Shown here: one piece after another, positions 1-64,000 of the stretch
Layout: each line of letters begins with the position of its first letter
Position numbering within the stretch: the stretch's first letter is position 1
Assembly (NCBI GenBank): GCA_944372335.1
Contig: CALVYQ010000004.1
Span: 30,418-94,417, forward strand
Direction: 5' to 3'
Length of the DNA: 64,000 bases
Source of the DNA: an uncultured Clostridia bacterium
GTDB lineage: Bacteria; Bacillota; Clostridia; Christensenellales; UBA1242
Position numbers and translations under genes: made by a program
The notes under the pieces: generated by a model
Databases searched by the model: none
What the model was told of the DNA's origin: nothing
What the model saw: the letters and a program-made list of their open reading frames with translations, nothing else

Positions 1-93
1 TCGCTTTATTGGATAGAAAAGAGTTTGATAAGACAAGATATGCAATTTCACAAAATTCATACTAACGAATTATATGAAAAAGTAGAGGACTAA
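1..93 (+). CDS. C-terminal end of an unidentified protein (partial)
   Basis: An open frame runs from the first base to a TAA at 91-93, giving 30 residues that end in ELYEKVED. The codons look like those of the neighbouring genes and the stop lies just before the prfB promoter, so this is probably the 3' end of a gene that starts left of the window. secA often precedes prfB in related bacteria, but this tail has no SecA zinc motif and I do not recognise it. Confidence 0.4.
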   Translation, partial: SLYWIEKSLIRQDMQFHKIHTNELYEKVED

Positions 94-95
94 AC

Positions 96-124
96 TTTAC
101 TTTTTCTTTTTGTTGGTGTATAAT
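96..124 (+). promoter_or_regulatory. Promoter of the prfB operon
   Basis: TTTACT at 96-101 and TATAAT at 119-124 are separated by 17 bases. This is a good sigma-A match placed 45 bases before the prfB start, and it begins right after the stop of the preceding frame. Confidence 0.6.
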
Positions 125-169
125 TAAGTTACCATATTGGGCAATTTATTTTTATTTAAAGGAGTATTT

Positions 170-1292
170 ATGATTTTAGATACGCAAAAAGAAAAATTGA
201 ATTTGATTAAAGAAGATTTTAAATTTATTAAGGAGTGTCTTTGACCCAGAAAAACTTAAATTACGTGTAGAAGAGTTAAAGAAAATTCAGCTTCAAGACG
301 ATTTCTATAATGACCAAAAGTTGGTGTCAAAAGTTGGCAGAGAGATGAAAACTTGTGAGTACAAGCTTGAAAAAATTAACTCTTTGAAAGAGAATGTTCA
401 AAATGCAGAAGCCATTATGGAACTACTTGAAGATAATGAAGATGCTTCGCTTTTTGAAGAATTGAATGCACTTATTGAAAAACTTTCCATAGAGATTGAA
501 AACGCTAAACTTGAAACTCTATTATCAGGCAAGTATGATAGTTACAATGCCATACTCACCTTGCACGCAGGTGCTGGCGGAACAGAGGCAATGGATTGGG
601 CGGATATGCTTTTCCGTATGTATTCAATGTATGCAGAAAAGAATGGGTTTAAAATGAAAGTTTTAGATGTTTTAGACGGCGAAGAAGCTGGGCTTAAAAG
701 CATTTCCTTTTTAATAAGTGGTGAAAATGCCTATGGCTATTTAAAGGCAGAAAAGGGAGTTCATAGGCTCGTAAGAATTTCTCCATTTGATGCAAATTCA
801 AGGCGTCACACAAGTTTTGCCTCACTTGAAGTCATGCCAGAAATTGAAGAAGCACCAGACATCAACATTCGTCCAGAAGATTTAAAGATAGACACCTATC
901 GAAGTTCGGGTGCGGGTGGTCAGCACGTCAATAAGACAGAATCGGCAATTCGTATAACGCATATTCCAACAGGAATTATTGTTGCTTGTCAAACAGAGCG
1001 TTCGCAAGTACAAAATCGTGAAACTGCCATGAAGATGCTTTATAGTAGGCTTGTTGAAAAGCAGGAACTTGAAGAACAAGAGAAACTTGCTTCTATCCGT
1101 GGTGATGTGAAAAAGATTGAATGGGGAAGTCAAATTCGTTCTTATGTCTTTTGCCCATATACCCTTGTCAAAGATCATCGAACAGGCTATGAGACAAGTG
1201 ATGTGGAGGCGGTTATGAACGGAGATATTCAAGGCTTTATCAATGAATATTTGAAAAGAACAAGCGTAAAACAAGGAGAGAAAAATGTCTAA
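170..1292 (+). CDS. prfB: Peptide chain release factor 2, with programmed +1 frameshift
   Basis: RF2 recognises UAA and UGA stop codons and triggers peptide release on the ribosome. The start is ATG 170, behind AAAGGAG. Twenty-four codons are read to an in-frame TGA at 242-244, then translation continues in the +1 frame from 243 to the TAG/TAA region at 1292, for about 373 residues, which is the usual RF2 length. The second part holds the stop-recognition tripeptide SPF in RISPFDANSRR and the catalytic GGQ in SSGAGGQHVNKTESA. The gene overlaps tsaD by 8 bases. A gene finder that ignores the frameshift will wrongly start the protein at the TTG at 321. Confidence 0.95.
231..245 (+). promoter_or_regulatory. 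RF2 autoregulatory +1 frameshift site
   Basis: AGGAG (231-235), then TGT, then the slippery CTT (239-241), then TGA followed by C. This is the classical RF2 arrangement: an internal Shine-Dalgarno-like element, CUU in the P site and a poorly terminating UGAC. When RF2 is scarce the ribosome slips +1 onto GAC and makes full-length RF2. The site also shows that this organism reads UGA as a stop. Confidence 0.95.
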
Positions 1293-2352
1293 ATATTTAG
1301 AAAACGCTCGCATTGCATTTGAAAAACTTAGAACTAAAAAAGATGTCACTATTCTTGCCATAGAATCCTCCTGTGATGAGACGGCAATAAGTGTCGTAAG
1401 AAATGGAAGAGAAGTACTTTCAAATATTGTGGCATCTCAAATAGATATTCATAAGAAGTTTGGTGGAGTTGTGCCTGAGGTTGCTTCTCGTAATCATGTT
1501 ATGGCAATTTCAGGGTGCTATAAAGAGGCGTTGAAAGAAGCTAATATCAGCGAAAGTGATATAGATGCCATAGCGGTCACCTATGGGGCTGGACTTATTG
1601 GAGCTCTTCTTGTTGGCATAAATTTTGCAAAGACGCTTGCCTACGCTCTCAATCTTCCTCTTATTGCTGTGAGCCATGTGCATGGACATATAAGTGCGAA
1701 CTATCTTTCTCACCTTGAACTTGAACCGCCTTTTGTCTGCCTTATGGTAAGTGGTGGGCATACAGCACTACTTAAAGTCAATGATTACACAAAGCTATCG
1801 CTTATCGGCTCAACGGTCGATGATTCTGTGGGCGAATGCTTTGATAAGGTTGCACGAGTTTTAGGGCTTTCCTATCCGGGTGGGCCAAACATCGATAGAC
1901 TAGCAAAAGGTGGAAAAAATATCATTAAATTTAACTACCATGAACCACTGAAAGACACTTTCAACTTTTCCTTCAGCGGACTTAAAACGGCGGTTGTCAA
2001 TTTTGTGCACAATCATGAGCAGGCTGGTAAGGAATATAATAAGGCAGATATTGCTTGTAGCTTTCAAGAGATTGTCACAGATGAACTCTCTGAAAAGGCT
2101 GTTAAATGTTGTTTAAAAGAAGATAGTAAAATACTTGTTGTTGCAGGTGGAGTTGGAGCAAATTCAAGACTTAGAGAAAAGTTGAAAGAAAAGAGTGAAA
2201 AAGAAAATATCAAAGTTTTCTTTCCAGACTTAAAATTTTGCACAGATAATGCGGCGATGATAGGCTCAATGGCATATTACTATCTAAAAGCCGGCATCGG
2301 ACTTAGTGATTTAAGTTTGACAGGCAAACCTAATGTGCCGATTAGCATTTAA
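1285..2352 (+). CDS. tsaD: tRNA N6-threonylcarbamoyladenosine transferase TsaD
   Basis: TsaD (Gcp/YgjD/Kae1) transfers the threonylcarbamoyl group to A37 of ANN-decoding tRNAs. It is a 355-residue ASKHA-fold protein with IESSCDETA near the N-terminus, the metal ligands HVHGH, the GLPG-like YPGGPN region, FSFSGLKTA, and the C-terminal CTDNAAMIG with the third metal ligand Asp. The start overlaps prfB by 8 bases and has AAGGAGAGAAAA just upstream, so the two are translationally coupled. About 23 residues precede the ASKHA core, slightly more than usual. Its partners TsaB and TsaE are not in the window. Confidence 0.95.
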   Translation: MSKYLENARIAFEKLRTKKDVTILAIESSCDETAISVVRNGREVLSNIVASQIDIHKKFGGVVPEVASRNHVMAISGCYKEALKEANISESDIDAIAVTYGAGLIGALLVGINFAKTLAYALNLPLIAVSHVHGHISANYLSHLELEPPFVCLMVSGGHTALLKVNDYTKLSLIGSTVDDSVGECFDKVARVLGLSYPGGPNIDRLAKGGKNIIKFNYHEPLKDTFNFSFSGLKTAVVNFVHNHEQAGKEYNKADIACSFQEIVTDELSEKAVKCCLKEDSKILVVAGGVGANSRLREKLKEKSEKENIKVFFPDLKFCTDNAAMIGSMAYYYLKAGIGLSDLSLTGKPNVPISI

Positions 2353-2361
2353 AAGGGAAAA

Positions 2362-3108
2362 ATGGAAAAGATAAAGAATTTTTTTAAAGAAATCAAGTGG
2401 TATGAATATCTATTTGTGATTGTGGCACTTGCAGTGATAATTGCGTTAAGCATCTATTACAATTCGCATATTTTTTACATTTTGAGTTCTACTTTGGGCA
2501 TTGTTGGAGTTCTGTTTTTGTCAAAGGGCAACATTGTCGGAATTCTAATCTGTATAACTCAATTAGTTTTCTATTCAATAATTTCGTTTTTAAATGGCTT
2601 TTATGGCGAAATTGTAAATAATCTATGTGTAACGCTAATTTTATATATTGTCAATCTTGTGACTTGGATAAAGAACTTATATAACAAAAACGGACAAGTG
2701 AAAATAAACCCACATATTACTTGGCAAGAAATTGTCATAGCTATCAGTTGTGTTTTGGCATTATCTGTTGGAATGTATTTTATTCTTGATGTTTTTAACA
2801 CAAATATGCTCTTTGTCAGTACACTTTCTTTCACTTTCAACACGCTTGCGATATATTTCTTAGCTCGCCGAAGTTTCTTAAATTTTGTTTTCTATATCTT
2901 TAGCAATATTACAAATTTTATCATGTGGGGAACGCTAATTGCCTCAACAAACGATTATTCAATACTTATAACAGTTATTAATATTGCAGTGTATTTTTTG
3001 CTTAATTGTTATGGTGTATATAATTGGTTACGAACTCAGAAAGAGCAAAATTATGAATTTAAAGATGCATCATTTGACAAAATTATGAAAATATTAAAGG
3101 AGAATTAA
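2362..3108 (+). CDS. pnuC: PnuC-family nicotinamide riboside/NMN transporter
   Basis: A 248-residue integral membrane protein with about seven hydrophobic segments and the PnuC-type C-terminal region (INIAVYFLLNCYGVYNWLR). PnuC proteins take up nicotinamide riboside or a related vitamin for NAD synthesis. It starts 9 bases after tsaD and its stop abuts the next gene, so it is in the prfB operon. An NrtR-like NAD regulator lies at 41.6 kb, but I see no operator that ties the two together. The exact substrate is inferred from the family and was not read from the sequence. Confidence 0.8.
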   Translation: MEKIKNFFKEIKWYEYLFVIVALAVIIALSIYYNSHIFYILSSTLGIVGVLFLSKGNIVGILICITQLVFYSIISFLNGFYGEIVNNLCVTLILYIVNLVTWIKNLYNKNGQVKINPHITWQEIVIAISCVLALSVGMYFILDVFNTNMLFVSTLSFTFNTLAIYFLARRSFLNFVFYIFSNITNFIMWGTLIASTNDYSILITVINIAVYFLLNCYGVYNWLRTQKEQNYEFKDASFDKIMKILKEN

Positions 3109-4299
3109 ATGGAACTACTTGCACCAGCAGGAAATTATGAAAAATTTTTAACGGCACTGCATTTTGGAGCAGATGCTGTCTATCTTGCCGGCAATCGATT
3201 TGGACTTCGTGCCTTTGCCGGAAATTTCTCTGATGAAGAGATAAAAAAGGCGTCTAAACTTGCACATAGTCTAAACAAAAAGGTGTATGTGACGCTGAAT
3301 ATAATTGCACATGACACCGATTTTGAAGGACTAAAAGACTATCTACTATTTTTGCAAAACGAAGCGAAGGTAGATGCAGTTATCGTGGCTGATATTGGTA
3401 TTATGCAGTTTGTTAGAGTCAACGCACCACTTCTTGACATTCATCTAAGCACGCAGGCGAATATCATCAACAGTTATTCGGCAAATTTTTTCGCAGAACT
3501 TGGCGTTAAAAGGTTAATACTTGCAAGAGAACTTTCTCTTAAAGAGATACAAAATATACGAAAAAATCTCTCTCCAAAGGTGGAAATTGAAGTGTTTGTG
3601 CATGGTGCAATGTGCATGGCATATTCTGGCAGGTGCTTGCTCTCAAACTATCTAACAGGGCGAGACAGTAATCACGGTGAATGCGTGCAGGCGTGCAGAT
3701 GGAAATATTATGTTAGAGAAGTAAGCCGTGAGGACGAACTTGAAGTTGAAGAGGACGAAAAGGGGAGTTATATCTTTAATTCACGTGATTTAAATATGCT
3801 TCCATATTTAAAGGAGCTAAAAGATGCAGGCGTTGACAGCATAAAGATTGAGGGTAGAATGAAATCTTCTTTCTATGTCGCCACTGTTGTCAATGCTTAT
3901 CGTATGGCACTTGATATTTTGCCTAAAAAGCCGACAAAGGAGATGTGTGAAGAACTTATGAAAGCGAGTCATAGAAGATATACAACCGGCTTCTACTTTG
4001 ACGAGACTAACAGACAATATCAAGAGGACAGTGCACCTGTTCAAAATTCTGAATTTATTGCACAGGTAGTAAATGATGTAGATGGAAGTATAGCGGAAGT
4101 TGAGATGCGTAACAAATTTTCTGTTGGAGATACGCTTGAAATATTAAGCCCTGACAAAAAGATTTTTAACAAAAAAATAAAAGTGGAAAAGATAATTTCT
4201 TTAGATGGTGAGAGTTTAGATAGTGCTAAAAAGGTTCAGGAAAGAGTTAAAATAAACTGCCAATATCCTCTTAAAAAAGGTGATATTTTAAGGAAATAA
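3109..4299 (+). CDS. U32-family protein, probable tRNA 5-hydroxyuridine synthase (TrhP/YrrO-like)
   Basis: A 396-residue peptidase-U32 family protein. MELLAPAGNYEKFLTAL is the family's N-terminal signature, and the block VHGAMCMAYSGRC...GRDSNHGECVQACRW holds the conserved cysteines. Members of this branch (TrhP, YrrN/YrrO) make 5-hydroxyuridine at position 34 of tRNA from prephenate; a true protease activity is doubtful for the family. It starts one base after the pnuC stop and is the last gene of the prfB-tsaD-pnuC run, so three of the four genes act in translation. The family call is firm; the tRNA role is from homology. Confidence 0.8.
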   Translation: MELLAPAGNYEKFLTALHFGADAVYLAGNRFGLRAFAGNFSDEEIKKASKLAHSLNKKVYVTLNIIAHDTDFEGLKDYLLFLQNEAKVDAVIVADIGIMQFVRVNAPLLDIHLSTQANIINSYSANFFAELGVKRLILARELSLKEIQNIRKNLSPKVEIEVFVHGAMCMAYSGRCLLSNYLTGRDSNHGECVQACRWKYYVREVSREDELEVEEDEKGSYIFNSRDLNMLPYLKELKDAGVDSIKIEGRMKSSFYVATVVNAYRMALDILPKKPTKEMCEELMKASHRRYTTGFYFDETNRQYQEDSAPVQNSEFIAQVVNDVDGSIAEVEMRNKFSVGDTLEILSPDKKIFNKKIKVEKIISLDGESLDSAKKVQERVKINCQYPLKKGDILRK

Positions 4300-4329
4300 A
4301 GTTAAAAAATTTTAAATATCATATTTTAT

Positions 4330-4358
4330 TTGACTTTTCATACATATTATTGTAAGAT
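4330..4358 (+). promoter_or_regulatory. Promoter for the membrane protein gene and ung
   Basis: TTGACT (4330-4335), 17 bases, TAAGAT (4353-4358). It lies 15 bases before an AGAGGAG ribosome site and the ATG at 4373. Confidence 0.55.
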
Positions 4359-4372
4359 TAATTAGAGGAGTT

Positions 4373-4831
4373 ATGGATAAGGTGGATTTAAAACATATTG
4401 AAAATGTAGAGGGAAAATATCATCTTACTTTTTTGGAAGGTAAGAAAATTATTAATAGTGCTAATGAAGATATAAGAAATGCATTATTTTCGCTTCTGCT
4501 TTTTGGTGCTCTTATTGCTGTTTTTATCCTTATAAGCGGTTTTAATCTATATTATATCTATTTTTTAGTGGCGTTTTTAGTGGTGTTTGTTGCCATGATT
4601 GTTGTTTTTGCATTGCAGAAAAGAAAAGGTAGAAAACAATGTGTCTTTGCTGTTTCTCATTCTAAAAAGACGGAAATTATTAATAAAGGTGCAAGCGTGG
4701 AAAGAACTTCAAAGGTGATTGCTTCATCGGTAGCCAAAGATTTTGAAAAAAATTCCACTAACAAGAAAATAAAAAAAAGTATGCGTGAAAATCTCGACAA
4801 TTTTGATAAAGAGGAAAAGAAAAATTTTTAA
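4373..4831 (+). CDS. Small membrane protein of unknown function
   Basis: A 152-residue protein that I do not recognise. Residues about 38-82 form two adjacent hydrophobic segments (FSLLLFGALIAVFILISGF and YYIYFLVAFLVVFVAMIVV). They are flanked by a charged N-terminus and a basic, lysine-rich C-terminal tail that should be cytoplasmic. A strong AGAGGAG site precedes ATG 4373. The stop is one base before the ung start, so the two are cotranscribed. Nothing in the sequence links it to DNA repair beyond that position. Confidence 0.7.
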   Translation: MDKVDLKHIENVEGKYHLTFLEGKKIINSANEDIRNALFSLLLFGALIAVFILISGFNLYYIYFLVAFLVVFVAMIVVFALQKRKGRKQCVFAVSHSKKTEIINKGASVERTSKVIASSVAKDFEKNSTNKKIKKSMRENLDNFDKEEKKNF

Positions 4832-4832
4832 T

Positions 4833-5492
4833 ATGATAAGAATAACAAAAGATTGGGCAAATAGGCTGAAAGGTGAGTTTGAAAAGGACTATTTCAAAAA
4901 ACTTCAAGCGTTTTTGGAGGAAGAGTACGCACGCTTTGATGTCTATCCTAAAATGGAGAATATTTTTAACGCTTTAAATTATTGCCCTTATGATAAAGTT
5001 AAGGTCGTGATTATCGGACAAGATCCATATCATGAGCCACATCAAGCTCATGGGCTATCTTTTTCTGTGGAAGAAGGGGTGACATATCCGCCATCACTTG
5101 TCAACATCTTTAAGGAAATCGAAGATGATTTAGGCGTCAAGGTGCAAGATTCAGGTAACCTCATAAGGTGGGCGAGACAGGGCGTTATGCTCTTAAACAC
5201 TACATTAACAGTAAGGCGAGGGCAGGCTAATTCGCATCGTGGTAAAGGTTGGGAAATTTTTACAAATGAGATAATTAGGCAGTTGTCTGCACGTAAAGAC
5301 CCTATTGTCTTTCTTTTATGGGGTAGTAATGCTCAAAGTTTTGCGCCGATTATTGAAAAGCAACATTTAGTTTTAAAAGCCCCACACCCAAGCCCACTTT
5401 CGGCATATCGTGGCTTTTTCGGCTGTAAACACTTTTCAAAAGCGAATGATTTTCTTATCAAATGCGGAAAAGAGCCTATTGATTGGAGATAA
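4833..5492 (+). CDS. ung: Uracil-DNA glycosylase, family 1
   Basis: Removes uracil from DNA in base excision repair. The 219-residue protein has the water-activating motif GQDPYH at residues 62-67 (catalytic Asp 64), GLSFSV, the uracil-binding LLLNTTLT region and the DNA-intercalating HPSPLSAYRGFFGCKHF near the C-terminus. The frame is open 16 codons further upstream, but ATG 4833 sits at the conserved N-terminus of the family, with GAGGAAAAG in front, and follows the preceding stop by one base. Confidence 0.93.
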   Translation: MIRITKDWANRLKGEFEKDYFKKLQAFLEEEYARFDVYPKMENIFNALNYCPYDKVKVVIIGQDPYHEPHQAHGLSFSVEEGVTYPPSLVNIFKEIEDDLGVKVQDSGNLIRWARQGVMLLNTTLTVRRGQANSHRGKGWEIFTNEIIRQLSARKDPIVFLLWGSNAQSFAPIIEKQHLVLKAPHPSPLSAYRGFFGCKHFSKANDFLIKCGKEPIDWR

Positions 5493-5537
5493 TTTTAAAA
5501 GTTTAAGTAAATATTTTGATAAATTAGTGAAAAATAC

Positions 5538-5566
5538 TTGATTTTTTATAAAATTTTTGGTATATT
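5538..5566 (+). promoter_or_regulatory. Promoter of the tRNA operon
   Basis: TTGATT (5538-5543), 17 bases, TATATT (5561-5566). The predicted transcript begins near 5573 and leads through a hairpin and a decayed tRNA copy to tRNA-Gly, -Cys and -Leu. Confidence 0.5.
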
Positions 5567-5574
5567 AAAAGGGC

Positions 5575-5620
5575 AGTTGTCAAAAATATCCTCTTACTCA
5601 TAAAAGATATTGCGACAACT
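5575..5620 (+). ncRNA. Structured leader hairpin of the tRNA transcript
   Basis: AGTTGTC (5575-5581) pairs with GACAACT (5614-5620), and inside it ATATC (5586-5590) pairs with GATAT (5606-5610). The hairpin would be at the extreme 5' end of the transcript from the promoter at 5538-5566. It has no T-run, so it is not a terminator. It may stabilise or help process the 277-base leader; no known RNA family is recognised. Confidence 0.35.
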
Positions 5621-5705
5621 AACGCAAAAAGTTTTGTATAAGATATGTCAAATTCTGCCATTAATGATGGAAGGGTAGGAAAAAAACAAAACTTAAGCTT
5701 AATTT

Positions 5706-5740
5706 GCGGAAGTGGCTCTTGGCAAACGCGTTGCCTTGCC
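5706..5740 (+). pseudogene. Decayed partial copy of tRNA-Gly
   Basis: From 5706 the sequence repeats the 5' half of the real tRNA-Gly at 5850: the acceptor strand GCGGAAG, TGGCTC, then GCGTTGCCTTGCC, with the D-loop altered. The 3' half is missing, so it cannot fold as a tRNA. The bases just upstream (AAACAAAACTTAAGCTTAATTT) also resemble the leader of the real gene, so the duplication included flanking DNA. Confidence 0.7.
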
Positions 5741-5849
5741 TTAGGAATGGAAGGGCGGGCAAAAACTTCGAAGCCACTCAAACCTTTGCATTCGCCTTGT
5801 CAAGTCAAAGCGTCTAGGTGCAAACAAAAACAAAACTCAAATATAATTT

Positions 5850-5924
5850 GCGGAAGTGGCTCAGTGGTAGAGCGTTGCCTTGCCAAGGCAAATGTCGCGA
5901 GTTCGAATCTCGTCTTCCGCTCCA
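5850..5924 (+). tRNA. tRNA-Gly (anticodon GCC)
   Basis: Acceptor stem GCGGAAG/CTTCCGC, D-arm GCTC...GAGC, anticodon stem TTGCC/GGCAA with loop TTGCCAA (anticodon GCC at 5882-5884), T-arm GCGAG TTCGAAT CTCGT, discriminator T at 5921 and encoded CCA at 5922-5924. U73 is normal for bacterial tRNA-Gly. Confidence 0.97.
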
Positions 5925-5997
5925 AAAGCCGAAAATCCTAGGCTAAAAAAAGGTTATCGCAAAAGCGATATGAGAGGTAAACTCTTAAAAGAATATT

Positions 5998-6028
5998 GGC
6001 GGAGTTGAAAATAATATCTCAACCCGCC
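5998..6028 (+). terminator. Hairpin between tRNA-Gly and tRNA-Cys
   Basis: GGCGG-A-GTTGA at 5998-6008 pairs with TCAACCCGCC at 6019-6028 with a single bulged A, followed by ATTTTTAAAA. It may be a weak terminator or a processing structure within the tRNA transcript. The T-run is short, so read-through to tRNA-Cys is likely. Confidence 0.4.
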
Positions 6029-6039
6029 ATTTTTAAAAT

Positions 6040-6114
6040 GGTACCATCGCCAAGTGGTAAGGCAAAGGTCTGCAAAACCTTTATTCCCCGGTTCAAATCC
6101 GGGTGGTACCTCCA
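6040..6114 (+). tRNA. tRNA-Cys (anticodon GCA)
   Basis: Acceptor stem GGTACCA/TGGTACC, anticodon stem AAGGT/ACCTT with loop CTGCAAA (anticodon GCA at 6072-6074), T-arm CCCCGGTTCAAATCCGGG, discriminator T at 6111 (the expected U73 identity base) and encoded CCA. Confidence 0.97.
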
Positions 6115-6120
6115 AATCTT

Positions 6121-6206
6121 GCCGATGTGGCGGAATGGCAGACGCACAGGACTTAAAATCCTGAGTTCGAAAGGACGTGTGGGTTCGACTCCCACCATCG
6201 GCACCA
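6121..6206 (+). tRNA. tRNA-Leu (anticodon TAA)
   Basis: Acceptor stem GCCGATG/CATCGGC, anticodon stem CAGGA/TCCTG with anticodon TAA at 6154-6156, a long class II variable arm between the anticodon stem and the T-arm GTGGGTTCGACTCCCAC, discriminator A at 6203 and encoded CCA. Confidence 0.97.
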
Positions 6207-6215
6207 GACAAAAAT

Positions 6216-6247
6216 AATCCGAACCATTTTGGTGCGGATTTTTTTAT
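6216..6247 (+). terminator. Terminator of the tRNA operon
   Basis: AATCCGAACCA (6216-6226) and TGGTGCGGATT (6230-6240) form an 11-position stem with one mismatch around a TTT loop, followed by a T-run from 6241. The roughly 240 bases from here to the next gene are AT-rich and show a TATAAT at about 6458-6463 but nothing else I can name. Confidence 0.85.
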
Positions 6248-6485
6248 TTTTATATTTTCTTTATTATTTTTTTTCTTTATCCAATATTTAGATAAATTGT
6301 TAATAAATTTTAAAAATATGCCTCAATGTTTGTTTATTTTGAGCAAAATGATAATTTTTTCAACTTGTGATTTGTCTAAAGCTAAATATCTCTGAATAAA
6401 ATTAAATAAATAATTAATTTTATGAACAAAATCTTACCAAATTTAATCAATATATGATATAATAATTTATATTGGGAGGGGAATA

Positions 6486-7607
6486 ATGAAAAAAATTATA
6501 ACAACACTTTGTCTTTGTGCGATGTTTTTGGTGAGCGGAATAACTCTTGCGGCGTGTGGAGAAGAATCAGCACCTGAAACTTACACAATATCTTTGCCTA
6601 CTTCAACTGACTATACTGTTGAAAGCGATAAAGAGGTGGCAGAGGCGGGGCAAGAAGTCACTTTGACTATCACGCTTTTAAACAATGAATTAGTGATTGA
6701 AAATGTTTTGGCAAATACTATCACTTGTGAAGAAAACTATAACGGAACATTCTCTTTTACAATGCCGGCAGAAAATGTGACTGTAACAGTTCAAACAAGT
6801 CAATTGCAGGAAGTTCATTCCACCGAGTTCGTTTGGTTAGATGAGGATAATCTTTACACAATAGCAGAAGATGGCGAGGAAACATTCAGTTGGGACACAA
6901 GAGATATAAACATAACTTTTGCTAATAGGCAGGCAATGACAATTATCAACGAGACCATAATATCTTCAAATCAAGATGTTATACCTGACACGGCAATAAA
7001 TTTTGTGCCAATTACAGATATGAACATAAATGGCTCAAGTGGTTCAAATGAAATTGTTAAAGGTGTTATTGAAATCAATCCATTTGAAATCAACGCAGGG
7101 ATAACATATCTAACAATGGAATTTGTCAATGGAAATAATTCGTGGAGTGATTCAAATAGGGGAACACTAGTAGTTAAAATTACAGTTGTGCCTTATGGCG
7201 AATTGACGCTTGAAACCGTGAGGGAAGAATTAGTTATCGACTTATTTATGGAGATGCAATATCAGACAGGCGACACATTTTGTTTAAGAATTGGCGATAG
7301 CGACCATGTTGATGGCACATCAAATCTAAGTTATGTTGACTATGTTTTAACGATGGAGTCTGGGCGTGAACTATCTGTGGAATTTGATTATATTTTAGGC
7401 CATTCGTATTGGATAAGACTTGTTGAAGGCGACACTCAACCAGATATTCCTGTTGGCTATGTTGAAGAATTTGTTTTTGAAAATTCAATAGAATCTGGTG
7501 ATGAAGAAAGTGAATACACTGGCTATTACAATGGAAGTTTAATGTATATGGAAGCAAATGATAGAGTGACAATTGATGCAGAAAGAAATCCTGCATTTGA
7601 AGACTAG
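6486..7607 (+). CDS. Lipoprotein with an InlB-type repeat domain
   Basis: A 373-residue exported lipoprotein. MKKIITTLCLCAMFLVSG is a signal peptide and ITLAAC is a lipobox, with lipidated Cys at residue 24. Residues about 32-90 resemble a divergent InlB-type/bacterial repeat unit, ending in the typical GTFSFTMPAENVTVTV. The remaining 280 residues are beta-rich, acidic and unrecognised. GGGAGGGG is the ribosome site. It stands alone, closed by a strong terminator that overlaps its stop codon, and is probably anchored on the outer face of the membrane. A binding role is possible but not shown. Confidence 0.8.
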   Translation: MKKIITTLCLCAMFLVSGITLAACGEESAPETYTISLPTSTDYTVESDKEVAEAGQEVTLTITLLNNELVIENVLANTITCEENYNGTFSFTMPAENVTVTVQTSQLQEVHSTEFVWLDEDNLYTIAEDGEETFSWDTRDINITFANRQAMTIINETIISSNQDVIPDTAINFVPITDMNINGSSGSNEIVKGVIEINPFEINAGITYLTMEFVNGNNSWSDSNRGTLVVKITVVPYGELTLETVREELVIDLFMEMQYQTGDTFCLRIGDSDHVDGTSNLSYVDYVLTMESGRELSVEFDYILGHSYWIRLVEGDTQPDIPVGYVEEFVFENSIESGDEESEYTGYYNGSLMYMEANDRVTIDAERNPAFED

Positions 7608-7640
7608 AAAAAGGATTAGAAAATTCTAATCCTTTTTCTA
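7606..7640. terminator. Strong bidirectional terminator
   Basis: AGAAAAAGGATTAGAA and TTCTAATCCTTTTTCT form a perfect 16-bp stem around two bases, with A-run and T-run on the two sides. It overlaps the stop codon of the lipoprotein gene. Confidence 0.85.
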
Positions 7641-7726
7641 TATAAACATTATTTTATTTTTTCAATCATTATGAGTTTGGGCGAAATTAAATTATAAGTA
7701 TATTATGAGATAAGATATGCGGGTTC

Positions 7727-7771
7727 AAGAAGAATTTAAATAGTTAAAAATTTTTAAATTCTTCTTTTTTT
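7727..7771 (+). terminator. Second terminator upstream of the SDR gene
   Basis: AAGAAGAATTTAAA (7727-7740) pairs perfectly with TTTAAATTCTTCTT (7753-7766), followed by a T-run to 7771. A weak promoter candidate (TTGGGC-16-TATATT, 7677-7704) lies just upstream and another (TTGGTA-17-TAAACT) just downstream. Confidence 0.65.
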
Positions 7772-7821
7772 ATTTGGTAAATTTTTTCATTTGTGATAAA
7801 CTTAAAAAGTGGAGGAAATTT

Positions 7822-9369
7822 ATGAAAATTGCTTTTACAGGAATAACTGGCAATGTTGGGCAAGAGGTTTTAAGCGAAGTTATGAAATTAGAGGGAGTGG
7901 AAAAGATTAAACTTTTGGTGCTTCCTGATGATAAGAGAATAAAGAAATTAAAAAAGGAATATAAGGGCAAGACAGCCAATTGGGAGATAATTCTAGGAAA
8001 TATCGGAGATAAAAATATATGTAAAAAACTTGTGGAAGGGGTTGACTATGTTGTAAATCTTGCAGCAGTCATTCCGCCACATAGCGACAAATTTCCACGC
8101 AAGGCGGTGGAGTGCAATGAGATAGGTGTTGACAATTTGGTAAGTGTTATTGAATTTCAAAAGAAACAACCTAAGCTTATCCATTTTTCCACGGTGGCAC
8201 TCTATGGAAACAGAAATAGCAAACATCTTTATGGCAGAATTGGTGACCCACTACTTGTTAGTCCGTTTGACATATATTCAGCAACCAAACTGCGTGGCGA
8301 GTTTAGAGTTTTGGAAAGTAAGCTTGAAAAATGGGCGGTGCTTCGTGAAACTGCTGTACTACATAAAAATATGCTGTCGGACAATATGAGTGACGGGCTT
8401 ATGTTCCACACCTGTTTCAACGCACCACTTGAATGGGTGACAGCTCATGACAGCGGAGTGCTTGTGGCAAACATTTTAAAGCAGGATATGCAGGCCGACC
8501 TTGGTGAGAAGTTCTGGAGAAAGTGTTTTAATATTGGTGGTGGAAACGAAAATAGATTGACCGGCTTTGACACACTAAACGATGGCTTTAAGATTATAGG
8601 TGGCACTTGTAAAGATTTCTTTAAGCCATATTATAATTCTCTTCGCAATTTCCATGGAATGTGGTTCTATGATAGCGATGTTCTAGACAAGATGTTCGAC
8701 TATCAGCATCAAGATACACGAGAATATTGGAAGGAAGTGAAAAAATCTCACAAAATTTTTCAGGCAGGCAGGGTTGTTCCAAAATATTTTATAAGAAAGT
8801 TTGTGATTGATAAGTTACGCAAAGATTCAAATGCTCCAAAATATTGGTTCGACCATAAGGATACTGCACGGCTTACTGCATATTTTGGAAGCGTGGGAAG
8901 ATACCTTGCTATGCCTAAAAAATGGAAAGATTTCCCTCTACTAATAGAAAATAAAGATGAAGAGGGGAACGCTATTGTTTATGCGAAACTACATGATATT
9001 AAAAACGCCAAATTAATAGATTATGGCTTTGATATTGATAAGGACAATGTGACGCTTAAAGATTTGCAAAATGTGGCAAAGATGCATGGCGGAGAACTTG
9101 TTTCAAAAAAATATAGCGGTAATCTATATGAAAAATTAAATTGGAAAACGCAAGACGGAGAGTTCTTTGCTGCAAATGCATACACAGTGCTATATTGTGG
9201 GCATTGGTTCAATCCAACCTATAAAAAGAATGTTTGGGATTTTGATAGGCTTGCTAAGAAAGATAAGATTTTTGCGCAGATTTGGTATAATTCTCACGAT
9301 GAGAAAGAAAATCATTTCTATTATTTTGATGATGAATTTAGTGCACACATAAAAACAGAGGGGAAATAA
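7822..9369 (+). CDS. NAD-dependent epimerase/dehydratase (extended SDR) with a long C-terminal region
   Basis: A 515-residue cytoplasmic oxidoreductase. GxxGxxG at residues 7-13 (GITGNVG) binds NAD(P), and Y152-xxx-K156 in IYSATK is the SDR catalytic pair, with STVALYG supplying the usual Ser/Thr. The Rossmann/SDR part covers roughly residues 1-280. The last 230 residues, rich in Trp, Tyr and His, go well beyond a normal 310-residue epimerase and I do not recognise them. The start is ATG 7822 with GTGGAGGAAA; the frame is open upstream but lacks a ribosome site. The stop overlaps the start of the ferredoxin/flavodoxin gene by one base, so the two likely work on the same substrate. Confidence 0.8.
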   Translation: MKIAFTGITGNVGQEVLSEVMKLEGVEKIKLLVLPDDKRIKKLKKEYKGKTANWEIILGNIGDKNICKKLVEGVDYVVNLAAVIPPHSDKFPRKAVECNEIGVDNLVSVIEFQKKQPKLIHFSTVALYGNRNSKHLYGRIGDPLLVSPFDIYSATKLRGEFRVLESKLEKWAVLRETAVLHKNMLSDNMSDGLMFHTCFNAPLEWVTAHDSGVLVANILKQDMQADLGEKFWRKCFNIGGGNENRLTGFDTLNDGFKIIGGTCKDFFKPYYNSLRNFHGMWFYDSDVLDKMFDYQHQDTREYWKEVKKSHKIFQAGRVVPKYFIRKFVIDKLRKDSNAPKYWFDHKDTARLTAYFGSVGRYLAMPKKWKDFPLLIENKDEEGNAIVYAKLHDIKNAKLIDYGFDIDKDNVTLKDLQNVAKMHGGELVSKKYSGNLYEKLNWKTQDGEFFAANAYTVLYCGHWFNPTYKKNVWDFDRLAKKDKIFAQIWYNSHDEKENHFYYFDDEFSAHIKTEGK

Positions 9370-10235
9370 TGAAAATTTTAATTTGCTACTTTTCTGGAAC
9401 AGGAAACACCAAGCGGGTGGTTGATAAATTTGCTGAATATATAAAAGAAGCAGAGCATGAGGTTGTTTTGCATAGGGTGGAGCACGAGTTTAATTTAAAT
9501 ATTGAGGACTTTGATTTGATTGGTTTCGGCTATCCTGTTCACGCCTTTAACGCACCTGAGATAATCTTAAAATTTGTTAAGAAACTGAAAAAACTAGATA
9601 ACAAAAAGGATTGTTTTATCATCAACACTTCTGGCGAACCATTAAAACTAAACAACATTTCTTCTCTTAAACTCACAAGTCTTTTAAAGAAAAAGAATAT
9701 GATTGTGAAATATGAATATCACTATGTGATGCCATACAACATCATCTTTCGTCACACCGACCGAATGGCTTATCGCATGTGGGAGACAGCGAAAAAGGTT
9801 ATACCACTTGATGTTAAAGATTTATTGGAGAAAAAGCCTGCTAAACTTAAAAAGGTGTTTATGGGAAGATTTTTGGCTTACATTTTCCGTATTGAGCATT
9901 GGGGTGGAAAATTTAATGGCAAGCACTATAAGGTTTTGCCTGAGTGCGTCAATTGCAATTGCTGTGTAAATATCTGTCCAACCAAGAACATCACAGTGAA
10001 AGATGGAGAATTTCATTTTGGTAAAAATTGCATAATGTGTATGCGTTGTTCCTTCCTTTGTCAAAAGAACGCTATAAAGATTGGCTTCTTCAATAAGTGG
10101 AAAGTGAATGGTGTTTACAACTTCAATAATCCAGGCGACACAAGCGAGGATAAGCATAAAAAATATTGCAAAAAGGCATATCAAAAATATTTCAAACTTA
10201 ACGAAGAGCGAATTGCTAAGGCAAGTGCAGAATAA
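9369..10235 (+). CDS. EFR1-family ferrodoxin: flavodoxin-like domain plus two [4Fe-4S] clusters
   Basis: A 288-residue electron-transfer protein. The N-terminal flavodoxin-like domain has the phosphate-binding loop SGTGNTKR at residues 9-16. A ferredoxin domain follows, with one CxxCxxCxxxCP set (C193, C196, C199, C203) and a second CxxCxxCxxxC set (C221, C224, C227, C231). EFR1 proteins are common in anaerobic Firmicutes, and their partners are mostly unknown. The start codon overlaps the SDR stop, giving a tightly coupled pair in which this protein could pass electrons to or from the SDR enzyme; that link is inference. Confidence 0.87.
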   Translation: MKILICYFSGTGNTKRVVDKFAEYIKEAEHEVVLHRVEHEFNLNIEDFDLIGFGYPVHAFNAPEIILKFVKKLKKLDNKKDCFIINTSGEPLKLNNISSLKLTSLLKKKNMIVKYEYHYVMPYNIIFRHTDRMAYRMWETAKKVIPLDVKDLLEKKPAKLKKVFMGRFLAYIFRIEHWGGKFNGKHYKVLPECVNCNCCVNICPTKNITVKDGEFHFGKNCIMCMRCSFLCQKNAIKIGFFNKWKVNGVYNFNNPGDTSEDKHKKYCKKAYQKYFKLNEERIAKASAE

Positions 10236-10243
10236 GATTTCTA

Positions 10244-10286
10244 TAAAATATTGTGTAGTATGCATAGCGTAATACACTATATCTTG
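10244..10286. repeat. 43-bp palindromic intergenic repeat, copy 1
   Basis: Arms of 18 bases (10244-10261 and 10269-10286) around a 7-base loop. It is the same element as at 29701-29743 and 45667-45709, and more distantly 25307-25347; the shared core is ATA(T/G)(T/C)GTAGTAT...AATACACTATAT. The arms here are imperfect. It lies directly after the EFR1 gene. Confidence 0.65.
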
Positions 10287-10332
10287 TGTAAATTTATTTT
10301 GTTGTTTGAAAAATTTAAATGAGAAAAAATTA

Positions 10333-10363
10333 AAATCTAGCGTAATATTTGCTAGATTTTTTT
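10333..10363. terminator. Terminator between the EFR1 gene and dnaI
   Basis: AAATCTAGC (10333-10341) and GCTAGATTT (10351-10359) form a perfect 9-bp stem followed by a T-run. It lies between convergent genes and could serve both. Confidence 0.75.
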
Positions 10364-10398
10364 AAATAAATAATAATTTTTAATGTTATTTATTCTTT

Positions 10399-11292
10399 TT
10401 AATATTTTTTATTTATTCTTAAATCAAGCCCTTCCATGTTTATATTTATAGAGCTATCTCGGTCAACTATTCTTGAAAAGATGCGTTCATCATATCTATC
10501 ATAAATTTCGTCTAGTGTTAGGTTAGAGGTGATGATTGTGCAAAGTTTTCTGATTCTCCTTTCGTTTATAACATGGAATAATAGTTCAATTGTGATGCCT
10601 TTATAAAGCGTTTCTGTGCCTAAATCATCAATAAAGAGAAATTCGCAAGAGAGATATTTATCAAGCAATTCTTCGTTGTAATTAAATCTATATTCTTTAA
10701 AATCTCGGCTCATTTGAAAGGCGGTGACAAGCTTGACGATTTTACCTTCATCAATTAACTCATTGGCAATGGCGGTGGTTAAATATGTCTTTCCGATGCC
10801 AACTTTTCCGCTTATAAAGATAAGATTTTTTTTAAAGTCGCTATGGCACCATTCTTCTAATTTTTCATATAGCTTTTGATATTCTTTTGGTGCGGTTTTC
10901 TTTGCACTTTCAAAAGACACAAGCTTGCCAAAGTTACTCTCTTCAAGAAGAAGGTTAGATATTTCTTTTTTAAGGCAGGAGCACATTTTACCATCAACAT
11001 AACCGCTATCTTTACATTTAGAGCAGTTAAATTTTTCAGCAAGTGTGATATTTTGTTTTTTTAAAAATTGGTCTAAGTCAGCTTTTAATTTGTTTTCTTT
11101 TTTTCTATCCACTTTTTCGCCATAAACTTCACGCCTAGCATTTTCAATCGTTTCTTGAACTAAAGCAGAGTTTAATTTCAAATATTCCTCATTTTTATTT
11201 AGAACTTCATGATTTTTTTCATAGTTTTCGTTTATTTTTTGATGACGAATGGCAAGAATATTTTCCGCTTTTAAAACTGTTTCTCTTTTCAT
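10399..11292 (-). CDS. dnaI: Primosomal helicase loader DnaI/DnaC-like ATPase
   Basis: Loads the replicative helicase onto DNA at replication starts and restarts. The 297-residue AAA+ protein has four cysteines (C90, C93, C104, C106) forming a zinc-ribbon-like knuckle in front of the ATPase, Walker A GKVGIGKT at residues 162-169, Walker B FLFIDDLG, and sensor 1 TIITSN. It starts one base after the upstream DnaD-type gene ends, as in the Firmicute dnaD/dnaB-dnaI primosome pair. The order and domains make the role fairly certain. Confidence 0.87.
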   Translation of the reverse strand: MKRETVLKAENILAIRHQKINENYEKNHEVLNKNEEYLKLNSALVQETIENARREVYGEKVDRKKENKLKADLDQFLKKQNITLAEKFNCSKCKDSGYVDGKMCSCLKKEISNLLLEESNFGKLVSFESAKKTAPKEYQKLYEKLEEWCHSDFKKNLIFISGKVGIGKTYLTTAIANELIDEGKIVKLVTAFQMSRDFKEYRFNYNEELLDKYLSCEFLFIDDLGTETLYKGITIELLFHVINERRIRKLCTIITSNLTLDEIYDRYDERIFSRIVDRDSSININMEGLDLRINKKY

Positions 11293-11293
11293 A

Positions 11294-12727
11294 TCACACC
11301 TCTATTTCGTCTATTGATTGGAAGAGTGCGTTCATCTCTTCACGGGTATAGTTATGGCGATTTGTCAATTTTTTGGATTTACTGCCAGAGACAATTTGTC
11401 CAGAGTTCTTTGCATCTTCCACTGTTCTAATATTTTTGTCATGGAATGCGGAGAGCGTCATATTGAGATATTGCATAGGTTGTTCTTTACCTAGTGCCAA
11501 AGTGCAGGCGTATTCTATAACGTCTTCTGGAATAAGCCAAGTTTCCGTCCAGATTTTGTATTTGTCTCTATCAAATTGATTTACGTTTCGGCTTAGTCCG
11601 ATCGCTTCTAAAATTTCCTTAATCTTCTTATCGACAGCAAGCACACCTTTAAAATACTCATTCAGACTTGGCATACTGAGTATTCCTAATTTATGGAACT
11701 TGTTTAATACCTTGTCCATGCCCTCTAATGTGCGAACATTTGTTTTAAAACAATAGTTTGCTATACTTTCCAGCATTTCCACTGAAAAGCCAAGATTGAA
11801 CCATTTATAGACATAGTTTTCTACCACAGGCTCTAAGTTTTCATAGAATAAGCCTAAATTTGTGGTAAGCTTTTTAGCAACTATGTTTGCCTCTTTCTTT
11901 TCGCTCTCGAAATTTTCAATTTCTTCCTTGCTCAAAAGCTTTAACGAGAAATATTTTTTTAGAAGGGCATCAAGATACTCAAAACTTGGTTTTTTAAGAT
12001 TTTTGGCAACATATAAAATTGTTTCATCATTAAAGCCAAGTTCTTTCCAGGTTTTGTAGAGTGTTCTTTCACTGACAGAAGGAAGGCGTTTAAGTTTTAA
12101 GGTTTTAAAAATATATTCCAGCCCTGTGTTTAAAGTTTCAAACTGCAAAATTTGATTTTCGATCTGCTTGGCGGTCAATATTCCACGATTTGCCCAATCC
12201 TTTGCCACTGTTATTATGTAGGAATAGCCGAGTTTTTCATCGTGCTTTGCGTCAACACAATATTTTATTACCATGATAAGGGCTTCTTTTTCCATGTGAT
12301 AATTTTCTATTATGTTATAATATTCCTCATATTCCTTTGGCGTTATCATTCTGCCTGAGATTATCTCTTGAGCCTGCGTGTTAAAGGTGGCATATTTCTT
12401 TGTGTTATACTTCTTTATACCATTGAGTGCATCTGAAATTGGCAAGTATCTAACTTCAAATGGGATAACCTCTAATATTTGAACAAGCCCTTGTTCCTGC
12501 CAATAATAGAAACAGCTTTCCACTTCTTCAAGGCTCATCTTAAGCTCGTTTGCAAAATTCTCCAAAGTGTTATCCTTACTGCTGGCGTCTTGACATTTGT
12601 ATAAGCCATAGAGATAGACTTTCACACAGTCTTCATTTGCGTATGGAAGATAATTGTTAATGAATATATTGTCAACACTTGTGGTGTTATTTGCCACTGC
12701 ATCTACTGATAATCTACAAAATGCCAT
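11294..12727 (-). CDS. DnaD/DnaB-type primosomal replication protein
   Basis: A 477-residue DnaD-domain protein of the replication-initiation primosome. After an N-terminal winged-helix-like part (residues about 15-110) come repeated DnaD_2-type helical segments such as VAKDWANRGILTAKQIENQI. A related segment around the middle (WKELGFNDETILYVA) and a third near the C-terminus (WTETWLIPEDVIEYACTLAL) suggest internal duplication. ATG 12727 is chosen because it follows AAAGGAGAACAAT and starts with MAFCRLSVDAV; the 44 open codons upstream overlap the divergent gene and have no ribosome site. It is followed by dnaI. Confidence 0.8.
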   Translation of the reverse strand: MAFCRLSVDAVANNTTSVDNIFINNYLPYANEDCVKVYLYGLYKCQDASSKDNTLENFANELKMSLEEVESCFYYWQEQGLVQILEVIPFEVRYLPISDALNGIKKYNTKKYATFNTQAQEIISGRMITPKEYEEYYNIIENYHMEKEALIMVIKYCVDAKHDEKLGYSYIITVAKDWANRGILTAKQIENQILQFETLNTGLEYIFKTLKLKRLPSVSERTLYKTWKELGFNDETILYVAKNLKKPSFEYLDALLKKYFSLKLLSKEEIENFESEKKEANIVAKKLTTNLGLFYENLEPVVENYVYKWFNLGFSVEMLESIANYCFKTNVRTLEGMDKVLNKFHKLGILSMPSLNEYFKGVLAVDKKIKEILEAIGLSRNVNQFDRDKYKIWTETWLIPEDVIEYACTLALGKEQPMQYLNMTLSAFHDKNIRTVEDAKNSGQIVSGSKSKKLTNRHNYTREEMNALFQSIDEIEV

Positions 12728-12819
12728 ATTGTTCTCCTTTGCCTTTTGATTGTAGCACAGTTTAAGACTTTTTACAACTTTTTCGTTATTTTTTGGTAAA
12801 ATTAATAATAAAATATGGC

Positions 12820-14283
12820 ATGAAGAAGTTTGCGTTATTATTAGTTTTAATTTTAACAATCCCGTTTTTTGTCGTGGGTTGCACGGATAAAGGCGAAGCT
12901 AATTACACATCATACACTCTTTTTTGCGAATATGATGAGGTTAATCACACGCTAGATGGAAAAGAAAGAGTGGAAATATTTAATAAATATGATAATACTT
13001 TAGGCGAGCTTAAATTTTTTCTTTACCCAAATTCCTTTAGTGAGGGTAAGGAGGCGGTTAGCTCAAGCTATTTTAATCGAGCCTATCCAACAGGTGAGAT
13101 AAGTTATGGCAACATCGGGATAGAAAGCGTAACAAGTGAGAATGAGGCTCTTGTATATCAAGTCAACGAAGAAGGCAATATATTGACGGTCTCTTTACAA
13201 GAAGAGATTTATCCAAACGAAAGGATAAGCGTGGATATTGAGTTCACGGTCAAGCTTGCCAACATAAATCATAGGCTTGGTTACGGCGAAAATACCGTCA
13301 ACTTTGGCAATTTCTATCCCGTTCTATGTGTCTATGAAAATGGCTTTGTGGAAAATAATTTTGCCACGAATGGCGACCCTTTTTATAGTGAAACGGCAAA
13401 TTATGATGTAACATTATCTTTCAATAAAAATTTTGTGCTTGCAAGTAGTGGTGATGTGTTAAGCGAAAGTGAAAATGGTGATAACATTGTGGTGAATATT
13501 GAGGCAAAAAAGGTGCGTGATTTTGCTTTTACTCTTTCCACAAAATTCCAAAAAATTTCAAATACTGTTGGTGATATAACAGTAAATTATTATTACTATG
13601 ATGAAGATAACTTTGAAGAAAATTTAATGATAGCGTGCGATGCTATGACAACTTTTCAAGAGCTTTTTGGAGAATATCCATATAAGACAATAAATGTGGC
13701 AAAAACTAATTTCTGTTTTGGTGGAATGGAGTATCCAAATTTGGTGTTTATCTCAGATGAGGTGGCGGACGCAGAAACATATAAATATGTTATCGTGCAT
13801 GAACTTGCTCATCAGTGGTGGTATTCTTTAGTTGGTAATAATGAATTTAGTGAAGCGTGGCTTGATGAAAGTTTGACAGAATATAGCACGGCACTCTTTT
13901 TTGAAAAAAATGAACAATATGGAATAGATTATGATGAATTGATAGAGGGTGCATTAAGAAGCTATCGACTTTTTATTGGCACATATAAAGATATTTTAGG
14001 TGATGTCGATGAGAGCATGAACAGAAGTTTAAGTGAGTTTAATACAGAACCAGAATATGTCAACTGTGTCTATACAAAAGGGGTATTGATGTTTGACAGC
14101 ATAAGAAAGACGCTGGGCGATAACAAGTTTTTTAAGTGCCTTGAAAATTATTTTGATGAATATAAATATAAAACGGTAACATCAAACGATATTATTGAAA
14201 GTTTTTCTAAGTCTTCAAAAACAAATCTTAAAGGCTTCTTTAACGCATGGCTTAACGGCGAGGTAGTGCTGGATAATGAGTAG
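12820..14283 (+). CDS. M1-family metallopeptidase lipoprotein
   Basis: A 487-residue zinc peptidase anchored outside the membrane. MKKFALLLVLILTIPFFVVGC is a lipoprotein signal peptide ending at its Cys. HELAH (residues 327-331) with Glu 350 completes HExxH-x18-E, and FGGMEYPN corresponds to the GAMEN exopeptidase motif. These gluzincins trim N-terminal residues from peptides. ATG 12820 is taken because it starts the signal peptide, although the upstream sequence has only a weak ribosome site. It diverges from the dnaD-type gene with 92 bases between the starts, so the promoters overlap. Confidence 0.87.
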   Translation: MKKFALLLVLILTIPFFVVGCTDKGEANYTSYTLFCEYDEVNHTLDGKERVEIFNKYDNTLGELKFFLYPNSFSEGKEAVSSSYFNRAYPTGEISYGNIGIESVTSENEALVYQVNEEGNILTVSLQEEIYPNERISVDIEFTVKLANINHRLGYGENTVNFGNFYPVLCVYENGFVENNFATNGDPFYSETANYDVTLSFNKNFVLASSGDVLSESENGDNIVVNIEAKKVRDFAFTLSTKFQKISNTVGDITVNYYYYDEDNFEENLMIACDAMTTFQELFGEYPYKTINVAKTNFCFGGMEYPNLVFISDEVADAETYKYVIVHELAHQWWYSLVGNNEFSEAWLDESLTEYSTALFFEKNEQYGIDYDELIEGALRSYRLFIGTYKDILGDVDESMNRSLSEFNTEPEYVNCVYTKGVLMFDSIRKTLGDNKFFKCLENYFDEYKYKTVTSNDIIESFSKSSKTNLKGFFNAWLNGEVVLDNE

Positions 14284-14438
14284 AAAACACTTGAGTATAA
14301 ATATTAATAATCAAAATTTAAATGATTATAAGAATAAAAATAAAGAAAAAGCACAAAAAATTATTTAACCACTCATTTATAGATAAGCAAGAGTTTGAGT
14401 GAGAATTTTAATTTATTTAAAAAAAATATTCAATTTAA

Positions 14439-14466
14439 TTGACAACGGGGGGGGGAATGCTACAAT
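14439..14466 (+). promoter_or_regulatory. Promoter with a G9 tract between -35 and -10
   Basis: TTGACA (14439-14444) and TACAAT (14461-14466) are near-perfect boxes separated by 16 bases, of which nine are an unbroken run of G (14447-14455). The surrounding DNA is very AT-rich. Gain or loss of G by slippage would change the spacer length. It lies 45 bases before the ATG of the large SGNH hydrolase gene. Confidence 0.8.
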
Positions 14467-14510
14467 TAGAAAAATAAACAAGCGAAGTTTATTTTTAGAA
14501 GGAGATTGAT

Positions 14511-17039
14511 ATGGAAGAAAAAGTTAAAAACAATAAAGTTTTGATAACAATTTTATCGGTTTTGATGTCGGTGTTTTTCGTTAGTACAATTGTATTTGTC
14601 GCTTTGTTCGCCACTTCAAAAGACAAGGAACTGACGCTTAGTTTTGAAGTAAATGCAAACGAGTGCTGTGTTGATGTGGTAGGACAGATATATCAGCAAC
14701 AAAATGCCGAACAAACAACTGCACCGGTTAAGAGTGTTAACGTTAAAAGTTATATGGATAACTATGGAGTAATTACCTTTGATGAAGATTTCATAGACAC
14801 TTTGTCAGTTGATGATTTGAGGGTAGATAGTGAAAATCAATACATAAAAATAATGTTTGAAATAGAAAATCATTCCATTTTTGCCATTGATGCAAGTGTG
14901 GCGTATGGTGAAAATTATGCAAGTGAAGAGAGCATTGCGACTGGTGAATCTCATGTGCTTGAGATAGGATTTGATATTAATGATGTTGATTTAGATGAAA
15001 GCATTGTTGTTTCAATTGAAAAGAGCGGAGATAAATCAACTTACACCGAATTTGTTGGCTATGATGGCTATATTTGGAGAAGTTATCCTAATGGCGAAAC
15101 AGAGAAAACAAACACTATTGTTCAATCTAATATGACAACAGATTTAATTTCCGAAAACACCTTAGGATTAACAAATTCAGGAGTTTATTATCAGCAAGAT
15201 ATTATAGATTTTTCCAATAGCCAAGTTGCTTTGATGACTCATTATTTTAATAATATAAATAAAACTGGCTATAGTGGTGCACTTATTGGCAGTCTCTCAA
15301 TCTATGCAGTAAAAGCAGGCGAGTTGACTGTTGGCACGGCTTCGGTTGAAGAAATTGTTGCCTCAAAAACAAACGGCGAAAGTGTTGCTTTAACTAACTC
15401 CATTTCCTTTACTTTGCAAAAAGGGACAAACTTACTTACATTAAATGATTATTTCGTTGAAGAAAATTCAACCTTGGTTCTAGGTGAAACTGGTGATAGT
15501 GCGATAACCACCTTCTTTAAGGAAGTTCCAACAAACGATGAGCAAGGTGTTTTCTGCTTGCTTGATGGCAGTTCTTCAAATGAAGTTGTAAGCACAACCG
15601 GTGCTTTTGATGACAAGCTTGCAATAAAGGTAAATTTAACAGGTATTTATGACCAAATTTATTCCGGTGATGTTGTTTCAATCAATGATGGTATTGAAAC
15701 TGCACTTCTTGACCAAGACGGTTGGAGAAGTGAATCTACTAGTACAAATATGATAAATTCAACAAGTTATGATTTAAACAAATATTCCAGCTTAAAAGTT
15801 TCATATATAAGGCTTTTTGTTAGAAGTGTATCCTCACTAACAGAAGATCAAACTTTCACAGTTAATGTTGTTAAAAATTATTATCCTTATGAAATTGTGA
15901 AAAGTTATCAATTTGTTTTACCTGCTGATGAAATAAATATTGCAGAGTCAACAACTGGTGGGGCTGATAGTGCTTATGATGAAAACACTGGAAGATATAT
16001 TTTAGGACGTTGGAGAACGCTATATTGCAATGAAGAAGTTGTGACAAAGGGTGATGAAACTCTGTCTTTCTATGCGGGAGCAGATGTTGACTCAATTCGA
16101 ATTTCAACCTCTAATGGTGATTCAAGAGTTTCTGAGTGGCAGGGTATAACATCATTGAATATGTCTTACACATGGGGAAGAATGTGTATATTTGTTGATG
16201 TTTATGGACAAAGACTTGAAAATGTGCTTCAATCATACAGTGCAAGAATTGAGGAATTGAGTAATCAAAACAGAGTGCTGGAAAGTTTGGAAGGTAAGAA
16301 GATTTCGATAATTGGTGACAGCATTTCAACTTGGGAGGGTATTTCAAATAATCCTGATGCAAATGTGACAACAGAAAATAATCCGCTTTATTACACAAAC
16401 GACCAACCAAGAGAGTTGGAATCGTATGAAGATACATGGTGGATGCAAGCAATCAATGGAACCGGCATGGAACTTTTGGTTAACAACTCATGGTCTGGTG
16501 CAAAAGTAAATAAGAAAGGTATTGAGATGTCAACTGAACTTGATAATAACGAAGGAGTGAGTCCAGATATTGTTGCTGTATATATGGGAGTTAACGATTT
16601 TCATTCCTATGGATTTTGTGGCGATAATGTGTACGATGATGAATTTTTTAAACGGGTGGAATCTTCCGATTTTATACCAACAAGTTTTGATGAAGCGTAT
16701 GCTTTGATGATTTATCAAATTAAAGCAAAATATAATGCTGATATCTATCTTTTTAACATTCCATATAATGGAAAGATTGAAGGGCTTTCAGGAACACATG
16801 GGCTTGATAATATGAATAATTTGCTAGCAAAGTATAACGAAGCAATATCAGCAATTGCTGAACACTATAACTGCACATTAGTTGATTTAAATAGCACTGA
16901 ACTGTCAACCGACTATGACACGCTTACAGGAGATGGACTACATCCTAATATGGCTGGTATGGATATAATCACAAATCTATTTGTTGAAGCGATTGAGAAC
17001 AATTATCTGACAAATGAACAAACAGCTGAGGTGGCTTAA
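14511..17039 (+). CDS. Large membrane-anchored SGNH/GDSL hydrolase
   Basis: An 842-residue protein with one N-terminal hydrophobic segment (residues about 9-33) that acts as an uncleaved anchor or signal peptide. A roughly 560-residue, Ser/Thr/Asn-rich beta-type region follows. The C-terminal SGNH hydrolase domain has block I IIGDSIST with nucleophile Ser 604, Asn in block II (NNSWSG), block III GVND, and the DGLHPN block with Asp 808 and His 811. Such enzymes remove acyl groups from polysaccharides or other esters at the cell surface; the substrate is unknown. AGGAGATTGAT precedes the start. It is expressed from a promoter with a G9 spacer tract, so expression may switch on and off. Confidence 0.82.
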   Translation: MEEKVKNNKVLITILSVLMSVFFVSTIVFVALFATSKDKELTLSFEVNANECCVDVVGQIYQQQNAEQTTAPVKSVNVKSYMDNYGVITFDEDFIDTLSVDDLRVDSENQYIKIMFEIENHSIFAIDASVAYGENYASEESIATGESHVLEIGFDINDVDLDESIVVSIEKSGDKSTYTEFVGYDGYIWRSYPNGETEKTNTIVQSNMTTDLISENTLGLTNSGVYYQQDIIDFSNSQVALMTHYFNNINKTGYSGALIGSLSIYAVKAGELTVGTASVEEIVASKTNGESVALTNSISFTLQKGTNLLTLNDYFVEENSTLVLGETGDSAITTFFKEVPTNDEQGVFCLLDGSSSNEVVSTTGAFDDKLAIKVNLTGIYDQIYSGDVVSINDGIETALLDQDGWRSESTSTNMINSTSYDLNKYSSLKVSYIRLFVRSVSSLTEDQTFTVNVVKNYYPYEIVKSYQFVLPADEINIAESTTGGADSAYDENTGRYILGRWRTLYCNEEVVTKGDETLSFYAGADVDSIRISTSNGDSRVSEWQGITSLNMSYTWGRMCIFVDVYGQRLENVLQSYSARIEELSNQNRVLESLEGKKISIIGDSISTWEGISNNPDANVTTENNPLYYTNDQPRELESYEDTWWMQAINGTGMELLVNNSWSGAKVNKKGIEMSTELDNNEGVSPDIVAVYMGVNDFHSYGFCGDNVYDDEFFKRVESSDFIPTSFDEAYALMIYQIKAKYNADIYLFNIPYNGKIEGLSGTHGLDNMNNLLAKYNEAISAIAEHYNCTLVDLNSTELSTDYDTLTGDGLHPNMAGMDIITNLFVEAIENNYLTNEQTAEVA

Positions 17040-17070
17040 AACTCAATAAAAACTCATAACTATCTATCAA

Positions 17071-17100
17071 AAAAACTCTATCAAATTGATAGAGTTTTTA
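17071..17100 (+). terminator. Terminator of the SGNH hydrolase gene
   Basis: AAAAACTCTATCAA and TTGATAGAGTTTTT form a perfect 14-bp stem with a minimal loop, ending in a T-run. Confidence 0.85.
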
Positions 17101-17131
17101 TATTATTTTAAATTAAATTCAATTTATCTAT

Positions 17132-17157
17132 ATAAAAAAAAGAACAAGGCTGTTCTT
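17132..17157 (-). terminator. Terminator for the minus-strand gene at 17268
   Basis: On the minus strand AAGAACA pairs with TGTTCTT (17151-17157 and 17140-17146) and is followed by eight T. It is about 110 bases past the stop of the 127-residue protein gene; the rest of that gap shows nothing else. Confidence 0.65.
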
Positions 17158-17267
17158 GTTTATGTTAATGAAAAGTATGTTGCTTAATATTTATTGGTGT
17201 TTGCATATTACTGCCAAAAACTTGTGATATGAATATTTTATAAAAAATGTAAAAGTAGAGCATAAAG

Positions 17268-17651
17268 TTAAATTTTATGTAATTCAAACGAAAATTTATT
17301 TTTTAAATCTCTATCAAAGTATTCATAATCGGTTATAACGGCATCACACCCTTTCAATGCCCATTCAATTTTTCCAATAAAGTTATTTTCGTCAATTGGC
17401 AAGAAGGCATCAAAACCCGTATAATCTTCAGGTGCAAGTTTATGATTAAAAGCATAATAGCATCTAGTGCTTCCTTTTTCTAATTTAATAAGCCTACTTG
17501 CAGAGATAGAAGCTAGGCTGTTATTAAGAAAATAAAAGAACCTATAATTTTTTTCAAACAAGGTGTTTAATATTTGCTTAAGTTTACGCTTTTGAGATAT
17601 TTCATCGTTGAGTAAAACCAAGCAACTTCTATTTTTCACTAATCTTTTCAT
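17268..17651 (-). CDS. Protein of unknown function, 127 residues
   Basis: I do not recognise this protein. It has no signal peptide or membrane segment. It begins with a basic stretch (MKRLVKNRSCLVLL) and has an alternating beta/alpha pattern with an acidic C-terminal half (GCDAVITDYEYFDRDLKNK). The start, ATG 17651, follows AAAAGGAAAATTC. It is transcribed away from an XRE-type regulator gene 150 bases off, across direct repeats, which suggests that regulator may control it. Confidence 0.65.
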   Translation of the reverse strand: MKRLVKNRSCLVLLNDEISQKRKLKQILNTLFEKNYRFFYFLNNSLASISASRLIKLEKGSTRCYYAFNHKLAPEDYTGFDAFLPIDENNFIGKIEWALKGCDAVITDYEYFDRDLKNKFSFELHKI

Positions 17652-17673
17652 GAATTTTCCTTTTATAATAAGA

Positions 17674-17720
17674 ATTATAGTATTAAAATTTACTCTTAGT
17701 ATATATTATAGTATAAAAAT
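17674..17720. repeat. Direct repeats in a divergent promoter region
   Basis: ATTATAGTATTAAAAT (17674-17689) and ATTATAGTATAAAAAT (17705-17720) match at 15 of 16 positions with starts 31 bases apart, about three helical turns. They lie between the XRE regulator and the unknown minus-strand gene, and could be operator half-sites. Confidence 0.5.
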
Positions 17721-17732
17721 GACGAATGTAAA
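17705..17732 (-). promoter_or_regulatory. Promoter of the minus-strand unknown gene
   Basis: On the minus strand TTTACA (17732-17727), 16 bases, TATAAT (17710-17705). The -10 box lies inside one of the two direct repeats, so a protein bound there would block RNA polymerase. Confidence 0.55.
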
Positions 17733-17763
17733 GTAATTTTAAGTAATTACAGTAGTTATTATT

Positions 17764-17792
17764 TTGTTTGATTTGGTTAAAATCTTTATAAG
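17764..17792 (+). promoter_or_regulatory. Promoter of the XRE regulator gene
   Basis: TTGTTT (17764-17769), 17 bases, TATAAG (17787-17792). The predicted transcription start falls at or within two bases of the ATG at 17801, so the mRNA may have almost no leader. Confidence 0.45.
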
Positions 17793-17800
17793 AGAGAAAA

Positions 17801-18124
17801 ATGAACAAAGAGATAAGCGAAAATCGTAAGTTTTTAATAAATCGCATAGGATATTTTAGGGTGCGTGCAAAATTGAGTGCACGGGATTTATCTTTGAGAA
17901 TGGGAAAATCTCCGGGATACATCACCAAATTTGAGGCAGGTGGAATAAATTTGCCGGCTGATATTTTGTTTGATATTCTTGATATTTTGAATGTTTCAAG
18001 AGAGGAATTTTTTTCGCAAGACCCAGAAAAATTTGAGCGAGAGAAAAAGTTTATTTTGAAATTTCGTAACCTTTCAAATGAAAATCAAGATTTAGTCTAT
18101 AACATAATGGAAAGTTTAAAGTGA
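17801..18124 (+). CDS. XRE-family helix-turn-helix regulator
   Basis: A 107-residue DNA-binding protein. Residues about 12-67 form a Cro/C1-type five-helix domain, with recognition region LSLRMGKSPGYITKFEAGGINLP and the following ILFDILDILNVSREEFF. The C-terminal 40 residues are a charged helical tail (LSNENQDLVYNIMESLK), probably for dimerisation. It is divergent from the 127-residue unknown gene and is the natural candidate to bind the direct repeats between them; that is inference. Confidence 0.85.
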   Translation: MNKEISENRKFLINRIGYFRVRAKLSARDLSLRMGKSPGYITKFEAGGINLPADILFDILDILNVSREEFFSQDPEKFEREKKFILKFRNLSNENQDLVYNIMESLK

Positions 18125-18129
18125 TTTAC

Positions 18130-18159
18130 TTGACAATATTTAGCCTTAGGTGATAAAAT
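18130..18159 (+). promoter_or_regulatory. Promoter of trpS
   Basis: TTGACA (18130-18135), 18 bases, TAAAAT (18154-18159). A 12-base palindrome, ACTCCTAGGAGT (18161-18172), covers the ribosome site just before ATG 18178. No T-box leader is present, so control by uncharged tRNA-Trp is not expected. Confidence 0.65.
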
Positions 18160-18177
18160 TACTCCTAGGAGTAAGTC

Positions 18178-19167
18178 ATGAAAAGAGTTTTGACAGGTAT
18201 AAAGCCAACAGGGTATGCTCATATTGGAAACTACTTTGGGGCAATTAGGCCGGCGATTGAACTAAGTAAAAAGGAAGAATATGAGTGTTTCTATTTTATT
18301 GCTGACTATCACGCTTTGACCACACTAAATAGCAAGGCGGAGATGAAGGAGTATTTTTACAATATTGCTTGCACATGGCTTGCGTGTGGGCTTGACCCAA
18401 AGAAGGTGGTGTTTTATCGTCAATCTGATATTAAAGAAGATTTTGAGCTTAATTGGATTCTTTGTAATGTCACACCAAAGGGATTGATGAACAGGGCTCA
18501 CGCATATAAAGCTCTTGTCGAAAAAAATGAGGCAAATGGGCTTGATAGAGATGATAAGGTCAATATGGGACTTTATAACTATCCAATTTTGATGAGTGCC
18601 GATATCATGCTTTTTGATGCTGACTATGTGCCTGTTGGACTCGACCAAAAACAGCATATAGAAATAGCTCGTGATATTGCTCATAACTTTAATTTAAAGT
18701 ATGGCGAAACTCTTAAAGAGCCGGTGGAATATATTGATGAAAACAACAACACTCTTGTCGGGCTTGATGGAAGAAAGATGAGTAAAAGCTATAACAACAC
18801 TATCAAACTTTTTGGTGATGAAAATGAACTTAAAAAAGCAATCTTTCGTGTGGTGACTGACAGCCGTTTGCCGGGTGAACCAAAGGACGCAGATTGCACA
18901 GTCAACAAACTCTATAAACTTTTTGTAAGTGAGAGTGAGGCGAAAATTTTTGAAGAAGATTTATTAAAAGGACTAGGCTGGGGTGATGCCAAAAAGCGTC
19001 TTTTTGAAGCTACAAATAGATATATCTCGCCAATGAGAGAAAAGTTTAATTATTATATGGCTCATAAAAAAGAGGTAGATGCAATTTTAGACGAGGGGGC
19101 GGAAAAGGCTCGCATAATTGCTCAAAAGGTGCTAAAGAGAGTAAGAAAGGCAATAGGAGCAGAATAG
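18178..19167 (+). CDS. trpS: Tryptophan--tRNA ligase
   Basis: Charges tRNA-Trp in the cytoplasm. The class I synthetase is 329 residues, the usual length. It has the HIGN form of the HIGH motif near residue 15, KMSKS at residues 200-204, and the family's GIKPTG and DYHALT blocks. It has its own promoter and is followed closely by alaS. Its start codon lies just after the short palindrome that contains the ribosome site. Confidence 0.95.
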   Translation: MKRVLTGIKPTGYAHIGNYFGAIRPAIELSKKEEYECFYFIADYHALTTLNSKAEMKEYFYNIACTWLACGLDPKKVVFYRQSDIKEDFELNWILCNVTPKGLMNRAHAYKALVEKNEANGLDRDDKVNMGLYNYPILMSADIMLFDADYVPVGLDQKQHIEIARDIAHNFNLKYGETLKEPVEYIDENNNTLVGLDGRKMSKSYNNTIKLFGDENELKKAIFRVVTDSRLPGEPKDADCTVNKLYKLFVSESEAKIFEEDLLKGLGWGDAKKRLFEATNRYISPMREKFNYYMAHKKEVDAILDEGAEKARIIAQKVLKRVRKAIGAE

Positions 19168-19230
19168 AGATTTAAAAATGAAGCTCTTGTGTTTAAATTA
19201 TAATAAAGTGAGAAAATTTAGGAGAAAAAT

Positions 19231-21048
19231 ATGATTACTGATGTTGAGATTAAGAATAAATGGTTTGAGTTTTTTGAAAGTAAGGGGTTTAAGCGTATTG
19301 ATAGTTATTCAATAATACCTGAAAATGACCCAACTGTGCTTTTTACCACTGCAGGTATGCACCCTCTAGTGCCATATTTACTTGGCGAAAAACACCCAAA
19401 AGGTAATATGATTTGCAATATTCAAAGATGTATAAGAACCACTGATATTGACGATGTTGGAGATGATAGCCACTTGACTTTCTTTGAAATGCTGGGCAAT
19501 TGGTTCTTAGGTGAATGCGACAAGAAAAAAATGATTGAATATTCCTATGAATTTTTGACTAGTCCTAAGTATTTAGGAATAGATAAAAAGCGTCTTGCAA
19601 CCACTGTGTTTGCAGGAGATGAACTCGCTCCTCGTGATACCTTTTCGCATGATGTTTGGAAAAAATGCGGAATAGAAAATGTCTATTATCTAGATAAAAA
19701 ACATAATTGGTGGGCACTTGGTGGAGGCGTTGGGCCTTGTGGGCCAGATACTGAGATGTTTCTAGACACCGGGAAGGAAAAGTGTAGTGAAAATTGCTCT
19801 CCTGCTTGCGACTGCGGAAAATATTTAGAGATTTGGAATGACGTTTTCATGCAATATGTTGTTGAGAAAGAGGGTGATGCGGTTAAGCCTCTTAAAAAGC
19901 CAAACATCGACACCGGCATGGGGTTAGAGCGAACTGTGGTTGTTATAAATGGCTTAAAATCTGTCTATGATTGTGGAGTTTTAAAAAAGGCAATCGACTT
20001 TATCTCTGTTCATGCAAAAGTCCCTTATCTTGAAAACGAAAAGTCAAAGCGTTCCTATCGAATCATCGCTGACCATTTGCGTTCAGCACTATTTATCCTC
20101 GGAGATGAAAAAGGGGTTGTGCCAAGCAATGTTGGTCAGGGCTATATTTTGAGAAGGCTTATTCGTCGTGCTGTCAACTGTGCCAGAAACATTTCTTTGG
20201 ATACAAAATATTTTAATGATATTATTGATATATATGTAGATAGGCATGGCGAAGATTATGCTGACATTAAGCGAAACAGAGAGTTTGTTAAGACAGAACT
20301 TGATAAGGAAGTGGAAAAATTTTCTAAGGCTCTTGAAGAAGGGCATAAGGAGTTTGATAAGGTTATAGCCGGCATTGAAAAGCACAAAGAGTTTGCTTTA
20401 AGAAATGGCGAAGTTGTGCCAAACATCATCTCAGGCAAGGCTTGCTTTAGACTTTATGACACTTTTGGCTTTCCATTTGAACTTACAAAAGAACTTGCAC
20501 GTGAAATTGGCTATGAGGTTGATGAAGAGGGATACAAAAAGGCATTTATGGAACATCAAGAAAAGAGCAGAACGGCATCTTCTGGAACATTTAAAGGAGG
20601 ACTTGCTGATACCTCTGATGCTAGTGCCCATCTTCACACAGCAACGCATTTACTTATGGCAGGGCTTAGAAAGATGTTTGGAAATGGTGTTATGCAAAAG
20701 GGCTCAAATATCACACCAGAACGTATGAGGCTAGATTTTAATGTTGACCATAAATTGACCGGTGAAGAGTTAAAGAAGCTTGAAGATTTTGTTAACGATG
20801 CCATTCAAAAAGAAATTCCTGTAACTTACGAAGAGATGACGCTTGATGAAGCTAAGAAGAGTGGGGCTGTCGGTGTGTTTGAAAGCAAGTATGGCGAAAA
20901 GGTTAAAGTTTATACTATTGGTGATATATCTAAGGAAATTTGCGGTGGGCCACACGCTAAAAATACCAAAGATTTACATCATTTTAAGATTGCTAAAGAG
21001 GAAAGCTCCTCTGCTGGAATTAGAAGAATCAAGGCTATTTTAGATTAA
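19231..21048 (+). CDS. alaS: Alanine--tRNA ligase, short form lacking the C-Ala domain
   Basis: Charges tRNA-Ala. The 605-residue protein contains the class II catalytic core (FTTAGMHPLVPYLLGE, FFEMLGNWFLGE, the GMGLER motif 3), the tRNA-recognition helical domain and the editing domain with zinc ligands H469-TAT-H473 and C571-GGP-H575. It ends right after the editing domain, so the roughly 250-residue C-Ala domain of standard 875-residue enzymes is absent. A cysteine cluster (CSENCSPACDCG) sits in the catalytic part. Short AlaRS proteins of about 600 residues are known in some lineages. The stop is clean and a new promoter follows at once, so this does not look like a recent truncation. Confidence 0.9.
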   Translation: MITDVEIKNKWFEFFESKGFKRIDSYSIIPENDPTVLFTTAGMHPLVPYLLGEKHPKGNMICNIQRCIRTTDIDDVGDDSHLTFFEMLGNWFLGECDKKKMIEYSYEFLTSPKYLGIDKKRLATTVFAGDELAPRDTFSHDVWKKCGIENVYYLDKKHNWWALGGGVGPCGPDTEMFLDTGKEKCSENCSPACDCGKYLEIWNDVFMQYVVEKEGDAVKPLKKPNIDTGMGLERTVVVINGLKSVYDCGVLKKAIDFISVHAKVPYLENEKSKRSYRIIADHLRSALFILGDEKGVVPSNVGQGYILRRLIRRAVNCARNISLDTKYFNDIIDIYVDRHGEDYADIKRNREFVKTELDKEVEKFSKALEEGHKEFDKVIAGIEKHKEFALRNGEVVPNIISGKACFRLYDTFGFPFELTKELAREIGYEVDEEGYKKAFMEHQEKSRTASSGTFKGGLADTSDASAHLHTATHLLMAGLRKMFGNGVMQKGSNITPERMRLDFNVDHKLTGEELKKLEDFVNDAIQKEIPVTYEEMTLDEAKKSGAVGVFESKYGEKVKVYTIGDISKEICGGPHAKNTKDLHHFKIAKEESSSAGIRRIKAILD

Positions 21049-21053
21049 TTGTC

Positions 21054-21082
21054 TTGACATGAACTTATATTATTGATAAAAT
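21054..21082 (+). promoter_or_regulatory. Promoter of the DUF4097-like surface protein gene
   Basis: TTGACA (21054-21059), 17 bases, TAAAAT (21077-21082), a consensus-like sigma-A promoter directly behind the alaS stop. Confidence 0.7.
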
Positions 21083-21112
21083 GTTTTATATCTTGTGAAA
21101 AGGAGGGAGTAT

Positions 21113-22633
21113 ATGGCTCAAGGCGGAATAAGAAAAGGATTTTTCTTTTACTTTGGACTTTTAGTGCTTCTTGTTATAGCTGTATTTTTAATTATACTTG
21201 TTATTTTGTTTTTCAATCCGGGGAAAACTATTCTGGGACTACAATATTTTACTAATGGCGAAACGGTGCAACTTCAAACTACCACCGATGATGAAACGCC
21301 TTTTAATTTTACATCGGGCGGGAATGTTAGAAGTATTGATATTGATTGCTCGTATGCCAATGTGTATGTGCAGGTAAGTGAGGATATTCACGAAAACTGC
21401 GTGCAGATAACAAATGAGGCTTCCGGCTTTGCCACATACAAGCAGGCACGTCCTTATGAATATTCTGTTACTCTTGAGGGCACAACTTTGAAGATTGATG
21501 TTACAGAATCGGTAGGTTTCCTTTATTTTTCAAGAAATGTTTCAATAATCATCAATATTGAGGCAAGATATTTTGATGGAAGCGTTTCGTATGATGGTAA
21601 TTATCAAGGTATAACTTTTGATATTCAAACAACAAGCGGAAACGTCTATCTTGGTACAGGAGACTCAAATGCCTATGAGATAAGACCTAATAATGTTATG
21701 GTAGAAACGACAAGTGGCAATATTTATCTATCTAAAAATTTAGATTTGTCGGGCATGAATACCCTTTCTCTTGAAACGGGAAGCGGTGAGATAACAACCG
21801 ATAGTTACAACGTTAGTGTTGATGGTGGAAGCAATCTAAATGGTAGAGGCATTGTGATGAACTCCGGAGAAGTGAATTTAACCACAAACACAGGGCTTAT
21901 GGATTTTGACCTTATCAGAATAAACAACAACGGCGTACTTAATCTTAGCAATGAAAACGGAAATATGACAATTGGTGAAATTGATGTCAATAGTGTAAAT
22001 TTAAATGCTCTTGAAGGAAATTATTATTTTGATAAAGTCACAGCAAACATTCTTTCTTTCACTCCATCAGAAGATAGGATTGAATCACCAAATATTAGAG
22101 TTGGCTCTTTAACAGGAGATTTTGTTATCTCATCTTCTGAAAATAATTCCACTCCTAATATCAATATAGATAAACTTGTTGGAGATTTTGCTTCAACCGG
22201 CGTCAATGGAAGCTTTAATATAGGCGAAATAACAGGAGAAGTTAGAGTTGATACAAGAAGTGGTAGTTTGAATGTTAACTTTGTAAGCTCCGGAACATTA
22301 TACACAGACACCATAACAACAGAGAGAGGAAATATAACTGTCGGCTTCTTGGGCGTTTGCAATCATGATATGAATATTTGGACTGACAGTGGTAAGGTTA
22401 CCATCAATGTTGTTGATGAAACAGGCTTTACTTCAACTGTGTATGATTATGCTGAATATTCAAAGGACGAGGCAGAAAGAACTCCGCTAGCAAACGATAC
22501 TGACAGAATTACAGTAAATATTGGAACGCATGAGGCTGTAAAAAATCCACTTGATATCAATCCTTCCACAGGCTCTAGCAAAGGAACATTCACAATCTTC
22601 ACAAACGATGATGTTGAATATGTTAAAGAATAA
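21113..22633 (+). CDS. Membrane-anchored beta-helix protein, DUF4097-like
   Basis: A 506-residue protein with a single N-terminal membrane segment (residues about 8-38) and a long extracellular region. This region consists of short beta-strand repeats rich in Asn, Thr, Ser and Gly, of the form TTSGNVYL, TTSGNIYL, TGSGEITT, TRSGSLNV. This is the pattern of DUF4097-like adhesin/beta-helix domains. ATG 21113 is chosen for its AAAAGGAGGGAGTAT ribosome site over an ATG 18 bases upstream. It heads a cluster of surface proteins up to 29.6 kb. A structural or adhesive role at the cell surface is likely; no catalytic motif is seen. Confidence 0.78.
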   Translation: MAQGGIRKGFFFYFGLLVLLVIAVFLIILVILFFNPGKTILGLQYFTNGETVQLQTTTDDETPFNFTSGGNVRSIDIDCSYANVYVQVSEDIHENCVQITNEASGFATYKQARPYEYSVTLEGTTLKIDVTESVGFLYFSRNVSIIINIEARYFDGSVSYDGNYQGITFDIQTTSGNVYLGTGDSNAYEIRPNNVMVETTSGNIYLSKNLDLSGMNTLSLETGSGEITTDSYNVSVDGGSNLNGRGIVMNSGEVNLTTNTGLMDFDLIRINNNGVLNLSNENGNMTIGEIDVNSVNLNALEGNYYFDKVTANILSFTPSEDRIESPNIRVGSLTGDFVISSSENNSTPNINIDKLVGDFASTGVNGSFNIGEITGEVRVDTRSGSLNVNFVSSGTLYTDTITTERGNITVGFLGVCNHDMNIWTDSGKVTINVVDETGFTSTVYDYAEYSKDEAERTPLANDTDRITVNIGTHEAVKNPLDINPSTGSSKGTFTIFTNDDVEYVKE

Positions 22634-22641
22634 GAATATAT

Positions 22642-22684
22642 AAAAAGCACCTTAAATGTAAAATTTTAAAAAGGTGTTTTTTTA
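22642..22684 (+). terminator. Terminator of the DUF4097-like gene
   Basis: AAAAAGCACCTT (22642-22653) pairs with AAGGTGTTTTTT (22671-22682) with one G-T pair, followed by more T. Confidence 0.75.
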
Positions 22685-22750
22685 TTTAATTTCCTAAATG
22701 AAAATATTTTGTTAAAATATTTGGAAAAATATATAAAAATGTGGTATTAA

Positions 22751-22784
22751 TATAATGTAACTTAAATATATTCTATACATTATA
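22751..22784. promoter_or_regulatory. Dyad upstream of the large surface protein gene
   Basis: TATAATGTA (22751-22759) is inverted as TACATTATA (22776-22784), so each arm contains a TATAAT -10-like box on opposite strands. It lies 50 bases before ATG 22834. It may be an operator or opposed promoters; no protein is assigned. Confidence 0.3.
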
Positions 22785-22833
22785 ATCAAAATTTAAACAA
22801 TACTAACAATGGCACGGATAAAGAGAGGGGAAG

Positions 22834-25281
22834 ATGAAAAAGATTTTAAAATTTTCAATTTTGTCGATATTTGCTTTTCTTGTGTTTTGCGGAACCTTGA
22901 TTTTTTCTATGCCAAGTTTAAAAGTAGCAGATGCTGAAATCACAGAAAGCACAGCAGATATTTCGATAAGCACACCTGAGGGGTTGAGTTCTTTTATCAC
23001 CAACTATTCTGAAAGTACCTCAAACGACACTGTTTTGTTAACAAGAGATATAGATATGTCTGGTTATTCCGTTGAAAACACAATCGGAACAAGCAAAATT
23101 CCTTTTACAGGCACTTTTGATGGTAACGGTCATACTATTAGCAATTTAAGCATTAACTTTTCAAATACAACAGCAGATTGTATTGTGCCTTCATATTTAG
23201 GGCTTTTTGGTGTAACAAATGGAGCAACAATTCTCGACCTTGAGATTTCTGGGGTTACTAATATCTCTGTTTCAAATTCTCCAGATGTTTTAGATGTCGG
23301 AATTCTCGTTGGGAAAGCGGAAAATACAACAATTGAAAATTGTACTATCAACTCTACATTAAGCTATAATGACAACAAAAATAAAGATGGTGTCAATGAT
23401 GAAAATCGAGGAATTAAAACCATAAATGCTGGTGGAATGGTCGGAGAACTTGTAAACTCCACTATTAGAAATTCTATTTATAGGCCAAGCAATGCGAGCA
23501 GTTTTTATCTTGAGAGTATTTTTAGACGTGATGCCAAGTTTGGCGGTATTGCCGGCGTTGTTCAAAACTCTAATATATTTTTTACTGTCAGTGCTCCAAA
23601 AATTGAAGTGCAAACAAGCGAAAATTTTGCGGGATATACATACATAGGCGGCATATTTGGCACAATCAGTCAGGGTAACAGCAAGGTTATAAACTGTGTT
23701 GTCGAGCCAACCATTAGCGTAGTTAATAATTATGACAAAATTGTCTATAGTGGTGCAATCGGTGGATTCATTTATCTTCCAGCTCCTTATGCAAACAATA
23801 TTTCATACGTCTATTATTATTCTCCGCTAAATGCTTTTGGAGAAGGCACTAATTACACGTCAAGCAACAATATAACAAGTGTGAGCGATACGATTATAAC
23901 TCATACTGCTGAGGCGGGGAGTGAATATACCGATGCACGTGATTATTTTGAGTCTAAGAAATGGAATGGGCTTTATGGTGACCGTTGGGATTTTGCAAAT
24001 ACCTTTATTATTCAAGATAACAATATATTCTTGCAAGCCTTTCAGGGAGAATTTTCAATTAGGGTGACAACAAGTAGTGCAAGTGTGGAAGATAACATAA
24101 TCATTCTTTTAGATGATGAAGATGAAGACAACGAACTCGAATATACGCCTGAATATAATGATATTGTGCAAATTAGATTTAAATTTAACGATCAAGTCAA
24201 CAAATTAATAGGTCAATATTATAGGCTAGATAACTTAACTCTTAGAAGTGGTGTGACTCAATCGGTGGCATCGTTTAGCGAAAGTAGTGAAGGATATCGA
24301 CTTATTACGACAGATAACTATGATAGAATCAGTATGACCACAAAGGAAGATAATGGCGAGATTGTATATACAATTACCATAAATGGTGTTACAAATAATT
24401 ACACAGGCGTATATCAATTAAATATTGTTGCAAATGACTTTGAAGCTAGATTTGAATATCGACTTTTTGATAAAGATGGTGAACCGGAGGATTCAGAAAT
24501 TGTGCCAACTGAGTGCTATGTCTATAATAAAACAGGCGGGACTCAAGATTCCAGATATTATACCGTCTATGATATGACCTATAACAATTCTTACACCATT
24601 GCCACTCGTGCAGATTCTAGATCCATCTATGAATTTAGAGGCTGGTATTTAGATAAAGGTGATGAAGAGGATACCCCTCTAAGTGAGCCAGATGAGGGGA
24701 CGACAGACGTCTTTTCAAATAGTGATTTGAGTTTTACATTTGGACAAGGTAATTTTGCCCTAACTAAAGACTTTGTTGTCTATGCTAAATATGTTGATAA
24801 TTCTTGTGAGATGACTTTTGTCTTTGATGAGGGTATAGAGAGAATTGTTATTTCAACCAACGAAAATGCGATAACAACAACAGAAACAACAATAAAAGTT
24901 AAGAAGCAAACCAATGTTAAGATGGAGTTATATTTAAAAGAGAACTATGCATTTGATGTGCAAAGATTTTTGGACGAGGTAAGCACTTTCCGTGTTAACT
25001 GCACGCTTGATAACGAAGTCTCCACAGATACCTATTATCTTTTCACTCTTGATTTGGCTCAAATCAGCGACCAGAGTTTTGGTGATGTTTTAAATCTTTC
25101 CTTCGAAACTGAGGTTCAAGACACAACCGATTGGACTCTTATTTGGATAATTATAGGTTCAGTTTTGGGCGGGCTTGTTTTAATTGCGATTATTATCATT
25201 GTTGTGGTTGTTGTTAAAAGAAAAGGTGGTGGCGGTGGCGGAAGGAGTCGCAAAAGCTCTTACAGGAATATGTATTATTAA
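22834..25281 (+). CDS. Large surface protein with GLUG-type beta-helix and C-terminal membrane anchor
   Basis: An 815-residue exported protein. Residues 1-34 are a signal peptide ending at VADAE. Residues about 45-400 contain beta-helix repeats with GLUG-like units (GTFDGNGHTISNLSI, IGGIFGTISQGNSKVINCVV). A repeat-type domain with WYLDKGDEE follows, like a listeria/bacteroidetes repeat. Near residue 770 there is one membrane segment (TLIWIIIGSVLGGLVLIAII) and a short basic cytoplasmic tail with six glycines (KRKGGGGGGRSRKSS). AGAGAGGGGAAG is the ribosome site. It is probably a displayed adhesin or matrix protein, with no enzymatic motif. No LPxTG sorting signal is present; anchoring is by the membrane helix. 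Confidence 0.8.
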   Translation: MKKILKFSILSIFAFLVFCGTLIFSMPSLKVADAEITESTADISISTPEGLSSFITNYSESTSNDTVLLTRDIDMSGYSVENTIGTSKIPFTGTFDGNGHTISNLSINFSNTTADCIVPSYLGLFGVTNGATILDLEISGVTNISVSNSPDVLDVGILVGKAENTTIENCTINSTLSYNDNKNKDGVNDENRGIKTINAGGMVGELVNSTIRNSIYRPSNASSFYLESIFRRDAKFGGIAGVVQNSNIFFTVSAPKIEVQTSENFAGYTYIGGIFGTISQGNSKVINCVVEPTISVVNNYDKIVYSGAIGGFIYLPAPYANNISYVYYYSPLNAFGEGTNYTSSNNITSVSDTIITHTAEAGSEYTDARDYFESKKWNGLYGDRWDFANTFIIQDNNIFLQAFQGEFSIRVTTSSASVEDNIIILLDDEDEDNELEYTPEYNDIVQIRFKFNDQVNKLIGQYYRLDNLTLRSGVTQSVASFSESSEGYRLITTDNYDRISMTTKEDNGEIVYTITINGVTNNYTGVYQLNIVANDFEARFEYRLFDKDGEPEDSEIVPTECYVYNKTGGTQDSRYYTVYDMTYNNSYTIATRADSRSIYEFRGWYLDKGDEEDTPLSEPDEGTTDVFSNSDLSFTFGQGNFALTKDFVVYAKYVDNSCEMTFVFDEGIERIVISTNENAITTTETTIKVKKQTNVKMELYLKENYAFDVQRFLDEVSTFRVNCTLDNEVSTDTYYLFTLDLAQISDQSFGDVLNLSFETEVQDTTDWTLIWIIIGSVLGGLVLIAIIIIVVVVVKRKGGGGGGRSRKSSYRNMYY

Positions 25282-25306
25282 TTACTTAATCTATAGTATT
25301 ATGTCA

Positions 25307-25347
25307 CAAGATATTGTGTTAATTAATGTATAATACACCATATATTG
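25307..25347. repeat. Palindromic intergenic repeat, diverged copy
   Basis: CAAGATATTGTGTTAATT (25307-25324), a 5-base spacer, and ATAATACACCATATATTG (25330-25347) align with the two 18-base arms of the 43-bp element. It ends 5 bases before the ribosome site of the DUF2207 gene, so it would lie in or next to that promoter. Confidence 0.5.
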
Positions 25348-25360
25348 CTATAGGAGGAAT

Positions 25361-27268
25361 ATGTCAAAACGAATAACCTTTGGAATTTTAATGATTGTGT
25401 TTTTTAGCACAATCTTTTTTCCTATTAAGTTTCAAGAAGCACACGCCATATCAATAAAAGATAGTAATATTGTCTATAACAGTATTGATAAAATTATTGT
25501 TATTGACGAAAGCAAAGTGCTAAATATCACTGAAAAAATCACACTTACCTATAAACAATCAGGGATAAATGTTGGGCTTGCAAGGCATATATCAAGAATG
25601 AATAATGTTACACGCATAGTTGATGGCAAAAGAATTTCTAAAACATATATTCATAATTTGAAATTAAATAGCGTTACCATGAATGGAGAAACAGAATATG
25701 GCTTTGTCGAGAGAGATGGTGACTATTTTGTCATTAATATTGGTGCAGATGGCGACTATAAAAGTGAAGGACAATATGTCTATGAAATCAATTATACCTA
25801 TGATTTAGGCGAAGATTTCATCTCCTCTTTTGATGATTTTACCTTTGACTTGATGGATTATGATTATTTAACTTCTGTAGAAAACTTTTCAGCCACAATA
25901 ATTTTACCAAATTTAGTTGATGATATAGCTAATAACATATCCTTTAGAACAAATGATTTTGAAGGGTTGGGTGCTGAAGCGGTTAATTTGAAGATTGACA
26001 GCGAGATAGGCGAAGATGGACGGTCAAGAAGCACTATAAGTCTTGGTATGCAAAACATTCCAGCACAGACTGGGCTCACAATTCAGCTTATACTTCCAAA
26101 TAACTACTTTAACGCCAAGTTTGTTCCTCACCCTCTTTATTATGTCACCATCGCCGTTTCAATAGTTGCTGTAATTGGTATTATTTTACTTTTATTTTCT
26201 CATAAATTTCATAAAAAAGAAGTTGTCACGGTGGAATTTTATCCGCCAAAGAATTGTTCTGCAATTGATGTTGCTAAGATATATCGTGGTAAGGTAAAAG
26301 CAAAGGACTTCACTGCTTTGATACTTGAATGGGCAAGCAAGAAACTGATAAAGATTGAACTTATTGATAAAAATACTGTAAAACTCATAAAATTGCAAGA
26401 CTTTCCAAAGGAAAATAATATTCCAATTGAGTTGATATCAGGCAAGATAAACGAGTCTAACCTTTTTGATGCTTTCTTTTCCAAAGGCAATGTTTTTATA
26501 GCAAGAAAGAATAAAGCAATTAAAAATCCAAAACTTAGCAAAGCGTCTAGGAGCATCTATAAGCAAGATGAGGAGATAAAAAAGAAAAGCCTTATTTTGA
26601 AAACGGTGATTTCCTTATTAGCACTCTTGCCAATCCTATTTCATATAATCTGGTATAATGTGGTTATCAGTGCCAATTTTACTTACTTCATGGTGCTTAT
26701 CTTTCCTGTGATTGCTTTAATTGTTCTGGTGTATTCCACAATTCCTTGGTGGTTCAAACTTTTTTGGTGTAGCTTTTTTGGTGGACTTCCGCTTGGTATG
26801 ATGCTTTCCTTTATCATTATCCCGTATGATTTTTTGTATCTTGCAATAATAACCGCATTAATTTTGATTGTTGGATTCTGTCTCACTCCTCTTGTCAAAG
26901 TTTTTACCGAATTTGAACGCTCAATGAGGGGCAAGGTGATTGGCTTTAAAAACTTTTTGAAGGTTGCAGAACTAGACAAGTTGAATGCACTTGTTCAAGA
27001 GGATCCTGAGTATTTTTATCACATCTTGCCATATTGCTATATCTTCAATTTGACGGATAAAATGGAGGAAAAGTTTAAAGCTTTAGAAATAGAAAAACCG
27101 GATTATCTTAATGGTATCAGCACTGTTGTTGTAGGTAGAGCTATACGAGGTGCTATCACTCATAAAATATCGAGCTTTTCAACGTCATCATCTTCGTTTA
27201 GAGGCGGCGGAGGAAGGCGTGGTTCATCTGGCGGTGGAGCTGGAGGTGGCGGTGCACGAGGACGCTAG
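25361..27268 (+). CDS. DUF2207 membrane protein with glycine-rich tail
   Basis: A 635-residue protein. It has a signal peptide (cleaved near AHA, residue 29), an extracytoplasmic beta-sandwich DUF2207 domain (residues about 35-245) and a membrane segment near 255-280. A cytoplasmic region of about 150 residues follows, then two to three more membrane segments (410-510), and a C-terminal tail FRGGGGRRGSSGGGAGGGG. That Gly-rich end is typical of the DUF2207 family. The function is unknown; it is found in many Gram-positive bacteria and archaea. AGGAGGAAT precedes the start. Its last four bases overlap the convergent gene at 27265. Confidence 0.87.
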   Translation: MSKRITFGILMIVFFSTIFFPIKFQEAHAISIKDSNIVYNSIDKIIVIDESKVLNITEKITLTYKQSGINVGLARHISRMNNVTRIVDGKRISKTYIHNLKLNSVTMNGETEYGFVERDGDYFVINIGADGDYKSEGQYVYEINYTYDLGEDFISSFDDFTFDLMDYDYLTSVENFSATIILPNLVDDIANNISFRTNDFEGLGAEAVNLKIDSEIGEDGRSRSTISLGMQNIPAQTGLTIQLILPNNYFNAKFVPHPLYYVTIAVSIVAVIGIILLLFSHKFHKKEVVTVEFYPPKNCSAIDVAKIYRGKVKAKDFTALILEWASKKLIKIELIDKNTVKLIKLQDFPKENNIPIELISGKINESNLFDAFFSKGNVFIARKNKAIKNPKLSKASRSIYKQDEEIKKKSLILKTVISLLALLPILFHIIWYNVVISANFTYFMVLIFPVIALIVLVYSTIPWWFKLFWCSFFGGLPLGMMLSFIIIPYDFLYLAIITALILIVGFCLTPLVKVFTEFERSMRGKVIGFKNFLKVAELDKLNALVQEDPEYFYHILPYCYIFNLTDKMEEKFKALEIEKPDYLNGISTVVVGRAIRGAITHKISSFSTSSSSFRGGGGRRGSSGGGAGGGGARGR

Positions 27269-27888
27269 ATAACTAAAATCACTTTTCCGTTGAGCAGATA
27301 AAGCAAAAGTGTTTCTGTCAAATTTAGTATTAACAAAACTAAAAGTCCAAAGAGTAAATATAGCAATCTGTTGCAGTCAGTGTTTCCATAGCGTTTGCAA
27401 TTGCCATTAATTTTGCTTAAAATTAGATAGAACATAATAAGCACAAAAAGCGTCAAAAGTTGGCAAGGTAAGATGATGACTATTGCGGTTAAACTTCCGC
27501 CTAGGCCGTAGAGTATGAAAATTAAAGCAAAGTTTAAGCCAAAAAGATACCCTCTATAGACAATTAAAATTTCAGCAATTGGAAAAAGAATTGGAACAAA
27601 GGATACTCCAAATAAAATAATTGCGTTGACAGAAAGTGACAGCATACGAGAGAAAAATGCTGATGACGAGCCAACAAGTCCATTTTTGAAATCGTCCAGA
27701 CTTATCTCTTGCAGGCGAGATAAACTTTCGCTGTTAGAGTGTTTTATTGCGACAAAAATTCCAGCGGATATTGCAATAATAACCAACATAAGCGTTAGAA
27801 TAAATTTTCCTCTATTTTCTTTCAATGTGCGAGAGCAGGAAAAACGTAGTCCGTTTATAAAAGAATGCGATTTATACGATTTTAACAT
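27265..27888 (-). CDS. SpoIIM/DUF95-like membrane protein
   Basis: A protein of about 207 residues with five hydrophobic segments and a GLNFALIFILYGLGG-type central region. The architecture matches the stage II sporulation protein M superfamily: a basic N-terminus, TM1, a soluble loop of about 40 residues, then a TM cluster. ATG 27888 is used; a TTG nine codons upstream is also possible and neither has a strong ribosome site. SpoIIM works with SpoIID/SpoIIP in engulfment, but relatives without sporulation roles exist and no spoIID or spoIIP is nearby. The 3' end overlaps the DUF2207 gene by four bases. Confidence 0.6.
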   Translation of the reverse strand: MLKSYKSHSFINGLRFSCSRTLKENRGKFILTLMLVIIAISAGIFVAIKHSNSESLSRLQEISLDDFKNGLVGSSSAFFSRMLSLSVNAIILFGVSFVPILFPIAEILIVYRGYLFGLNFALIFILYGLGGSLTAIVIILPCQLLTLFVLIMFYLILSKINGNCKRYGNTDCNRLLYLLFGLLVLLILNLTETLLLYLLNGKVILVI

Positions 27889-27958
27889 AGATAATAATAT
27901 TAAAAATAATGACAAAAAAGAACATTTTTCCTATAATTGATATAAAATATATATTTGT

Positions 27959-27987
27959 TTGACTTTTTTGCTGGCAAGATGTAAAAT
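27959..27987 (+). promoter_or_regulatory. Promoter of the metallo-hydrolase gene
   Basis: TTGACT (27959-27964), 17 bases, TAAAAT (27982-27987), 19 bases before ATG 28007. Confidence 0.6.
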
Positions 27988-28006
27988 TCAAGATAGAGGT
28001 GACAAA

Positions 28007-28627
28007 ATGAGGCTGATTGGAGATATATATGATAGCAATGTTTTCGTGGAAGCCATAGGAGGGGAAAAATATATTGTTGATGCTGGCGCTGATTTTAACA
28101 AATTAAAACAAGTTATAAAAGATAAAAATGTATCAGCGCTCTTTCTTACGCACGGGCATTTTGACCACTCATATTTTGCAATGGATTACTCCGAAAATTT
28201 AGATATTAAAATTTATGCAAGCGACAAAATTAAGGAATACCTTGAAGATCCGAAAAAGAATTACTCTACCGATTTAGATTGCGAGCCTATGAAGGTTACC
28301 GATTTTTCTAATTTCGTGTTATTACATGGTGATGGAAAAATTGTGATTGGCAAAATGGAGGTTGAATATTACCAATTGGGCGGGCATAGTAAAAGTGATA
28401 TGTGCTACTTAATTGGTGAAGATTTGTATGTTGGCGATTTGGTCATTGGCCGTGGTATCGGAAGAATGGATTTATACGGTGGCGACAAGCAGGAAATGAT
28501 TAAGAGCTTAAAAAAACTCTCAGCCTTGAAATACACAACAATGCACTGTGGACACGGTGAAGATTTGACTAAAAATATGGCTGACAAAGTGATAGCAACC
28601 TATTTAAAATTCCTTTCAAGAAATTAA
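28007..28627 (+). CDS. Metallo-beta-lactamase-fold hydrolase (glyoxalase II-like)
   Basis: A 206-residue cytoplasmic enzyme with the zinc motif THGHFDH (H49, H51, D53, H54), GGHSKSD, the bridging-Asp region LYVGDLV, and the late HCGHG. This is the YcbL/glyoxalase II-like layout; the family hydrolyses thioesters such as S-lactoylglutathione or related small molecules. The substrate is not readable from the sequence. ATG 28007 follows AGAGGTGAC; the open frame further upstream overlaps the promoter. It is a single-gene unit with a terminator after it. Confidence 0.82.
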   Translation: MRLIGDIYDSNVFVEAIGGEKYIVDAGADFNKLKQVIKDKNVSALFLTHGHFDHSYFAMDYSENLDIKIYASDKIKEYLEDPKKNYSTDLDCEPMKVTDFSNFVLLHGDGKIVIGKMEVEYYQLGGHSKSDMCYLIGEDLYVGDLVIGRGIGRMDLYGGDKQEMIKSLKKLSALKYTTMHCGHGEDLTKNMADKVIATYLKFLSRN

Positions 28628-28652
28628 ATTTATATAAAATAGTTAAAAATGT

Positions 28653-28687
28653 AAGAATTTGTTTTTAATAGACAAGTTCTTTTTTTT
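28653..28687 (+). terminator. Terminator of the metallo-hydrolase gene
   Basis: AAGAATTTGT (28653-28662) pairs with ACAAGTTCTT (28672-28681) with one G-T pair, then a run of T. The 165 bases from here to the next gene are over 85% A+T with no feature I can name. Confidence 0.75.
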
Positions 28688-28876
28688 GCTAATTGCATAA
28701 ATATTTTTAATTTATATAAAATAAATAATAAATTTATTATAAAAATTCTTTAATTTTATTTTGTAAAATCAAATAAATAATTTATAATAATATGGTCATA
28801 AAGTATGATTATTTTTTCAAAATATTTCTAAAATATAACAATTTATAAAAAGTCGGAGGTAGTAGAGAAAAAAATA

Positions 28877-29626
28877 TTGATAGCTCTCTTTGCTTTTATG
28901 TTGATTGGTTCAACAATTGCTGGCGGAGTTGTGCTTTATGATAATATTAGTGTAAGTGCTCCTGACAGCAATGTGTCAAAAAGCGCACCAACAAATGATG
29001 ACCTTTGGACGGACAGGGGAAACTATGCAACAAGTTTCGCAGGTGGTGATGGGCAATCAGAGGCAACTGCATACCAGATAGCAACCGCTGAACAACTTGC
29101 AAGACTTGCGTATTTAATAAATTCTTCGTCAAATTCTACTTATAATGACCTTTACTATGTTCAAACAGCGGACATAGATTTATCAGCCCACTATTGGGAT
29201 CCAATTGGAAATTATGGCAGCAGTTCGTATTATTTTAGAGGAAATTATAATGGTGGTGAATTAAATCAGATAGATAGCACATATCTAATAAATTGGACTC
29301 AATCAATGCCTACATTTGGCACAACTTCGCTTAAAGGAGAAGAGCATGATAATACGGCGTATATGTTTGTATCCTCTATCGAAGATATTGAAACAGTGAC
29401 AGGGGATAGAAAGGTTAAATTTTCCGATTTTGCGTATGACTTTATGGTTAATTATCGAGGTTCTGTTCCAATATGCTGGACACGAGATTTGGGGTCAAAC
29501 TACAATAACATTCTTTGCTTAAATGAAAATGGAGATATAACGCAGAGAAAGCCAAATCTTACAGTAAATCAACTTGGGGTGCAATTCACAATTAAAATAT
29601 CAGAATATGCGTGTGTGGAGAGATAA
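28877..29626 (+). CDS. Degenerate surface protein: GLUG-type N-terminus joined to a DUF6273-like end
   Basis: A 249-residue frame. Residues 1-25 are signal-peptide-like. Residues 60-125 resemble the start of a GLUG-type surface domain (ATAEQLARLAYLIN, DIDLSAHYWDPIG). The last 80 residues resemble the DUF6273 C-terminal domain, with NLTVNQLGVQFTIKI where GVRPALNI-like sequence is usual. There is no ATG: a good GTCGGAGG ribosome site is followed by GTAGAGAAAAAAATATTG, so translation must use TTG 28877 or the original start was lost. The middle joins two domains abruptly. It looks like a remnant of a longer gene, possibly still expressed. Confidence 0.5.
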   Translation: MIALFAFMLIGSTIAGGVVLYDNISVSAPDSNVSKSAPTNDDLWTDRGNYATSFAGGDGQSEATAYQIATAEQLARLAYLINSSSNSTYNDLYYVQTADIDLSAHYWDPIGNYGSSSYYFRGNYNGGELNQIDSTYLINWTQSMPTFGTTSLKGEEHDNTAYMFVSSIEDIETVTGDRKVKFSDFAYDFMVNYRGSVPICWTRDLGSNYNNILCLNENGDITQRKPNLTVNQLGVQFTIKISEYACVER

Positions 29627-29700
29627 CTTACCAATCTTTTTGTCTATTTGAATTGCAAACTTTTTATTAAAAATATTAGCAATAATATTTCCAAATTATA

Positions 29701-29743
29701 CAAAATATAGCGTATTATTCAATGCATAATACGCTATATTTTG
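29701..29743. repeat. 43-bp palindromic intergenic repeat, perfect copy
   Basis: CAAAATATAGCGTATTAT (29701-29718) and ATAATACGCTATATTTTG (29726-29743) are perfect 18-base complements around the loop TCAATGC. It ends in TTGTTTT, so it could also terminate transcription between the convergent surface gene and degV. It is the best-preserved member of the four-copy family. Confidence 0.85.
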
Positions 29744-29780
29744 TTTTAATATTTAATTATTGTTAGTTTAGCAAACAATA

Positions 29781-30620
29781 TTATTTTGCGAAATACACCA
29801 TACCATAAGCACCAGGGCCAGCGTGCGTGCCAACTACACAGCCGATGCTGTGATATTCAATCTTGTCTGGGTCAACTTCAAGTTTATCTTTATATTTTTG
29901 CACAAAGTTTTCAATGTTCTTTTTATTTGCTGAGTAGCCAAAGTAGAGTGGATAGGTTTTGTCACGATTTTTAAGGACTTCTTCAACCATATAGATATTT
30001 GCTTGCTCACCACGTTTTTTTGCCTTGTTTACCACTCTTCCGCCTTCAAGAGCGATAATAGGTTTCATATTTAGTACTGTTCCAAGTGCGGCAGCTGCAC
30101 CACTTATTCTTCCGCCAAGTCTGAGATATTTCAAGTCGCTTACAACAGCAACAAGCCTTATTTTTCTCTTTAGGCGTTCAAGCTCGTCAATAACTTCCTG
30201 AGGTGTTGGATTTTTTTCTTTTATGTACTTCACAATCTCCATAATTAAAGCACCTTCTGCAAATGTGGTGACTTCGGAATCGCAAATATATACATTTTTC
30301 ATTTTTAAAGCCTCAACCGCATTCTTGGCTTGAGCGATTGTTCCTGCAAGATTTGACGAGATGACAATTGTCAAAACGAACCAATCTTCCTTATTGCAAT
30401 ATGGAGAAAGGGCAGTTTCAAATTTATATTGATTTGGTTGGCTGGTCTTTGGAATTATGCCGGTTGTTTTCATTTTTTCATAAAACTCGTCATTTGGCAA
30501 GCCTTCTGGGAAAAGCTCTCCTGCAAAGTTTAGTTCGATAGGTAGAATGGTTATATCATTTTCTTTAGCAAAGCTATCTGGCATATCAACAGATGCTTCT
30601 GTAACAATTTTATACTTCAT
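29781..30620 (-). CDS. DegV-family fatty-acid-binding protein
   Basis: A 279-residue DegV protein. YKIVTEASVDMPDSFAKEN is the family start (xxIxTDSxxDLP), with SSNLAGTIAQAKNA in the middle and GGRISGAAAALGTVLNMKPII in the lipid-contacting region. DegV/FakB proteins hold a fatty acid for phosphorylation by FakA; FakA is not in the window. ATG 30620 is supported by GAGGAGTTT; the 18 open codons upstream overlap a terminator. It has no signal peptide. Confidence 0.9.
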   Translation of the reverse strand: MKYKIVTEASVDMPDSFAKENDITILPIELNFAGELFPEGLPNDEFYEKMKTTGIIPKTSQPNQYKFETALSPYCNKEDWFVLTIVISSNLAGTIAQAKNAVEALKMKNVYICDSEVTTFAEGALIMEIVKYIKEKNPTPQEVIDELERLKRKIRLVAVVSDLKYLRLGGRISGAAAALGTVLNMKPIIALEGGRVVNKAKKRGEQANIYMVEEVLKNRDKTYPLYFGYSANKKNIENFVQKYKDKLEVDPDKIEYHSIGCVVGTHAGPGAYGMVYFAK

Positions 30621-30652
30621 AAACTCCTCACTTTTATCTATTATGATTATAT

Positions 30653-30676
30653 AAAAAAAGCTTGCATAAAGCAAGC
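30653..30676 (-). terminator. Terminator of the ABC permease gene
   Basis: On the minus strand GCTTGC (30676-30671) pairs with GCAAGC (30665-30660) around TTTAT and is followed by seven T. It separates the ABC operon from degV. Confidence 0.8.
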
Positions 30677-30717
30677 AAAAAACAAATAAATTTAAAGAAT
30701 TTTAAGTTTTTTAAATT

Positions 30718-32382
30718 CTAATTACGTTTAAAAAGTTGGTTGGTAAAGAAATACATTCCAAGCATAAGCACTAGGGTGTAGCAGATTGAAATAAAGAAAT
30801 TTCCGCCTGATAAAAATGGAGTGTTAAGGAAACTAATAGATGAGCTTGCTCCACCAAAATACGAGAAGAGGTTGGCGTGTGCGAAAGGAAATAGTGCATA
30901 AACAAAGAAACCACTTAAAAAGGTGTTCATTATAAATCCAACGGCAAAGATACCAAGAGATATGCCAAACATCAACTCAAATTTTCTTGATATATTCATT
31001 AAAAGAATGGTTATAAGAGTGTAAAATACTATCTCAAATTCTATGCAAAGAATTTTGAATAAGATATAAACAATAGGGCTTATTATGTATGGTGAGGCCA
31101 AATTAAACACCGCAAGTACCGGCGTAAATGTCACGCCATAGATGATATAGCTTATTAAAATTATGAGAATGGAGAAAAATAGAAGTAGAGAAAAGGAGGC
31201 GAGCACAATTGCGAAGAATTTGCCTGCAAAAACAGAATTGAATGAAGTATTTTGTGCAAGCACGACATCTACTTTACCTTTTCTTCGGTCACGTCCAAAG
31301 AGTTTATATGCAAAAAAGATGCTTACAAAGGTTAAAATAAATCCAATGATTGATATGAGGTAATAAGCAAAATCGTAGGCATTGACACTGCCATTTGCAC
31401 TATTGAAATTCATAGGTGACAAATAGTTTGTGCAATAAAGGCTGTCTTCTTTAAGTATGTAATTATTGCTGATGATATTTTGTCTTAACTCTAATTCCTC
31501 TTGGCTTTCGTAACCTATATAGTTTGCATAGTTTGGTAAGCTTTGAGATAATAGGAGGAATAACTCGCCTTGCATATTATAGCTTGCATAAGTGGCAATT
31601 CGCTTATAGTTTAAAGCGAGGCTTGCCATATCATAGATGTCTTTAGAATTGTAGTAAACATTATTAAATTCTTGCAAGATGTCATTTAGTTTATTTTCAA
31701 CGCTAACCACATAGTTTACTTCAAGCTCTACTGTTTTATCAGCATCTGTTTGCCAATTGATAACTTCCATACTTAAAAAGTCCCGGAACAATTGACGATC
31801 TTCAAGTAAAATGTCATACATATCTCTAACATTTTCTCTGTTAGTGGTGTAGTATAGGTTGTTATCCAAAAGTTCAGTGAGATGTTGTATTGTGGCTAAA
31901 TCATTTTCTGTAAAATAGAGTGGGCTTTCAAAATCTTTTAAAGATGAAATTCTGCTATAAAAATCGTGAAGTTCAGACTGAACACTGATATCAAATGAAT
32001 TATTTACAAAGTTATCAGGGTAGCTATCCGGATAGGCGTTATATAGTTGCAAGTTCTCTAAAAATGTTGTGATATTTGTTGTAAGGTTGTTGTATTGTTC
32101 TATTAGAGAAGTATCTCTCTGTCCGTCTATAATTTTTTTGTTTTCTGCAATCTTTTCATCTAGATTTATAATGCTGTCTTCATAATTTCCATAGATAAAA
32201 TCGGCGTAAAGTTCATCGGCGGTTTCGTATTCAAAACTTAAGTTTGTTTGAGGTGTCACGTTTGGATTAAAGCAAAAGCCGGCTATCACACACGCAACAA
32301 TGGCAACAAAAATGCCACATAAAGTTATCGGGTTGAGTATTAATCTACGAAAATCGTATCCACAAATTTTGAACAACTTCAT
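30718..32382 (-). CDS. ABC-2-type transporter permease
   Basis: A 554-residue membrane protein. TM1 is at residues about 16-35. A large extracytoplasmic, mostly helical domain follows (about 40-335) and contains coiled-coil-like stretches. The C-terminal bundle of about five to six membrane segments (336-550) includes the cytoplasmic loop KLFGRDRRKGKVDVVLAQ, typical of ABC-2 permeases that couple to the ATPase. It follows the ATPase gene at 32473-33387 by 90 bases, so the pair forms one exporter. The cargo is unknown; the very large outer loop is unusual for simple drug exporters and suggests a lipid or peptide function. Confidence 0.8.
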   Translation of the reverse strand: MKLFKICGYDFRRLILNPITLCGIFVAIVACVIAGFCFNPNVTPQTNLSFEYETADELYADFIYGNYEDSIINLDEKIAENKKIIDGQRDTSLIEQYNNLTTNITTFLENLQLYNAYPDSYPDNFVNNSFDISVQSELHDFYSRISSLKDFESPLYFTENDLATIQHLTELLDNNLYYTTNRENVRDMYDILLEDRQLFRDFLSMEVINWQTDADKTVELEVNYVVSVENKLNDILQEFNNVYYNSKDIYDMASLALNYKRIATYASYNMQGELFLLLSQSLPNYANYIGYESQEELELRQNIISNNYILKEDSLYCTNYLSPMNFNSANGSVNAYDFAYYLISIIGFILTFVSIFFAYKLFGRDRRKGKVDVVLAQNTSFNSVFAGKFFAIVLASFSLLLFFSILIILISYIIYGVTFTPVLAVFNLASPYIISPIVYILFKILCIEFEIVFYTLITILLMNISRKFELMFGISLGIFAVGFIMNTFLSGFFVYALFPFAHANLFSYFGGASSSISFLNTPFLSGGNFFISICYTLVLMLGMYFFTNQLFKRN

Positions 32383-32472
32383 AATTTCTCCTTAGCTTAT
32401 TTTTAATAAAAGTCACTTTTTTTCAAAAAAAATCGTAAAAAATTCGCATTTTTTTATATTTTTTGTCTAATT

Positions 32473-33387
32473 TTAATTTTTATTTTTGAAATATGATGAT
32501 AATTTGTCTAAAGTTTTTTCTTCGCCTTTTTCTTTATGTCCAGCTGAATATATGGTTATCTTTTTTGATTTCAAAAATTTTAATAAGTCTTCAAGTTCGT
32601 CATCGCTTATTTTTGGTATCAAAACTTTTTGACCCTCCAATAATACCTCTTTGCCTCTCTCTTCTTTTAAGAGTTTTCCTAGATAATTTGGTTGCTTTGT
32701 TAAAATGAAAGTGTACCTCTTTTGATTAAAATCTTTCCACTTTTCATTTGCTTCGACAGAGGTCACTTCTCTATCATTCATAAAGATATAGGTATTAACA
32801 AAATCAAAAGCCTCTTTATTCGTTCCGGTTAAAAGAAAAGCACAATCTTTTTTTGTTTTTAATATTTTCACCAAAAGTTTTCTATCTTCATCGTCTAAAT
32901 CTAGGAATGGCTCATCGAGAATATATACTTTTGCGTCAACGGCTAGTGCTATAACAAGGGAAAGTTTTTTCTTTTCGCTGTTTGAAAGAGAATATACTCG
33001 GTTGTTCATAACCTCATACATTTTAAACGCTTTCAAAGTTTCAACCACTTTGCCAAGATTGTATTTTCTTTTGAGTCCAAGAAGATACTTTATATTTTTT
33101 AATACAGTTTGAAATTTAAAGAATGTTGGTGGGTGTAGGGAGATGCTGATTTCGTTTTGAAGGTTTCTATTGTTTTTAAGATTTTCTCCGTTAATAAAGA
33201 TATCGCCGTTTGTCAATGGGAGAGCACCAGCTATAAGCTTGCATAAACTTGTTTTGCCACTGCCATCGTCTCCTATCACAACAGCCACTTCGTTATTATG
33301 CAAATTAAAAGATACATCTTTGACTAAAAATTTCTTTTTGACAAAGGAAGATATATCTCTTACTTCTAAAATAATTTCATTTTTCAT
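32473..33387 (-). CDS. ABC transporter ATP-binding protein with atypical motifs
   Basis: A 304-residue ABC ATPase partner of the permease downstream. Walker A is GDDGSGKTS and Walker B is VYILDEPFLDLD, retaining the catalytic Glu. The signature is SLSNSEKKKL instead of LSGGQ, the Q-loop position reads SLHPPTFF without Gln, and the switch His is not evident (LLTGTNKEA). About 90 residues after the ABC domain are a charged extension. Transport is still plausible because ABC-2 ATPases tolerate signature changes, but efficient hydrolysis is uncertain. Confidence 0.8.
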   Translation of the reverse strand: MKNEIILEVRDISSFVKKKFLVKDVSFNLHNNEVAVVIGDDGSGKTSLCKLIAGALPLTNGDIFINGENLKNNRNLQNEISISLHPPTFFKFQTVLKNIKYLLGLKRKYNLGKVVETLKAFKMYEVMNNRVYSLSNSEKKKLSLVIALAVDAKVYILDEPFLDLDDEDRKLLVKILKTKKDCAFLLTGTNKEAFDFVNTYIFMNDREVTSVEANEKWKDFNQKRYTFILTKQPNYLGKLLKEERGKEVLLEGQKVLIPKISDDELEDLLKFLKSKKITIYSAGHKEKGEEKTLDKLSSYFKNKN

Positions 33388-33470
33388 GAGGATATTATAA
33401 CAAAAAATATAGTATTTGTAAAGATAAATACCATATTATAAATTGATTTTATACATTACTTTTGGCTAAA

Positions 33471-34004
33471 TCAGTCGGTGTTAATCAAATTGTCAAAGAC
33501 AAATTCATAGATATTTGGAGCTTGTTGACGCCATTTTTTACAACACTCTTCCGCACTCTGCCTTGTTGGAGCTTTAACTTTGATTTCAAAAAGTGGGGTT
33601 GCAATTAAACTTTCGTAGATTCGCATAGTGACAAGATAAGAACCATCTTCGCTGTCAGTATAGTTTGCATAGTATTCTTGTGAAATTTTGATGTTTAGAC
33701 GGTTGTTTTTTGCATACTCAGTGATTTCATCACGAAGAGAATTTGGGATTCGTTTGTAAAAATAGGAAAGACAATCTCTGCCTTCAAAGGTGAGGGTGTA
33801 ACGCATTTCGCCCTCTTTGCACTGAGTTTTGTAGATAAGTTTTGCCTCAGAAAGTTGATATAAAAGATCTAGGCAGTCCATATAATTTATCCAATTATTT
33901 TTAACTGCACAAATCTCAATTATGGAATTTTCTGTCAATGGCATTTCTACCTTATCCATAACAAAAAGAATGATTAACTTATTAGTGACTGCATCGTAAC
34001 TCAT
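33471..34004 (-). CDS. DUF4364 family protein
   Basis: A 177-residue protein resembling the DUF4364 family of Firmicutes. It has an N-terminal winged-helix-like part (VTNKLIILFVMDKVEMPLTENSIIEI, then LLYQLSEAKLIY and YTLTFEGRDCLSYF) and a beta-rich C-terminal part. ATG 34004 is preferred because TCGGAGAATAAA lies just upstream; an ATG five codons earlier and a longer frame are less likely. A DNA-binding or regulatory role is suggested by the winged-helix resemblance but not proven. It is divergent from the gene at 34117. Confidence 0.72.
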   Translation of the reverse strand: MSYDAVTNKLIILFVMDKVEMPLTENSIIEICAVKNNWINYMDCLDLLYQLSEAKLIYKTQCKEGEMRYTLTFEGRDCLSYFYKRIPNSLRDEITEYAKNNRLNIKISQEYYANYTDSEDGSYLVTMRIYESLIATPLFEIKVKAPTRQSAEECCKKWRQQAPNIYEFVFDNLINTD

Positions 34005-34116
34005 TTTATTCTCCGACATAATTTTATCACTATTACAATAAAAAATCAATTATCTTCTAATTTTAATTTGAAATTTTTTTTGTTTGTGCTATTATATTGA
34101 ATAATGAGGGGGAGAT

Positions 34117-34923
34117 ATGGAAAAGAATGTGAGGAAGGTGGAAAATTTTGTAGCAGTCTGCAACGATATGTTAAGCGGTAGATTTTTGGATTTTGATAAG
34201 AAAATCGAAAGCATTGCAAACTCAATAAATGAAAGTGATGATATTTTATCATATCTTGCAACAAAATTATTAGATGCTGATAGGGAAGAAATTTTTAACC
34301 ATGCTTTTGTTATCGACAATAAAACTAAAAATGGCAAAGTTTCACTTCCGGGAGATGAAAAGGAAAAACTGACTCTTTTTGTGACAGTGATTAATGATTT
34401 ATATAGTCATAAAATAAATTCCAACAAGTTTTTAGAAACATATTTTAGGGGAGATAAGGGAACACCAATACAGATATTTCTGGAAAAGATTATAGAGCCA
34501 TTCAAAAATATGATTGCTGATTATTTTAAAATAGATAAAGCCCTGACATTTTCTGATATTGACACCAATGCTATCGAAGAGTCTGAGGTGGAGATGGAAG
34601 AAGAGGACGAAGATGAGGTTAATTTTGAAGAAGAATATGAAAAGGAAGATATGCTTGCTCTTTCAATCAATAATATAGTTCGTGTTTGTGATGAAATTGA
34701 GGCAAAGTTAAAATTTGAGAAAAAGCATGAAAGTATAGTGGAAGATTTTGAATATATTGTCTCAGCCTTAAAACACGCTTGCGAGCAAAGAGATATGCAA
34801 AGCATAAACGGCTTGATTCTCGGAATAAATTATGTCTCTCAAAAAGTTAAGAGTACGAAATATTTAGTTAAAGAATTAAATGAAATTGTTTATAACATCT
34901 ATCAATCTTCAAATTTAGAATAA
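34117..34923 (+). CDS. Acidic helical protein of unknown function
   Basis: A 268-residue protein that I do not recognise, without signal peptide or membrane segments. It is nearly all helical by composition. Residues about 152-178 form a very acidic stretch (EVEMEEEDEDEVNFEEEYE) between an N-terminal and a C-terminal helical domain. ATG 34117 has GGGGGAGAT in front. It stands alone between the DUF4364 gene and a deacetylase-like gene, with a terminator after it. Confidence 0.75.
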   Translation: MEKNVRKVENFVAVCNDMLSGRFLDFDKKIESIANSINESDDILSYLATKLLDADREEIFNHAFVIDNKTKNGKVSLPGDEKEKLTLFVTVINDLYSHKINSNKFLETYFRGDKGTPIQIFLEKIIEPFKNMIADYFKIDKALTFSDIDTNAIEESEVEMEEEDEDEVNFEEEYEKEDMLALSINNIVRVCDEIEAKLKFEKKHESIVEDFEYIVSALKHACEQRDMQSINGLILGINYVSQKVKSTKYLVKELNEIVYNIYQSSNLE

Positions 34924-34959
34924 AACACAAAATTATTGTCAATTTTTGTTAAAAAAAGG

Positions 34960-34997
34960 TGATTTTTAGTTAATTTTTGTTAAAAATCATTTTTTTT
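34960..34997 (+). terminator. Terminator after the acidic helical protein gene
   Basis: TGATTTTTA (34960-34968) and TAAAAATCA (34981-34989) form a 9-bp stem followed by eight T. Confidence 0.7.
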
Positions 34998-35031
34998 CAT
35001 TTTAGAAAAAGTTTCTTCATAGATTTATAAT

Positions 35032-35748
35032 ATGAAAGTTTTAACAATAAATTTGCATAGGCATTTCGTTAATTTTTTAATTGTGGTGATGCTTGTCGTG
35101 GTGTCGGCACTTGCAGTTTTAGGAGTAAACTTAGCAACTACCACCTCTGTCATCAATGGCGTATATTATAGTGGTAACACAGAAAGCAACAAAATCTCTT
35201 TGATGATTAATGTCTATTGGGGAACGGAATATCTTGATGATATGCTTGATGTTTTGGATAAATATGATGTGAAAACTACCTTCTTTGTAGGCGGAACTTG
35301 GGCGGTAAAAGAAAGTGATATGCTTAAAAAAATATATGAACAAGGGCATGAAATTGGTAATCATGGATATAGTCATAAAGATCAAGATAAGCTTAATAGA
35401 GAGCAAAACAAAAATGAAATTTTATTAACTCATACTCTTGTCAGTGAATTGATTGGGGTGGATATGGATTTGTTTGCACCTCCAAGCGGAGCTTATAATA
35501 AAACAACGGTGGCAGTGGCAACTGAACTTGGTTATAAGACAATTATGTGGACAAGAGACACTATCGATTGGAGAGATAAAGATCAAGAGTTAATATACAA
35601 CCGTGCGATCAAAGATGCAAAGGGAGGAGATTTAATTTTGATGCATCCAACAGCTTGTACTTTGGAGGCGCTAGAAAAAATTATCATTAATTTGCAGGAG
35701 CAGGGTTTTGAGTTGACTACGGTAAGCGAAAATTTGTCTAGTGAATAA
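35032..35748 (+). CDS. Polysaccharide deacetylase-like protein with altered catalytic site
   Basis: A 238-residue NodB-fold protein with an N-terminal membrane segment (residues about 13-36), similar along its length to the PdaB-like protein at 56436. In motif 1 the usual FDxxWG reads INVYWG, so the catalytic Asp is Asn 60. The metal-binding His pair in NHGYSHKD and motif 3 APPSGAY are kept. It may therefore bind a peptidoglycan-type sugar without deacetylating it. A TATAAT ends directly at the ATG, so the true transcript start is unclear and no clear ribosome site is seen. Confidence 0.75.
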   Translation: MKVLTINLHRHFVNFLIVVMLVVVSALAVLGVNLATTTSVINGVYYSGNTESNKISLMINVYWGTEYLDDMLDVLDKYDVKTTFFVGGTWAVKESDMLKKIYEQGHEIGNHGYSHKDQDKLNREQNKNEILLTHTLVSELIGVDMDLFAPPSGAYNKTTVAVATELGYKTIMWTRDTIDWRDKDQELIYNRAIKDAKGGDLILMHPTACTLEALEKIIINLQEQGFELTTVSENLSSE

Positions 35749-35946
35749 AAAATGCTAAAAAACACTAATTTTCTAATAAAAAATGCAAAAAATATGCGTT
35801 TTTAGATAATTTTTTGCGATTTGTCTATTTTTTGACTAATTTTATTCTTGATTAAATTTTAATGAAAAAATTAAAAATATGTTAAAAGTGTTTTGAAGAA
35901 AATTATTTAAGTGTTATAATTATAATAATTATTAATAGAGGGGTGT

Positions 35947-38670
35947 ATGGCTGTTTATAAACTTAATTCAAAAAAGAAAGGTAAGAGAGATGTTAAAAAA
36001 ATTGTAGGCTTTACGCTTATTGGCATTTCCTCTGTTGTCTATCTTTTTTTGACAGGTATTTGGCCTGCCATGTTTTCCTTTCTTTTGGGTGTGTTTGGAA
36101 TTTTTGCATATCCTCTTTTCTTGGTGCTTTTTATTGTTGGACTTGCTCTTGTAAATAAAAGAAAATATGTTATGCCAAAGCGATATATAATCTCAATGGC
36201 ACTTATGGTATATTTCTTTCTGGCCATCATTCAACTTATTATTGTCGGTGGCAAAAGTGGTGGATTTTTTGAATATCTTGGACTTAACTATTCTCGAACA
36301 TGGACGGCGGGAGGAATAATTACAGGTATCATCACAACACCTTTATTGTATCTAACAAATTTGGTTGGCTCATACATCATTTTAGCTCTTGCATTTTGTT
36401 TATCACTTGCAATCTTTCTTGATAGCCTTAATGTATTTAGACGTAAGGCATCTTCAGTTTCAGTGAAAAAAGAGACAAAAACTATAAATCGCATTCAAAC
36501 TGTGGAAGAAAAAACAAGTGAAGAACCTACTTTGAAGAAAGAAGAGTTTAATCCTGTTTTGAATGGAAAACTTGAAGAGGAAGAAAAAGAAGAAAAGAAA
36601 GCTTTAACAACGAGAGAGCTTTTAGGCTTAGATAAAAAGAGAAATAAGGCCTATGAATATTTTAATGATGACGTGCCAAAAGTGGAAAAGAAAAAAGAAG
36701 AGCCCAAATCTCTTAGAGAGCTTATTCTAACTCCACCAGAAATAGACTATGAAGAATATTTTAAAGAGATAAATAAAGCACCTGAAAAAGAAGAGGTGGA
36801 AAATAATGTTGAGATTTTAAAGAAAGAAGAAAATTCGTTGAACGAGGAGGTACTACCTACTGAGACGGTTAGGACTGATGAATTTGAAAATATCAACAAT
36901 CCATTTGTTCAAAATGACGATGAAGATGTTTTGCGTGAAGCCGATGATATTATAAGAAGTGCTGTCAATGAAGAGAAAATGGAAAATCCTGAAATCTATG
37001 AAAATGCAATTGATGACACAGAGGCAAGCTTTACAAGTCGTGATAGAATAAATGAAAGAATGGACTCCCGTTCTTTTGAACGTTCTAATTTTGAAAATAC
37101 AAGGCGAGATAACAATTTTGCTCCTGAATTTCCAGAAAGAAACGGAAGAGATAATATCTTCACTCGTAATCAACCTAAGGAGGAAGTTGTTGAAGAACCA
37201 GAAGAGCCTTATGTTTATGAAAGGCCTCCTCTTGAATATATCACCACAAAATCGGTTGACCTTTCAACGCTTAATGAGGACGTGGCAGAAAAGCGAGTGC
37301 TTCTTGAAAACAGCCTAGAAAATTTTGGCATACCTGCAAAGGTTCAGGGGGTTGTGGTTGGGCCTGCAGTTACTAGATACGAGCTTGAAATGCCACAAGG
37401 TATATCTGTGTCAAAAATAAAAAATCGTGCAGACGATATCGCTCTTTCTCTTGCTGCTGAGGGAGCTATTAGAATTGAAGCTCCTGTTCCCGGTAAAAGC
37501 GTCGTCGGGGTGGAAGTGCCAAATAAATCAATTGCCACAGTAAGTCTTCGTGATGTTTTGGAAAGTAGAGAGTTTAAAGAAAGTGCTTCTCCTTTGACTT
37601 TTGCACTGGGAAAGGATATTACAGGCAATATCATAACCTGCAATATGCAAAAGCTTACACACCTTTTAGTGGCAGGTTCAACTGGTTCAGGTAAGAGTGT
37701 CTGCCTTAATTCCATTATTTTGAGTATTATTTATAAAGCTTCTCCTGAGGAAGTTAAGATTATCCTAGTTGACCCTAAGCGTGTGGAATTTACCTCATAT
37801 AATGGCTTGCCACATCTTATCATGCCAAATGTTGTCTGCGAAACTCAAAAAGCAATTAACACTCTTGCCTGGGCGGTGACTGAAATGGAACGCCGTTTTG
37901 AAATTTTGGGCTTTGCGAGGGTGAAAAATATTGACGAATACAATCAAACACCTGACGTTTTATCTGGTAAAGTAAAAAAGATGCCATTCATTGTTATTAT
38001 TGTCGATGAGCTTTCTGACCTTATGATGACGGGCAAAAAGGAAGTGGAAGAGAAGATTATTCGTTTGGCACAAAAGTCAAGAGCAGCCGGTATCCACTTA
38101 ATCTTAGCCACACAGCGTCCGTCTGTTGATGTTATCACAGGGCTTATCAAGTCTAACTTCCCTTCCCGTATAGCCTTTGCTGTTACGAGTGCGGTTGACA
38201 GTATGACCATTCTAGACCGTGTTGGTGCTGAAAAACTCTTGGGTAAGGGTGATATGCTCTATTATCCAGTTGGAGCTCAAGAACCTAAGCGTGTGCAGGC
38301 TTGCTTTATCAGTACTGGCGAAACAAATCGAATTGTTGATTATGTTCGTGAAAATAATAAGCCTATCTTTGATAAGGAAGTTGAAGAGCAGATAAATAAT
38401 CCTAATAAAAATAACAATCCGGGTGGGGTGCAGGTCAACAATGAGATGGACGAACTTTTACCTCTTGCTCTTAAAGCGGCAATTGATTGCGGTCAGGCTT
38501 CTGCAACCATGATTAGGCGTAAGTTTGCCATTGGTTATCCAAGAGCTGCAAGAATCATTGACCAGATGGAAGCGGCAGGATATATCTCAACGGCAGACGG
38601 CGTCAAGGGTAGAACTGTCTATACCACAATGGACGAATTTAGAGAAATCTTTGGCGACCAATATGATTAA
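35947..38670 (+). CDS. ftsK: FtsK/SpoIIIE-family DNA translocase
   Basis: Pumps chromosomal DNA through the division or sporulation septum. The 907-residue protein has four to five N-terminal membrane segments (residues 22-165). An acidic linker of about 270 residues follows, then the alpha domain, the RecA-like motor with Walker A GSTGSGKS at residues 577-584 and Walker B FIVIIVDELSDLM, and a C-terminal winged-helix gamma domain (ATMIRRKFAIGYPRAARIIDQME). The gamma domain reads KOPS/SRS-type sequences. GAGGGGTGT precedes ATG 35947. SpoIIIE and FtsK roles cannot be separated from the sequence. Confidence 0.95.
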   Translation: MAVYKLNSKKKGKRDVKKIVGFTLIGISSVVYLFLTGIWPAMFSFLLGVFGIFAYPLFLVLFIVGLALVNKRKYVMPKRYIISMALMVYFFLAIIQLIIVGGKSGGFFEYLGLNYSRTWTAGGIITGIITTPLLYLTNLVGSYIILALAFCLSLAIFLDSLNVFRRKASSVSVKKETKTINRIQTVEEKTSEEPTLKKEEFNPVLNGKLEEEEKEEKKALTTRELLGLDKKRNKAYEYFNDDVPKVEKKKEEPKSLRELILTPPEIDYEEYFKEINKAPEKEEVENNVEILKKEENSLNEEVLPTETVRTDEFENINNPFVQNDDEDVLREADDIIRSAVNEEKMENPEIYENAIDDTEASFTSRDRINERMDSRSFERSNFENTRRDNNFAPEFPERNGRDNIFTRNQPKEEVVEEPEEPYVYERPPLEYITTKSVDLSTLNEDVAEKRVLLENSLENFGIPAKVQGVVVGPAVTRYELEMPQGISVSKIKNRADDIALSLAAEGAIRIEAPVPGKSVVGVEVPNKSIATVSLRDVLESREFKESASPLTFALGKDITGNIITCNMQKLTHLLVAGSTGSGKSVCLNSIILSIIYKASPEEVKIILVDPKRVEFTSYNGLPHLIMPNVVCETQKAINTLAWAVTEMERRFEILGFARVKNIDEYNQTPDVLSGKVKKMPFIVIIVDELSDLMMTGKKEVEEKIIRLAQKSRAAGIHLILATQRPSVDVITGLIKSNFPSRIAFAVTSAVDSMTILDRVGAEKLLGKGDMLYYPVGAQEPKRVQACFISTGETNRIVDYVRENNKPIFDKEVEEQINNPNKNNNPGGVQVNNEMDELLPLALKAAIDCGQASATMIRRKFAIGYPRAARIIDQMEAAGYISTADGVKGRTVYTTMDEFREIFGDQYD

Positions 38671-38728
38671 TATTTTGATTATGTGAAAGATAATTATATA
38701 CAATAATTAAATTTTAAAGGAATTAACT

Positions 38729-40060
38729 ATGGACGAAAAATTAAAGGATAAAAAGATATCAGCTATCTCGCTTGGCTGTGATAAGAATAGGGTTGACCTT
38801 GAAAAGATGCTTTTTAAGCTCAGTGACTATGGCTTTAAGATTGTCGATGATATAAATGATGCCAATATTGTCATTGTCAACACCTGTGCTTTTATCACGC
38901 CGGCTAAAAAAGAGGCTCTTGAAAATATCTTTGATGTCTGCCTTTTGAAAGCTAAAGGTAAGGTGGAAAAAGTTATTGTTTCAGGTTGTTTGCCAGAACG
39001 TCATAAGGCACAGCTTGAAAAAGAGATTAAAGAGGTTGATGCCTTCTTGAATCTAAAAGACAATGACAGAATTTGTGAAATTATCGAAGATTTGTATAAG
39101 GTTAAGCATGATCAAACAAAATCTAAAAACGGCCGTATTTTTACTTCCCGTGGCTCTTATGCGTATTTGAAAATTGCCGATGGTTGCAGTAACGGTTGTT
39201 CTTTCTGCACCATTCCTAGAATTAGAGGAAGATATATAAGCTATCCAATAGAAAACATTGTGGAAGAGGCAAAATATCTTGCTTCCAACAATATAAAAGA
39301 ACTCATCTTGGTGGCTCAAGATGTTTCGAGATATGGTGAAGATTTATATAAGGAAAATAAGCTTATTTCGCTTCTTGAAAAACTTTCAAAGATTAAAGGG
39401 ATTGAGTGGATAAGGCTTCACTATATCTATCCAGAAAAGACGACAAATGAACTCTTATCATATATAGATAAAAACAAGAAGCTTTGCAAATATGTTGATA
39501 TTCCACTTCAACACATAGACAACGGCATTTTAAAAAGTATGAATAGGAGACTTGACGAAGATAAAACAAGAGAATTAGTCCATTTGATTAAAAATCGTTA
39601 TCCATCTATTCACATTCGCTCTACTTTCATTGTTGGGTATCCTACAGAGACTAATAGAGAATTTAAAAAACTTTGCGACTTCATCAAAGAAAGTAAATTT
39701 GATTATGCTGGCTTTTTCCCATATTATCGTGAGGAAAATACAGCAAGTTATTACATAAAACGCCAAAATAGCGAGTGGACAAAGAAAAGGCGACTTAAAA
39801 AGGTGCAAAAGTTGCAGGCAGAGGTAGCTTTTGATAAGGCACGTCTGCATCTAGGCAAGAGTTATAAAACGCTTGTTGATTACTTTGATGATTCGACAGG
39901 ATTATTTGTCGGTCACACCGAATTTCTTTCGCCAACAGTTGACTTTAATGTAAAAATAGTGGATAATGGAAACATTAAGGTCGGCGATTTTGTCATGGTT
40001 AAGTTTTTATCATTTGACGGCGCTGATTATAAAGGAGAAATATATGAATCTTCCAAATAG
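38729..40060 (+). CDS. rimO: Ribosomal protein S12 methylthiotransferase RimO
   Basis: Methylthiolates an aspartate of ribosomal protein S12. The 443-residue radical-SAM enzyme has an N-terminal UPF0004 domain with three cluster cysteines (SLGCDKNRVD, NTCAF, SGCLPERH), the radical-SAM CSNGCSFC motif after residue 150, and a C-terminal TRAM domain. SLGCDKNRVDLE and the GCLPER form mark RimO rather than MiaB. The 3' end overlaps pgsA by 17 bases, so the two are coupled. Confidence 0.94.
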   Translation: MDEKLKDKKISAISLGCDKNRVDLEKMLFKLSDYGFKIVDDINDANIVIVNTCAFITPAKKEALENIFDVCLLKAKGKVEKVIVSGCLPERHKAQLEKEIKEVDAFLNLKDNDRICEIIEDLYKVKHDQTKSKNGRIFTSRGSYAYLKIADGCSNGCSFCTIPRIRGRYISYPIENIVEEAKYLASNNIKELILVAQDVSRYGEDLYKENKLISLLEKLSKIKGIEWIRLHYIYPEKTTNELLSYIDKNKKLCKYVDIPLQHIDNGILKSMNRRLDEDKTRELVHLIKNRYPSIHIRSTFIVGYPTETNREFKKLCDFIKESKFDYAGFFPYYREENTASYYIKRQNSEWTKKRRLKKVQKLQAEVAFDKARLHLGKSYKTLVDYFDDSTGLFVGHTEFLSPTVDFNVKIVDNGNIKVGDFVMVKFLSFDGADYKGEIYESSK

Positions 40061-40793
40061 GATAACACTTTGCAGATTACTTTTAATTCCATTTTTTGTC
40101 TTTTTCTATCTTGCTGATTTTATTCCTTATGGTAAACTTGTGGCAACAATTATCTTTATGGTGGCAAGTTTTACCGACTTTTTGGACGGACATATCGCAA
40201 GGAAACGCAATATGGTGACAACGCTTGGCACATTTTTTGACACTGTTGCCGATAAACTTTTGGTGATGAGTGGCTTTTTGCTTGTCGTTGCCTATCCTAT
40301 AACAGCAAATGGCGGAAATCTTTTGCCTAGACCGATACTTTTCCCTGATTTTCTTGGGATAATTATCGCAATAGTTATAATTGCTCGTGAACTTATCGTT
40401 ATGGCACTTCGCTCGCTTGCGGCGTCTAAGGGCGTGGTTCTGAAAGCTGATATGTATGGAAAAGTTAAAGCAACCTTTCAATTTTTAACACTTATCTACT
40501 ATTTTGCCTTTGCTTTTATCGTTGAGGAATTTTACTATGCAATAGCAGGTGTCGCTTACACTGTATTATGTCTAATAGGTTATGTTTTTCTTGCAATCAC
40601 TGTCATTTTAACCATTCTTTCGATGATAAATTATCTTGTCAAAAATAGGCAAGTCTTTAAAGAAGAGAAGCAGGCTGAACAAGAAAAGATAGAGAAAGAG
40701 GAGAAGGAAGAAAAAATTGACGTAAGCCCTAAAAAAGTTGAAGTAAAGGATGTAAAAGTCGATTTGGCAGATACTAAAAAGGTTAAGAAGTAG
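40044..40793 (+). CDS. pgsA: CDP-diacylglycerol--glycerol-3-phosphate 3-phosphatidyltransferase
   Basis: Makes phosphatidylglycerol phosphate, the precursor of phosphatidylglycerol and cardiolipin. The 249-residue membrane protein has the CDP-alcohol transferase signature DGHIARKR...G...D...D (DGxxAR-x8-G-x3-D-x3-D) and several membrane segments. The last 50 residues are a Lys/Glu-rich cytoplasmic tail not needed for the family. ATG 40044 has AAAGGAGAAATAT and begins with the family start MNLPNRITLCRLLLIP; the frame is open further upstream only because it lies inside rimO. Confidence 0.92.
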   Translation: MNLPNRITLCRLLLIPFFVFFYLADFIPYGKLVATIIFMVASFTDFLDGHIARKRNMVTTLGTFFDTVADKLLVMSGFLLVVAYPITANGGNLLPRPILFPDFLGIIIAIVIIARELIVMALRSLAASKGVVLKADMYGKVKATFQFLTLIYYFAFAFIVEEFYYAIAGVAYTVLCLIGYVFLAITVILTILSMINYLVKNRQVFKEEKQAEQEKIEKEEKEEKIDVSPKKVEVKDVKVDLADTKKVKK

Positions 40794-40827
40794 AGTTTTA
40801 ATTTACGAAATCCCATAAAGACAAATA

Positions 40828-40863
40828 AAAGATAGTAATTAAAATTTAACTATCTTTTTTTTA
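40828..40863. terminator. Bidirectional terminator between pgsA and ygjV
   Basis: AAAGATAGT (40828-40836) and ACTATCTTT (40849-40857) are perfect complements with an A-run before and a T-run after, serving both convergent genes. Confidence 0.8.
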
Positions 40864-40880
40864 TTCTTTATATAATAAAT

Positions 40881-41465
40881 TTATTTAGGTTTAAATTTAA
40901 TTTTACTTATTTGTTTACTGAACGCAATCTTTCTTATAATTTTATAACTCTCATCTTCCTTTCTGTTTTTATAGATTTTGATAATCGCTATGATTGTAAC
41001 GATAAATCCTATCAAATTTAAAATTGAAGACGTATAAAACGCATTGAAAATGTTATAGATAATAAGCAAAAAGTTTGGCAATAACAACATATAATTCACT
41101 GCTAACATATCTTTCATAACCATAGCAAAAGTGATTAAGATAGACGTTGTTAAAGGAATGATGTCCCAATATCCATTAAAGAACAATATGGTAACAATGA
41201 TATATGCAATGAAAAATAGCAAGGTTATATAATAAGGAGTTGTTTTACCGTTTTTTTCATAAAAGTAAATGGCGATAGTTCGTATAATACTAATGCAAGT
41301 GTTTATGCCGGCAACAAAAGAGAGGGAGGCAAAAAATCCACCCGCATAAAAAAGATTAGACGCACATTGTAAAATCAGAAAGCATCTTTTGTTTTGAAAG
41401 AATGATATACAAACAAGTACGAGTGCGATTCCGCCAAATATTTGTGATAAAATAAAGCTGGTCAT
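40881..41465 (-). CDS. YgjV-family inner membrane protein
   Basis: A 194-residue membrane protein with six hydrophobic segments, matching the YgjV family (QIFGGIALVLVCISFFQNKRCFLILQ at the start, then FYAGGFF and the INTCISIIRTI block). The function is unknown; the layout recalls small PnuC-like vitamin carriers. The start is ATG 41465, with a -10 box so close that the mRNA would begin at the start codon. It is divergent from an NrtR-like NAD regulator, so a link to NAD precursor metabolism is possible but not proven. Confidence 0.8.
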   Translation of the reverse strand: MTSFILSQIFGGIALVLVCISFFQNKRCFLILQCASNLFYAGGFFASLSFVAGINTCISIIRTIAIYFYEKNGKTTPYYITLLFFIAYIIVTILFFNGYWDIIPLTTSILITFAMVMKDMLAVNYMLLLPNFLLIIYNIFNAFYTSSILNLIGFIVTIIAIIKIYKNRKEDESYKIIRKIAFSKQISKIKFKPK

Positions 41466-41471
41466 ATAATT

Positions 41472-41499
41472 ATTATAGCATAGTCATAAAAAAAGACAA
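41472..41499 (-). promoter_or_regulatory. Promoter of ygjV, giving a leaderless transcript
   Basis: On the minus strand TTGTCT (41499-41494), 16 bases, TATAAT (41477-41472). The expected transcription start, about seven bases downstream, is the A of ATG 41465, and no ribosome site precedes the gene. Confidence 0.6.
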
Positions 41500-41652
41500 T
41501 TTTATTTTATAAATTAATAAAAAAATTATGGCGAGGACATATTCTTGCCACTAAAAAAGTTGCAATAATTAACTTAAGAAATATACATGAATCGTTAATT
41601 GCTTGACTTTATAAAATATTTATATTTAAAATATATTCAAGGAGAGAACACA

Positions 41653-42300
41653 ATGGATATAAATAATCCACTATACAAAAATCAGGGGATACACGTCATT
41701 CTTTCGCTTTTCACCGTGGAAGATGGTAAATTTAAGGTGTTTTTAATTAAAAGAAAGAATGAACCATATAAAGGTAAATGGATTTTGATAGGTGGTGCTT
41801 GCTATAATAATGAGGACACAGATACTGCTATGAAGAGAGAACTTTTTGAGAAAACAGGCATTAAAGACATCAACTATAAATTCTACAATGTTTTTTCTGA
41901 CCCGAATAGAAGCCCTGTTTGTCGTATGATTGCCGTTGTGTATATTGGAGTTATAGACAAAACTCGTGTCCAATTTTTGAAGGAAACGGAAAAGACACAG
42001 GACGCCGATTGGTTTGATATTGAAAAGGTGAGTGGATTAGGTTATGACCACGATAAAATATTGCAAAATGCCATTGATTATCTAAGAAGAAACATCTTTG
42101 ACACAAATATATTGAAAGATTTATTCCCAAAATATTTCACATTGCCAGAGTTACATAAGGCGTATGAAAGTATATTAAAGAAGCAAATTGACAGAAGAAA
42201 CTTCCGAAAACGCCTATTACAACAAAATATCATTAAAGATTCTGGAAAAATAGAAGAAGTCAAAGGCAAAAAGCCTTCAAAACTTTATATCTTTGTCTAA
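41653..42300 (+). CDS. nrtR: NrtR-like Nudix transcriptional regulator
   Basis: A 215-residue protein with an N-terminal Nudix domain and a C-terminal winged helix (residues about 155-215, KKQIDRRNFRKRLLQQNIIKDSG). This is the architecture of NrtR, which senses ADP-ribose and controls NAD synthesis and salvage genes. The Nudix box runs from G48 to I70 as GACYNNE-x7-RELFEKTGI; the second catalytic Glu is Lys 67, so it likely binds the nucleotide without hydrolysing it. ATG 41653 has AAGGAGAGAACACA. Its targets may include pnuC at 2362 and the divergent ygjV; both are inference. Confidence 0.82.
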   Translation: MDINNPLYKNQGIHVILSLFTVEDGKFKVFLIKRKNEPYKGKWILIGGACYNNEDTDTAMKRELFEKTGIKDINYKFYNVFSDPNRSPVCRMIAVVYIGVIDKTRVQFLKETEKTQDADWFDIEKVSGLGYDHDKILQNAIDYLRRNIFDTNILKDLFPKYFTLPELHKAYESILKKQIDRRNFRKRLLQQNIIKDSGKIEEVKGKKPSKLYIFV

Positions 42301-42330
42301 AAGTGGGATTTTCTCTCACTTTTTCTTTTT
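42299..42330 (+). terminator. Terminator of the nrtR-like gene
   Basis: AAAAGTG (42299-42305) pairs with CACTTTT (42317-42323), extended by a few internal pairs, followed by T-rich sequence. It overlaps the stop codon. Confidence 0.6.
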
Positions 42331-42365
42331 TGCGTTTATCCTAAAAAAATTCCCTTAAAATCGTT

Positions 42366-42394
42366 TTGAAATATTGTGAGGAATGAGGTATAAT
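42366..42394 (+). promoter_or_regulatory. Promoter of recA
   Basis: TTGAAA (42366-42371), 17 bases, TATAAT (42389-42394). I see no Gram-positive LexA box (GAAC-N4-GTTC) around it. Confidence 0.7.
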
Positions 42395-42424
42395 ATAAGT
42401 GAAAATATAGAATAAGAGGTAGAT

Positions 42425-43474
42425 ATGGAAAAAGGAAAATTGACAAAAGAAGAATCGCTCGACCAAGCCCTTCTTCAAATTGAAAAACAATTCGGTAAAG
42501 GGGCAATCATGAAGCTTGGTAAACAAGCTTATCAAAATGTAGAGGTAATTCCAACAGGTTGCTTGACACTTGATGTTGCACTTGGAATTGGCGGAATGCC
42601 AAAAGGAAGAATTGTTGAGATATATGGCCCTGAGTCATCTGGTAAAACAACGGTTTCTCTTCACATTATAGCAGAAGCCCAAAAGCTTGGTGGTACTTGT
42701 GCGTTTATTGATGCAGAGCACGCTCTTGACCCTATTTATGCTGAAAAATTGGGAGTCAACACAAGCGAGCTTTATGTTTCACAGCCAGATAACGGCGAGC
42801 AAGCGCTAAACATTTGTGACACCTTGGTGCGTTCTGGTGCTTTTGCGGTGATTGTTGTCGATTCTGTGGCAGCCCTTACTCCAAAGGCTGAGATTGATGG
42901 CGAGATGGGGGATAACCATGTCGGATTACAAGCTAGAATGATGAGTCAGGCCTTAAGAAAACTAACATCTATCACAAGCAAAAGTAACACAACTGTTATC
43001 TTTATCAATCAGCTTCGTGAAAAAGTTGGTGTTATGTTTGGTTCTCCTGAAACGACAACAGGTGGTAAAGCTCTTAAATTCTATGCCAGCATAAGGCTTG
43101 ATGTTAGAAAGGTCGATGTGATAAAAGACGGTGCAAATATTATAGGAAATAAGACGAGAGTTAAAGTCGTTAAAAATAAACTTGCTCCTCCATTCAGAGT
43201 GGCAGAGTTTGATATTATGTACGGTAAGGGAATCTCAAAATCTGGCTGTATTGTCGATATGGCTCTTGCTTTTAACATCATTAAAAAATCAGGTGCGTGG
43301 TTCTCATATAATGATGAGAAAATTGGTCAAGGCAAAGAAAACACCAAGCTTACTTTGGAGAAAAATCCAGAGCTTATGGCTGAAATTGAAAACAAAATTA
43401 AAGAGGCTACATCAACGAAGCCTGATGTTGAATTACCTATAACAGAAGAAAAAGAAGAAAGCGTTGACGAATAA
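42425..43474 (+). CDS. recA: Recombinase A
   Basis: Forms filaments on single-stranded DNA for homologous recombination and SOS signalling. The 349-residue protein has Walker A GPESSGKT, the MAW/DNA-loop block [19 protein letters not shown], the L2 loop [22 protein letters not shown] and a short acidic C-terminus ([12 protein letters not shown]). The start follows AGAGGTAGAT. It has its own promoter and terminator. Confidence 0.97.
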
Positions 43475-43493
43475 ACATTATTTCCTAATCATA

Positions 43494-43521
43494 TAGAGAT
43501 TCTTTATGATTAGGATTTTTT
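43494..43521 (+). terminator. Terminator of recA
   Basis: CCTAATCATA (43494-43503) and TATGATTAGG (43505-43514 region) form a 10-bp stem around a short loop, followed by ATTTTTT. Confidence 0.8.
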
Positions 43522-43568
43522 ATGCAAAAGATAATAAAACTTACTATTATTAAAAATAAGGAGGAGAT

Positions 43569-44930
43569 ATGTTTAAAATTGCCATTGACGGATATATGGG
43601 TTCTGGGAAATCTACTCTTGCGAAAGGATTATGCGAAAAACTTGGCTCTGATTTCAAAATGCTAGATACAGGAGCTATCTTTCGTGCAATTGCGTACGCC
43701 TATCTTACAAGTTATGGCGAAGATGTAATGGAAGAAAAGGCAAGAGAGCTTGTGAACACTAAAAATATTGAGGTTAGGTTCATCGAAGATAAACAAAATG
43801 TCTTTGTGAATCAAGAAAATGTCACTCCTTTTTTACGTACAGAGGTTATAAGTCAAATGGCATCAAAAATATCTGTCTATCCGTTTGTGCGTGAGAAGTA
43901 TTTAAAAATTGCCAAGGACTTTGCAAGCAGAAATAATTGTGTTATGGAAGGAAGAGATATAGGCTCAGTTGTCATGCCCGATGCAGATATAAAAATATTT
44001 TTGACAGCAAACGAAAAAACACGAGCTATGCGTAGATTTGAAGAGGCAAAACTTCGTGGACAAAAGGTAAAATTTGATGATGTTTTAAAAGATTTAAGAG
44101 AGCGTGATGAGCGTGATACAACCAGAAAAGAAGCTCCTTTAAAGCCATGTAAAGATAGTATAATAGTAGATAATAGCGACATGGATTTAGATGAAACAAT
44201 TGATTTTTGCTATAATCTGATTGCTAATAAATTAGATAAAAATAACATTTGCATTGCAATTGATGGATATGTTTGTTCTGGGAAAAGCACAATTGCAAAA
44301 GAGCTTGCAAGGCGTCTAAGATTTAACTTTTTTGATACAGGGGCGGTGTATCGTGGTATTGCGTGTGGCTTTAAATATCTCAACCTAGATGAAAAAAAGA
44401 TTGATGAAAAATATATCGAAAAATTCGCCAAACAAATCTTTGTCGAAATAAAGTTTATAAAAAATTTAGAACACGTATATGTAAATGGTGTTGACCATAC
44501 AAAAGATTTACGAAGAGATGATATAACAGCACTTTCAGCTAAGATTTCTCCATTTGTAATCATTAGAGAGAAGGTGCTTAAAATTCAACGTGATTTTGCT
44601 AGGACGCATAACGTGGTAATGGAGGGGCGTGATATTGGAAGTGAGGTACTTCCAGATGCAGACTTTAAATTTTTTACAACGGCAGACGAGACAGTGCGTG
44701 CAAAAAGGCGTTATCAACAATTTTTGGAGCGTGGCGAAGATATCACTTACGAAAAAGTGTTAGAAGAACTTAGAGACAGAGACTATAAAGATATTCATCG
44801 TGAACATGGTGCTATTAAAATGATGCCAGATGCATATTTAATTGACACCACAAATCAAACGCTTGATGAAAGTGTTAATGAGTGTATCGATGTTATATTA
44901 AAAAAGAAAAATATTAAAATTTATAAATAA
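43569..44930 (+). CDS. cmk: Tandem fusion of two cytidylate kinase domains
   Basis: Cytidylate kinase phosphorylates CMP and dCMP. A normal bacterial Cmk is about 220 residues; this 453-residue protein contains two full copies in one chain. Copy 1 (residues 1-220) has P-loop GYMGSGKST, DTGAIFR, EGRDIGSVVMPDADIKIFLTA and the LID region RERDERD. Copy 2 (residues 225-453) has P-loop GYVCSGKST near residue 233, DTGAVYRGIA, EGRDIGSEVLPDADFKFFTTA and LRDRDYKD. Both copies keep the catalytic motifs and are clearly diverged from each other, so the duplication is not recent. It is not a frameshift fusion: the linker is in frame with no stop or start signal. Confidence 0.9.
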   Translation: MFKIAIDGYMGSGKSTLAKGLCEKLGSDFKMLDTGAIFRAIAYAYLTSYGEDVMEEKARELVNTKNIEVRFIEDKQNVFVNQENVTPFLRTEVISQMASKISVYPFVREKYLKIAKDFASRNNCVMEGRDIGSVVMPDADIKIFLTANEKTRAMRRFEEAKLRGQKVKFDDVLKDLRERDERDTTRKEAPLKPCKDSIIVDNSDMDLDETIDFCYNLIANKLDKNNICIAIDGYVCSGKSTIAKELARRLRFNFFDTGAVYRGIACGFKYLNLDEKKIDEKYIEKFAKQIFVEIKFIKNLEHVYVNGVDHTKDLRRDDITALSAKISPFVIIREKVLKIQRDFARTHNVVMEGRDIGSEVLPDADFKFFTTADETVRAKRRYQQFLERGEDITYEKVLEELRDRDYKDIHREHGAIKMMPDAYLIDTTNQTLDESVNECIDVILKKKNIKIYK

Positions 44931-44997
44931 TATTTGCTAAATACATCGAAAAAATATATAATATCCATGTTAAAATTTTGTCGAAAAGAGGTCGATA

Positions 44998-45681
44998 ATG
45001 AAAGAGGCATGGAAGAAGAGTTGGAAATATCTGTTGATTTTGCCAATAATAGCGGTGGCGGTTGTTGGAGTTATCTTGACACTACCAGACGGTGAAACAA
45101 AGGCACTATCTGTGAGTGCAAGTGATATTGTGTTAAGGGTAGGCGAGGAAAAAGCGTTAAATTACAGTGTAAATATAAAGCAGGCGGTATGCAGTTTTGA
45201 AGTGGAAGATGAGACAAAGGCGAATATTGACGAAAGCGAGAAAATAATTGTTGGCTTATCAGAAGGGGAAACAGAACTAACGGTGACAGCAAAGTATGGC
45301 AATGAGACAAGTGTTGTCACGGTTAGCGTGACTGTTATAGAAAATAATACGCCAAATTTAGACACACCAAGCGAGCCAGAAAATCCGAATATACCAGATG
45401 AAGTAGAGCCGGTGGAAGATAGTGAAAAGATAAAGGTGATATTTAATAATAACGAAGTAGATGAGTTAGTTTTAAATTTAGGAGAGAACTATAACTTTAG
45501 GCTTGAGAGCGAGGAGAGGAATTTTACCTTTAAAAATATAGGGGATATCATAGTCACAGAGATAACAACCGGCTACTATAAGATAATTGCAAACACAATA
45601 GGCTACCACACCTTAACCATTCAAACTCCTTCATATCAAAGGACAATTGAAATCATTGTAAATAGCCAAAATATAGCGTAG
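44998..45681 (+). CDS. Membrane-anchored protein with a bacterial Ig-like (Big_2-type) domain
   Basis: A 227-residue protein with an N-terminal membrane segment (residues 10-28). An Ig-like domain at about 36-112 has the Big_2 pattern LSVSASDIVLRVGEEK...GETELTVTAKYGNETSVVTVSVTV. A Pro/Glu-rich linker (NTPNLDTPSEPENPNIPDE) and a second beta domain follow. It faces outward and has no catalytic motif. AAGAGGTCGATA precedes the start. Its last codons and its TAG stop (45679-45681) are supplied by a 43-bp palindromic repeat, so the original C-terminus may have been different. Confidence 0.75.
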   Translation: MKEAWKKSWKYLLILPIIAVAVVGVILTLPDGETKALSVSASDIVLRVGEEKALNYSVNIKQAVCSFEVEDETKANIDESEKIIVGLSEGETELTVTAKYGNETSVVTVSVTVIENNTPNLDTPSEPENPNIPDEVEPVEDSEKIKVIFNNNEVDELVLNLGENYNFRLESEERNFTFKNIGDIIVTEITTGYYKIIANTIGYHTLTIQTPSYQRTIEIIVNSQNIA

Positions 45682-45709
45682 TATTTCATGCATAATACAC
45701 TATATTTTG
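45667..45709. repeat. 43-bp palindromic intergenic repeat that supplies a stop codon
   Basis: Arms CAAAATATAGCGTAGTAT (45667-45684) and ATAATACACTATATTTTG (45692-45709) around TTCATGC, with two mismatches. The first 15 bases are read as the last residues and the stop codon of the Ig-like protein gene. Confidence 0.75.
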
Positions 45710-45733
45710 AGAAAGAAAAGTTTATATAAATTG

Positions 45734-45762
45734 TTGACAGTTAGAATTTAATAGTGTTAGAA
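45734..45762 (+). promoter_or_regulatory. Promoter of the 208-residue lipoprotein gene
   Basis: TTGACA (45734-45739), 17 bases, TTAGAA (45757-45762), 19 bases before ATG 45782. Confidence 0.5.
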
Positions 45763-45781
45763 TATTCTTAAGAGGTAAAAA

Positions 45782-46408
45782 ATGGAAAATTTAAAAAATA
45801 AAAAATTAGCACTAATTTTGCCTATGATTGCAATTTTGGCATTTTTTGCAATGACTCTTTCAGGGTGTAATGAGGCATCATCAAGACTCAGTTGGAAGAC
45901 ACAATTTGAAAAATCAACTTATTATATTGGAGATACACTTGATGTCAGTGGCGGAGTGGTTAATTATACCAATGATGAGGGTGATTTGGTGGAAGTTGCG
46001 GTTATGCCAACAGATGTGACATATTTTGATACTTCGTCTTTTGGTGAAAAAATGATGACCATATCTATCGGTGAGGAGACGCTTAACTTTTCTTATACGG
46101 TTAAAAATTTAAAATTAGGCTCTTATCAAGGTAGCCAAAGGGTGGTATATAATGTTGCTACCGGTAGGTCATCTTCTTATAGCATTTCATCAATGAGCTT
46201 GGAGTTTAATTCAGATGGCACTTGCGTAATTTATGAGCAAGGACAGCCAGATTCTGTTGCTTTTGATGTTTATGAAAACGGCACTATGTCAATTCTAAGC
46301 TCACAAAGCTATCATGGCTTTTATTCTAACAACGGTTTAACTCTTTTCATATCTAATGAAGATGTTCAAGAAACACAAACTACGCTATATTTTAATTTTG
46401 TGGGCTAA
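45782..46408 (+). CDS. Lipoprotein of unknown function
   Basis: A 208-residue exported lipoprotein. A hydrophobic signal peptide ends in the lipobox TLSGC (Cys about residue 29). Residues 35-100 look like an Ig-like sandwich with a bacterial-repeat flavour (YYIGDTLDVSGGVVNYTNDEG). The rest resembles a lipocalin-like region with LEFNSDGTCVIYEQ, a pattern seen in secreted proteins of gut Firmicutes. AGAGGTAAAA is the ribosome site. No enzymatic motif is seen. Confidence 0.75.
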   Translation: MENLKNKKLALILPMIAILAFFAMTLSGCNEASSRLSWKTQFEKSTYYIGDTLDVSGGVVNYTNDEGDLVEVAVMPTDVTYFDTSSFGEKMMTISIGEETLNFSYTVKNLKLGSYQGSQRVVYNVATGRSSSYSISSMSLEFNSDGTCVIYEQGQPDSVAFDVYENGTMSILSSQSYHGFYSNNGLTLFISNEDVQETQTTLYFNFVG

Positions 46409-46496
46409 ATTGCTATTAATTTTTAATTATATATTTGTAAATAGCCAATTTAGTTAAGATTTGTTTAATATTTGAAAATTTGACAATAATAGAAGC

Positions 46497-47003
46497 ATGA
46501 AAAAGATTTTGTTATGCTTCTTTTCTTTAATATTATTTTTCTCTGTTGGTTGTGATAATCAAGGGGTATTATGTGTACATCTTAGCGATGCTACACAGGG
46601 CTTAAGCTCAAACTATGCGGTAAGAATGGTGCTTGACAACGATTCAAGAGTGGAAGAAAAATATGTAGAATTACAAATCAAATCATCTGCCGATGACACA
46701 CGATTAAATTTTGGCGAGGAAGGACAAGAGCCACAAGAAATTATCATTGAAGAGGCTGATGAATGGTATAACATCACAGTTTTACAAGCTTCGTCTAATG
46801 GTATGAGTGGCAATGAGACTTATGAGAAATATAAAGACAAGGGTAACATGACCTATCTTTTTACCTCTTCAGTCGGAGCAAAAATCTCATTTAGGGTTGT
46901 TGTTGGTGAGGCTGTTCAAAATGATGATAAAACCGGTTATGTTTTGACTTCAACAGAGTGTGTTTCAAATGAGCTAAGTTTAAATGTGAAAAAAGCAGCT
47001 TGA
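46497..47003 (+). CDS. Short lipoprotein of unknown function
   Basis: A 168-residue lipoprotein. MKKILLCFFSLILFFSVGC is the signal peptide with lipobox SVGC (Cys 19). The mature part is beta-rich and acidic and I do not recognise it. There is no clear ribosome site before ATG 46497. It follows another lipoprotein gene by 88 bases and may share its function, but the sequences are not obviously related. Confidence 0.7.
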   Translation: MKKILLCFFSLILFFSVGCDNQGVLCVHLSDATQGLSSNYAVRMVLDNDSRVEEKYVELQIKSSADDTRLNFGEEGQEPQEIIIEEADEWYNITVLQASSNGMSGNETYEKYKDKGNMTYLFTSSVGAKISFRVVVGEAVQNDDKTGYVLTSTECVSNELSLNVKKAA

Positions 47004-47140
47004 TAAGGAAGTTTATTTTTATATTGTTAAATTTTTTGTAGGATTTATATTTTGATTTTCTATGTGGTATGAATAAGTACCAACTTGATTTTTTCTAATA
47101 TTTATTACGTTTTTTATAGTTATTATAAATGTTTATTTGC

Positions 47141-47169
47141 TTAACAATTATTTTTGTCTTTAATAAGAT
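47141..47169 (+). promoter_or_regulatory. Promoter candidate upstream of the ABC ATPase gene
   Basis: TTAACA (47141-47146), 17 bases, TAAGAT (47164-47169). A hairpin with a T-run lies between it and the gene. Confidence 0.35.
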
Positions 47170-47206
47170 AAAGCGAGTAGGGTGCTTAATTATATCCTGA
47201 TTTTTT

Positions 47207-47240
47207 AAAGGAAAGTTATTAAAATGCTTTCTTTTTTTTT
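47207..47240 (+). terminator. Terminator or attenuator ahead of the ABC ATPase gene
   Basis: AAAGGAAAG (47207-47215) pairs with CTTTCTTTT (47227-47235) with one G-T pair, followed by T to 47240. It may end the lipoprotein transcript, or control read-through from the promoter candidate at 47141. The rest of the 292-base gap is AT-rich without further features. Confidence 0.5.
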
Positions 47241-47295
47241 AATTTTAATGTATTATATATTTAAGAAAATTTGTGCAAGCAGGTAAGGAGGAGAT

Positions 47296-47940
47296 ATGCT
47301 ATCGATTAAAAATTTGTTTTTAAAATACACAAAGGAATATTACGCTTTAAATAATATCAATCTTGATGTGGCAGTCGGTGAAAGTGTTGCGCTTGTTGGT
47401 GAACAAAATAGCGGAAAGACCAGCTTGCTACGGGTTATTGCTAAACTTGAAAACTATGATAGTGGTGAGATTTACATCAATAAGATACCTCTTAAAAAGG
47501 CGGATTTTAAAACTGATGTCAGTGTTGGCTATGTTCCATATTATCCTGTGTTTTTGGAAAACAAGACAGTGTATGAAAATTTTAAATATATTTTGCAGAA
47601 AAAGGGCGTAAAAGAGTCGGAAGCTGAAAAAATGATAAACAACGCAATAATAGAATTTTCTATAGAGAAACTTAGAGATGTGAAACTTAAAAACATCAGA
47701 AAAGAAGATAAGTATATCCTTTCTCTTATTAGATTGTCTTTTAGGCCGATTGATTTGCTTTTAGTTGATAATATATTTGATGAGATTTCAGGAGCTTATA
47801 TTGATGCGATTTTAAGCTTAGTTAAAAAGCTCAAATCTCAAACAACAACTTTAATATTAGCTACTACTAGGCCGGAGATAGCCGATAAGATATGCAAACG
47901 TAAAGTATTTTTTGAAAATGGCTGTATTGTTGATGATTAA
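47296..47940 (+). CDS. Orphan ABC-type ATPase with degenerate catalytic motifs
   Basis: A 214-residue ABC ATPase-like protein. Walker A GEQNSGKTS is intact. The Q-loop Gln is missing (VGYVPYYPVF), the signature is NIRKEDKYIL instead of LSGGQ, Walker B reads LLLVDNIFDE with Asn in place of the catalytic Glu, and the switch His is absent (LATTRPEIAD). It can probably bind but not hydrolyse ATP normally. No permease is adjacent, unlike the pair at 30.7-33.4 kb. AAGGAGGAGAT precedes the start. It may be a regulatory or structural relative of an ABC ATPase. Confidence 0.8.
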   Translation: MLSIKNLFLKYTKEYYALNNINLDVAVGESVALVGEQNSGKTSLLRVIAKLENYDSGEIYINKIPLKKADFKTDVSVGYVPYYPVFLENKTVYENFKYILQKKGVKESEAEKMINNAIIEFSIEKLRDVKLKNIRKEDKYILSLIRLSFRPIDLLLVDNIFDEISGAYIDAILSLVKKLKSQTTTLILATTRPEIADKICKRKVFFENGCIVDD

Positions 47941-48052
47941 AATATCTTCCTATCTAAATTAAAAATATAACAAATAATAAAATTTAGAATTTTATATATT
48001 AAAATACGAGTTTTTTCGTATTTTTTTATTATTTTTTAAATATTTTAGTTTT

Positions 48053-48340
48053 TTACATTTCATCGAGAAAGTTTTGTTTTTTGAAAGTCACTTTTCTTTC
48101 GCCTTTATCTTCCTTTGATATATTATTCATAATTTGAGATAGCATTTCATTTTTGTTTAAATTAGCCTTACCAAGAAGGAGTGGCAATATATCATTTATA
48201 TTTTTATTAGAAAAAAGATTGCCAAAATTTGACGAAGAGTTAGCAGTGTTTGTATCAGAAGTGGGTTGCGATGTATTTTCTTCGCTTATCTTTCCGTCTT
48301 TCATTATTATTCCCTTTGGGTAGTAACTAAAATTATCCAT
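48053..48340 (-). CDS. Small protein of unknown function, 95 residues
   Basis: I do not recognise this protein. A Ser/Thr/Asn-rich segment (residues 20-40) is followed by a hydrophobic patch ILPLLLGK and a basic C-terminus (GERKVTFKKQNF). There is no signal peptide and only a weak start context. It is divergent from the small gene at 48421. Coding is supported by codon use and an uninterrupted frame, but short length keeps confidence moderate. Confidence 0.5.
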   Translation of the reverse strand: MDNFSYYPKGIIMKDGKISEENTSQPTSDTNTANSSSNFGNLFSNKNINDILPLLLGKANLNKNEMLSQIMNNISKEDKGERKVTFKKQNFLDEM

Positions 48341-48420
48341 ATATTATTTATATGTTGAATATTTTATAAATTGTGTAAAAAAAGAAAAATTTTGGCATAT
48401 ATTGTAATTAGAGAGGGAAT

Positions 48421-48699
48421 ATGAAACTAAGTGATTTTGCTAATAGCAAAGAAAATATTGAAGAAAAGCTTGATGAAACTGTCAAAGAAAGTTTAAATGA
48501 AAAATATGACGAACTTAAAGATTTGTCGCATGATGAATTACTTTCACGTTTAACAAAGGAAATTAAAAGACAAAAAGAGGCGGGTGAATTTAATTATGAT
48601 GCACTTATCTCCTCTTTAAACGCAATAAAAATGTATTTACCTGTTGGAACCTATGACAATATGATAAGGATAATTGATGAAATCAATGGAAAAGATTGA
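48421..48699 (+). CDS. Small helical protein encoded with a subtilase
   Basis: A 92-residue, highly charged helical protein (EKLDETVKESLNEKYDELKDLSHDELLSRLTKEIKRQKEAG). It begins after GAGAGGGAAT and overlaps the following protease gene by 23 bases, so the two are translated together. It could be a partner or inhibitor of that protease; this is inference from position only. No known family is recognised. Confidence 0.65.
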   Translation: MKLSDFANSKENIEEKLDETVKESLNEKYDELKDLSHDELLSRLTKEIKRQKEAGEFNYDALISSLNAIKMYLPVGTYDNMIRIIDEINGKD

Positions 48700-49825
48700 T
48701 AAAAGATTGTTTGGACTAATTTCCTGTCTTACGCAAGGAAATAAGATAGGATGTTTTGTCTATTATAATGACAAGATTAGGCTAAAACGCTATCTTGAAA
48801 GTAGAAATATACATATAGAAAATGAATATTTATTCATTAAAGCCTTCTATTGTCGGGCGACAAAAGAAGAAATATTTTCTCTTTCAAAACTAGAAACTGT
48901 TGAGTTTATATCTTCATTGACCATGGCAAGCTTTCAGATGAAAATATCTAAGGAAATTTTAAAAACTCAAAATTTAAACCTCACAGGGAAAGGTGTTGGT
49001 GTTGCGTTTATTGATACCGGCATTGCACCACATTGTGATTTCATGTTGACAGAAAATCGCATTAAAATTTTTAAAGATTTTGTGAAAAATAAAAAATATT
49101 TTTACGATGACAACGGGCATGGAACTTTTGTTTGCGGGGTGTGTGCAGGCGGTGGATTTTTGTCAAATTTTAAGTATGGTGGAGTAGCTCCAAAAGCAAA
49201 TTTATTTGTTTTAAAGGCACTAGGAGAAACGGGAGAAGCAACAGCAAACAAAATTTTAGATGCGATGGAATGGGTATATGATAATCATAATAAATATAAC
49301 ATCAAAGTTGTGTGTATGAGCTTTGGGAGTGAGCCAATAGGTTATAATGACCCAATTATGCAAGGTGCTAATGCGTTATGGAGAGATGGCGTTGTTGTTG
49401 TGGCCGCTGCTGGGAATAGTGGGCCAAAAGAAAACACCATTAAGTCACCGGGCATAAGCCCAGAGATTATCACGGTTGGTGGCTTTGATGATAATCGCTT
49501 TGATGATAGTTCCTTTAACAAAGACTTTTTTGAGATGGCTTCTTTCTCTTCACGAGGCCCAGCACTAAGACATTATAAGCCTGATGTTGTTGCACCAAGT
49601 GTAGATATAATTTCATGTGGCCTAAAAAATTTTTATACCCGTTTAAGTGGAACGAGCGTAGCTACTCCAATGATTGCAGGCGTAGTTTGTTTGATGTTTG
49701 AACGCTTCCCAAGATTGAAGCCTAATGAGGCAAAGTTTAGACTTTTGAGAGGTTGTCAAAGTATTGGCTTTGACGCCAATAGTGAAGGTTATGGCGTGCC
49801 AAATTTATTAAGAATATTAAATTAA
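48677..49825 (+). CDS. Intracellular-type S8 (subtilisin) serine protease
   Basis: A 382-residue subtilase without signal peptide. Residues about 8-88 resemble an I9-type propeptide. The catalytic triad is in FIDTGIA (Asp), NGHGTFVCG (His) and SGTSVATPM (Ser), with oxyanion Asn in AAAGNSGP. ATG 48677 is used because AAGGATAATTG lies just upstream; it overlaps the preceding small gene. Lack of an export signal suggests a cytoplasmic or IspA-like role in protein turnover, or release by an unconventional path. Confidence 0.88.
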   Translation: MKSMEKIDKRLFGLISCLTQGNKIGCFVYYNDKIRLKRYLESRNIHIENEYLFIKAFYCRATKEEIFSLSKLETVEFISSLTMASFQMKISKEILKTQNLNLTGKGVGVAFIDTGIAPHCDFMLTENRIKIFKDFVKNKKYFYDDNGHGTFVCGVCAGGGFLSNFKYGGVAPKANLFVLKALGETGEATANKILDAMEWVYDNHNKYNIKVVCMSFGSEPIGYNDPIMQGANALWRDGVVVVAAAGNSGPKENTIKSPGISPEIITVGGFDDNRFDDSSFNKDFFEMASFSSRGPALRHYKPDVVAPSVDIISCGLKNFYTRLSGTSVATPMIAGVVCLMFERFPRLKPNEAKFRLLRGCQSIGFDANSEGYGVPNLLRILN

Positions 49826-49867
49826 AAATATTCTTGTTGTTTTCAAGTAATATACAAATCAATAAAA

Positions 49868-49892
49868 AATGAGCTTAAGTTTAAAGCTCATA
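49868..49892. terminator. Bidirectional terminator between the subtilase gene and murG
   Basis: AATGAGCTT and AAGCTCATA arms around AAGTTTA, with an A-run before and a T-run after. The murG stop codon lies within it. Confidence 0.75.
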
Positions 49893-50903
49893 TTTTTTTA
49901 TTAATTCAAAAATTTGTTCATTTGCATCAATTTTTTCAATTTTTTTTAAGTTTTTAACCGTTTTTTCTTTATTTTTTAATAAATCTAATAAAATTTCTTT
50001 AATTTTAAGGTAACCAGCTTCTTCCTCTTCAAGGCATTTGGCGTAACCATGTTTTTCAAAATATTTGGCATTTTCTATTTGGTCACCACGGGATATTTTT
50101 TTTGAAAGCGGGATTAATAGCATTGGCAGGTTGAGCATTTTTAATTCATTTATCACACCACTACCGGCACGTGATAAGACAACATCAGCTGTAGTATAGA
50201 AATCTTCGATACGCTCGGTGTATGCCACACCATAATAATTTTTATGTTTAACTTCTTTTCCATTCTTGCCATAGATATGTAAAATGTAGAAATGCTTGGT
50301 CAAGTCATCTAAATTTTCATAGACTATATTGTTTAAAAATGAAGCTCCACTGCTTCCACCAAGAATCAAAAGAAAAGGTAGGTCGCTTTTTATAGCTAGC
50401 TTTTTTCCATTTAAAATCTTTTTGCGTATGGGCTGACCTGTATAGATACATTTTTTTCTTTTCGCAGTTTCTGGGTAGGTTGTGCACATACATTCACAAT
50501 ATCTCAAAATGACCTTGTTTGCTAATCCTAAGCTTAAATCACTTTCATGGCTTATTACAGGAATTTTTAATTTGTGTGCAGATATTGCGACAGGCACAGA
50601 AACAAATCCACCTTTTGAAAAGATGATGTTTGGCTTTACTTTTTTAATCTCTTTTTTTGTCTGCCTTATTGATGAGATTAGTTTAAAAGGTAACATTAAA
50701 TTTCTCAGCGTCAACTTTCTTTCAAATTTTACAACGGGAATTTCGTGATAGATAATTGATTGGTATTTTTTTAGAATGTCCTTTTCCATGCCATTACCGC
50801 CAAAATAGTGGATTTCATATTCCTTTTCTAAATCATTGACAAGAGCTAAGGCGGGATACACATGGCCTGCTGTGCCTCCACCTGTTAAAATAATCTTTTT
50901 CAT
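49881..50903 (-). CDS. murG: UDP-N-acetylglucosamine--muramyl-(pentapeptide) transferase MurG
   Basis: Adds GlcNAc to lipid I to form lipid II on the inner face of the membrane. The 340-residue GT-B enzyme has GGGTAGHVYPALAL at the start, the acceptor-side ISHESDLSLGLANK, a second Gly-rich loop GGSSGASFLN, and the donor-binding SRAGSGVINELKMLNLPMLLIPL. The start has AGGTTTTATG-type context. It stands alone here rather than in a dcw cluster with ftsW and murC. Confidence 0.93.
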   Translation of the reverse strand: MKKIILTGGGTAGHVYPALALVNDLEKEYEIHYFGGNGMEKDILKKYQSIIYHEIPVVKFERKLTLRNLMLPFKLISSIRQTKKEIKKVKPNIIFSKGGFVSVPVAISAHKLKIPVISHESDLSLGLANKVILRYCECMCTTYPETAKRKKCIYTGQPIRKKILNGKKLAIKSDLPFLLILGGSSGASFLNNIVYENLDDLTKHFYILHIYGKNGKEVKHKNYYGVAYTERIEDFYTTADVVLSRAGSGVINELKMLNLPMLLIPLSKKISRGDQIENAKYFEKHGYAKCLEEEEAGYLKIKEILLDLLKNKEKTVKNLKKIEKIDANEQIFELIKKYEL

Positions 50904-51127
50904 AAAACCTCAAAAATTAGTTTATATATCATTTTAATTTTTATGAAAATATCTATAAATTTTGTTAATTTTTGCTTTTATCTATATCAATTTTTTATTT
51001 CAAATACCCTAAATAGTTTAGTTTTAAATATACAAATTAATGTATAAATATTCATTATTTTATAGATAAATTTTCTTTATATATACCTTGGAATAATAAG
51101 AATTTGCAAAAATTGTCAAAAATCATT

Positions 51128-51156
51128 TTTTAATTTAGATGCTTTTGTGATATAAT
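51128..51156 (+). promoter_or_regulatory. Promoter of the topoisomerase operon
   Basis: TTTTAA (51128-51133), 17 bases, TATAAT (51151-51156). The -35 is weak. The rest of the 330-base gap after murG is very AT-rich, and I see no other gene. Confidence 0.45.
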
Positions 51157-51171
51157 CTAATAGAAAATTAA

Positions 51172-51201
51172 TTTTGCATATATTTGCAATCGTATTTGCA
51201 A
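51172..51201 (+). repeat. Three short TTTGCA iterons in the topoisomerase leader
   Basis: TTTGCA occurs at 51173-51178, 51183-51188 and 51195-51200; the last two are within a perfect 9-base direct repeat TATTTGCAA (51181-51189 and 51193-51201). They lie between the -10 box and the ribosome site, where a bound protein could control the operon. Confidence 0.4.
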
Positions 51202-51234
51202 GGATAATTAGAATATTAGAAAATGGAGAACGCT

Positions 51235-53187
51235 ATGGCAGAAAAAAAGTATGAGTCAAAAGATATTGTTGTTTTGGAAGGATTAGATGCTGTTCGACTT
51301 CGTCCGGGTATGTACATTGGCACAACAAGCAGTCGTGGTTATCATCACATACTTTGGGAGATTGTTGACAATGCGATTGATGAAATTAGCAACGGCTATG
51401 GCGATACGATCAAGATAACTTTGAACGAGGACGGCAGTGCTACAGTTGGTGATAACGGCCGTGGTATTCCTGTCGATATTCACCCAACTTTAAAAAAGAG
51501 TGGTGTCGAGGTTGTCTATACAACTCTTCACGCAGGCGGAAAATTTAATACGGATAACTATAAATTTTCTGGCGGACTTCACGGAGTTGGTGCATCGGTA
51601 ACCAATGCACTTTCAAGATGGTGTAAAGTTACAGTTTGTAAAAATGGCAAAAAGTATTTCATTGAATTTCATTCTTACGAAGATGAAAATGGCAAAATTC
51701 ACAGCGGTGTGCCGGTTGCTCCTCTAAAGGAGATTGGTGACAGCAATGAAACAGGAACTACTGTCACTTTCCTACCTGATGATAGGGTGTTTGGTGAGCA
51801 AAAATTCAATTTAGAGGCAATAACAAGGCGTGCAAGAGAACTAGCATTTCTAAATAAAGGACTTAAAATTGAAGTTTATGACAAGCTTACGAATGAAGAC
51901 TTTAAATTTCACTATGAAGGTGGTATTTCAGATTTTGCACTCTATCTTGTGGAAGGAAAAACTTCACTTTTTAAAGAACCTATATATTTTAGTGCAGAAA
52001 GTAAGGTGTTACAATTAGAAGTCAGCATAATCTACACTGATTCCTACACAGAGAATACCTTTTCCTTTGTAAATAATATTCCAACAACCGAAGGTGGTAT
52101 GCATGAAACAGGCTTTAAGTCAGCATTTACTAAGGTCTTTAATGACTATGCTAGAAACAACGGATTTTTGAAGGATAAAGAGCAAAATCTTTTAGGCGAA
52201 GATTTTAGAGAGGGCTTGACAACCATTATCAATGTCAAGATGAATAATGTTCAATTTGAAGGGCAGACAAAGACAAAACTTGGCAATATTGAAGCTAAAA
52301 CAGAAGTTGAAAATCTGACTTTGCGTGAGTTAACTAGAATTTTAGATGATAAGAAAAATGAACCTATTGCCGAGATAATCATAAATAAAGCCAAGCAGGC
52401 GGCAAAAGTTAGGCTTGCAGCTAAAAAAGCCAAGGAGCTTACTCGTGCTAAAGCAAACGCAGAGAATTTTAATCTTGTCGGTAAGCTTGCATCTTGTTCT
52501 TCAAGAAATAGGGAAAAGAACGAATTGTTCATAGTTGAGGGCGATTCTGCGGGTGGTTCGGCAAAGCAGGGAAGGGATAGGTCATTTCAAGCTATCTTGC
52601 CACTTCGAGGAAAGCCGTTAAATGCCGAAAAAAAGAGGGTTGACCAAGTGCTGGCAAATGAGGAGATAAGAACGATTATATCTGCTCTAGATACCGGTTT
52701 TGGTGAAGATTTTGACCTTGATAGTTTGAGGTATAACAAGGTTATCATACTTTCCGATGCTGACCAAGATGGTGCACATATCAGGGCAATACTACTAACC
52801 TTCTTCTTCCGATATATGAGGCCTTTAATCACTGATGGACACGTCTTTATCGGACTTCCACCATTATATAAGGTATATAAAAAAGATTATGAGAAGTATG
52901 TCTATAGTGATGCAGAGCTTTCAGACGCTGTTAAAGCAGTGGGTAAAGGATATATGATACAAAGATATAAAGGTCTTGGCGAGATGAATCCAGAGCAACT
53001 TTGGGAAACAACAATGGATCCAGAAAAGCGAACGTTAATTCAGGTGACTATTGAAGATGCAGCTGAGGCAGAAAAACTTATCACCACTCTTATGGGTGAT
53101 GCAATTGAAGATAGAAAGGCATATATCAATGAACACGCTAACTTTGACCGAGAAGATACTTTCATGAAAGATTACAGTAAGATTTGA
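51235..53187 (+). CDS. parE: Type IIA DNA topoisomerase subunit B (ParE/GyrB)
   Basis: ATPase subunit of a gyrase or topoisomerase IV. The 650-residue protein has the GHKL ATPase motifs (EIVDNAIDE, DNGRGIPVD, GLHGVGASVTNALS), the QTK loop (GQTKTKLGN) and the TOPRIM domain (EGDSAGGSA, DADQDGAHI). ATG 51235 is preferred over ATG 51223 because GGAGAACGCT lies at the right distance. It is followed 9 bases later by subunit A. The short length and the adjacent A subunit without a clear GyrA box favour ParE; GyrB is not excluded. Confidence 0.9.
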   Translation: MAEKKYESKDIVVLEGLDAVRLRPGMYIGTTSSRGYHHILWEIVDNAIDEISNGYGDTIKITLNEDGSATVGDNGRGIPVDIHPTLKKSGVEVVYTTLHAGGKFNTDNYKFSGGLHGVGASVTNALSRWCKVTVCKNGKKYFIEFHSYEDENGKIHSGVPVAPLKEIGDSNETGTTVTFLPDDRVFGEQKFNLEAITRRARELAFLNKGLKIEVYDKLTNEDFKFHYEGGISDFALYLVEGKTSLFKEPIYFSAESKVLQLEVSIIYTDSYTENTFSFVNNIPTTEGGMHETGFKSAFTKVFNDYARNNGFLKDKEQNLLGEDFREGLTTIINVKMNNVQFEGQTKTKLGNIEAKTEVENLTLRELTRILDDKKNEPIAEIIINKAKQAAKVRLAAKKAKELTRAKANAENFNLVGKLASCSSRNREKNELFIVEGDSAGGSAKQGRDRSFQAILPLRGKPLNAEKKRVDQVLANEEIRTIISALDTGFGEDFDLDSLRYNKVIILSDADQDGAHIRAILLTFFFRYMRPLITDGHVFIGLPPLYKVYKKDYEKYVYSDAELSDAVKAVGKGYMIQRYKGLGEMNPEQLWETTMDPEKRTLIQVTIEDAAEAEKLITTLMGDAIEDRKAYINEHANFDREDTFMKDYSKI

Positions 53188-53196
53188 TGAGGTAAC

Positions 53197-56100
53197 ATGA
53201 ACGATAGGGAGAACGAAGAGGAACTTAATAAGCCGATAGAGGGGCAGATGTGCTATGACGAACTCTTGCTTCCTGAAGAGGAAAAGGAGGAGGAAGAACC
53301 TGCACCTATCGTTTTAGACGGTCAAATGGATATTTGGTCGTTGGAAGAGCAAAAAATAGAGGAAGAAAAACAAGAAACGCCAAAAGAAGAAAAGCAAAAT
53401 ATCTTCGACATCGAAAGAGAAGATGGCGAAAAAGAAGAAGACGAAAAACAAGGAACATCAAAAGAAGAGCAAGAAAATATCTCTTATGCTATTGAAAAAG
53501 AAGATGTTTTAGAAGAAAAGGTAAGTGAAAAAATTGAGCCTCTGCTAGAAGAAAAAACAAATTTAGATAGGCAAAAAGAGAAAACAAAGCGGACAATAAA
53601 TCAAATAAAAATAAAAGAATTAAAAAATGAAGCATTAGATTTAGAGGATAAAATCGAAAACTTTGAAGATGACGATGTTTCAGAAGAGAGCCTAAAGGAA
53701 AATTTAGAAGAAGAAAATGAAGATGACAAAATAGATAGTACCGCTGAAAATGAAATTGAAGAAACTGAAGAAATTTCGGACGAGGCAATAAAATTACACG
53801 AGCGGTATGAAGAGAGTCTAAAAAAAGTCGAAAGAAGAGAGAAAATTATGGAAGAAAAAAGTTTTTATGGAGATGGAGGTAACGGAATTATCACTAAGAA
53901 TCTTAGTGATGTTCTTCACGACTCAATGATTCCATACACAGAGCACGTTGTTATGGATAGAGCACTTCCAAGAGTGGAGGACGGGCTTAAGCCTGTTCAA
54001 AGGCGTATCCTTTATTCTATGATGGAACTAGGTTTAACACCGGATAAGCCTTACAGAAAATCGGCAAGAATTGTCGGAGATTGTATGGGTAAATATCACC
54101 CACATGGTGACTCATCAGTCTATGATGCGATGGTGCGTATGTCGCAAGACTTTGTTTTGCGTGCTCCTCTTGTTGATGGGCATGGTAACTTTGGTTCCGT
54201 TGATGGTGACAGTGCGGCTGCCATGCGTTACACAGAAGCTAGAATGACGCCACTTGCACTTGAACTTCTCCGTGACTTAGAAAAGGACACTGTCAAGTGG
54301 AGTTTGAACTTTGATGATACTTTGAAAGAGCCCGATATCTTGCCAGGACGCTTCCCAAATCTTCTTGTAAATGGTGCTTCCGGAATTGCAGTTGGCGTTG
54401 CTACAAACATTCCTCCTCATAATCTTGGTGAGGTTATTGATGGAGTGGTAGCCTATATTAACAAGCCAAACATTACACTCGATGAGATGATGAAGATTAT
54501 TAAAGGCCCAGACTTTCCAACAGGCGGAGAGTTAATCTTTGGTGACGGACTAAGAAGTGCGTATGAAACAGGGAAAGGAAAAATCATCATACGTGCTAAG
54601 GTCGGAATTGAACAAAATGGTGACAAGCAGAGTTTGGTAATTACTGAGCTCCCATATCAAGTAAATAAGGCACTTCTTCTTCAAAAAATTGCCGAGCTTA
54701 AAGAAAAGAATAAAGACAAACTGCAAGATATAAGCGAAATTCGTGATGAGAGTGATAGGTCAGGTATGCGTGCTATCATTCGCTTAAAAAAAGATGCAAA
54801 TGCTAAGAAGATTCTTGCATATCTCTATCAAAACACAAATATGCAGCTTTCCTACGCTATAAACATGGTGGCAATTGCTGGTGGCAAGCCAAAGCAAATG
54901 GGGCTTATGGAGATTATCTCATACTATACAGCTTTTCAGCGTGATGTGGTTGTTCGTAGGACAAAGTATGATTTAGATATTGCAAAAGAGCGTGCTCATA
55001 TTGTGGAAGGGCTTTTGATTGCCATAAAAAATATAGACGCTGTTATTAAGATTATCAAAACTTCTGCAAGCGTTGGCGAGGCAAAAACAAGGCTTCGTGC
55101 TAAGTTTGCATTAAGTGAGAAACAAGCTCAGGCAATACTCGATATGCGTCTTTCAAGGTTGGTAAATTTGGAAGTAAATAAACTTCAACAAGAGCTTAAA
55201 GACTTAAAAGCTAAGATTAAGGAATACGAGGCAATTTTGGCATCAAAGAAACGCCAGCTTGAAGTGGTTAAGACGGAAATACTTGAAATTAAGCGTAGAT
55301 TTAACAATCCACGCCGTAGCCATGAAACTAAGAGTGATGATATAGTTCTGAAAAAGGTGGAAGAAGAGGAGACTGTTAAAGAATATTATCTTCTCTTGAC
55401 TGCCGGCAAAACGCTTAAAAAGGTCAATATGTCAAGCTATATGAAGTCAACAAGAACCGTAGGTGACGGCTCGACACTTTTTGATATTGTCACTCAGAAA
55501 TTAAAAGTTAAGTCTAATGACCAAGTTTTAATTTTGACGGAAAAAGGTAACTGTTTAAAGGCGAATGTCGCACAAATAGCTGAATGTAAGTGGAGAGACA
55601 AGGGCGTGACGCTAAAGCAGGTTGATAGAAGCGTAGATATTATGGAAACACCGGTGAGCATAGTTCCTGTTGCAAGCCAAGAGATTTTGATGATGACGAA
55701 AAAAGGTATGATAAAGCGTATGAAAAATGAGGACGCTGTGATTACTAAGTCATATTATCAAGTTTTAAAAGTGGCAGAAGATGACAAACTCATAAATGCC
55801 GAACTTGACGAAAAAGGAAAAAATATCTTGATGTTTACTGCTCATGGTTATACTGTCAACTTCGATAAAAATGAAGTTCCTCTTCAAGGTCGCATTTCTG
55901 GTGGCGTTATGGGTGTTAACCTTGAAAAAGACGACTATGTGGTTCTTGCTTGCCAAAATCATTTCGACAGTGTTATGGTAATCACCGACAATGGCTACGT
56001 CAAGAGGCTTAGCACCGTTCAAATTCCAACTTGTGCTCGCTATAGAAAAGGTGTAAAATATATTAACTTTACTTCAGGAGGAAAGAGCGTGTTGTATGTC

Positions 56101-56247
56101 GGCGGAAGCGATAAAGCAGTTATTGACCAAGGCTTGAAGTTTAAAATTGTTGAGGCAAAGAAGGTAAAATTAAGTAGCGACCGCTTGGCTAGTGGCGTGC
56201 AAGAGGTTAAGAATAAAGTGCTTGATGTTTATAGTTTTGTTGATTAA
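53197..56247 (+). CDS. parC: Type IIA DNA topoisomerase subunit A with a 217-residue acidic extension
   Basis: DNA-cleaving subunit. The normal part starts around residue 218 and has [20 protein letters not shown], the catalytic Tyr 345 in MRYTEARM, the tower and coiled-coil domains ([22 protein letters not shown]), and a beta-pinwheel C-terminal domain. In that last domain the gyrase-specific box is not canonical ([11 protein letters not shown]). Residues 1-217 are an unusual Glu/Lys/Asp-rich extension. GATGAGGTAAC places the start at ATG 53197, directly after subunit B. An internal ATG at 53848 ([11 protein letters not shown]), with a GAAGAGAGAAAA context, would give a standard protein with the Tyr at 128. 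Confidence 0.9.
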
Positions 56248-56435
56248 TTTTTAAGAGGAGGTAAAACTTCTCTTTTTTTATTCTTGCTTTATTTAAAAAC
56301 AGTTCTAATCAGAAAAAGAGGAAAATATATTAAATTAAGCATTTCGACAAAAGTATCAAAAGATTAACAAAAGTAGCTATTTTTCTCTTAGCTCTAACCA
56401 TAATAAAATTATAAAATAAAAGCGAGGTTTGCATT

Positions 56436-57200
56436 ATGCATTTCTGTGTTATCAAATCTAGAACCATCAAAATCTTCACCATAATGCTTCTGGTGGTTGT
56501 TCTACTTGCTCTTTCTATCAACGGCACAACATCGGCACAAGTCTTTTTTGGATATGCGCCAAGGAAAGTGCCTATATACAGTGTAGCTACAGAGGAAAAG
56601 CAGGTTGCTATTTCCTTCGATGCAGCTTGGGGAGCGGATAAAACAGAGGAAATCCTTGAAATACTAGATGAATTTGATGTCAACGCCACTTTCTTCCTTG
56701 TCGGTTTTTGGGTGGACGACTATACCGATATGGTCAAAAAAATTGACGAGGCAGGCTGTGAAATTGGCACGCACTCAAACACTCATAAAGACATGGTGAA
56801 GTTAGACAAAGAGAGTGTAAAAGAGGAACTTACAACCTCAATCGAGAAAATTAAGGCTGTAACAAATAAAGAAGTTACACTTTTCCGAGTACCTTTTGGT
56901 TCATATAACAATCAACTTTTGGATACAGCAGAGGAACTTGGGCTTAAAACTATTCAGTGGGACGTAGATACCTTAGATTGGAAAGGGCTTTCTGCGTCTG
57001 AGATTAACAATAGGGTGTTATCAAAGGTACAAAATGGTTCAATCATACTCATGCATAACAACAGTGACAACGTTTTAGATGGATTAAGACTTATATTGAC
57101 AACATTAAAGAATAAGTCATACAAGGTCGGAAGTATTGGAGAATTAATCTATCAAGATAATTACACTGTTGACAGAAACGGAGTGCAACACTCAAATTAA
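56436..57200 (+). CDS. pdaB: PdaB-like polysaccharide deacetylase
   Basis: A 254-residue NodB-family enzyme with an N-terminal membrane segment (residues 9-29), acting outside the membrane on peptidoglycan-type glycans. Motif 1 is ISFDAAWGAD with Asp 62, followed by the metal-binding GTHSNTHKDM and motif 3 FRVPFGSYNN, then QWDVDTLDW and the ILMHNN motif. This is the PdaB sporulation-type form. Its paralog at 35032 has lost the Asp. The next gene begins 16 bases later. Confidence 0.88.
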   Translation: MHFCVIKSRTIKIFTIMLLVVVLLALSINGTTSAQVFFGYAPRKVPIYSVATEEKQVAISFDAAWGADKTEEILEILDEFDVNATFFLVGFWVDDYTDMVKKIDEAGCEIGTHSNTHKDMVKLDKESVKEELTTSIEKIKAVTNKEVTLFRVPFGSYNNQLLDTAEELGLKTIQWDVDTLDWKGLSASEINNRVLSKVQNGSIILMHNNSDNVLDGLRLILTTLKNKSYKVGSIGELIYQDNYTVDRNGVQHSN

Positions 57201-57216
57201 AGGAGAAAGGAAAATT

Positions 57217-57873
57217 ATGGAAACAAACGAAATTTCAAACACAGCTATTGTTGCTGGAACGGTGAAAAGCACGCCGGTTATCTCTCATCAAATAGAGGGA
57301 GAAAACTTTTTGGACTTTGAAGTAGAAGTGGAACGTCTATCAAAAACGGTAGATATAATTCCGGTAACCGTCAGTGAGCGTACAGAGAATGCTGATGGCA
57401 TTAAAATTGGGGATAGTGTCGTTATGCATGGACAATATCGAAGTCACAATAAAAATATAAATGATAAGAACAGATTAATTTTACACTTTTTTGCTAAGGA
57501 TATTGAGCCAGCAAAAGAACATGAACAATTAAACGAAGTGAAACTTGTTGGTTACATCTGCAAAACTCCGGTGTATCGCAAAACGCCATTTGAAAGAGAG
57601 ATTTGTGATGTTCTTCTTGCAGTTAATCGCACAACAAGTTATCATAAGTCAGACTATATTCCTTGCATCTTTTGGGGACGCAATGCTCGCTTTGTTTCAA
57701 ATTTGCCTGTTGGAACAAAATTGGAAGTTTCTGGAAGAATACAATCAAGAAACTACATTAAAACGCAAGACGATGGCCATGTCGAAGAAAAGACAGCTTA
57801 TGAAGTTTCCTGTCAAAATGTGGCAATTTTAGAAAATGCTTTTAAAAAAATAAACGAAGAAAAAATCATATAA
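57217..57873 (+). CDS. Two-OB-fold single-stranded DNA-binding protein
   Basis: A 218-residue SSB-related protein with two OB-like halves. Residues 5-105 (NTAIVAGTVKSTPV..., FAKDIEP) are a diverged OB fold, and residues 108-205 (EVKLVGYICKTPVYRKTPF, CDVLLAVNR, YIPCIFWGRNA, LEVSGRIQSRNY) form a typical SSB fold. The C-terminus ends in NEEKII, without the acidic DDDIPF tip that recruits repair proteins. ATG 57217 follows AAAGGAGAAAGG; the frame is open upstream only because it overlaps pdaB. It is likely an accessory SSB, with the main SSB elsewhere. Confidence 0.8.
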   Translation: METNEISNTAIVAGTVKSTPVISHQIEGENFLDFEVEVERLSKTVDIIPVTVSERTENADGIKIGDSVVMHGQYRSHNKNINDKNRLILHFFAKDIEPAKEHEQLNEVKLVGYICKTPVYRKTPFEREICDVLLAVNRTTSYHKSDYIPCIFWGRNARFVSNLPVGTKLEVSGRIQSRNYIKTQDDGHVEEKTAYEVSCQNVAILENAFKKINEEKII

Positions 57874-57875
57874 AC

Positions 57876-57906
57876 AAAAATCTCTTGAATTTCAAGAGAT
57901 TTTTTT
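57876..57906 (+). terminator. Terminator after the SSB-like gene
   Basis: AATCTCTTGAA (57879-57889) and TTCAAGAGATT (57891-57901) form a perfect 11-bp stem around one base, followed by T. Confidence 0.85.
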
Positions 57907-57948
57907 AGTTAATAAATCAAAATTTAAATTTAATCATATATTCTATAT

Positions 57949-58665
57949 ATGAAGAATGTGCTTTTGATTGATAGTGGCTCAGGCGGTGTCAACATTCTCA
58001 AAGAGTGCGTAAAGATTTGTCCATATTGTAACTATCTTCTTTTTTGCGACCATAAAAATCTGCCCTATGGAGCAAAATCTAAGAAAGAGCTAGTAGAAAT
58101 AACTGAAAAAAATCTTTTAAAGATAGGTAATTTTTTTAAGTTTGATATTGTCATCTTCGCTTGCAACACCTTGACCGCCACAGTGATCGATGAGATGCGT
58201 GAAATATTTTGCGACATCGATTTTATCGGCACTGTTCCTGCAATTAAGCCGGCTCTTACTGAGTTTAAAGAAAGAGATATTCTTTTGATTGCCACAAAAA
58301 CAACACTTGAAAATAATAAACTTATTGCTAAATATAAAAATAGTGGAATTAAATTTAAGGCACTCAATAAACTTGCTCCTTTAATTGATGAAAATTTAGA
58401 TGAGATTGAGAAAATTTATCCTTATTTAAAAAAGGAGCTTAAAGGAAATTTTAAGGCAATAGTTCTAGGTTGCACTCACTATATGGCGGTTGAAAATTTA
58501 TTAAAGGATATATATAAAGATGCAAAAATTTTCGATAGTTCAAATGGTGTGGCAAGACGCTTACTTAGTTTTGTGCAAGAGAGAAATTTTGGCTATCAAG
58601 TGCAGATTTACTGTGAAGATGACAAAATGCGGGCGAAATTTTGGTGGTACTATTTAAATAGATAA
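57949..58665 (+). CDS. murI: Glutamate racemase
   Basis: Makes D-glutamate for peptidoglycan. The 238-residue protein has DSGSGGVN at the start, the first catalytic Cys in FACNTLTA and the second in LGCTHYM, both intact. It is slightly shorter than typical 260-residue MurI. No ribosome site precedes ATG 57949; a TATATT (57937-57942) lies so close that the transcript may start at the ATG. Confidence 0.9.
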   Translation: MKNVLLIDSGSGGVNILKECVKICPYCNYLLFCDHKNLPYGAKSKKELVEITEKNLLKIGNFFKFDIVIFACNTLTATVIDEMREIFCDIDFIGTVPAIKPALTEFKERDILLIATKTTLENNKLIAKYKNSGIKFKALNKLAPLIDENLDEIEKIYPYLKKELKGNFKAIVLGCTHYMAVENLLKDIYKDAKIFDSSNGVARRLLSFVQERNFGYQVQIYCEDDKMRAKFWWYYLNR

Positions 58666-58701
58666 TTTTTCTCTTGATTTTATAAATTCCTTAAAAACAT
58701 T

Positions 58702-58730
58702 TTGTCTTTTTCTTCTTGTTTTGTTAAAAT
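58702..58730 (+). promoter_or_regulatory. Promoter of the HIT-RNase H gene
   Basis: TTGTCT (58702-58707), 17 bases, TAAAAT (58725-58730), followed by AGAGGTGAAAG and ATG 58748. Confidence 0.6.
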
Positions 58731-58747
58731 ATAAAAAGAGGTGAAAG

Positions 58748-59626
58748 ATGAAAGATTGTCTTTTTTGTAAAATTATTAAGGGCGAAGTGCCATCATATAA
58801 AATCTATGAAGATGATAATGTCTATGCATTTTTGGATATTGCAAATGATGTCTATGGACACACGCTGGTTATTCCTAAAAAGCACTATGACAACATGATG
58901 GACTGCCCAGATAGAACACTTGGAAAAATTATCGCAAGTGTTAAAAAAATCGGCAATCACTTTGTGAGTGATTGTGGCTTTGAGGGATACAACATATTTA
59001 ACAATAACGGCAAAAGTGCAGAACAGGCGGTTATGCATCTACATTTTCATATCTTTCCTCGCAAGTCTGATGATGGAGTGAAGATAAGTCAAGACTTCGG
59101 CAAACAAACAAAGGAACTTGAAGAAATTGCGAAAGAACTTTATTTTGAAAATGAAAAGATTAATGCTATTGATTATAGTAAGTATGCAGAAGATTGCGAT
59201 GTATTATACACCGATGGTGCTTGCTCAGGAAATCCGGGCAAGGGTGGCTATGGTGGCATTTTTATTAAGTCTAACGGACAAGCAGAGGAATTTTCTGGCG
59301 GTGATGATGACACAACCAACAACCGTATGGAAATTATGGCGGTGATTATTGGCTTAGAAAAGGCAGAGGAGAATTCTCGTGTGAAGGTCTATAGTGATAG
59401 TGCGTATGTTGTCAATGCTTTCAATCAAAATTGGCTCGCTAATTGGAAAAAGAATGGCTGGCTAACAGCAGGTGGTGGCGAAGTTTTAAATGTTGACCTT
59501 TGGAAAGAACTTTCAGATTTAGTTGACAAAAGAGACGTTGAGTTTGTTAAGGTGAAAGGACACGCCGATAATACCTTAAACAACCGATGCGATGCTCTTG
59601 CCACTTCATATTATAAGGAAAATTAA
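58748..59626 (+). CDS. Fusion of a HIT-family nucleotide hydrolase and ribonuclease HI
   Basis: A 292-residue protein with two complete enzymes. Residues 1-135 are a HIT domain of the Hint/HinT type: CLFCKIIKGEVPSYKIYEDD, then GHTLVIPKKHYDN and the catalytic HLHFH at residues 97-101. Residues 150-292 are RNase HI with YTDGACSGNPG (Asp 156), NNRMEIMAV (Glu 195), VYSDSAYVV (Asp 217) and the KGHADN...NNRCDALA end (Asp 282). All four catalytic acids are present. There is no frameshift or internal stop between the two. HIT proteins cleave nucleoside phosphoramidates and dinucleotides; RNase HI cuts RNA in RNA-DNA hybrids. The join suggests coupled removal of RNA and its nucleotide adducts, which is inference. 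Confidence 0.93.
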   Translation: MKDCLFCKIIKGEVPSYKIYEDDNVYAFLDIANDVYGHTLVIPKKHYDNMMDCPDRTLGKIIASVKKIGNHFVSDCGFEGYNIFNNNGKSAEQAVMHLHFHIFPRKSDDGVKISQDFGKQTKELEEIAKELYFENEKINAIDYSKYAEDCDVLYTDGACSGNPGKGGYGGIFIKSNGQAEEFSGGDDDTTNNRMEIMAVIIGLEKAEENSRVKVYSDSAYVVNAFNQNWLANWKKNGWLTAGGGEVLNVDLWKELSDLVDKRDVEFVKVKGHADNTLNNRCDALATSYYKEN

Positions 59627-59881
59627 GCGTATTGATTACTATATGTGAGGCTTTAAATTTCATTATTGTAAAACATATAAGTTATACTAACACTGTTTGA
59701 GCAACTAGTTTCTCTAAATGTGATTTAGGCACGCTTGGCTTAATTTTTGATAATAAAATAATGTTAAAATTTATTGCCATAAGACTATTTGCAATAGGAT
59801 GTTTGTTTAAGTAATTTATTTCTTAGAGTTGATTATTCAAATTCAAATTTTGCCTACAAATTTTTTTTAAAAATATTTTAA

Positions 59882-59910
59882 TAAAAAAATAACAGAAATT
59901 ATCTGTTATT
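59882..59910 (-). terminator. Native terminator of the split tRNA-Arg
   Basis: AATAACAGA (59888-59896) and TCTGTTATT (59902-59910) are perfect complements; on the minus strand seven T follow. It lies five bases past the tRNA CCA end. The 260 bases between the HIT-RNase H gene and this point hold nothing I can name. Confidence 0.75.
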
Positions 59911-59914
59911 TTTT

Positions 59915-59961
59915 TGGTGACCCCACCGGGACTCGAACCCAGAACAATCCCTTAGGAGGGC
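59915..59961 (-). mobile_element. Attachment site: 3' fragment of tRNA-Arg (anticodon CCT)
   Basis: On the minus strand the sequence reads from an anticodon loop with CCT, through the variable region and T-arm CTGGGTTCGAGTCCCGG, to the acceptor strand TGGGGTC, discriminator A and CCA. The 5' half of the tRNA is absent: the bases on the element side (from 59962) do not form a D-arm or an acceptor strand. This is the usual result of integration of a tyrosine-recombinase element into the 3' part of a tRNA gene, and it marks the left end of the mobile element. Confidence 0.82.
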
Positions 59962-59969
59962 AATAATTT

Positions 59970-60084
59970 TTATTTTTCAACTTCCTTTAGTTCCTTCTCA
60001 GGCATCAATTTGCGTATCTTTTGTGCCATTAAATAACTATTTTTAATAACTTTTGCAATTTCTGTAATTTTTATTAGGTATCAT
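59970..60084 (-). pseudogene. Small frameshifted ORF next to the attachment site
   Basis: On the minus strand an ATG at 60084 opens MIPNK, then a run of five A shifts the frame; in the shifted frame 32 codons read ITEIAKVIKNSYLMAQKIRK and on to a TAA at 59970. Removing one A would give a 37-residue helical protein. It has its own promoter candidate (TTTACT-17-TATAAT at 60218-60190). It may be a broken or phase-shifted element gene, or chance. Confidence 0.3.
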
Positions 60085-60189
60085 AATTTTATCAAAAAAC
60101 TACAACTTTTGATGATAAATTTTTCCAGTTATTTTTCCACTAACAATAAGGTTTTTATCTAATATATTGCCCTTATTTTTATATAATAT

Positions 60190-60218
60190 ATTATAGCATA
60201 TTTGCTGTAAGAAGTAAA
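60190..60218 (-). promoter_or_regulatory. Promoter reading from the element toward the attachment site
   Basis: On the minus strand TTTACT (60218-60213), 17 bases, TATAAT (60195-60190). It lies just after the terminator of the BRO-type gene and points to the split tRNA. A 5' hairpin (AATAAGG/CCTTATT around 60150-60181) follows. Confidence 0.45.
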
Positions 60219-60219
60219 G

Positions 60220-60255
60220 AAAAAAAGAGAATTGATTTTATTTTTTCAATTCTCT
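60220..60255 (-). terminator. Terminator of the element's int-bro operon
   Basis: AGAGAATTGA (60226-60235) and TCAATTCTCT (60246-60255) are perfect complements; six or more T follow on the minus strand. It overlaps the stop codon of the BRO-type gene. Confidence 0.8.
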
Positions 60256-61088
60256 TCATCTTCATTATTGTTCTTTATCTCTAATAAATCTTTGTCTTGT
60301 GCATTCAGTGGGGAAATGATTGATTTGCCCAGTTCCTTTTCTATATCTTCTCTTGTATTTCTTGCTATGTTTCCACCTCTTCTTGCTATAGATTTATTTT
60401 CACTAAAACTTTGTGGATTGCTTTCTTTTGATATTGCTGTTGTCATTACTTCTGCAAGTTGATTTAGTGTCAGTTCAATATCTGTCATATTATCTCTTAA
60501 ATTTTCTTTCTTTAAGTTTTTTACTGCTTTATATTCCTTTACTGACATTCCAGACCAAGCCTTTGTCATTTCATCTGTGAGTATTGCAAATTCTAGGCTT
60601 GTTTTAACTCCTTTGTCTTTCCATTCATCTGTCAATTTTTTTCTTATTTCTATTCCTTTTAGCCTTTCTGTTATCCATCCTTCAGTGTAGCCTTTTGCTC
60701 TATATAGTTCAACACCTCTTTCGAATGCTTTTTGTGGGTCTGCTATTTCGTCTAGGCGGTCATTTCCAATCTGTGCAAGCCACATCTTAAATGGTTCTGC
60801 TTTTGGGCTAGGAATTGATTGTATAAGCCTTAAAATGCCTTTTGTGTTTAATACATCGGTTAAGTAATGTTTTCCATCAGAAGATTGCAATTTCAGTTGT
60901 CCCACATCTTGGGACAACTGACTTCCTTCTTGTTTTAATTTTGTTTTTAATGCGTTCCAATATTTGCGTGGGCGAGGGCTATCAGTTAGAACTGCTATCA
61001 CATCAACCACACTGAAATACCAATCTTCTTCATTTGCATTCCATTGTGTCCTTATTTTCTTTTCTTCAAATACTTTTATGTTTGACAT
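60246..61088 (-). CDS. BRO/DinD-type phage antirepressor-like protein
   Basis: A 280-residue protein with an N-terminal Bro-N domain (residues 5-110: VFEEKKIRTQWNANEEDWYF, SVVDVIAVLTDS, YWNALKTKLKQEG, LRLIQSIPSPKAEPFKMWLA). A helical C-terminal part follows, with GKSIISPLNA near the end. This layout matches BRO-family proteins and DinD-like (DNA-damage-induced) relatives found on prophages and integrative elements, thought to act as DNA-binding switches. ATG 61088 has AAAAAGGAGAAAG. It is the last gene of the operon running from the WYL-type regulator through xis and int. Confidence 0.82.
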   Translation of the reverse strand: MSNIKVFEEKKIRTQWNANEEDWYFSVVDVIAVLTDSPRPRKYWNALKTKLKQEGSQLSQDVGQLKLQSSDGKHYLTDVLNTKGILRLIQSIPSPKAEPFKMWLAQIGNDRLDEIADPQKAFERGVELYRAKGYTEGWITERLKGIEIRKKLTDEWKDKGVKTSLEFAILTDEMTKAWSGMSVKEYKAVKNLKKENLRDNMTDIELTLNQLAEVMTTAISKESNPQSFSENKSIARRGGNIARNTREDIEKELGKSIISPLNAQDKDLLEIKNNNEDEEN

Positions 61089-61145
61089 TTCTTTCTCCTT
61101 TTTTATTATAGCATAAGTTTATTTAAAAACCTATTGTTTATCATA

Positions 61146-62588
61146 TTATGCAATAAATAAAGAATCGACTTTATTAACAGACTCGAATCCACTTTGTTTT
61201 ATGTAGTGTGCATAAGTCTTTAAAGTTATGTTTGAGTTTGCGTGACCAACCCATTTAGATACAGTTATAATAGGTATATTTGCTACAAGGCAAAGAGAGA
61301 TAAATGTGTGACGCAAGTAGTGTATAGTTGTCTTTTTTATATTGAATTGTTTTCTAAATTTATCAAGCCATCCTTTAGGTGTGCAAGGGTGCATATTCCC
61401 ACCTTCAAGACTTATCATTAAATAATCTTCATCATATAGACCTGGTCTTTCGCTTACATAATTATCATACCACTTTTTGTATTCGATAAGATAATTAAGT
61501 GCAGTCTGTGATAGTGGAATTTCTCTCTTTGATGTCTTATTTTTTGTTTTACAAACATATACACCATAAGTAGAATTATATAATCTATCTCTTTCTATCT
61601 TCATTGTCTTTTTTTCAAAATCTATATCTTGCCACCTAAGCCCATTCATTTCACAAGATCTAAGCCCTGTCACTAAAATTAACCCAAAATATATTTTCCA
61701 TCTAATATCACTTACTTTATCAAGACAATCAAGGAAATAGATTGACTCTTCTTTGCTTAGAACCTTATCCTCGTCTAGTTCATCTGCTTCTTCATCTTCT
61801 GGGAATACAAGTTTAATATATTTTGTTGAAGTGTAATTGTCTTCAAGAACTCTATCTCTTACAGCATTATTAAAAATTGTGCTCATAATCCTTTTATATT
61901 TTAAGATTGATTCTCTTTTGTAATGTCTTTCTTTAAAGTCAATGAAAGTAAAATAATCATTCTTTTTTATATGCAATGCTTCACAAATTATATTTACACT
62001 CTTTTCATTGAGTGGTTTACCATTTTCTGCTTCAAGTAATGTTGTTCTAGAAATATTAAACTGACTACAAAAAATATTTTTTGTTTTATATTGTTTTATA
62101 ATTTCATCCCATAAAGATTTTTTTAGATAGATTTTTGGTTTACTAATATCCTTGTTTTGTAGTTTATTATAAAATGCCTTCACCATATCGGGAGTCAATT
62201 TATCAAAGGTTATTTTTTGAAATTCTTGCTCAAATAGATTTATTGCGTCAATAGCCCTATGACAATATGATTTTGATTTGGTTCTTTCTAGTTCTTTAAG
62301 CCATTCTTTTGCATAATCTATAAATCCAACTCCACTTTGTGCTCTTTTTCCATTTAAAATTTCTTCTTGCTCTTTTTTGAATTTATCTTTTTCTTCTCGC
62401 AAGGCTTTCATTATTTCTTTTTTGCCTTTTAGATACTCTGGAACTTTCCAAGTTTTAGATTTTTGCTCAAATTTATTAGTTTTTGGATTTTTAATGCTAC
62501 ATTTTATGCGAAAGGATATTAGATTTCCATTTTTATCATAATTCGCTAAATGATACATTTCGTTTCTATTTTTTCTTAAAGTTTCCAT
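61146..62588 (-). CDS. int: Tyrosine integrase with an inserted XRE-like HTH domain
   Basis: Site-specific recombinase of the element, 480 residues. It has an N-terminal arm-binding part (residues 1-75) and a SAM-like core-binding domain (from about 85). The catalytic domain (about 275-470) carries Arg 310 in VTGLRSCE, the HYLRHTF block, WVGHAN and nucleophile Tyr 459 in LKTYAHY. Residues about 155-215 interrupt the core-binding domain with a Cro/C1-like fold (FCSQFNISRTTLLEAENGKP, VNIICEALHIKKNDYF). ATG 62588 has AAGGATGG upstream; a TTG eight codons earlier lies inside the upstream gene's end. It is the likely agent of insertion at tRNA-Arg. Confidence 0.88.
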   Translation of the reverse strand: METLRKNRNEMYHLANYDKNGNLISFRIKCSIKNPKTNKFEQKSKTWKVPEYLKGKKEIMKALREEKDKFKKEQEEILNGKRAQSGVGFIDYAKEWLKELERTKSKSYCHRAIDAINLFEQEFQKITFDKLTPDMVKAFYNKLQNKDISKPKIYLKKSLWDEIIKQYKTKNIFCSQFNISRTTLLEAENGKPLNEKSVNIICEALHIKKNDYFTFIDFKERHYKRESILKYKRIMSTIFNNAVRDRVLEDNYTSTKYIKLVFPEDEEADELDEDKVLSKEESIYFLDCLDKVSDIRWKIYFGLILVTGLRSCEMNGLRWQDIDFEKKTMKIERDRLYNSTYGVYVCKTKNKTSKREIPLSQTALNYLIEYKKWYDNYVSERPGLYDEDYLMISLEGGNMHPCTPKGWLDKFRKQFNIKKTTIHYLRHTFISLCLVANIPIITVSKWVGHANSNITLKTYAHYIKQSGFESVNKVDSLFIA

Positions 62589-62598
62589 ATAACCATCC

Positions 62599-62856
62599 TT
62601 AATTCTTATCAATATCTTTTAAAGTTTCTTCTACAGAAGGGAATTCTTCTTGTTCGATTTCAAAATCCAAATATTTAAGGAGTTGAAGTAAATTTACATA
62701 AATCTTTGTGCCAGAGTATTTAGCACTTATAGTGCCTTGTCTAATTAATTGTCTTATATAAAACGATGTAACAACTGTTTCAGGGTCATATCTTTTTATA
62801 AATTCCAAGCAACCATCAACAGTTCTTAGCATTGAGATATTCTTTATCTTAATCAT
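62599..62856 (-). CDS. Excisionase-like small DNA-binding protein
   Basis: An 85-residue protein with an HTH_17/MerR-like pattern (TVDGCLEFIKRY...VVTSFYIRQLIRQGTISAKYSGTKIYVNLLQLLKYL), typical of Xis-type proteins that set the direction of integrase. It overlaps the regulator gene by 8 bases and ends 10 bases before int, so all are one operon. The C-terminus is acidic (EEFPSVEETLKDIDKN). Confidence 0.7.
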   Translation of the reverse strand: MIKIKNISMLRTVDGCLEFIKRYDPETVVTSFYIRQLIRQGTISAKYSGTKIYVNLLQLLKYLDFEIEQEEFPSVEETLKDIDKN

Positions 62857-63790
62857 TTTCCTTCTTCTCCTCCTTTTCTTTTTTACGATTTTTTAATCTA
62901 TTTGCGAAATCTTGCTTATGTCTTTGCATCTCTTCTTTTGTAGGGAATATAAAATCGTTTGGGTGCTCTGTTTTTAGTGTTTCTAATACTTCATCGGTAG
63001 TAAACATTGTGCTCATTCTAATATGAAGTGGTGTTTTATCAAATGTTTCATCTTCCAAGACATAATACTTATTTATTTGGTTTAGTGTAAGGAAGTTTGC
63101 TACATTTCCACAATTTGGTGCTCCAACAATACAATATGTGTCTTGGAAAGGTATAAAAGCATATATATTAAATCTTCTAAAAGTCGAATTCACTTTTCCA
63201 TTAGAAAGTTTGCGTTGCAACATAATTGGTCGTCTTTGGTTGATAATTTCAATCATATCTTCTGCAAATAAATTTTTTTGAATATTAAAGTTTATATCCT
63301 TTGAAAAATAAGAATGTTTATTTAAAAACTCTTTTAACTCACTACCAGCAGAATAAGACAGTTTTTCAATAATATTCTTTTTAGCACCATCAGAAGCGAG
63401 CCTTGATTTTCTTAGCATTTGAATTAAAATGTTGATTTCTATGTCATCAAGTCTAAATTCGCCAGGCACTAAAATGTCTTCGTTATCACTTGTTAGATAA
63501 TAGCCATCATAAGGATTGCCTTCAAGTGTGTAGTTAGGCAAGAGATGATTTTTAAACAATCTAATATATTCTTGAATGGTGTCCTTACTAAGTATTACTT
63601 TAAATTTCTCTTTAATTATCTCTAAAATATCTAAAACTTTTAGTGGCTCGTCTTTTGAAGCATCTTCTGTTAGGACTTTATAGACATAAATTGAATAAAA
63701 CTTGGTAAATCTATCTTTTTTGCCTTTTGGAGTTTCTTGGTCATCATAGACATTTTCAAGTATATTTAACTTTGGATTTTTATCTTTCAT
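62849..63790 (-). CDS. WYL-domain-like transcriptional regulator of the element
   Basis: A 313-residue protein. Residues 30-100 look like an HTH (ILEIIKEKFKVILSKDTIQEYIRLFKNHLLPN, then NPYDGYYL). Residues 180-250 resemble a WYL ligand-binding fold (FNIYAFIPFQDTYCIVGAPNCGNVANFLTLNQINKYY). The C-terminal 40 residues are Lys/Glu-rich. It is the first gene of the operon, with AAAGGAGAAAG before ATG 63790, a promoter and a perfect palindrome upstream. It probably represses or activates its own operon; that is inference. Confidence 0.62.
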   Translation of the reverse strand: MKDKNPKLNILENVYDDQETPKGKKDRFTKFYSIYVYKVLTEDASKDEPLKVLDILEIIKEKFKVILSKDTIQEYIRLFKNHLLPNYTLEGNPYDGYYLTSDNEDILVPGEFRLDDIEINILIQMLRKSRLASDGAKKNIIEKLSYSAGSELKEFLNKHSYFSKDINFNIQKNLFAEDMIEIINQRRPIMLQRKLSNGKVNSTFRRFNIYAFIPFQDTYCIVGAPNCGNVANFLTLNQINKYYVLEDETFDKTPLHIRMSTMFTTDEVLETLKTEHPNDFIFPTKEEMQRHKQDFANRLKNRKKEKEEKKEND

Positions 63791-63816
63791 CTTCTTTCTC
63801 CTTTTGTTATGCTTTA

Positions 63817-63845
63817 ATCATAACACTTTTATTTTAAAATTTCAA
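63817..63845 (-). promoter_or_regulatory. Promoter of the element's regulator-xis-int-bro operon
   Basis: On the minus strand TTGAAA (63845-63840), 17 bases, TATGAT (63822-63817), 27 bases before ATG 63790. Confidence 0.55.
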
Positions 63846-63853
63846 ATAACAAA

Positions 63854-63869
63854 ACGGGAATATTCCCGT
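63854..63869. promoter_or_regulatory. Perfect 16-bp palindrome next to the element promoter
   Basis: ACGGGAATATTCCCGT at 63854-63869 is a perfect palindrome, GC-rich in an AT-rich region, ending 8 bases before the -35 box on the minus strand. It is a probable operator for the WYL-type regulator or for a protein encoded further right. Confidence 0.65.
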
Positions 63870-63920
63870 AAGTCTAATTTTTGATATATCGACTTTTTTT
63901 GCTTAAAATTTATGCTTTTA

Positions 63921-63956
63921 AATAAAAATACCTACCGTGAGATGCACGATAGGTAT
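63921..63956 (-). terminator. Terminator of a gene entering from the right edge
   Basis: TACCTACCGTG (63929-63939) and CACGATAGGTA (63945-63955) form an 11-position stem with one mismatch; on the minus strand T-rich sequence follows. Confidence 0.6.
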
Positions 63957-63961
63957 ATGTT

Positions 63962-64000
63962 TTAACTTATCGTACAAGCATTTCCACCTTGTTCATTTTG
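63962..64000 (-). CDS. Possible C-terminal end of an element gene (partial)
   Basis: On the minus strand 12 codons are open from the edge to a TAA at 63964-63962, ending NEQGGNACTIS, just before a terminator. A second frame (ending NKVEMLVR) is also open to a stop, so the frame is uncertain. The product cannot be named. Confidence 0.25.
   Translation of the reverse strand, partial: QNEQGGNACTIS

Follow-up and report, generated by a model that had tools for sequence, protein, structure and literature searches.

The window analysed in this study (the whole stretch of DNA, 64,000 nucleotides long) contains, on its plus strand, one uninterrupted reading frame in which a HIT domain is followed by a ribonuclease HI (RNase HI) domain, with no stop codon across 292 amino acids. 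The genome to which it belongs is a 1.2-Mb draft, and the gene is present there as a single copy. The coordinates of the gene, its parts and its upstream neighbor are given in Table 1. Pfam searches and a check of individual residues agree with the sequence-only reading that both enzymes are complete in this frame, with the HLHFH motif and all four RNase H acids. The latter are D156, E195, D217 and D282, accompanied by H272, and we take these five residues to be equivalent to D10, E48, D70, D134 and H124 of Escherichia coli RNase HI. The middle histidine of the HIT motif corresponds to H101 of E. coli HinT. A CxxC (residues 4 and 7) lies directly N-terminal of the HIT domain.

Table 1. Positions in the window of the HIT-RNase HI fusion gene, its parts and its upstream neighbor
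Feature	Positions	Strand	Remarks
Glutamate racemase-like gene (murI), upstream neighbor	57949..58665	+	TIGR00067, 134.1 bits, just below the cut-off of 146.65
AGAGGTG before the ATG	58737..58743	+	Putative; resembles a ribosome-binding site, as read from the sequence
HIT-RNase HI fusion gene	58748..59626	+	292 aa, ATG to TAA
HIT domain, residues 12-107	58781..59068	+	Pfam PF01230, E 5.9e-26
HIT catalytic motif HLHFH, residues 97-101	59036..59050	+	H99 is the expected nucleophile, by analogy with H101 of E. coli HinT
Linker, approximately residues 132-150	59141..59197	+	No in-frame ATG, GTG or TTG; low model confidence at 136-138
RNase HI domain, residues 152-287	59201..59608	+	Pfam PF00075, E 2.4e-37; NCBIfam NF001236 above cut-off

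The C-terminal part is ribonuclease HI according to an NCBIfam equivalog model (168.3 bits against a cut-off of 160), and NCBIfam HinT models match the HIT half below their cut-offs (95.5 of 130 and 47.7 of 206 bits). A Pfam search of the protein up to E 1 returned HIT, DcpS_C, RNase_H, RVT_3 and one chance-level match, with no zinc finger; Pfam likewise gave no dsRHbd, the N-terminus being HIT. No acid phosphatase domain was recognized by Pfam or NCBIfam, although NCBIfam NF005567 (RNase H/acid phosphatase) matches the RNase H part weakly. Among solved chains, the best sequence match is the RNase H of PDB 3h08 (C. tepidum RNase H1), and the HIT half matches the HIT proteins 3l7x (E 7.4e-28), 1y23 (E 1.9e-26) and 4egu. 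Judged by sequence, the HIT half thus appears to be of the Hint kind, its nearest solved or curated relatives being stand-alone HIT/HinT proteins. An AlphaFold2 model built from a 45-sequence alignment has a mean pLDDT of 91.9 and a pTM of 0.56, with residues 136-138 below 50, as for two well-folded domains that have no fixed mutual arrangement and are joined by a low-confidence linker. In a structure search the model matched 3h08_B (E 2.7e-19, rmsd 1.3 Å over 142 columns), which indicates the RNase HI fold; all 50 structure matches listed are RNases H, with 3h08 at the top, so that the assignment of the HIT fold comes from sequence comparison.

Two further regions of the window may be mentioned here. 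Just downstream of the fusion gene, positions 60246-63790 of the minus strand carry genes for a Bro-N protein and a phage-type integrase together with two more genes, and resemble an integrated element. At positions 53197-56247 lies a DNA gyrase/topoisomerase IV subunit A gene (PF00521 from residue 255) with an E/K-rich N-terminal extension of around 250 amino acids.

The two enzymes are fused into one polypeptide. Positions 59150-59200, which the sequence-only reading had singled out for checking, are open in the frame of the gene, and since the linker offers no ATG, GTG or TTG the RNase H half would not easily be started alone. Such a linker, lacking a possible start, occurs in 22 of 49 fused genes (that of the window included), and the other 27 contain at least one. 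Fifteen other genomes of the genus have the same single frame, with a product 67-86% identical to that of the window, and 33 further genomes of the genus were counted as fused at lower identity. A pattern-based scan of contigs, of which the best 80 of 185 relatives were kept, yielded 17 that cover both domains, all recorded as uncultured Clostridia bacterium apart from one Clostridiales bacterium. These 17 public MAG loci (L180-L195 and L203) are identical in DNA to 17 of the genus genomes; 16 of them are free of stops and L194 is split. Because separate assemblies share the frame, a base-call error in the window is ruled out. An assembly or base-calling artefact that joined two genes, which the draft state of the window genome (14 contigs, 85% complete) might have suggested, is refuted by the occurrence of the frame in the 15 other assemblies, and in more at lower identity, and retains a negligible probability.

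Of the 112 genomes of the genus that were searched, 102 gave a match and 10 did not. Five of the 102 had one domain in the fetched locus: in G015, G300 and G277 the matches end at contig ends, and in G287 and G258 HIT is absent. The remaining 97 genomes have both domains in the locus, as a single frame in 49 (two of which run off the contig end) and as two genes in 48; homologues are thus not always encoded separately. All 48 split pairs are adjacent and on the same strand, with HIT before rnhA, and the gap between them, measured to the nearest start codon, ranges from -4 to 32 nt (median 5). In the fused genes the linker between the ends of the two matches is 9 to 67 residues long.

Outside the genus, no fused frame was found in 24 genomes of other families, and no fusion was confirmed among the matches listed for overlapping samples of 197 genomes of the family, 297 of the order, 398 of the phylum and 391 of the class, where a diverged fusion appearing as two matches could escape. 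The spread of the domain pair is accordingly confined, among these listed matches, to one genus. Several candidates were rejected. The fusion suggested in G185 by one match (residues 60-286) is a contig-end frame with RNase H alone behind unrelated sequence, and the long frame of L339 is also RNase H behind unrelated sequence. The HIT matches in long frames of G512 and G541 arise because the frame stays open upstream, within another gene; the HIT protein starts at its own ATG. In G067 a flavodoxin-like gene ends a few bases before rnhA, unfused. In four Staphylococcus phage records a tblastn match spans residues 18-285 in one piece; in phage loci H1 and H4 the RNase H is a 151-aa protein, a separate 582-aa frame ends before it, and the HIT alignment is due to chance. 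The sequence-only reading knew of no standard family with this architecture, and no described HIT-RNase H pair was met with in the titles and opening lines of abstracts of the open-license literature; the accessible portions of three papers on RNase H domain combinations (PMC3985635, PMC1950709 and PMC5603734) do not mention a pairing with HIT. The fusion of these two known enzymes is real and lineage-restricted, belonging to a genus of uncultured, small-genome Clostridia.

The number of fusion events was estimated on two trees. The HIT plus RNase H protein tree, comprising 110 rows (96 from the genus and 14 outgroups) and 272 columns, from which G022 was excluded because of its partial HIT, requires six changes between the fused and split states, three of them forced by well-supported branches; bootstrap replicates, which had not fully settled, give 5-6, and a quick protein tree gives five. 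An rpoB match was obtained in 103 of the 112 genomes, of which 97 were used and 91 carry a fused or split label; this independent tree requires seven changes, six of them forced (bootstraps 7-7). From the six and seven changes it follows that fusion of HIT and rnhA has probably been repeated, several times within the genus. The counts themselves do not tell fusion from fission; the split state is inferred to be ancestral because the two genes are unlinked in other families. On the quick protein tree the main fused clade holds the window protein, and G254, G305, G308 and G289/G290/G291 stand apart from it; on the rpoB tree G254, G305, G308 and G289/G290 are again apart, G291 not being on that tree. 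The trees conflict on G034, which the protein tree places with the clade of the window and rpoB with the other fused clade, suggesting transfer or mis-binning. G012, G249 and G295 also fall in the large fused clade on the protein tree and away from it on the rpoB tree. Such conflicts may stem from transfer, mis-binning or errors in the trees, and the independent fusions could then be fewer.

A DegV-family gene clusters with 59 of the loci (32 fused and 27 split), and 58 of the matches lie upstream on the same strand; its identity was established by Pfam (PF02645) in one locus, that of G287, and by similarity in the rest. At the DegV-HIT junction no fusion is seen in any of 57 loci, although the gap is -20 to 40 nt in 32 of them, 16 of which are in frame. 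By comparison, the boundary between HIT and RNase H would seem to tolerate fusion unusually well or to be under selection for it, a single junction being a weak control. The linker of G289 contains two copies of a 14-base repeat inside the coding sequence, and this repeat occurs 20 times in that genome with at most two mismatches, compared with twice for the reversed control.

The HxHxH motif is kept in all 47 split rows, all 14 outgroup rows and 46 of the 49 fused ones. The nucleophile position, H99 of the window protein, is lost in three fused proteins, which read HCH (G020), HCD (G275) and HSE (G293) at the three histidine positions, so that window H101 is also replaced, by D in G275 and by E in G293. 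These HIT domains still match Pfam HIT with 72.7, 70.9 and 43.8 bits, respectively, and no second HIT gene was detected by Pfam in G020, G275 or G293 (99%, 81% and 69% complete). G020 and G275, which group as sisters on both trees, derive from bins with different names, and hence the loss of the nucleophile is not one sequencing error. In E. coli HinT, a change of H101 is reported to lower catalytic efficiency approximately 30,000-fold (PMC3130732, in the part available). A five-residue gap just before the HIT motif is found in G002 and G224 (both split) and in G289-G291 (fused). In two other genomes, G287 and G258 (loci L099 and L100; 99% and 97% complete), a Pfam search found no HIT at all, and rnhA is retained directly after the DegV-family gene. 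The absence of HIT in these two and the loss of the nucleophile in the other three mean that the two halves are separable. To judge from these sequences, parts of the genus can apparently do without catalysis by HIT, and the fold can persist after catalysis is lost.

Selection nevertheless acts on the HIT half of the fused proteins: its median pairwise dN/dS is 0.233 (50 overlapping pairs), which indicates purifying selection, and the value is 0.118 in the nucleophile-less pair G020-G275. Whether fused or split, the genomes show faster evolution of HIT than of RNase H, with divergence ratios of HIT to RNase H of 1.11-1.26 in fused pairs and 1.30-1.72 in split pairs. A relaxation of HIT after fusion was therefore rejected, the lower ratios in fused pairs showing no general decay. 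Every fused row that extends over the catalytic residues of RNase H has them intact.

RNase HII/HIII (PF01351) was not found in the window genome, nor in 69 of the 112 genus genomes, among them 44 of the 72 with a completeness of 90% or more and a contamination of 5% or less; it is present in all 14 control genomes. The absence is commoner among fused genomes (40 of 49) than among split ones (20 of 47), an excess for which shared ancestry can account. Loss of RNase HII as the cause of fusion was rejected, since no association emerges from independent pairs (median p 1), in a test of three pairs on supported branches and six on all branches that has little power. RNase HII is described as the enzyme for single ribonucleotides, and no species without any RNase H is recorded in the available part of the same source (PMC1950709). 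Taken with the missing PF01351, this means that many of these cells may have no RNase H other than the fused protein.

Several known proteins share parts of this architecture. Hint/HIT proteins (E. coli HinT, 3l7x and 1y23) have the same HIT domain and HxHxH motif, but their chains consist of HIT alone, whereas the window protein goes on beyond its HIT domain into RNase HI. Substrate choice and function of E. coli HinT are affected by its C-terminus, as stated in an excerpt of PMC3130732. Proteins of the Hint branch are homodimers that have phosphoramidase activity. RNase HI of E. coli (rnhA) and of C. tepidum (3h08) agrees with the window protein in catalytic residues, fold and equivalog score, and lacks its N-terminal enzyme domain. 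An added domain is likewise seen on the bacterial RNase HI with dsRHbd, and Streptomyces coelicolor SCO2299 (RNase H/acid phosphatase) is likewise an RNase H fused to an enzyme (both from the accessible text of PMC1950709). However, dsRHbd is a nucleic-acid-binding domain and the partner in SCO2299 is a phosphatase with no HIT, while in the window protein the added domain is HIT. Aprataxin has the active site of the HIT superfamily in common with the window protein, but it consists of HIT plus a C-terminal zinc finger (PMC4499129, as far as its available text goes), of which the window protein shows no trace in the Pfam search.

The reading that we prefer, with a probability of about 0.65, is that two housekeeping enzymes encoded in one operon have come to reside on one flexible chain as a genuine single polypeptide. 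Hint-type HIT and rnhA genes would have come to adjoin in the genus, often after the DegV-family gene, and the boundary between the abutting genes would then have been lost, probably several times, to give the joined frame. The domains would remain largely independent on their tether, each in its usual role, namely hydrolysis of nucleotide adducts by HIT and removal of RNA from RNA-DNA hybrids by RNase HI. Any gain from the fusion would consist in co-expression, stability or dimerization through HIT, not in a joint reaction. Some points bear against this account. Repeated fusion here and none at the DegV-HIT junction could reflect selection for the tether instead of accident, HIT is still under purifying selection in fused proteins, even where the nucleophile is gone, and the conflicts between the two trees leave room for fewer separate fusions. 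It is conceivable, but on balance doubtful, that the HIT half is now a non-catalytic helper of RNase HI that dimerizes it or, like dsRHbd, holds nucleotides or the hybrid. The three nucleophile-less proteins, with their fused, Pfam-matching HIT and no second HIT gene, agree with such a role, as do the dN/dS of G020-G275, the intact RNase H residues and the homodimeric nature of Hint proteins (PMC3130732, same excerpt). Nonetheless, the 46 fused proteins with all three histidines include those of the separate fusions G254, G305, G308 and G289-G291, and HIT outpaces RNase H in divergence whether fused or split.

The sequence-only reading had gone further and proposed that, in DNA repair or replication, a single enzyme could clean away RNA as well as 5'-adenylated ends, with HIT acting like aprataxin. 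Aprataxin does correct abortive ligation arising in ribonucleotide excision repair (PMC6043908, in its available part), and the fusion may be the sole RNase H of the window genome and of the many fused genomes in which RNase HII/HIII was not found. Even so, this coupling is highly improbable and found no support in the comparison: the HIT half is Hint-like with no zinc-finger match, three of 49 fused proteins have lost the nucleophile, two genomes keep rnhA and have no HIT, and RNase HII is missing from 20 of the 47 split genomes too, without association on the independent pairs (a test of little power). In G512 and G541, two genomes of a different family within the order, HIT is preceded by a gene that we take to be methylthiotransferase-like, which is not a known repair gene. 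We also consider it unlikely, though less so than the aprataxin-like coupling, that in this genus, many of whose species have no RNase HII, the sole RNase H of the cell has acquired HIT several times as a functional component, one that either clears nucleotide adducts from ends exposed by RNase HI or, once the nucleophile is gone, serves as a binding or dimerizing module that sets the specificity of RNase HI.

The reason for the conservation of Hint has been called a mystery despite its very wide spread (PMC3130732, as excerpted). A genus in which HIT is fused in around half of the genomes, nucleophile-less in three and missing in two is a natural series on the role of HIT, and the same series bears on whether HIT touches RNA-DNA hybrids. 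One gene pair has seemingly been fused several times within this genus, with split relatives available for comparison, and the points of most interest are what makes this pair so prone to fusion and what keeps a nucleophile-less HIT in place.

RNase HI is joined to other partners as well, so that the identity of a partner is a weaker guide to function. Two RNases HI of genus g57 (G117 and G156; L040 1087-1971 and L045 1147-2016) have an unrelated N-terminal part of around 140 amino acids without a Pfam match, and further g57 genomes show similar frame lengths. In G767 (L338 287-1162), a single frame of 291 aa joins TrmO_N to RNase HI. In genomes of f185, f207 and f227, RNase HI matches lie in open frames of approximately 340-435 codons, possibly representing further N-terminal additions.
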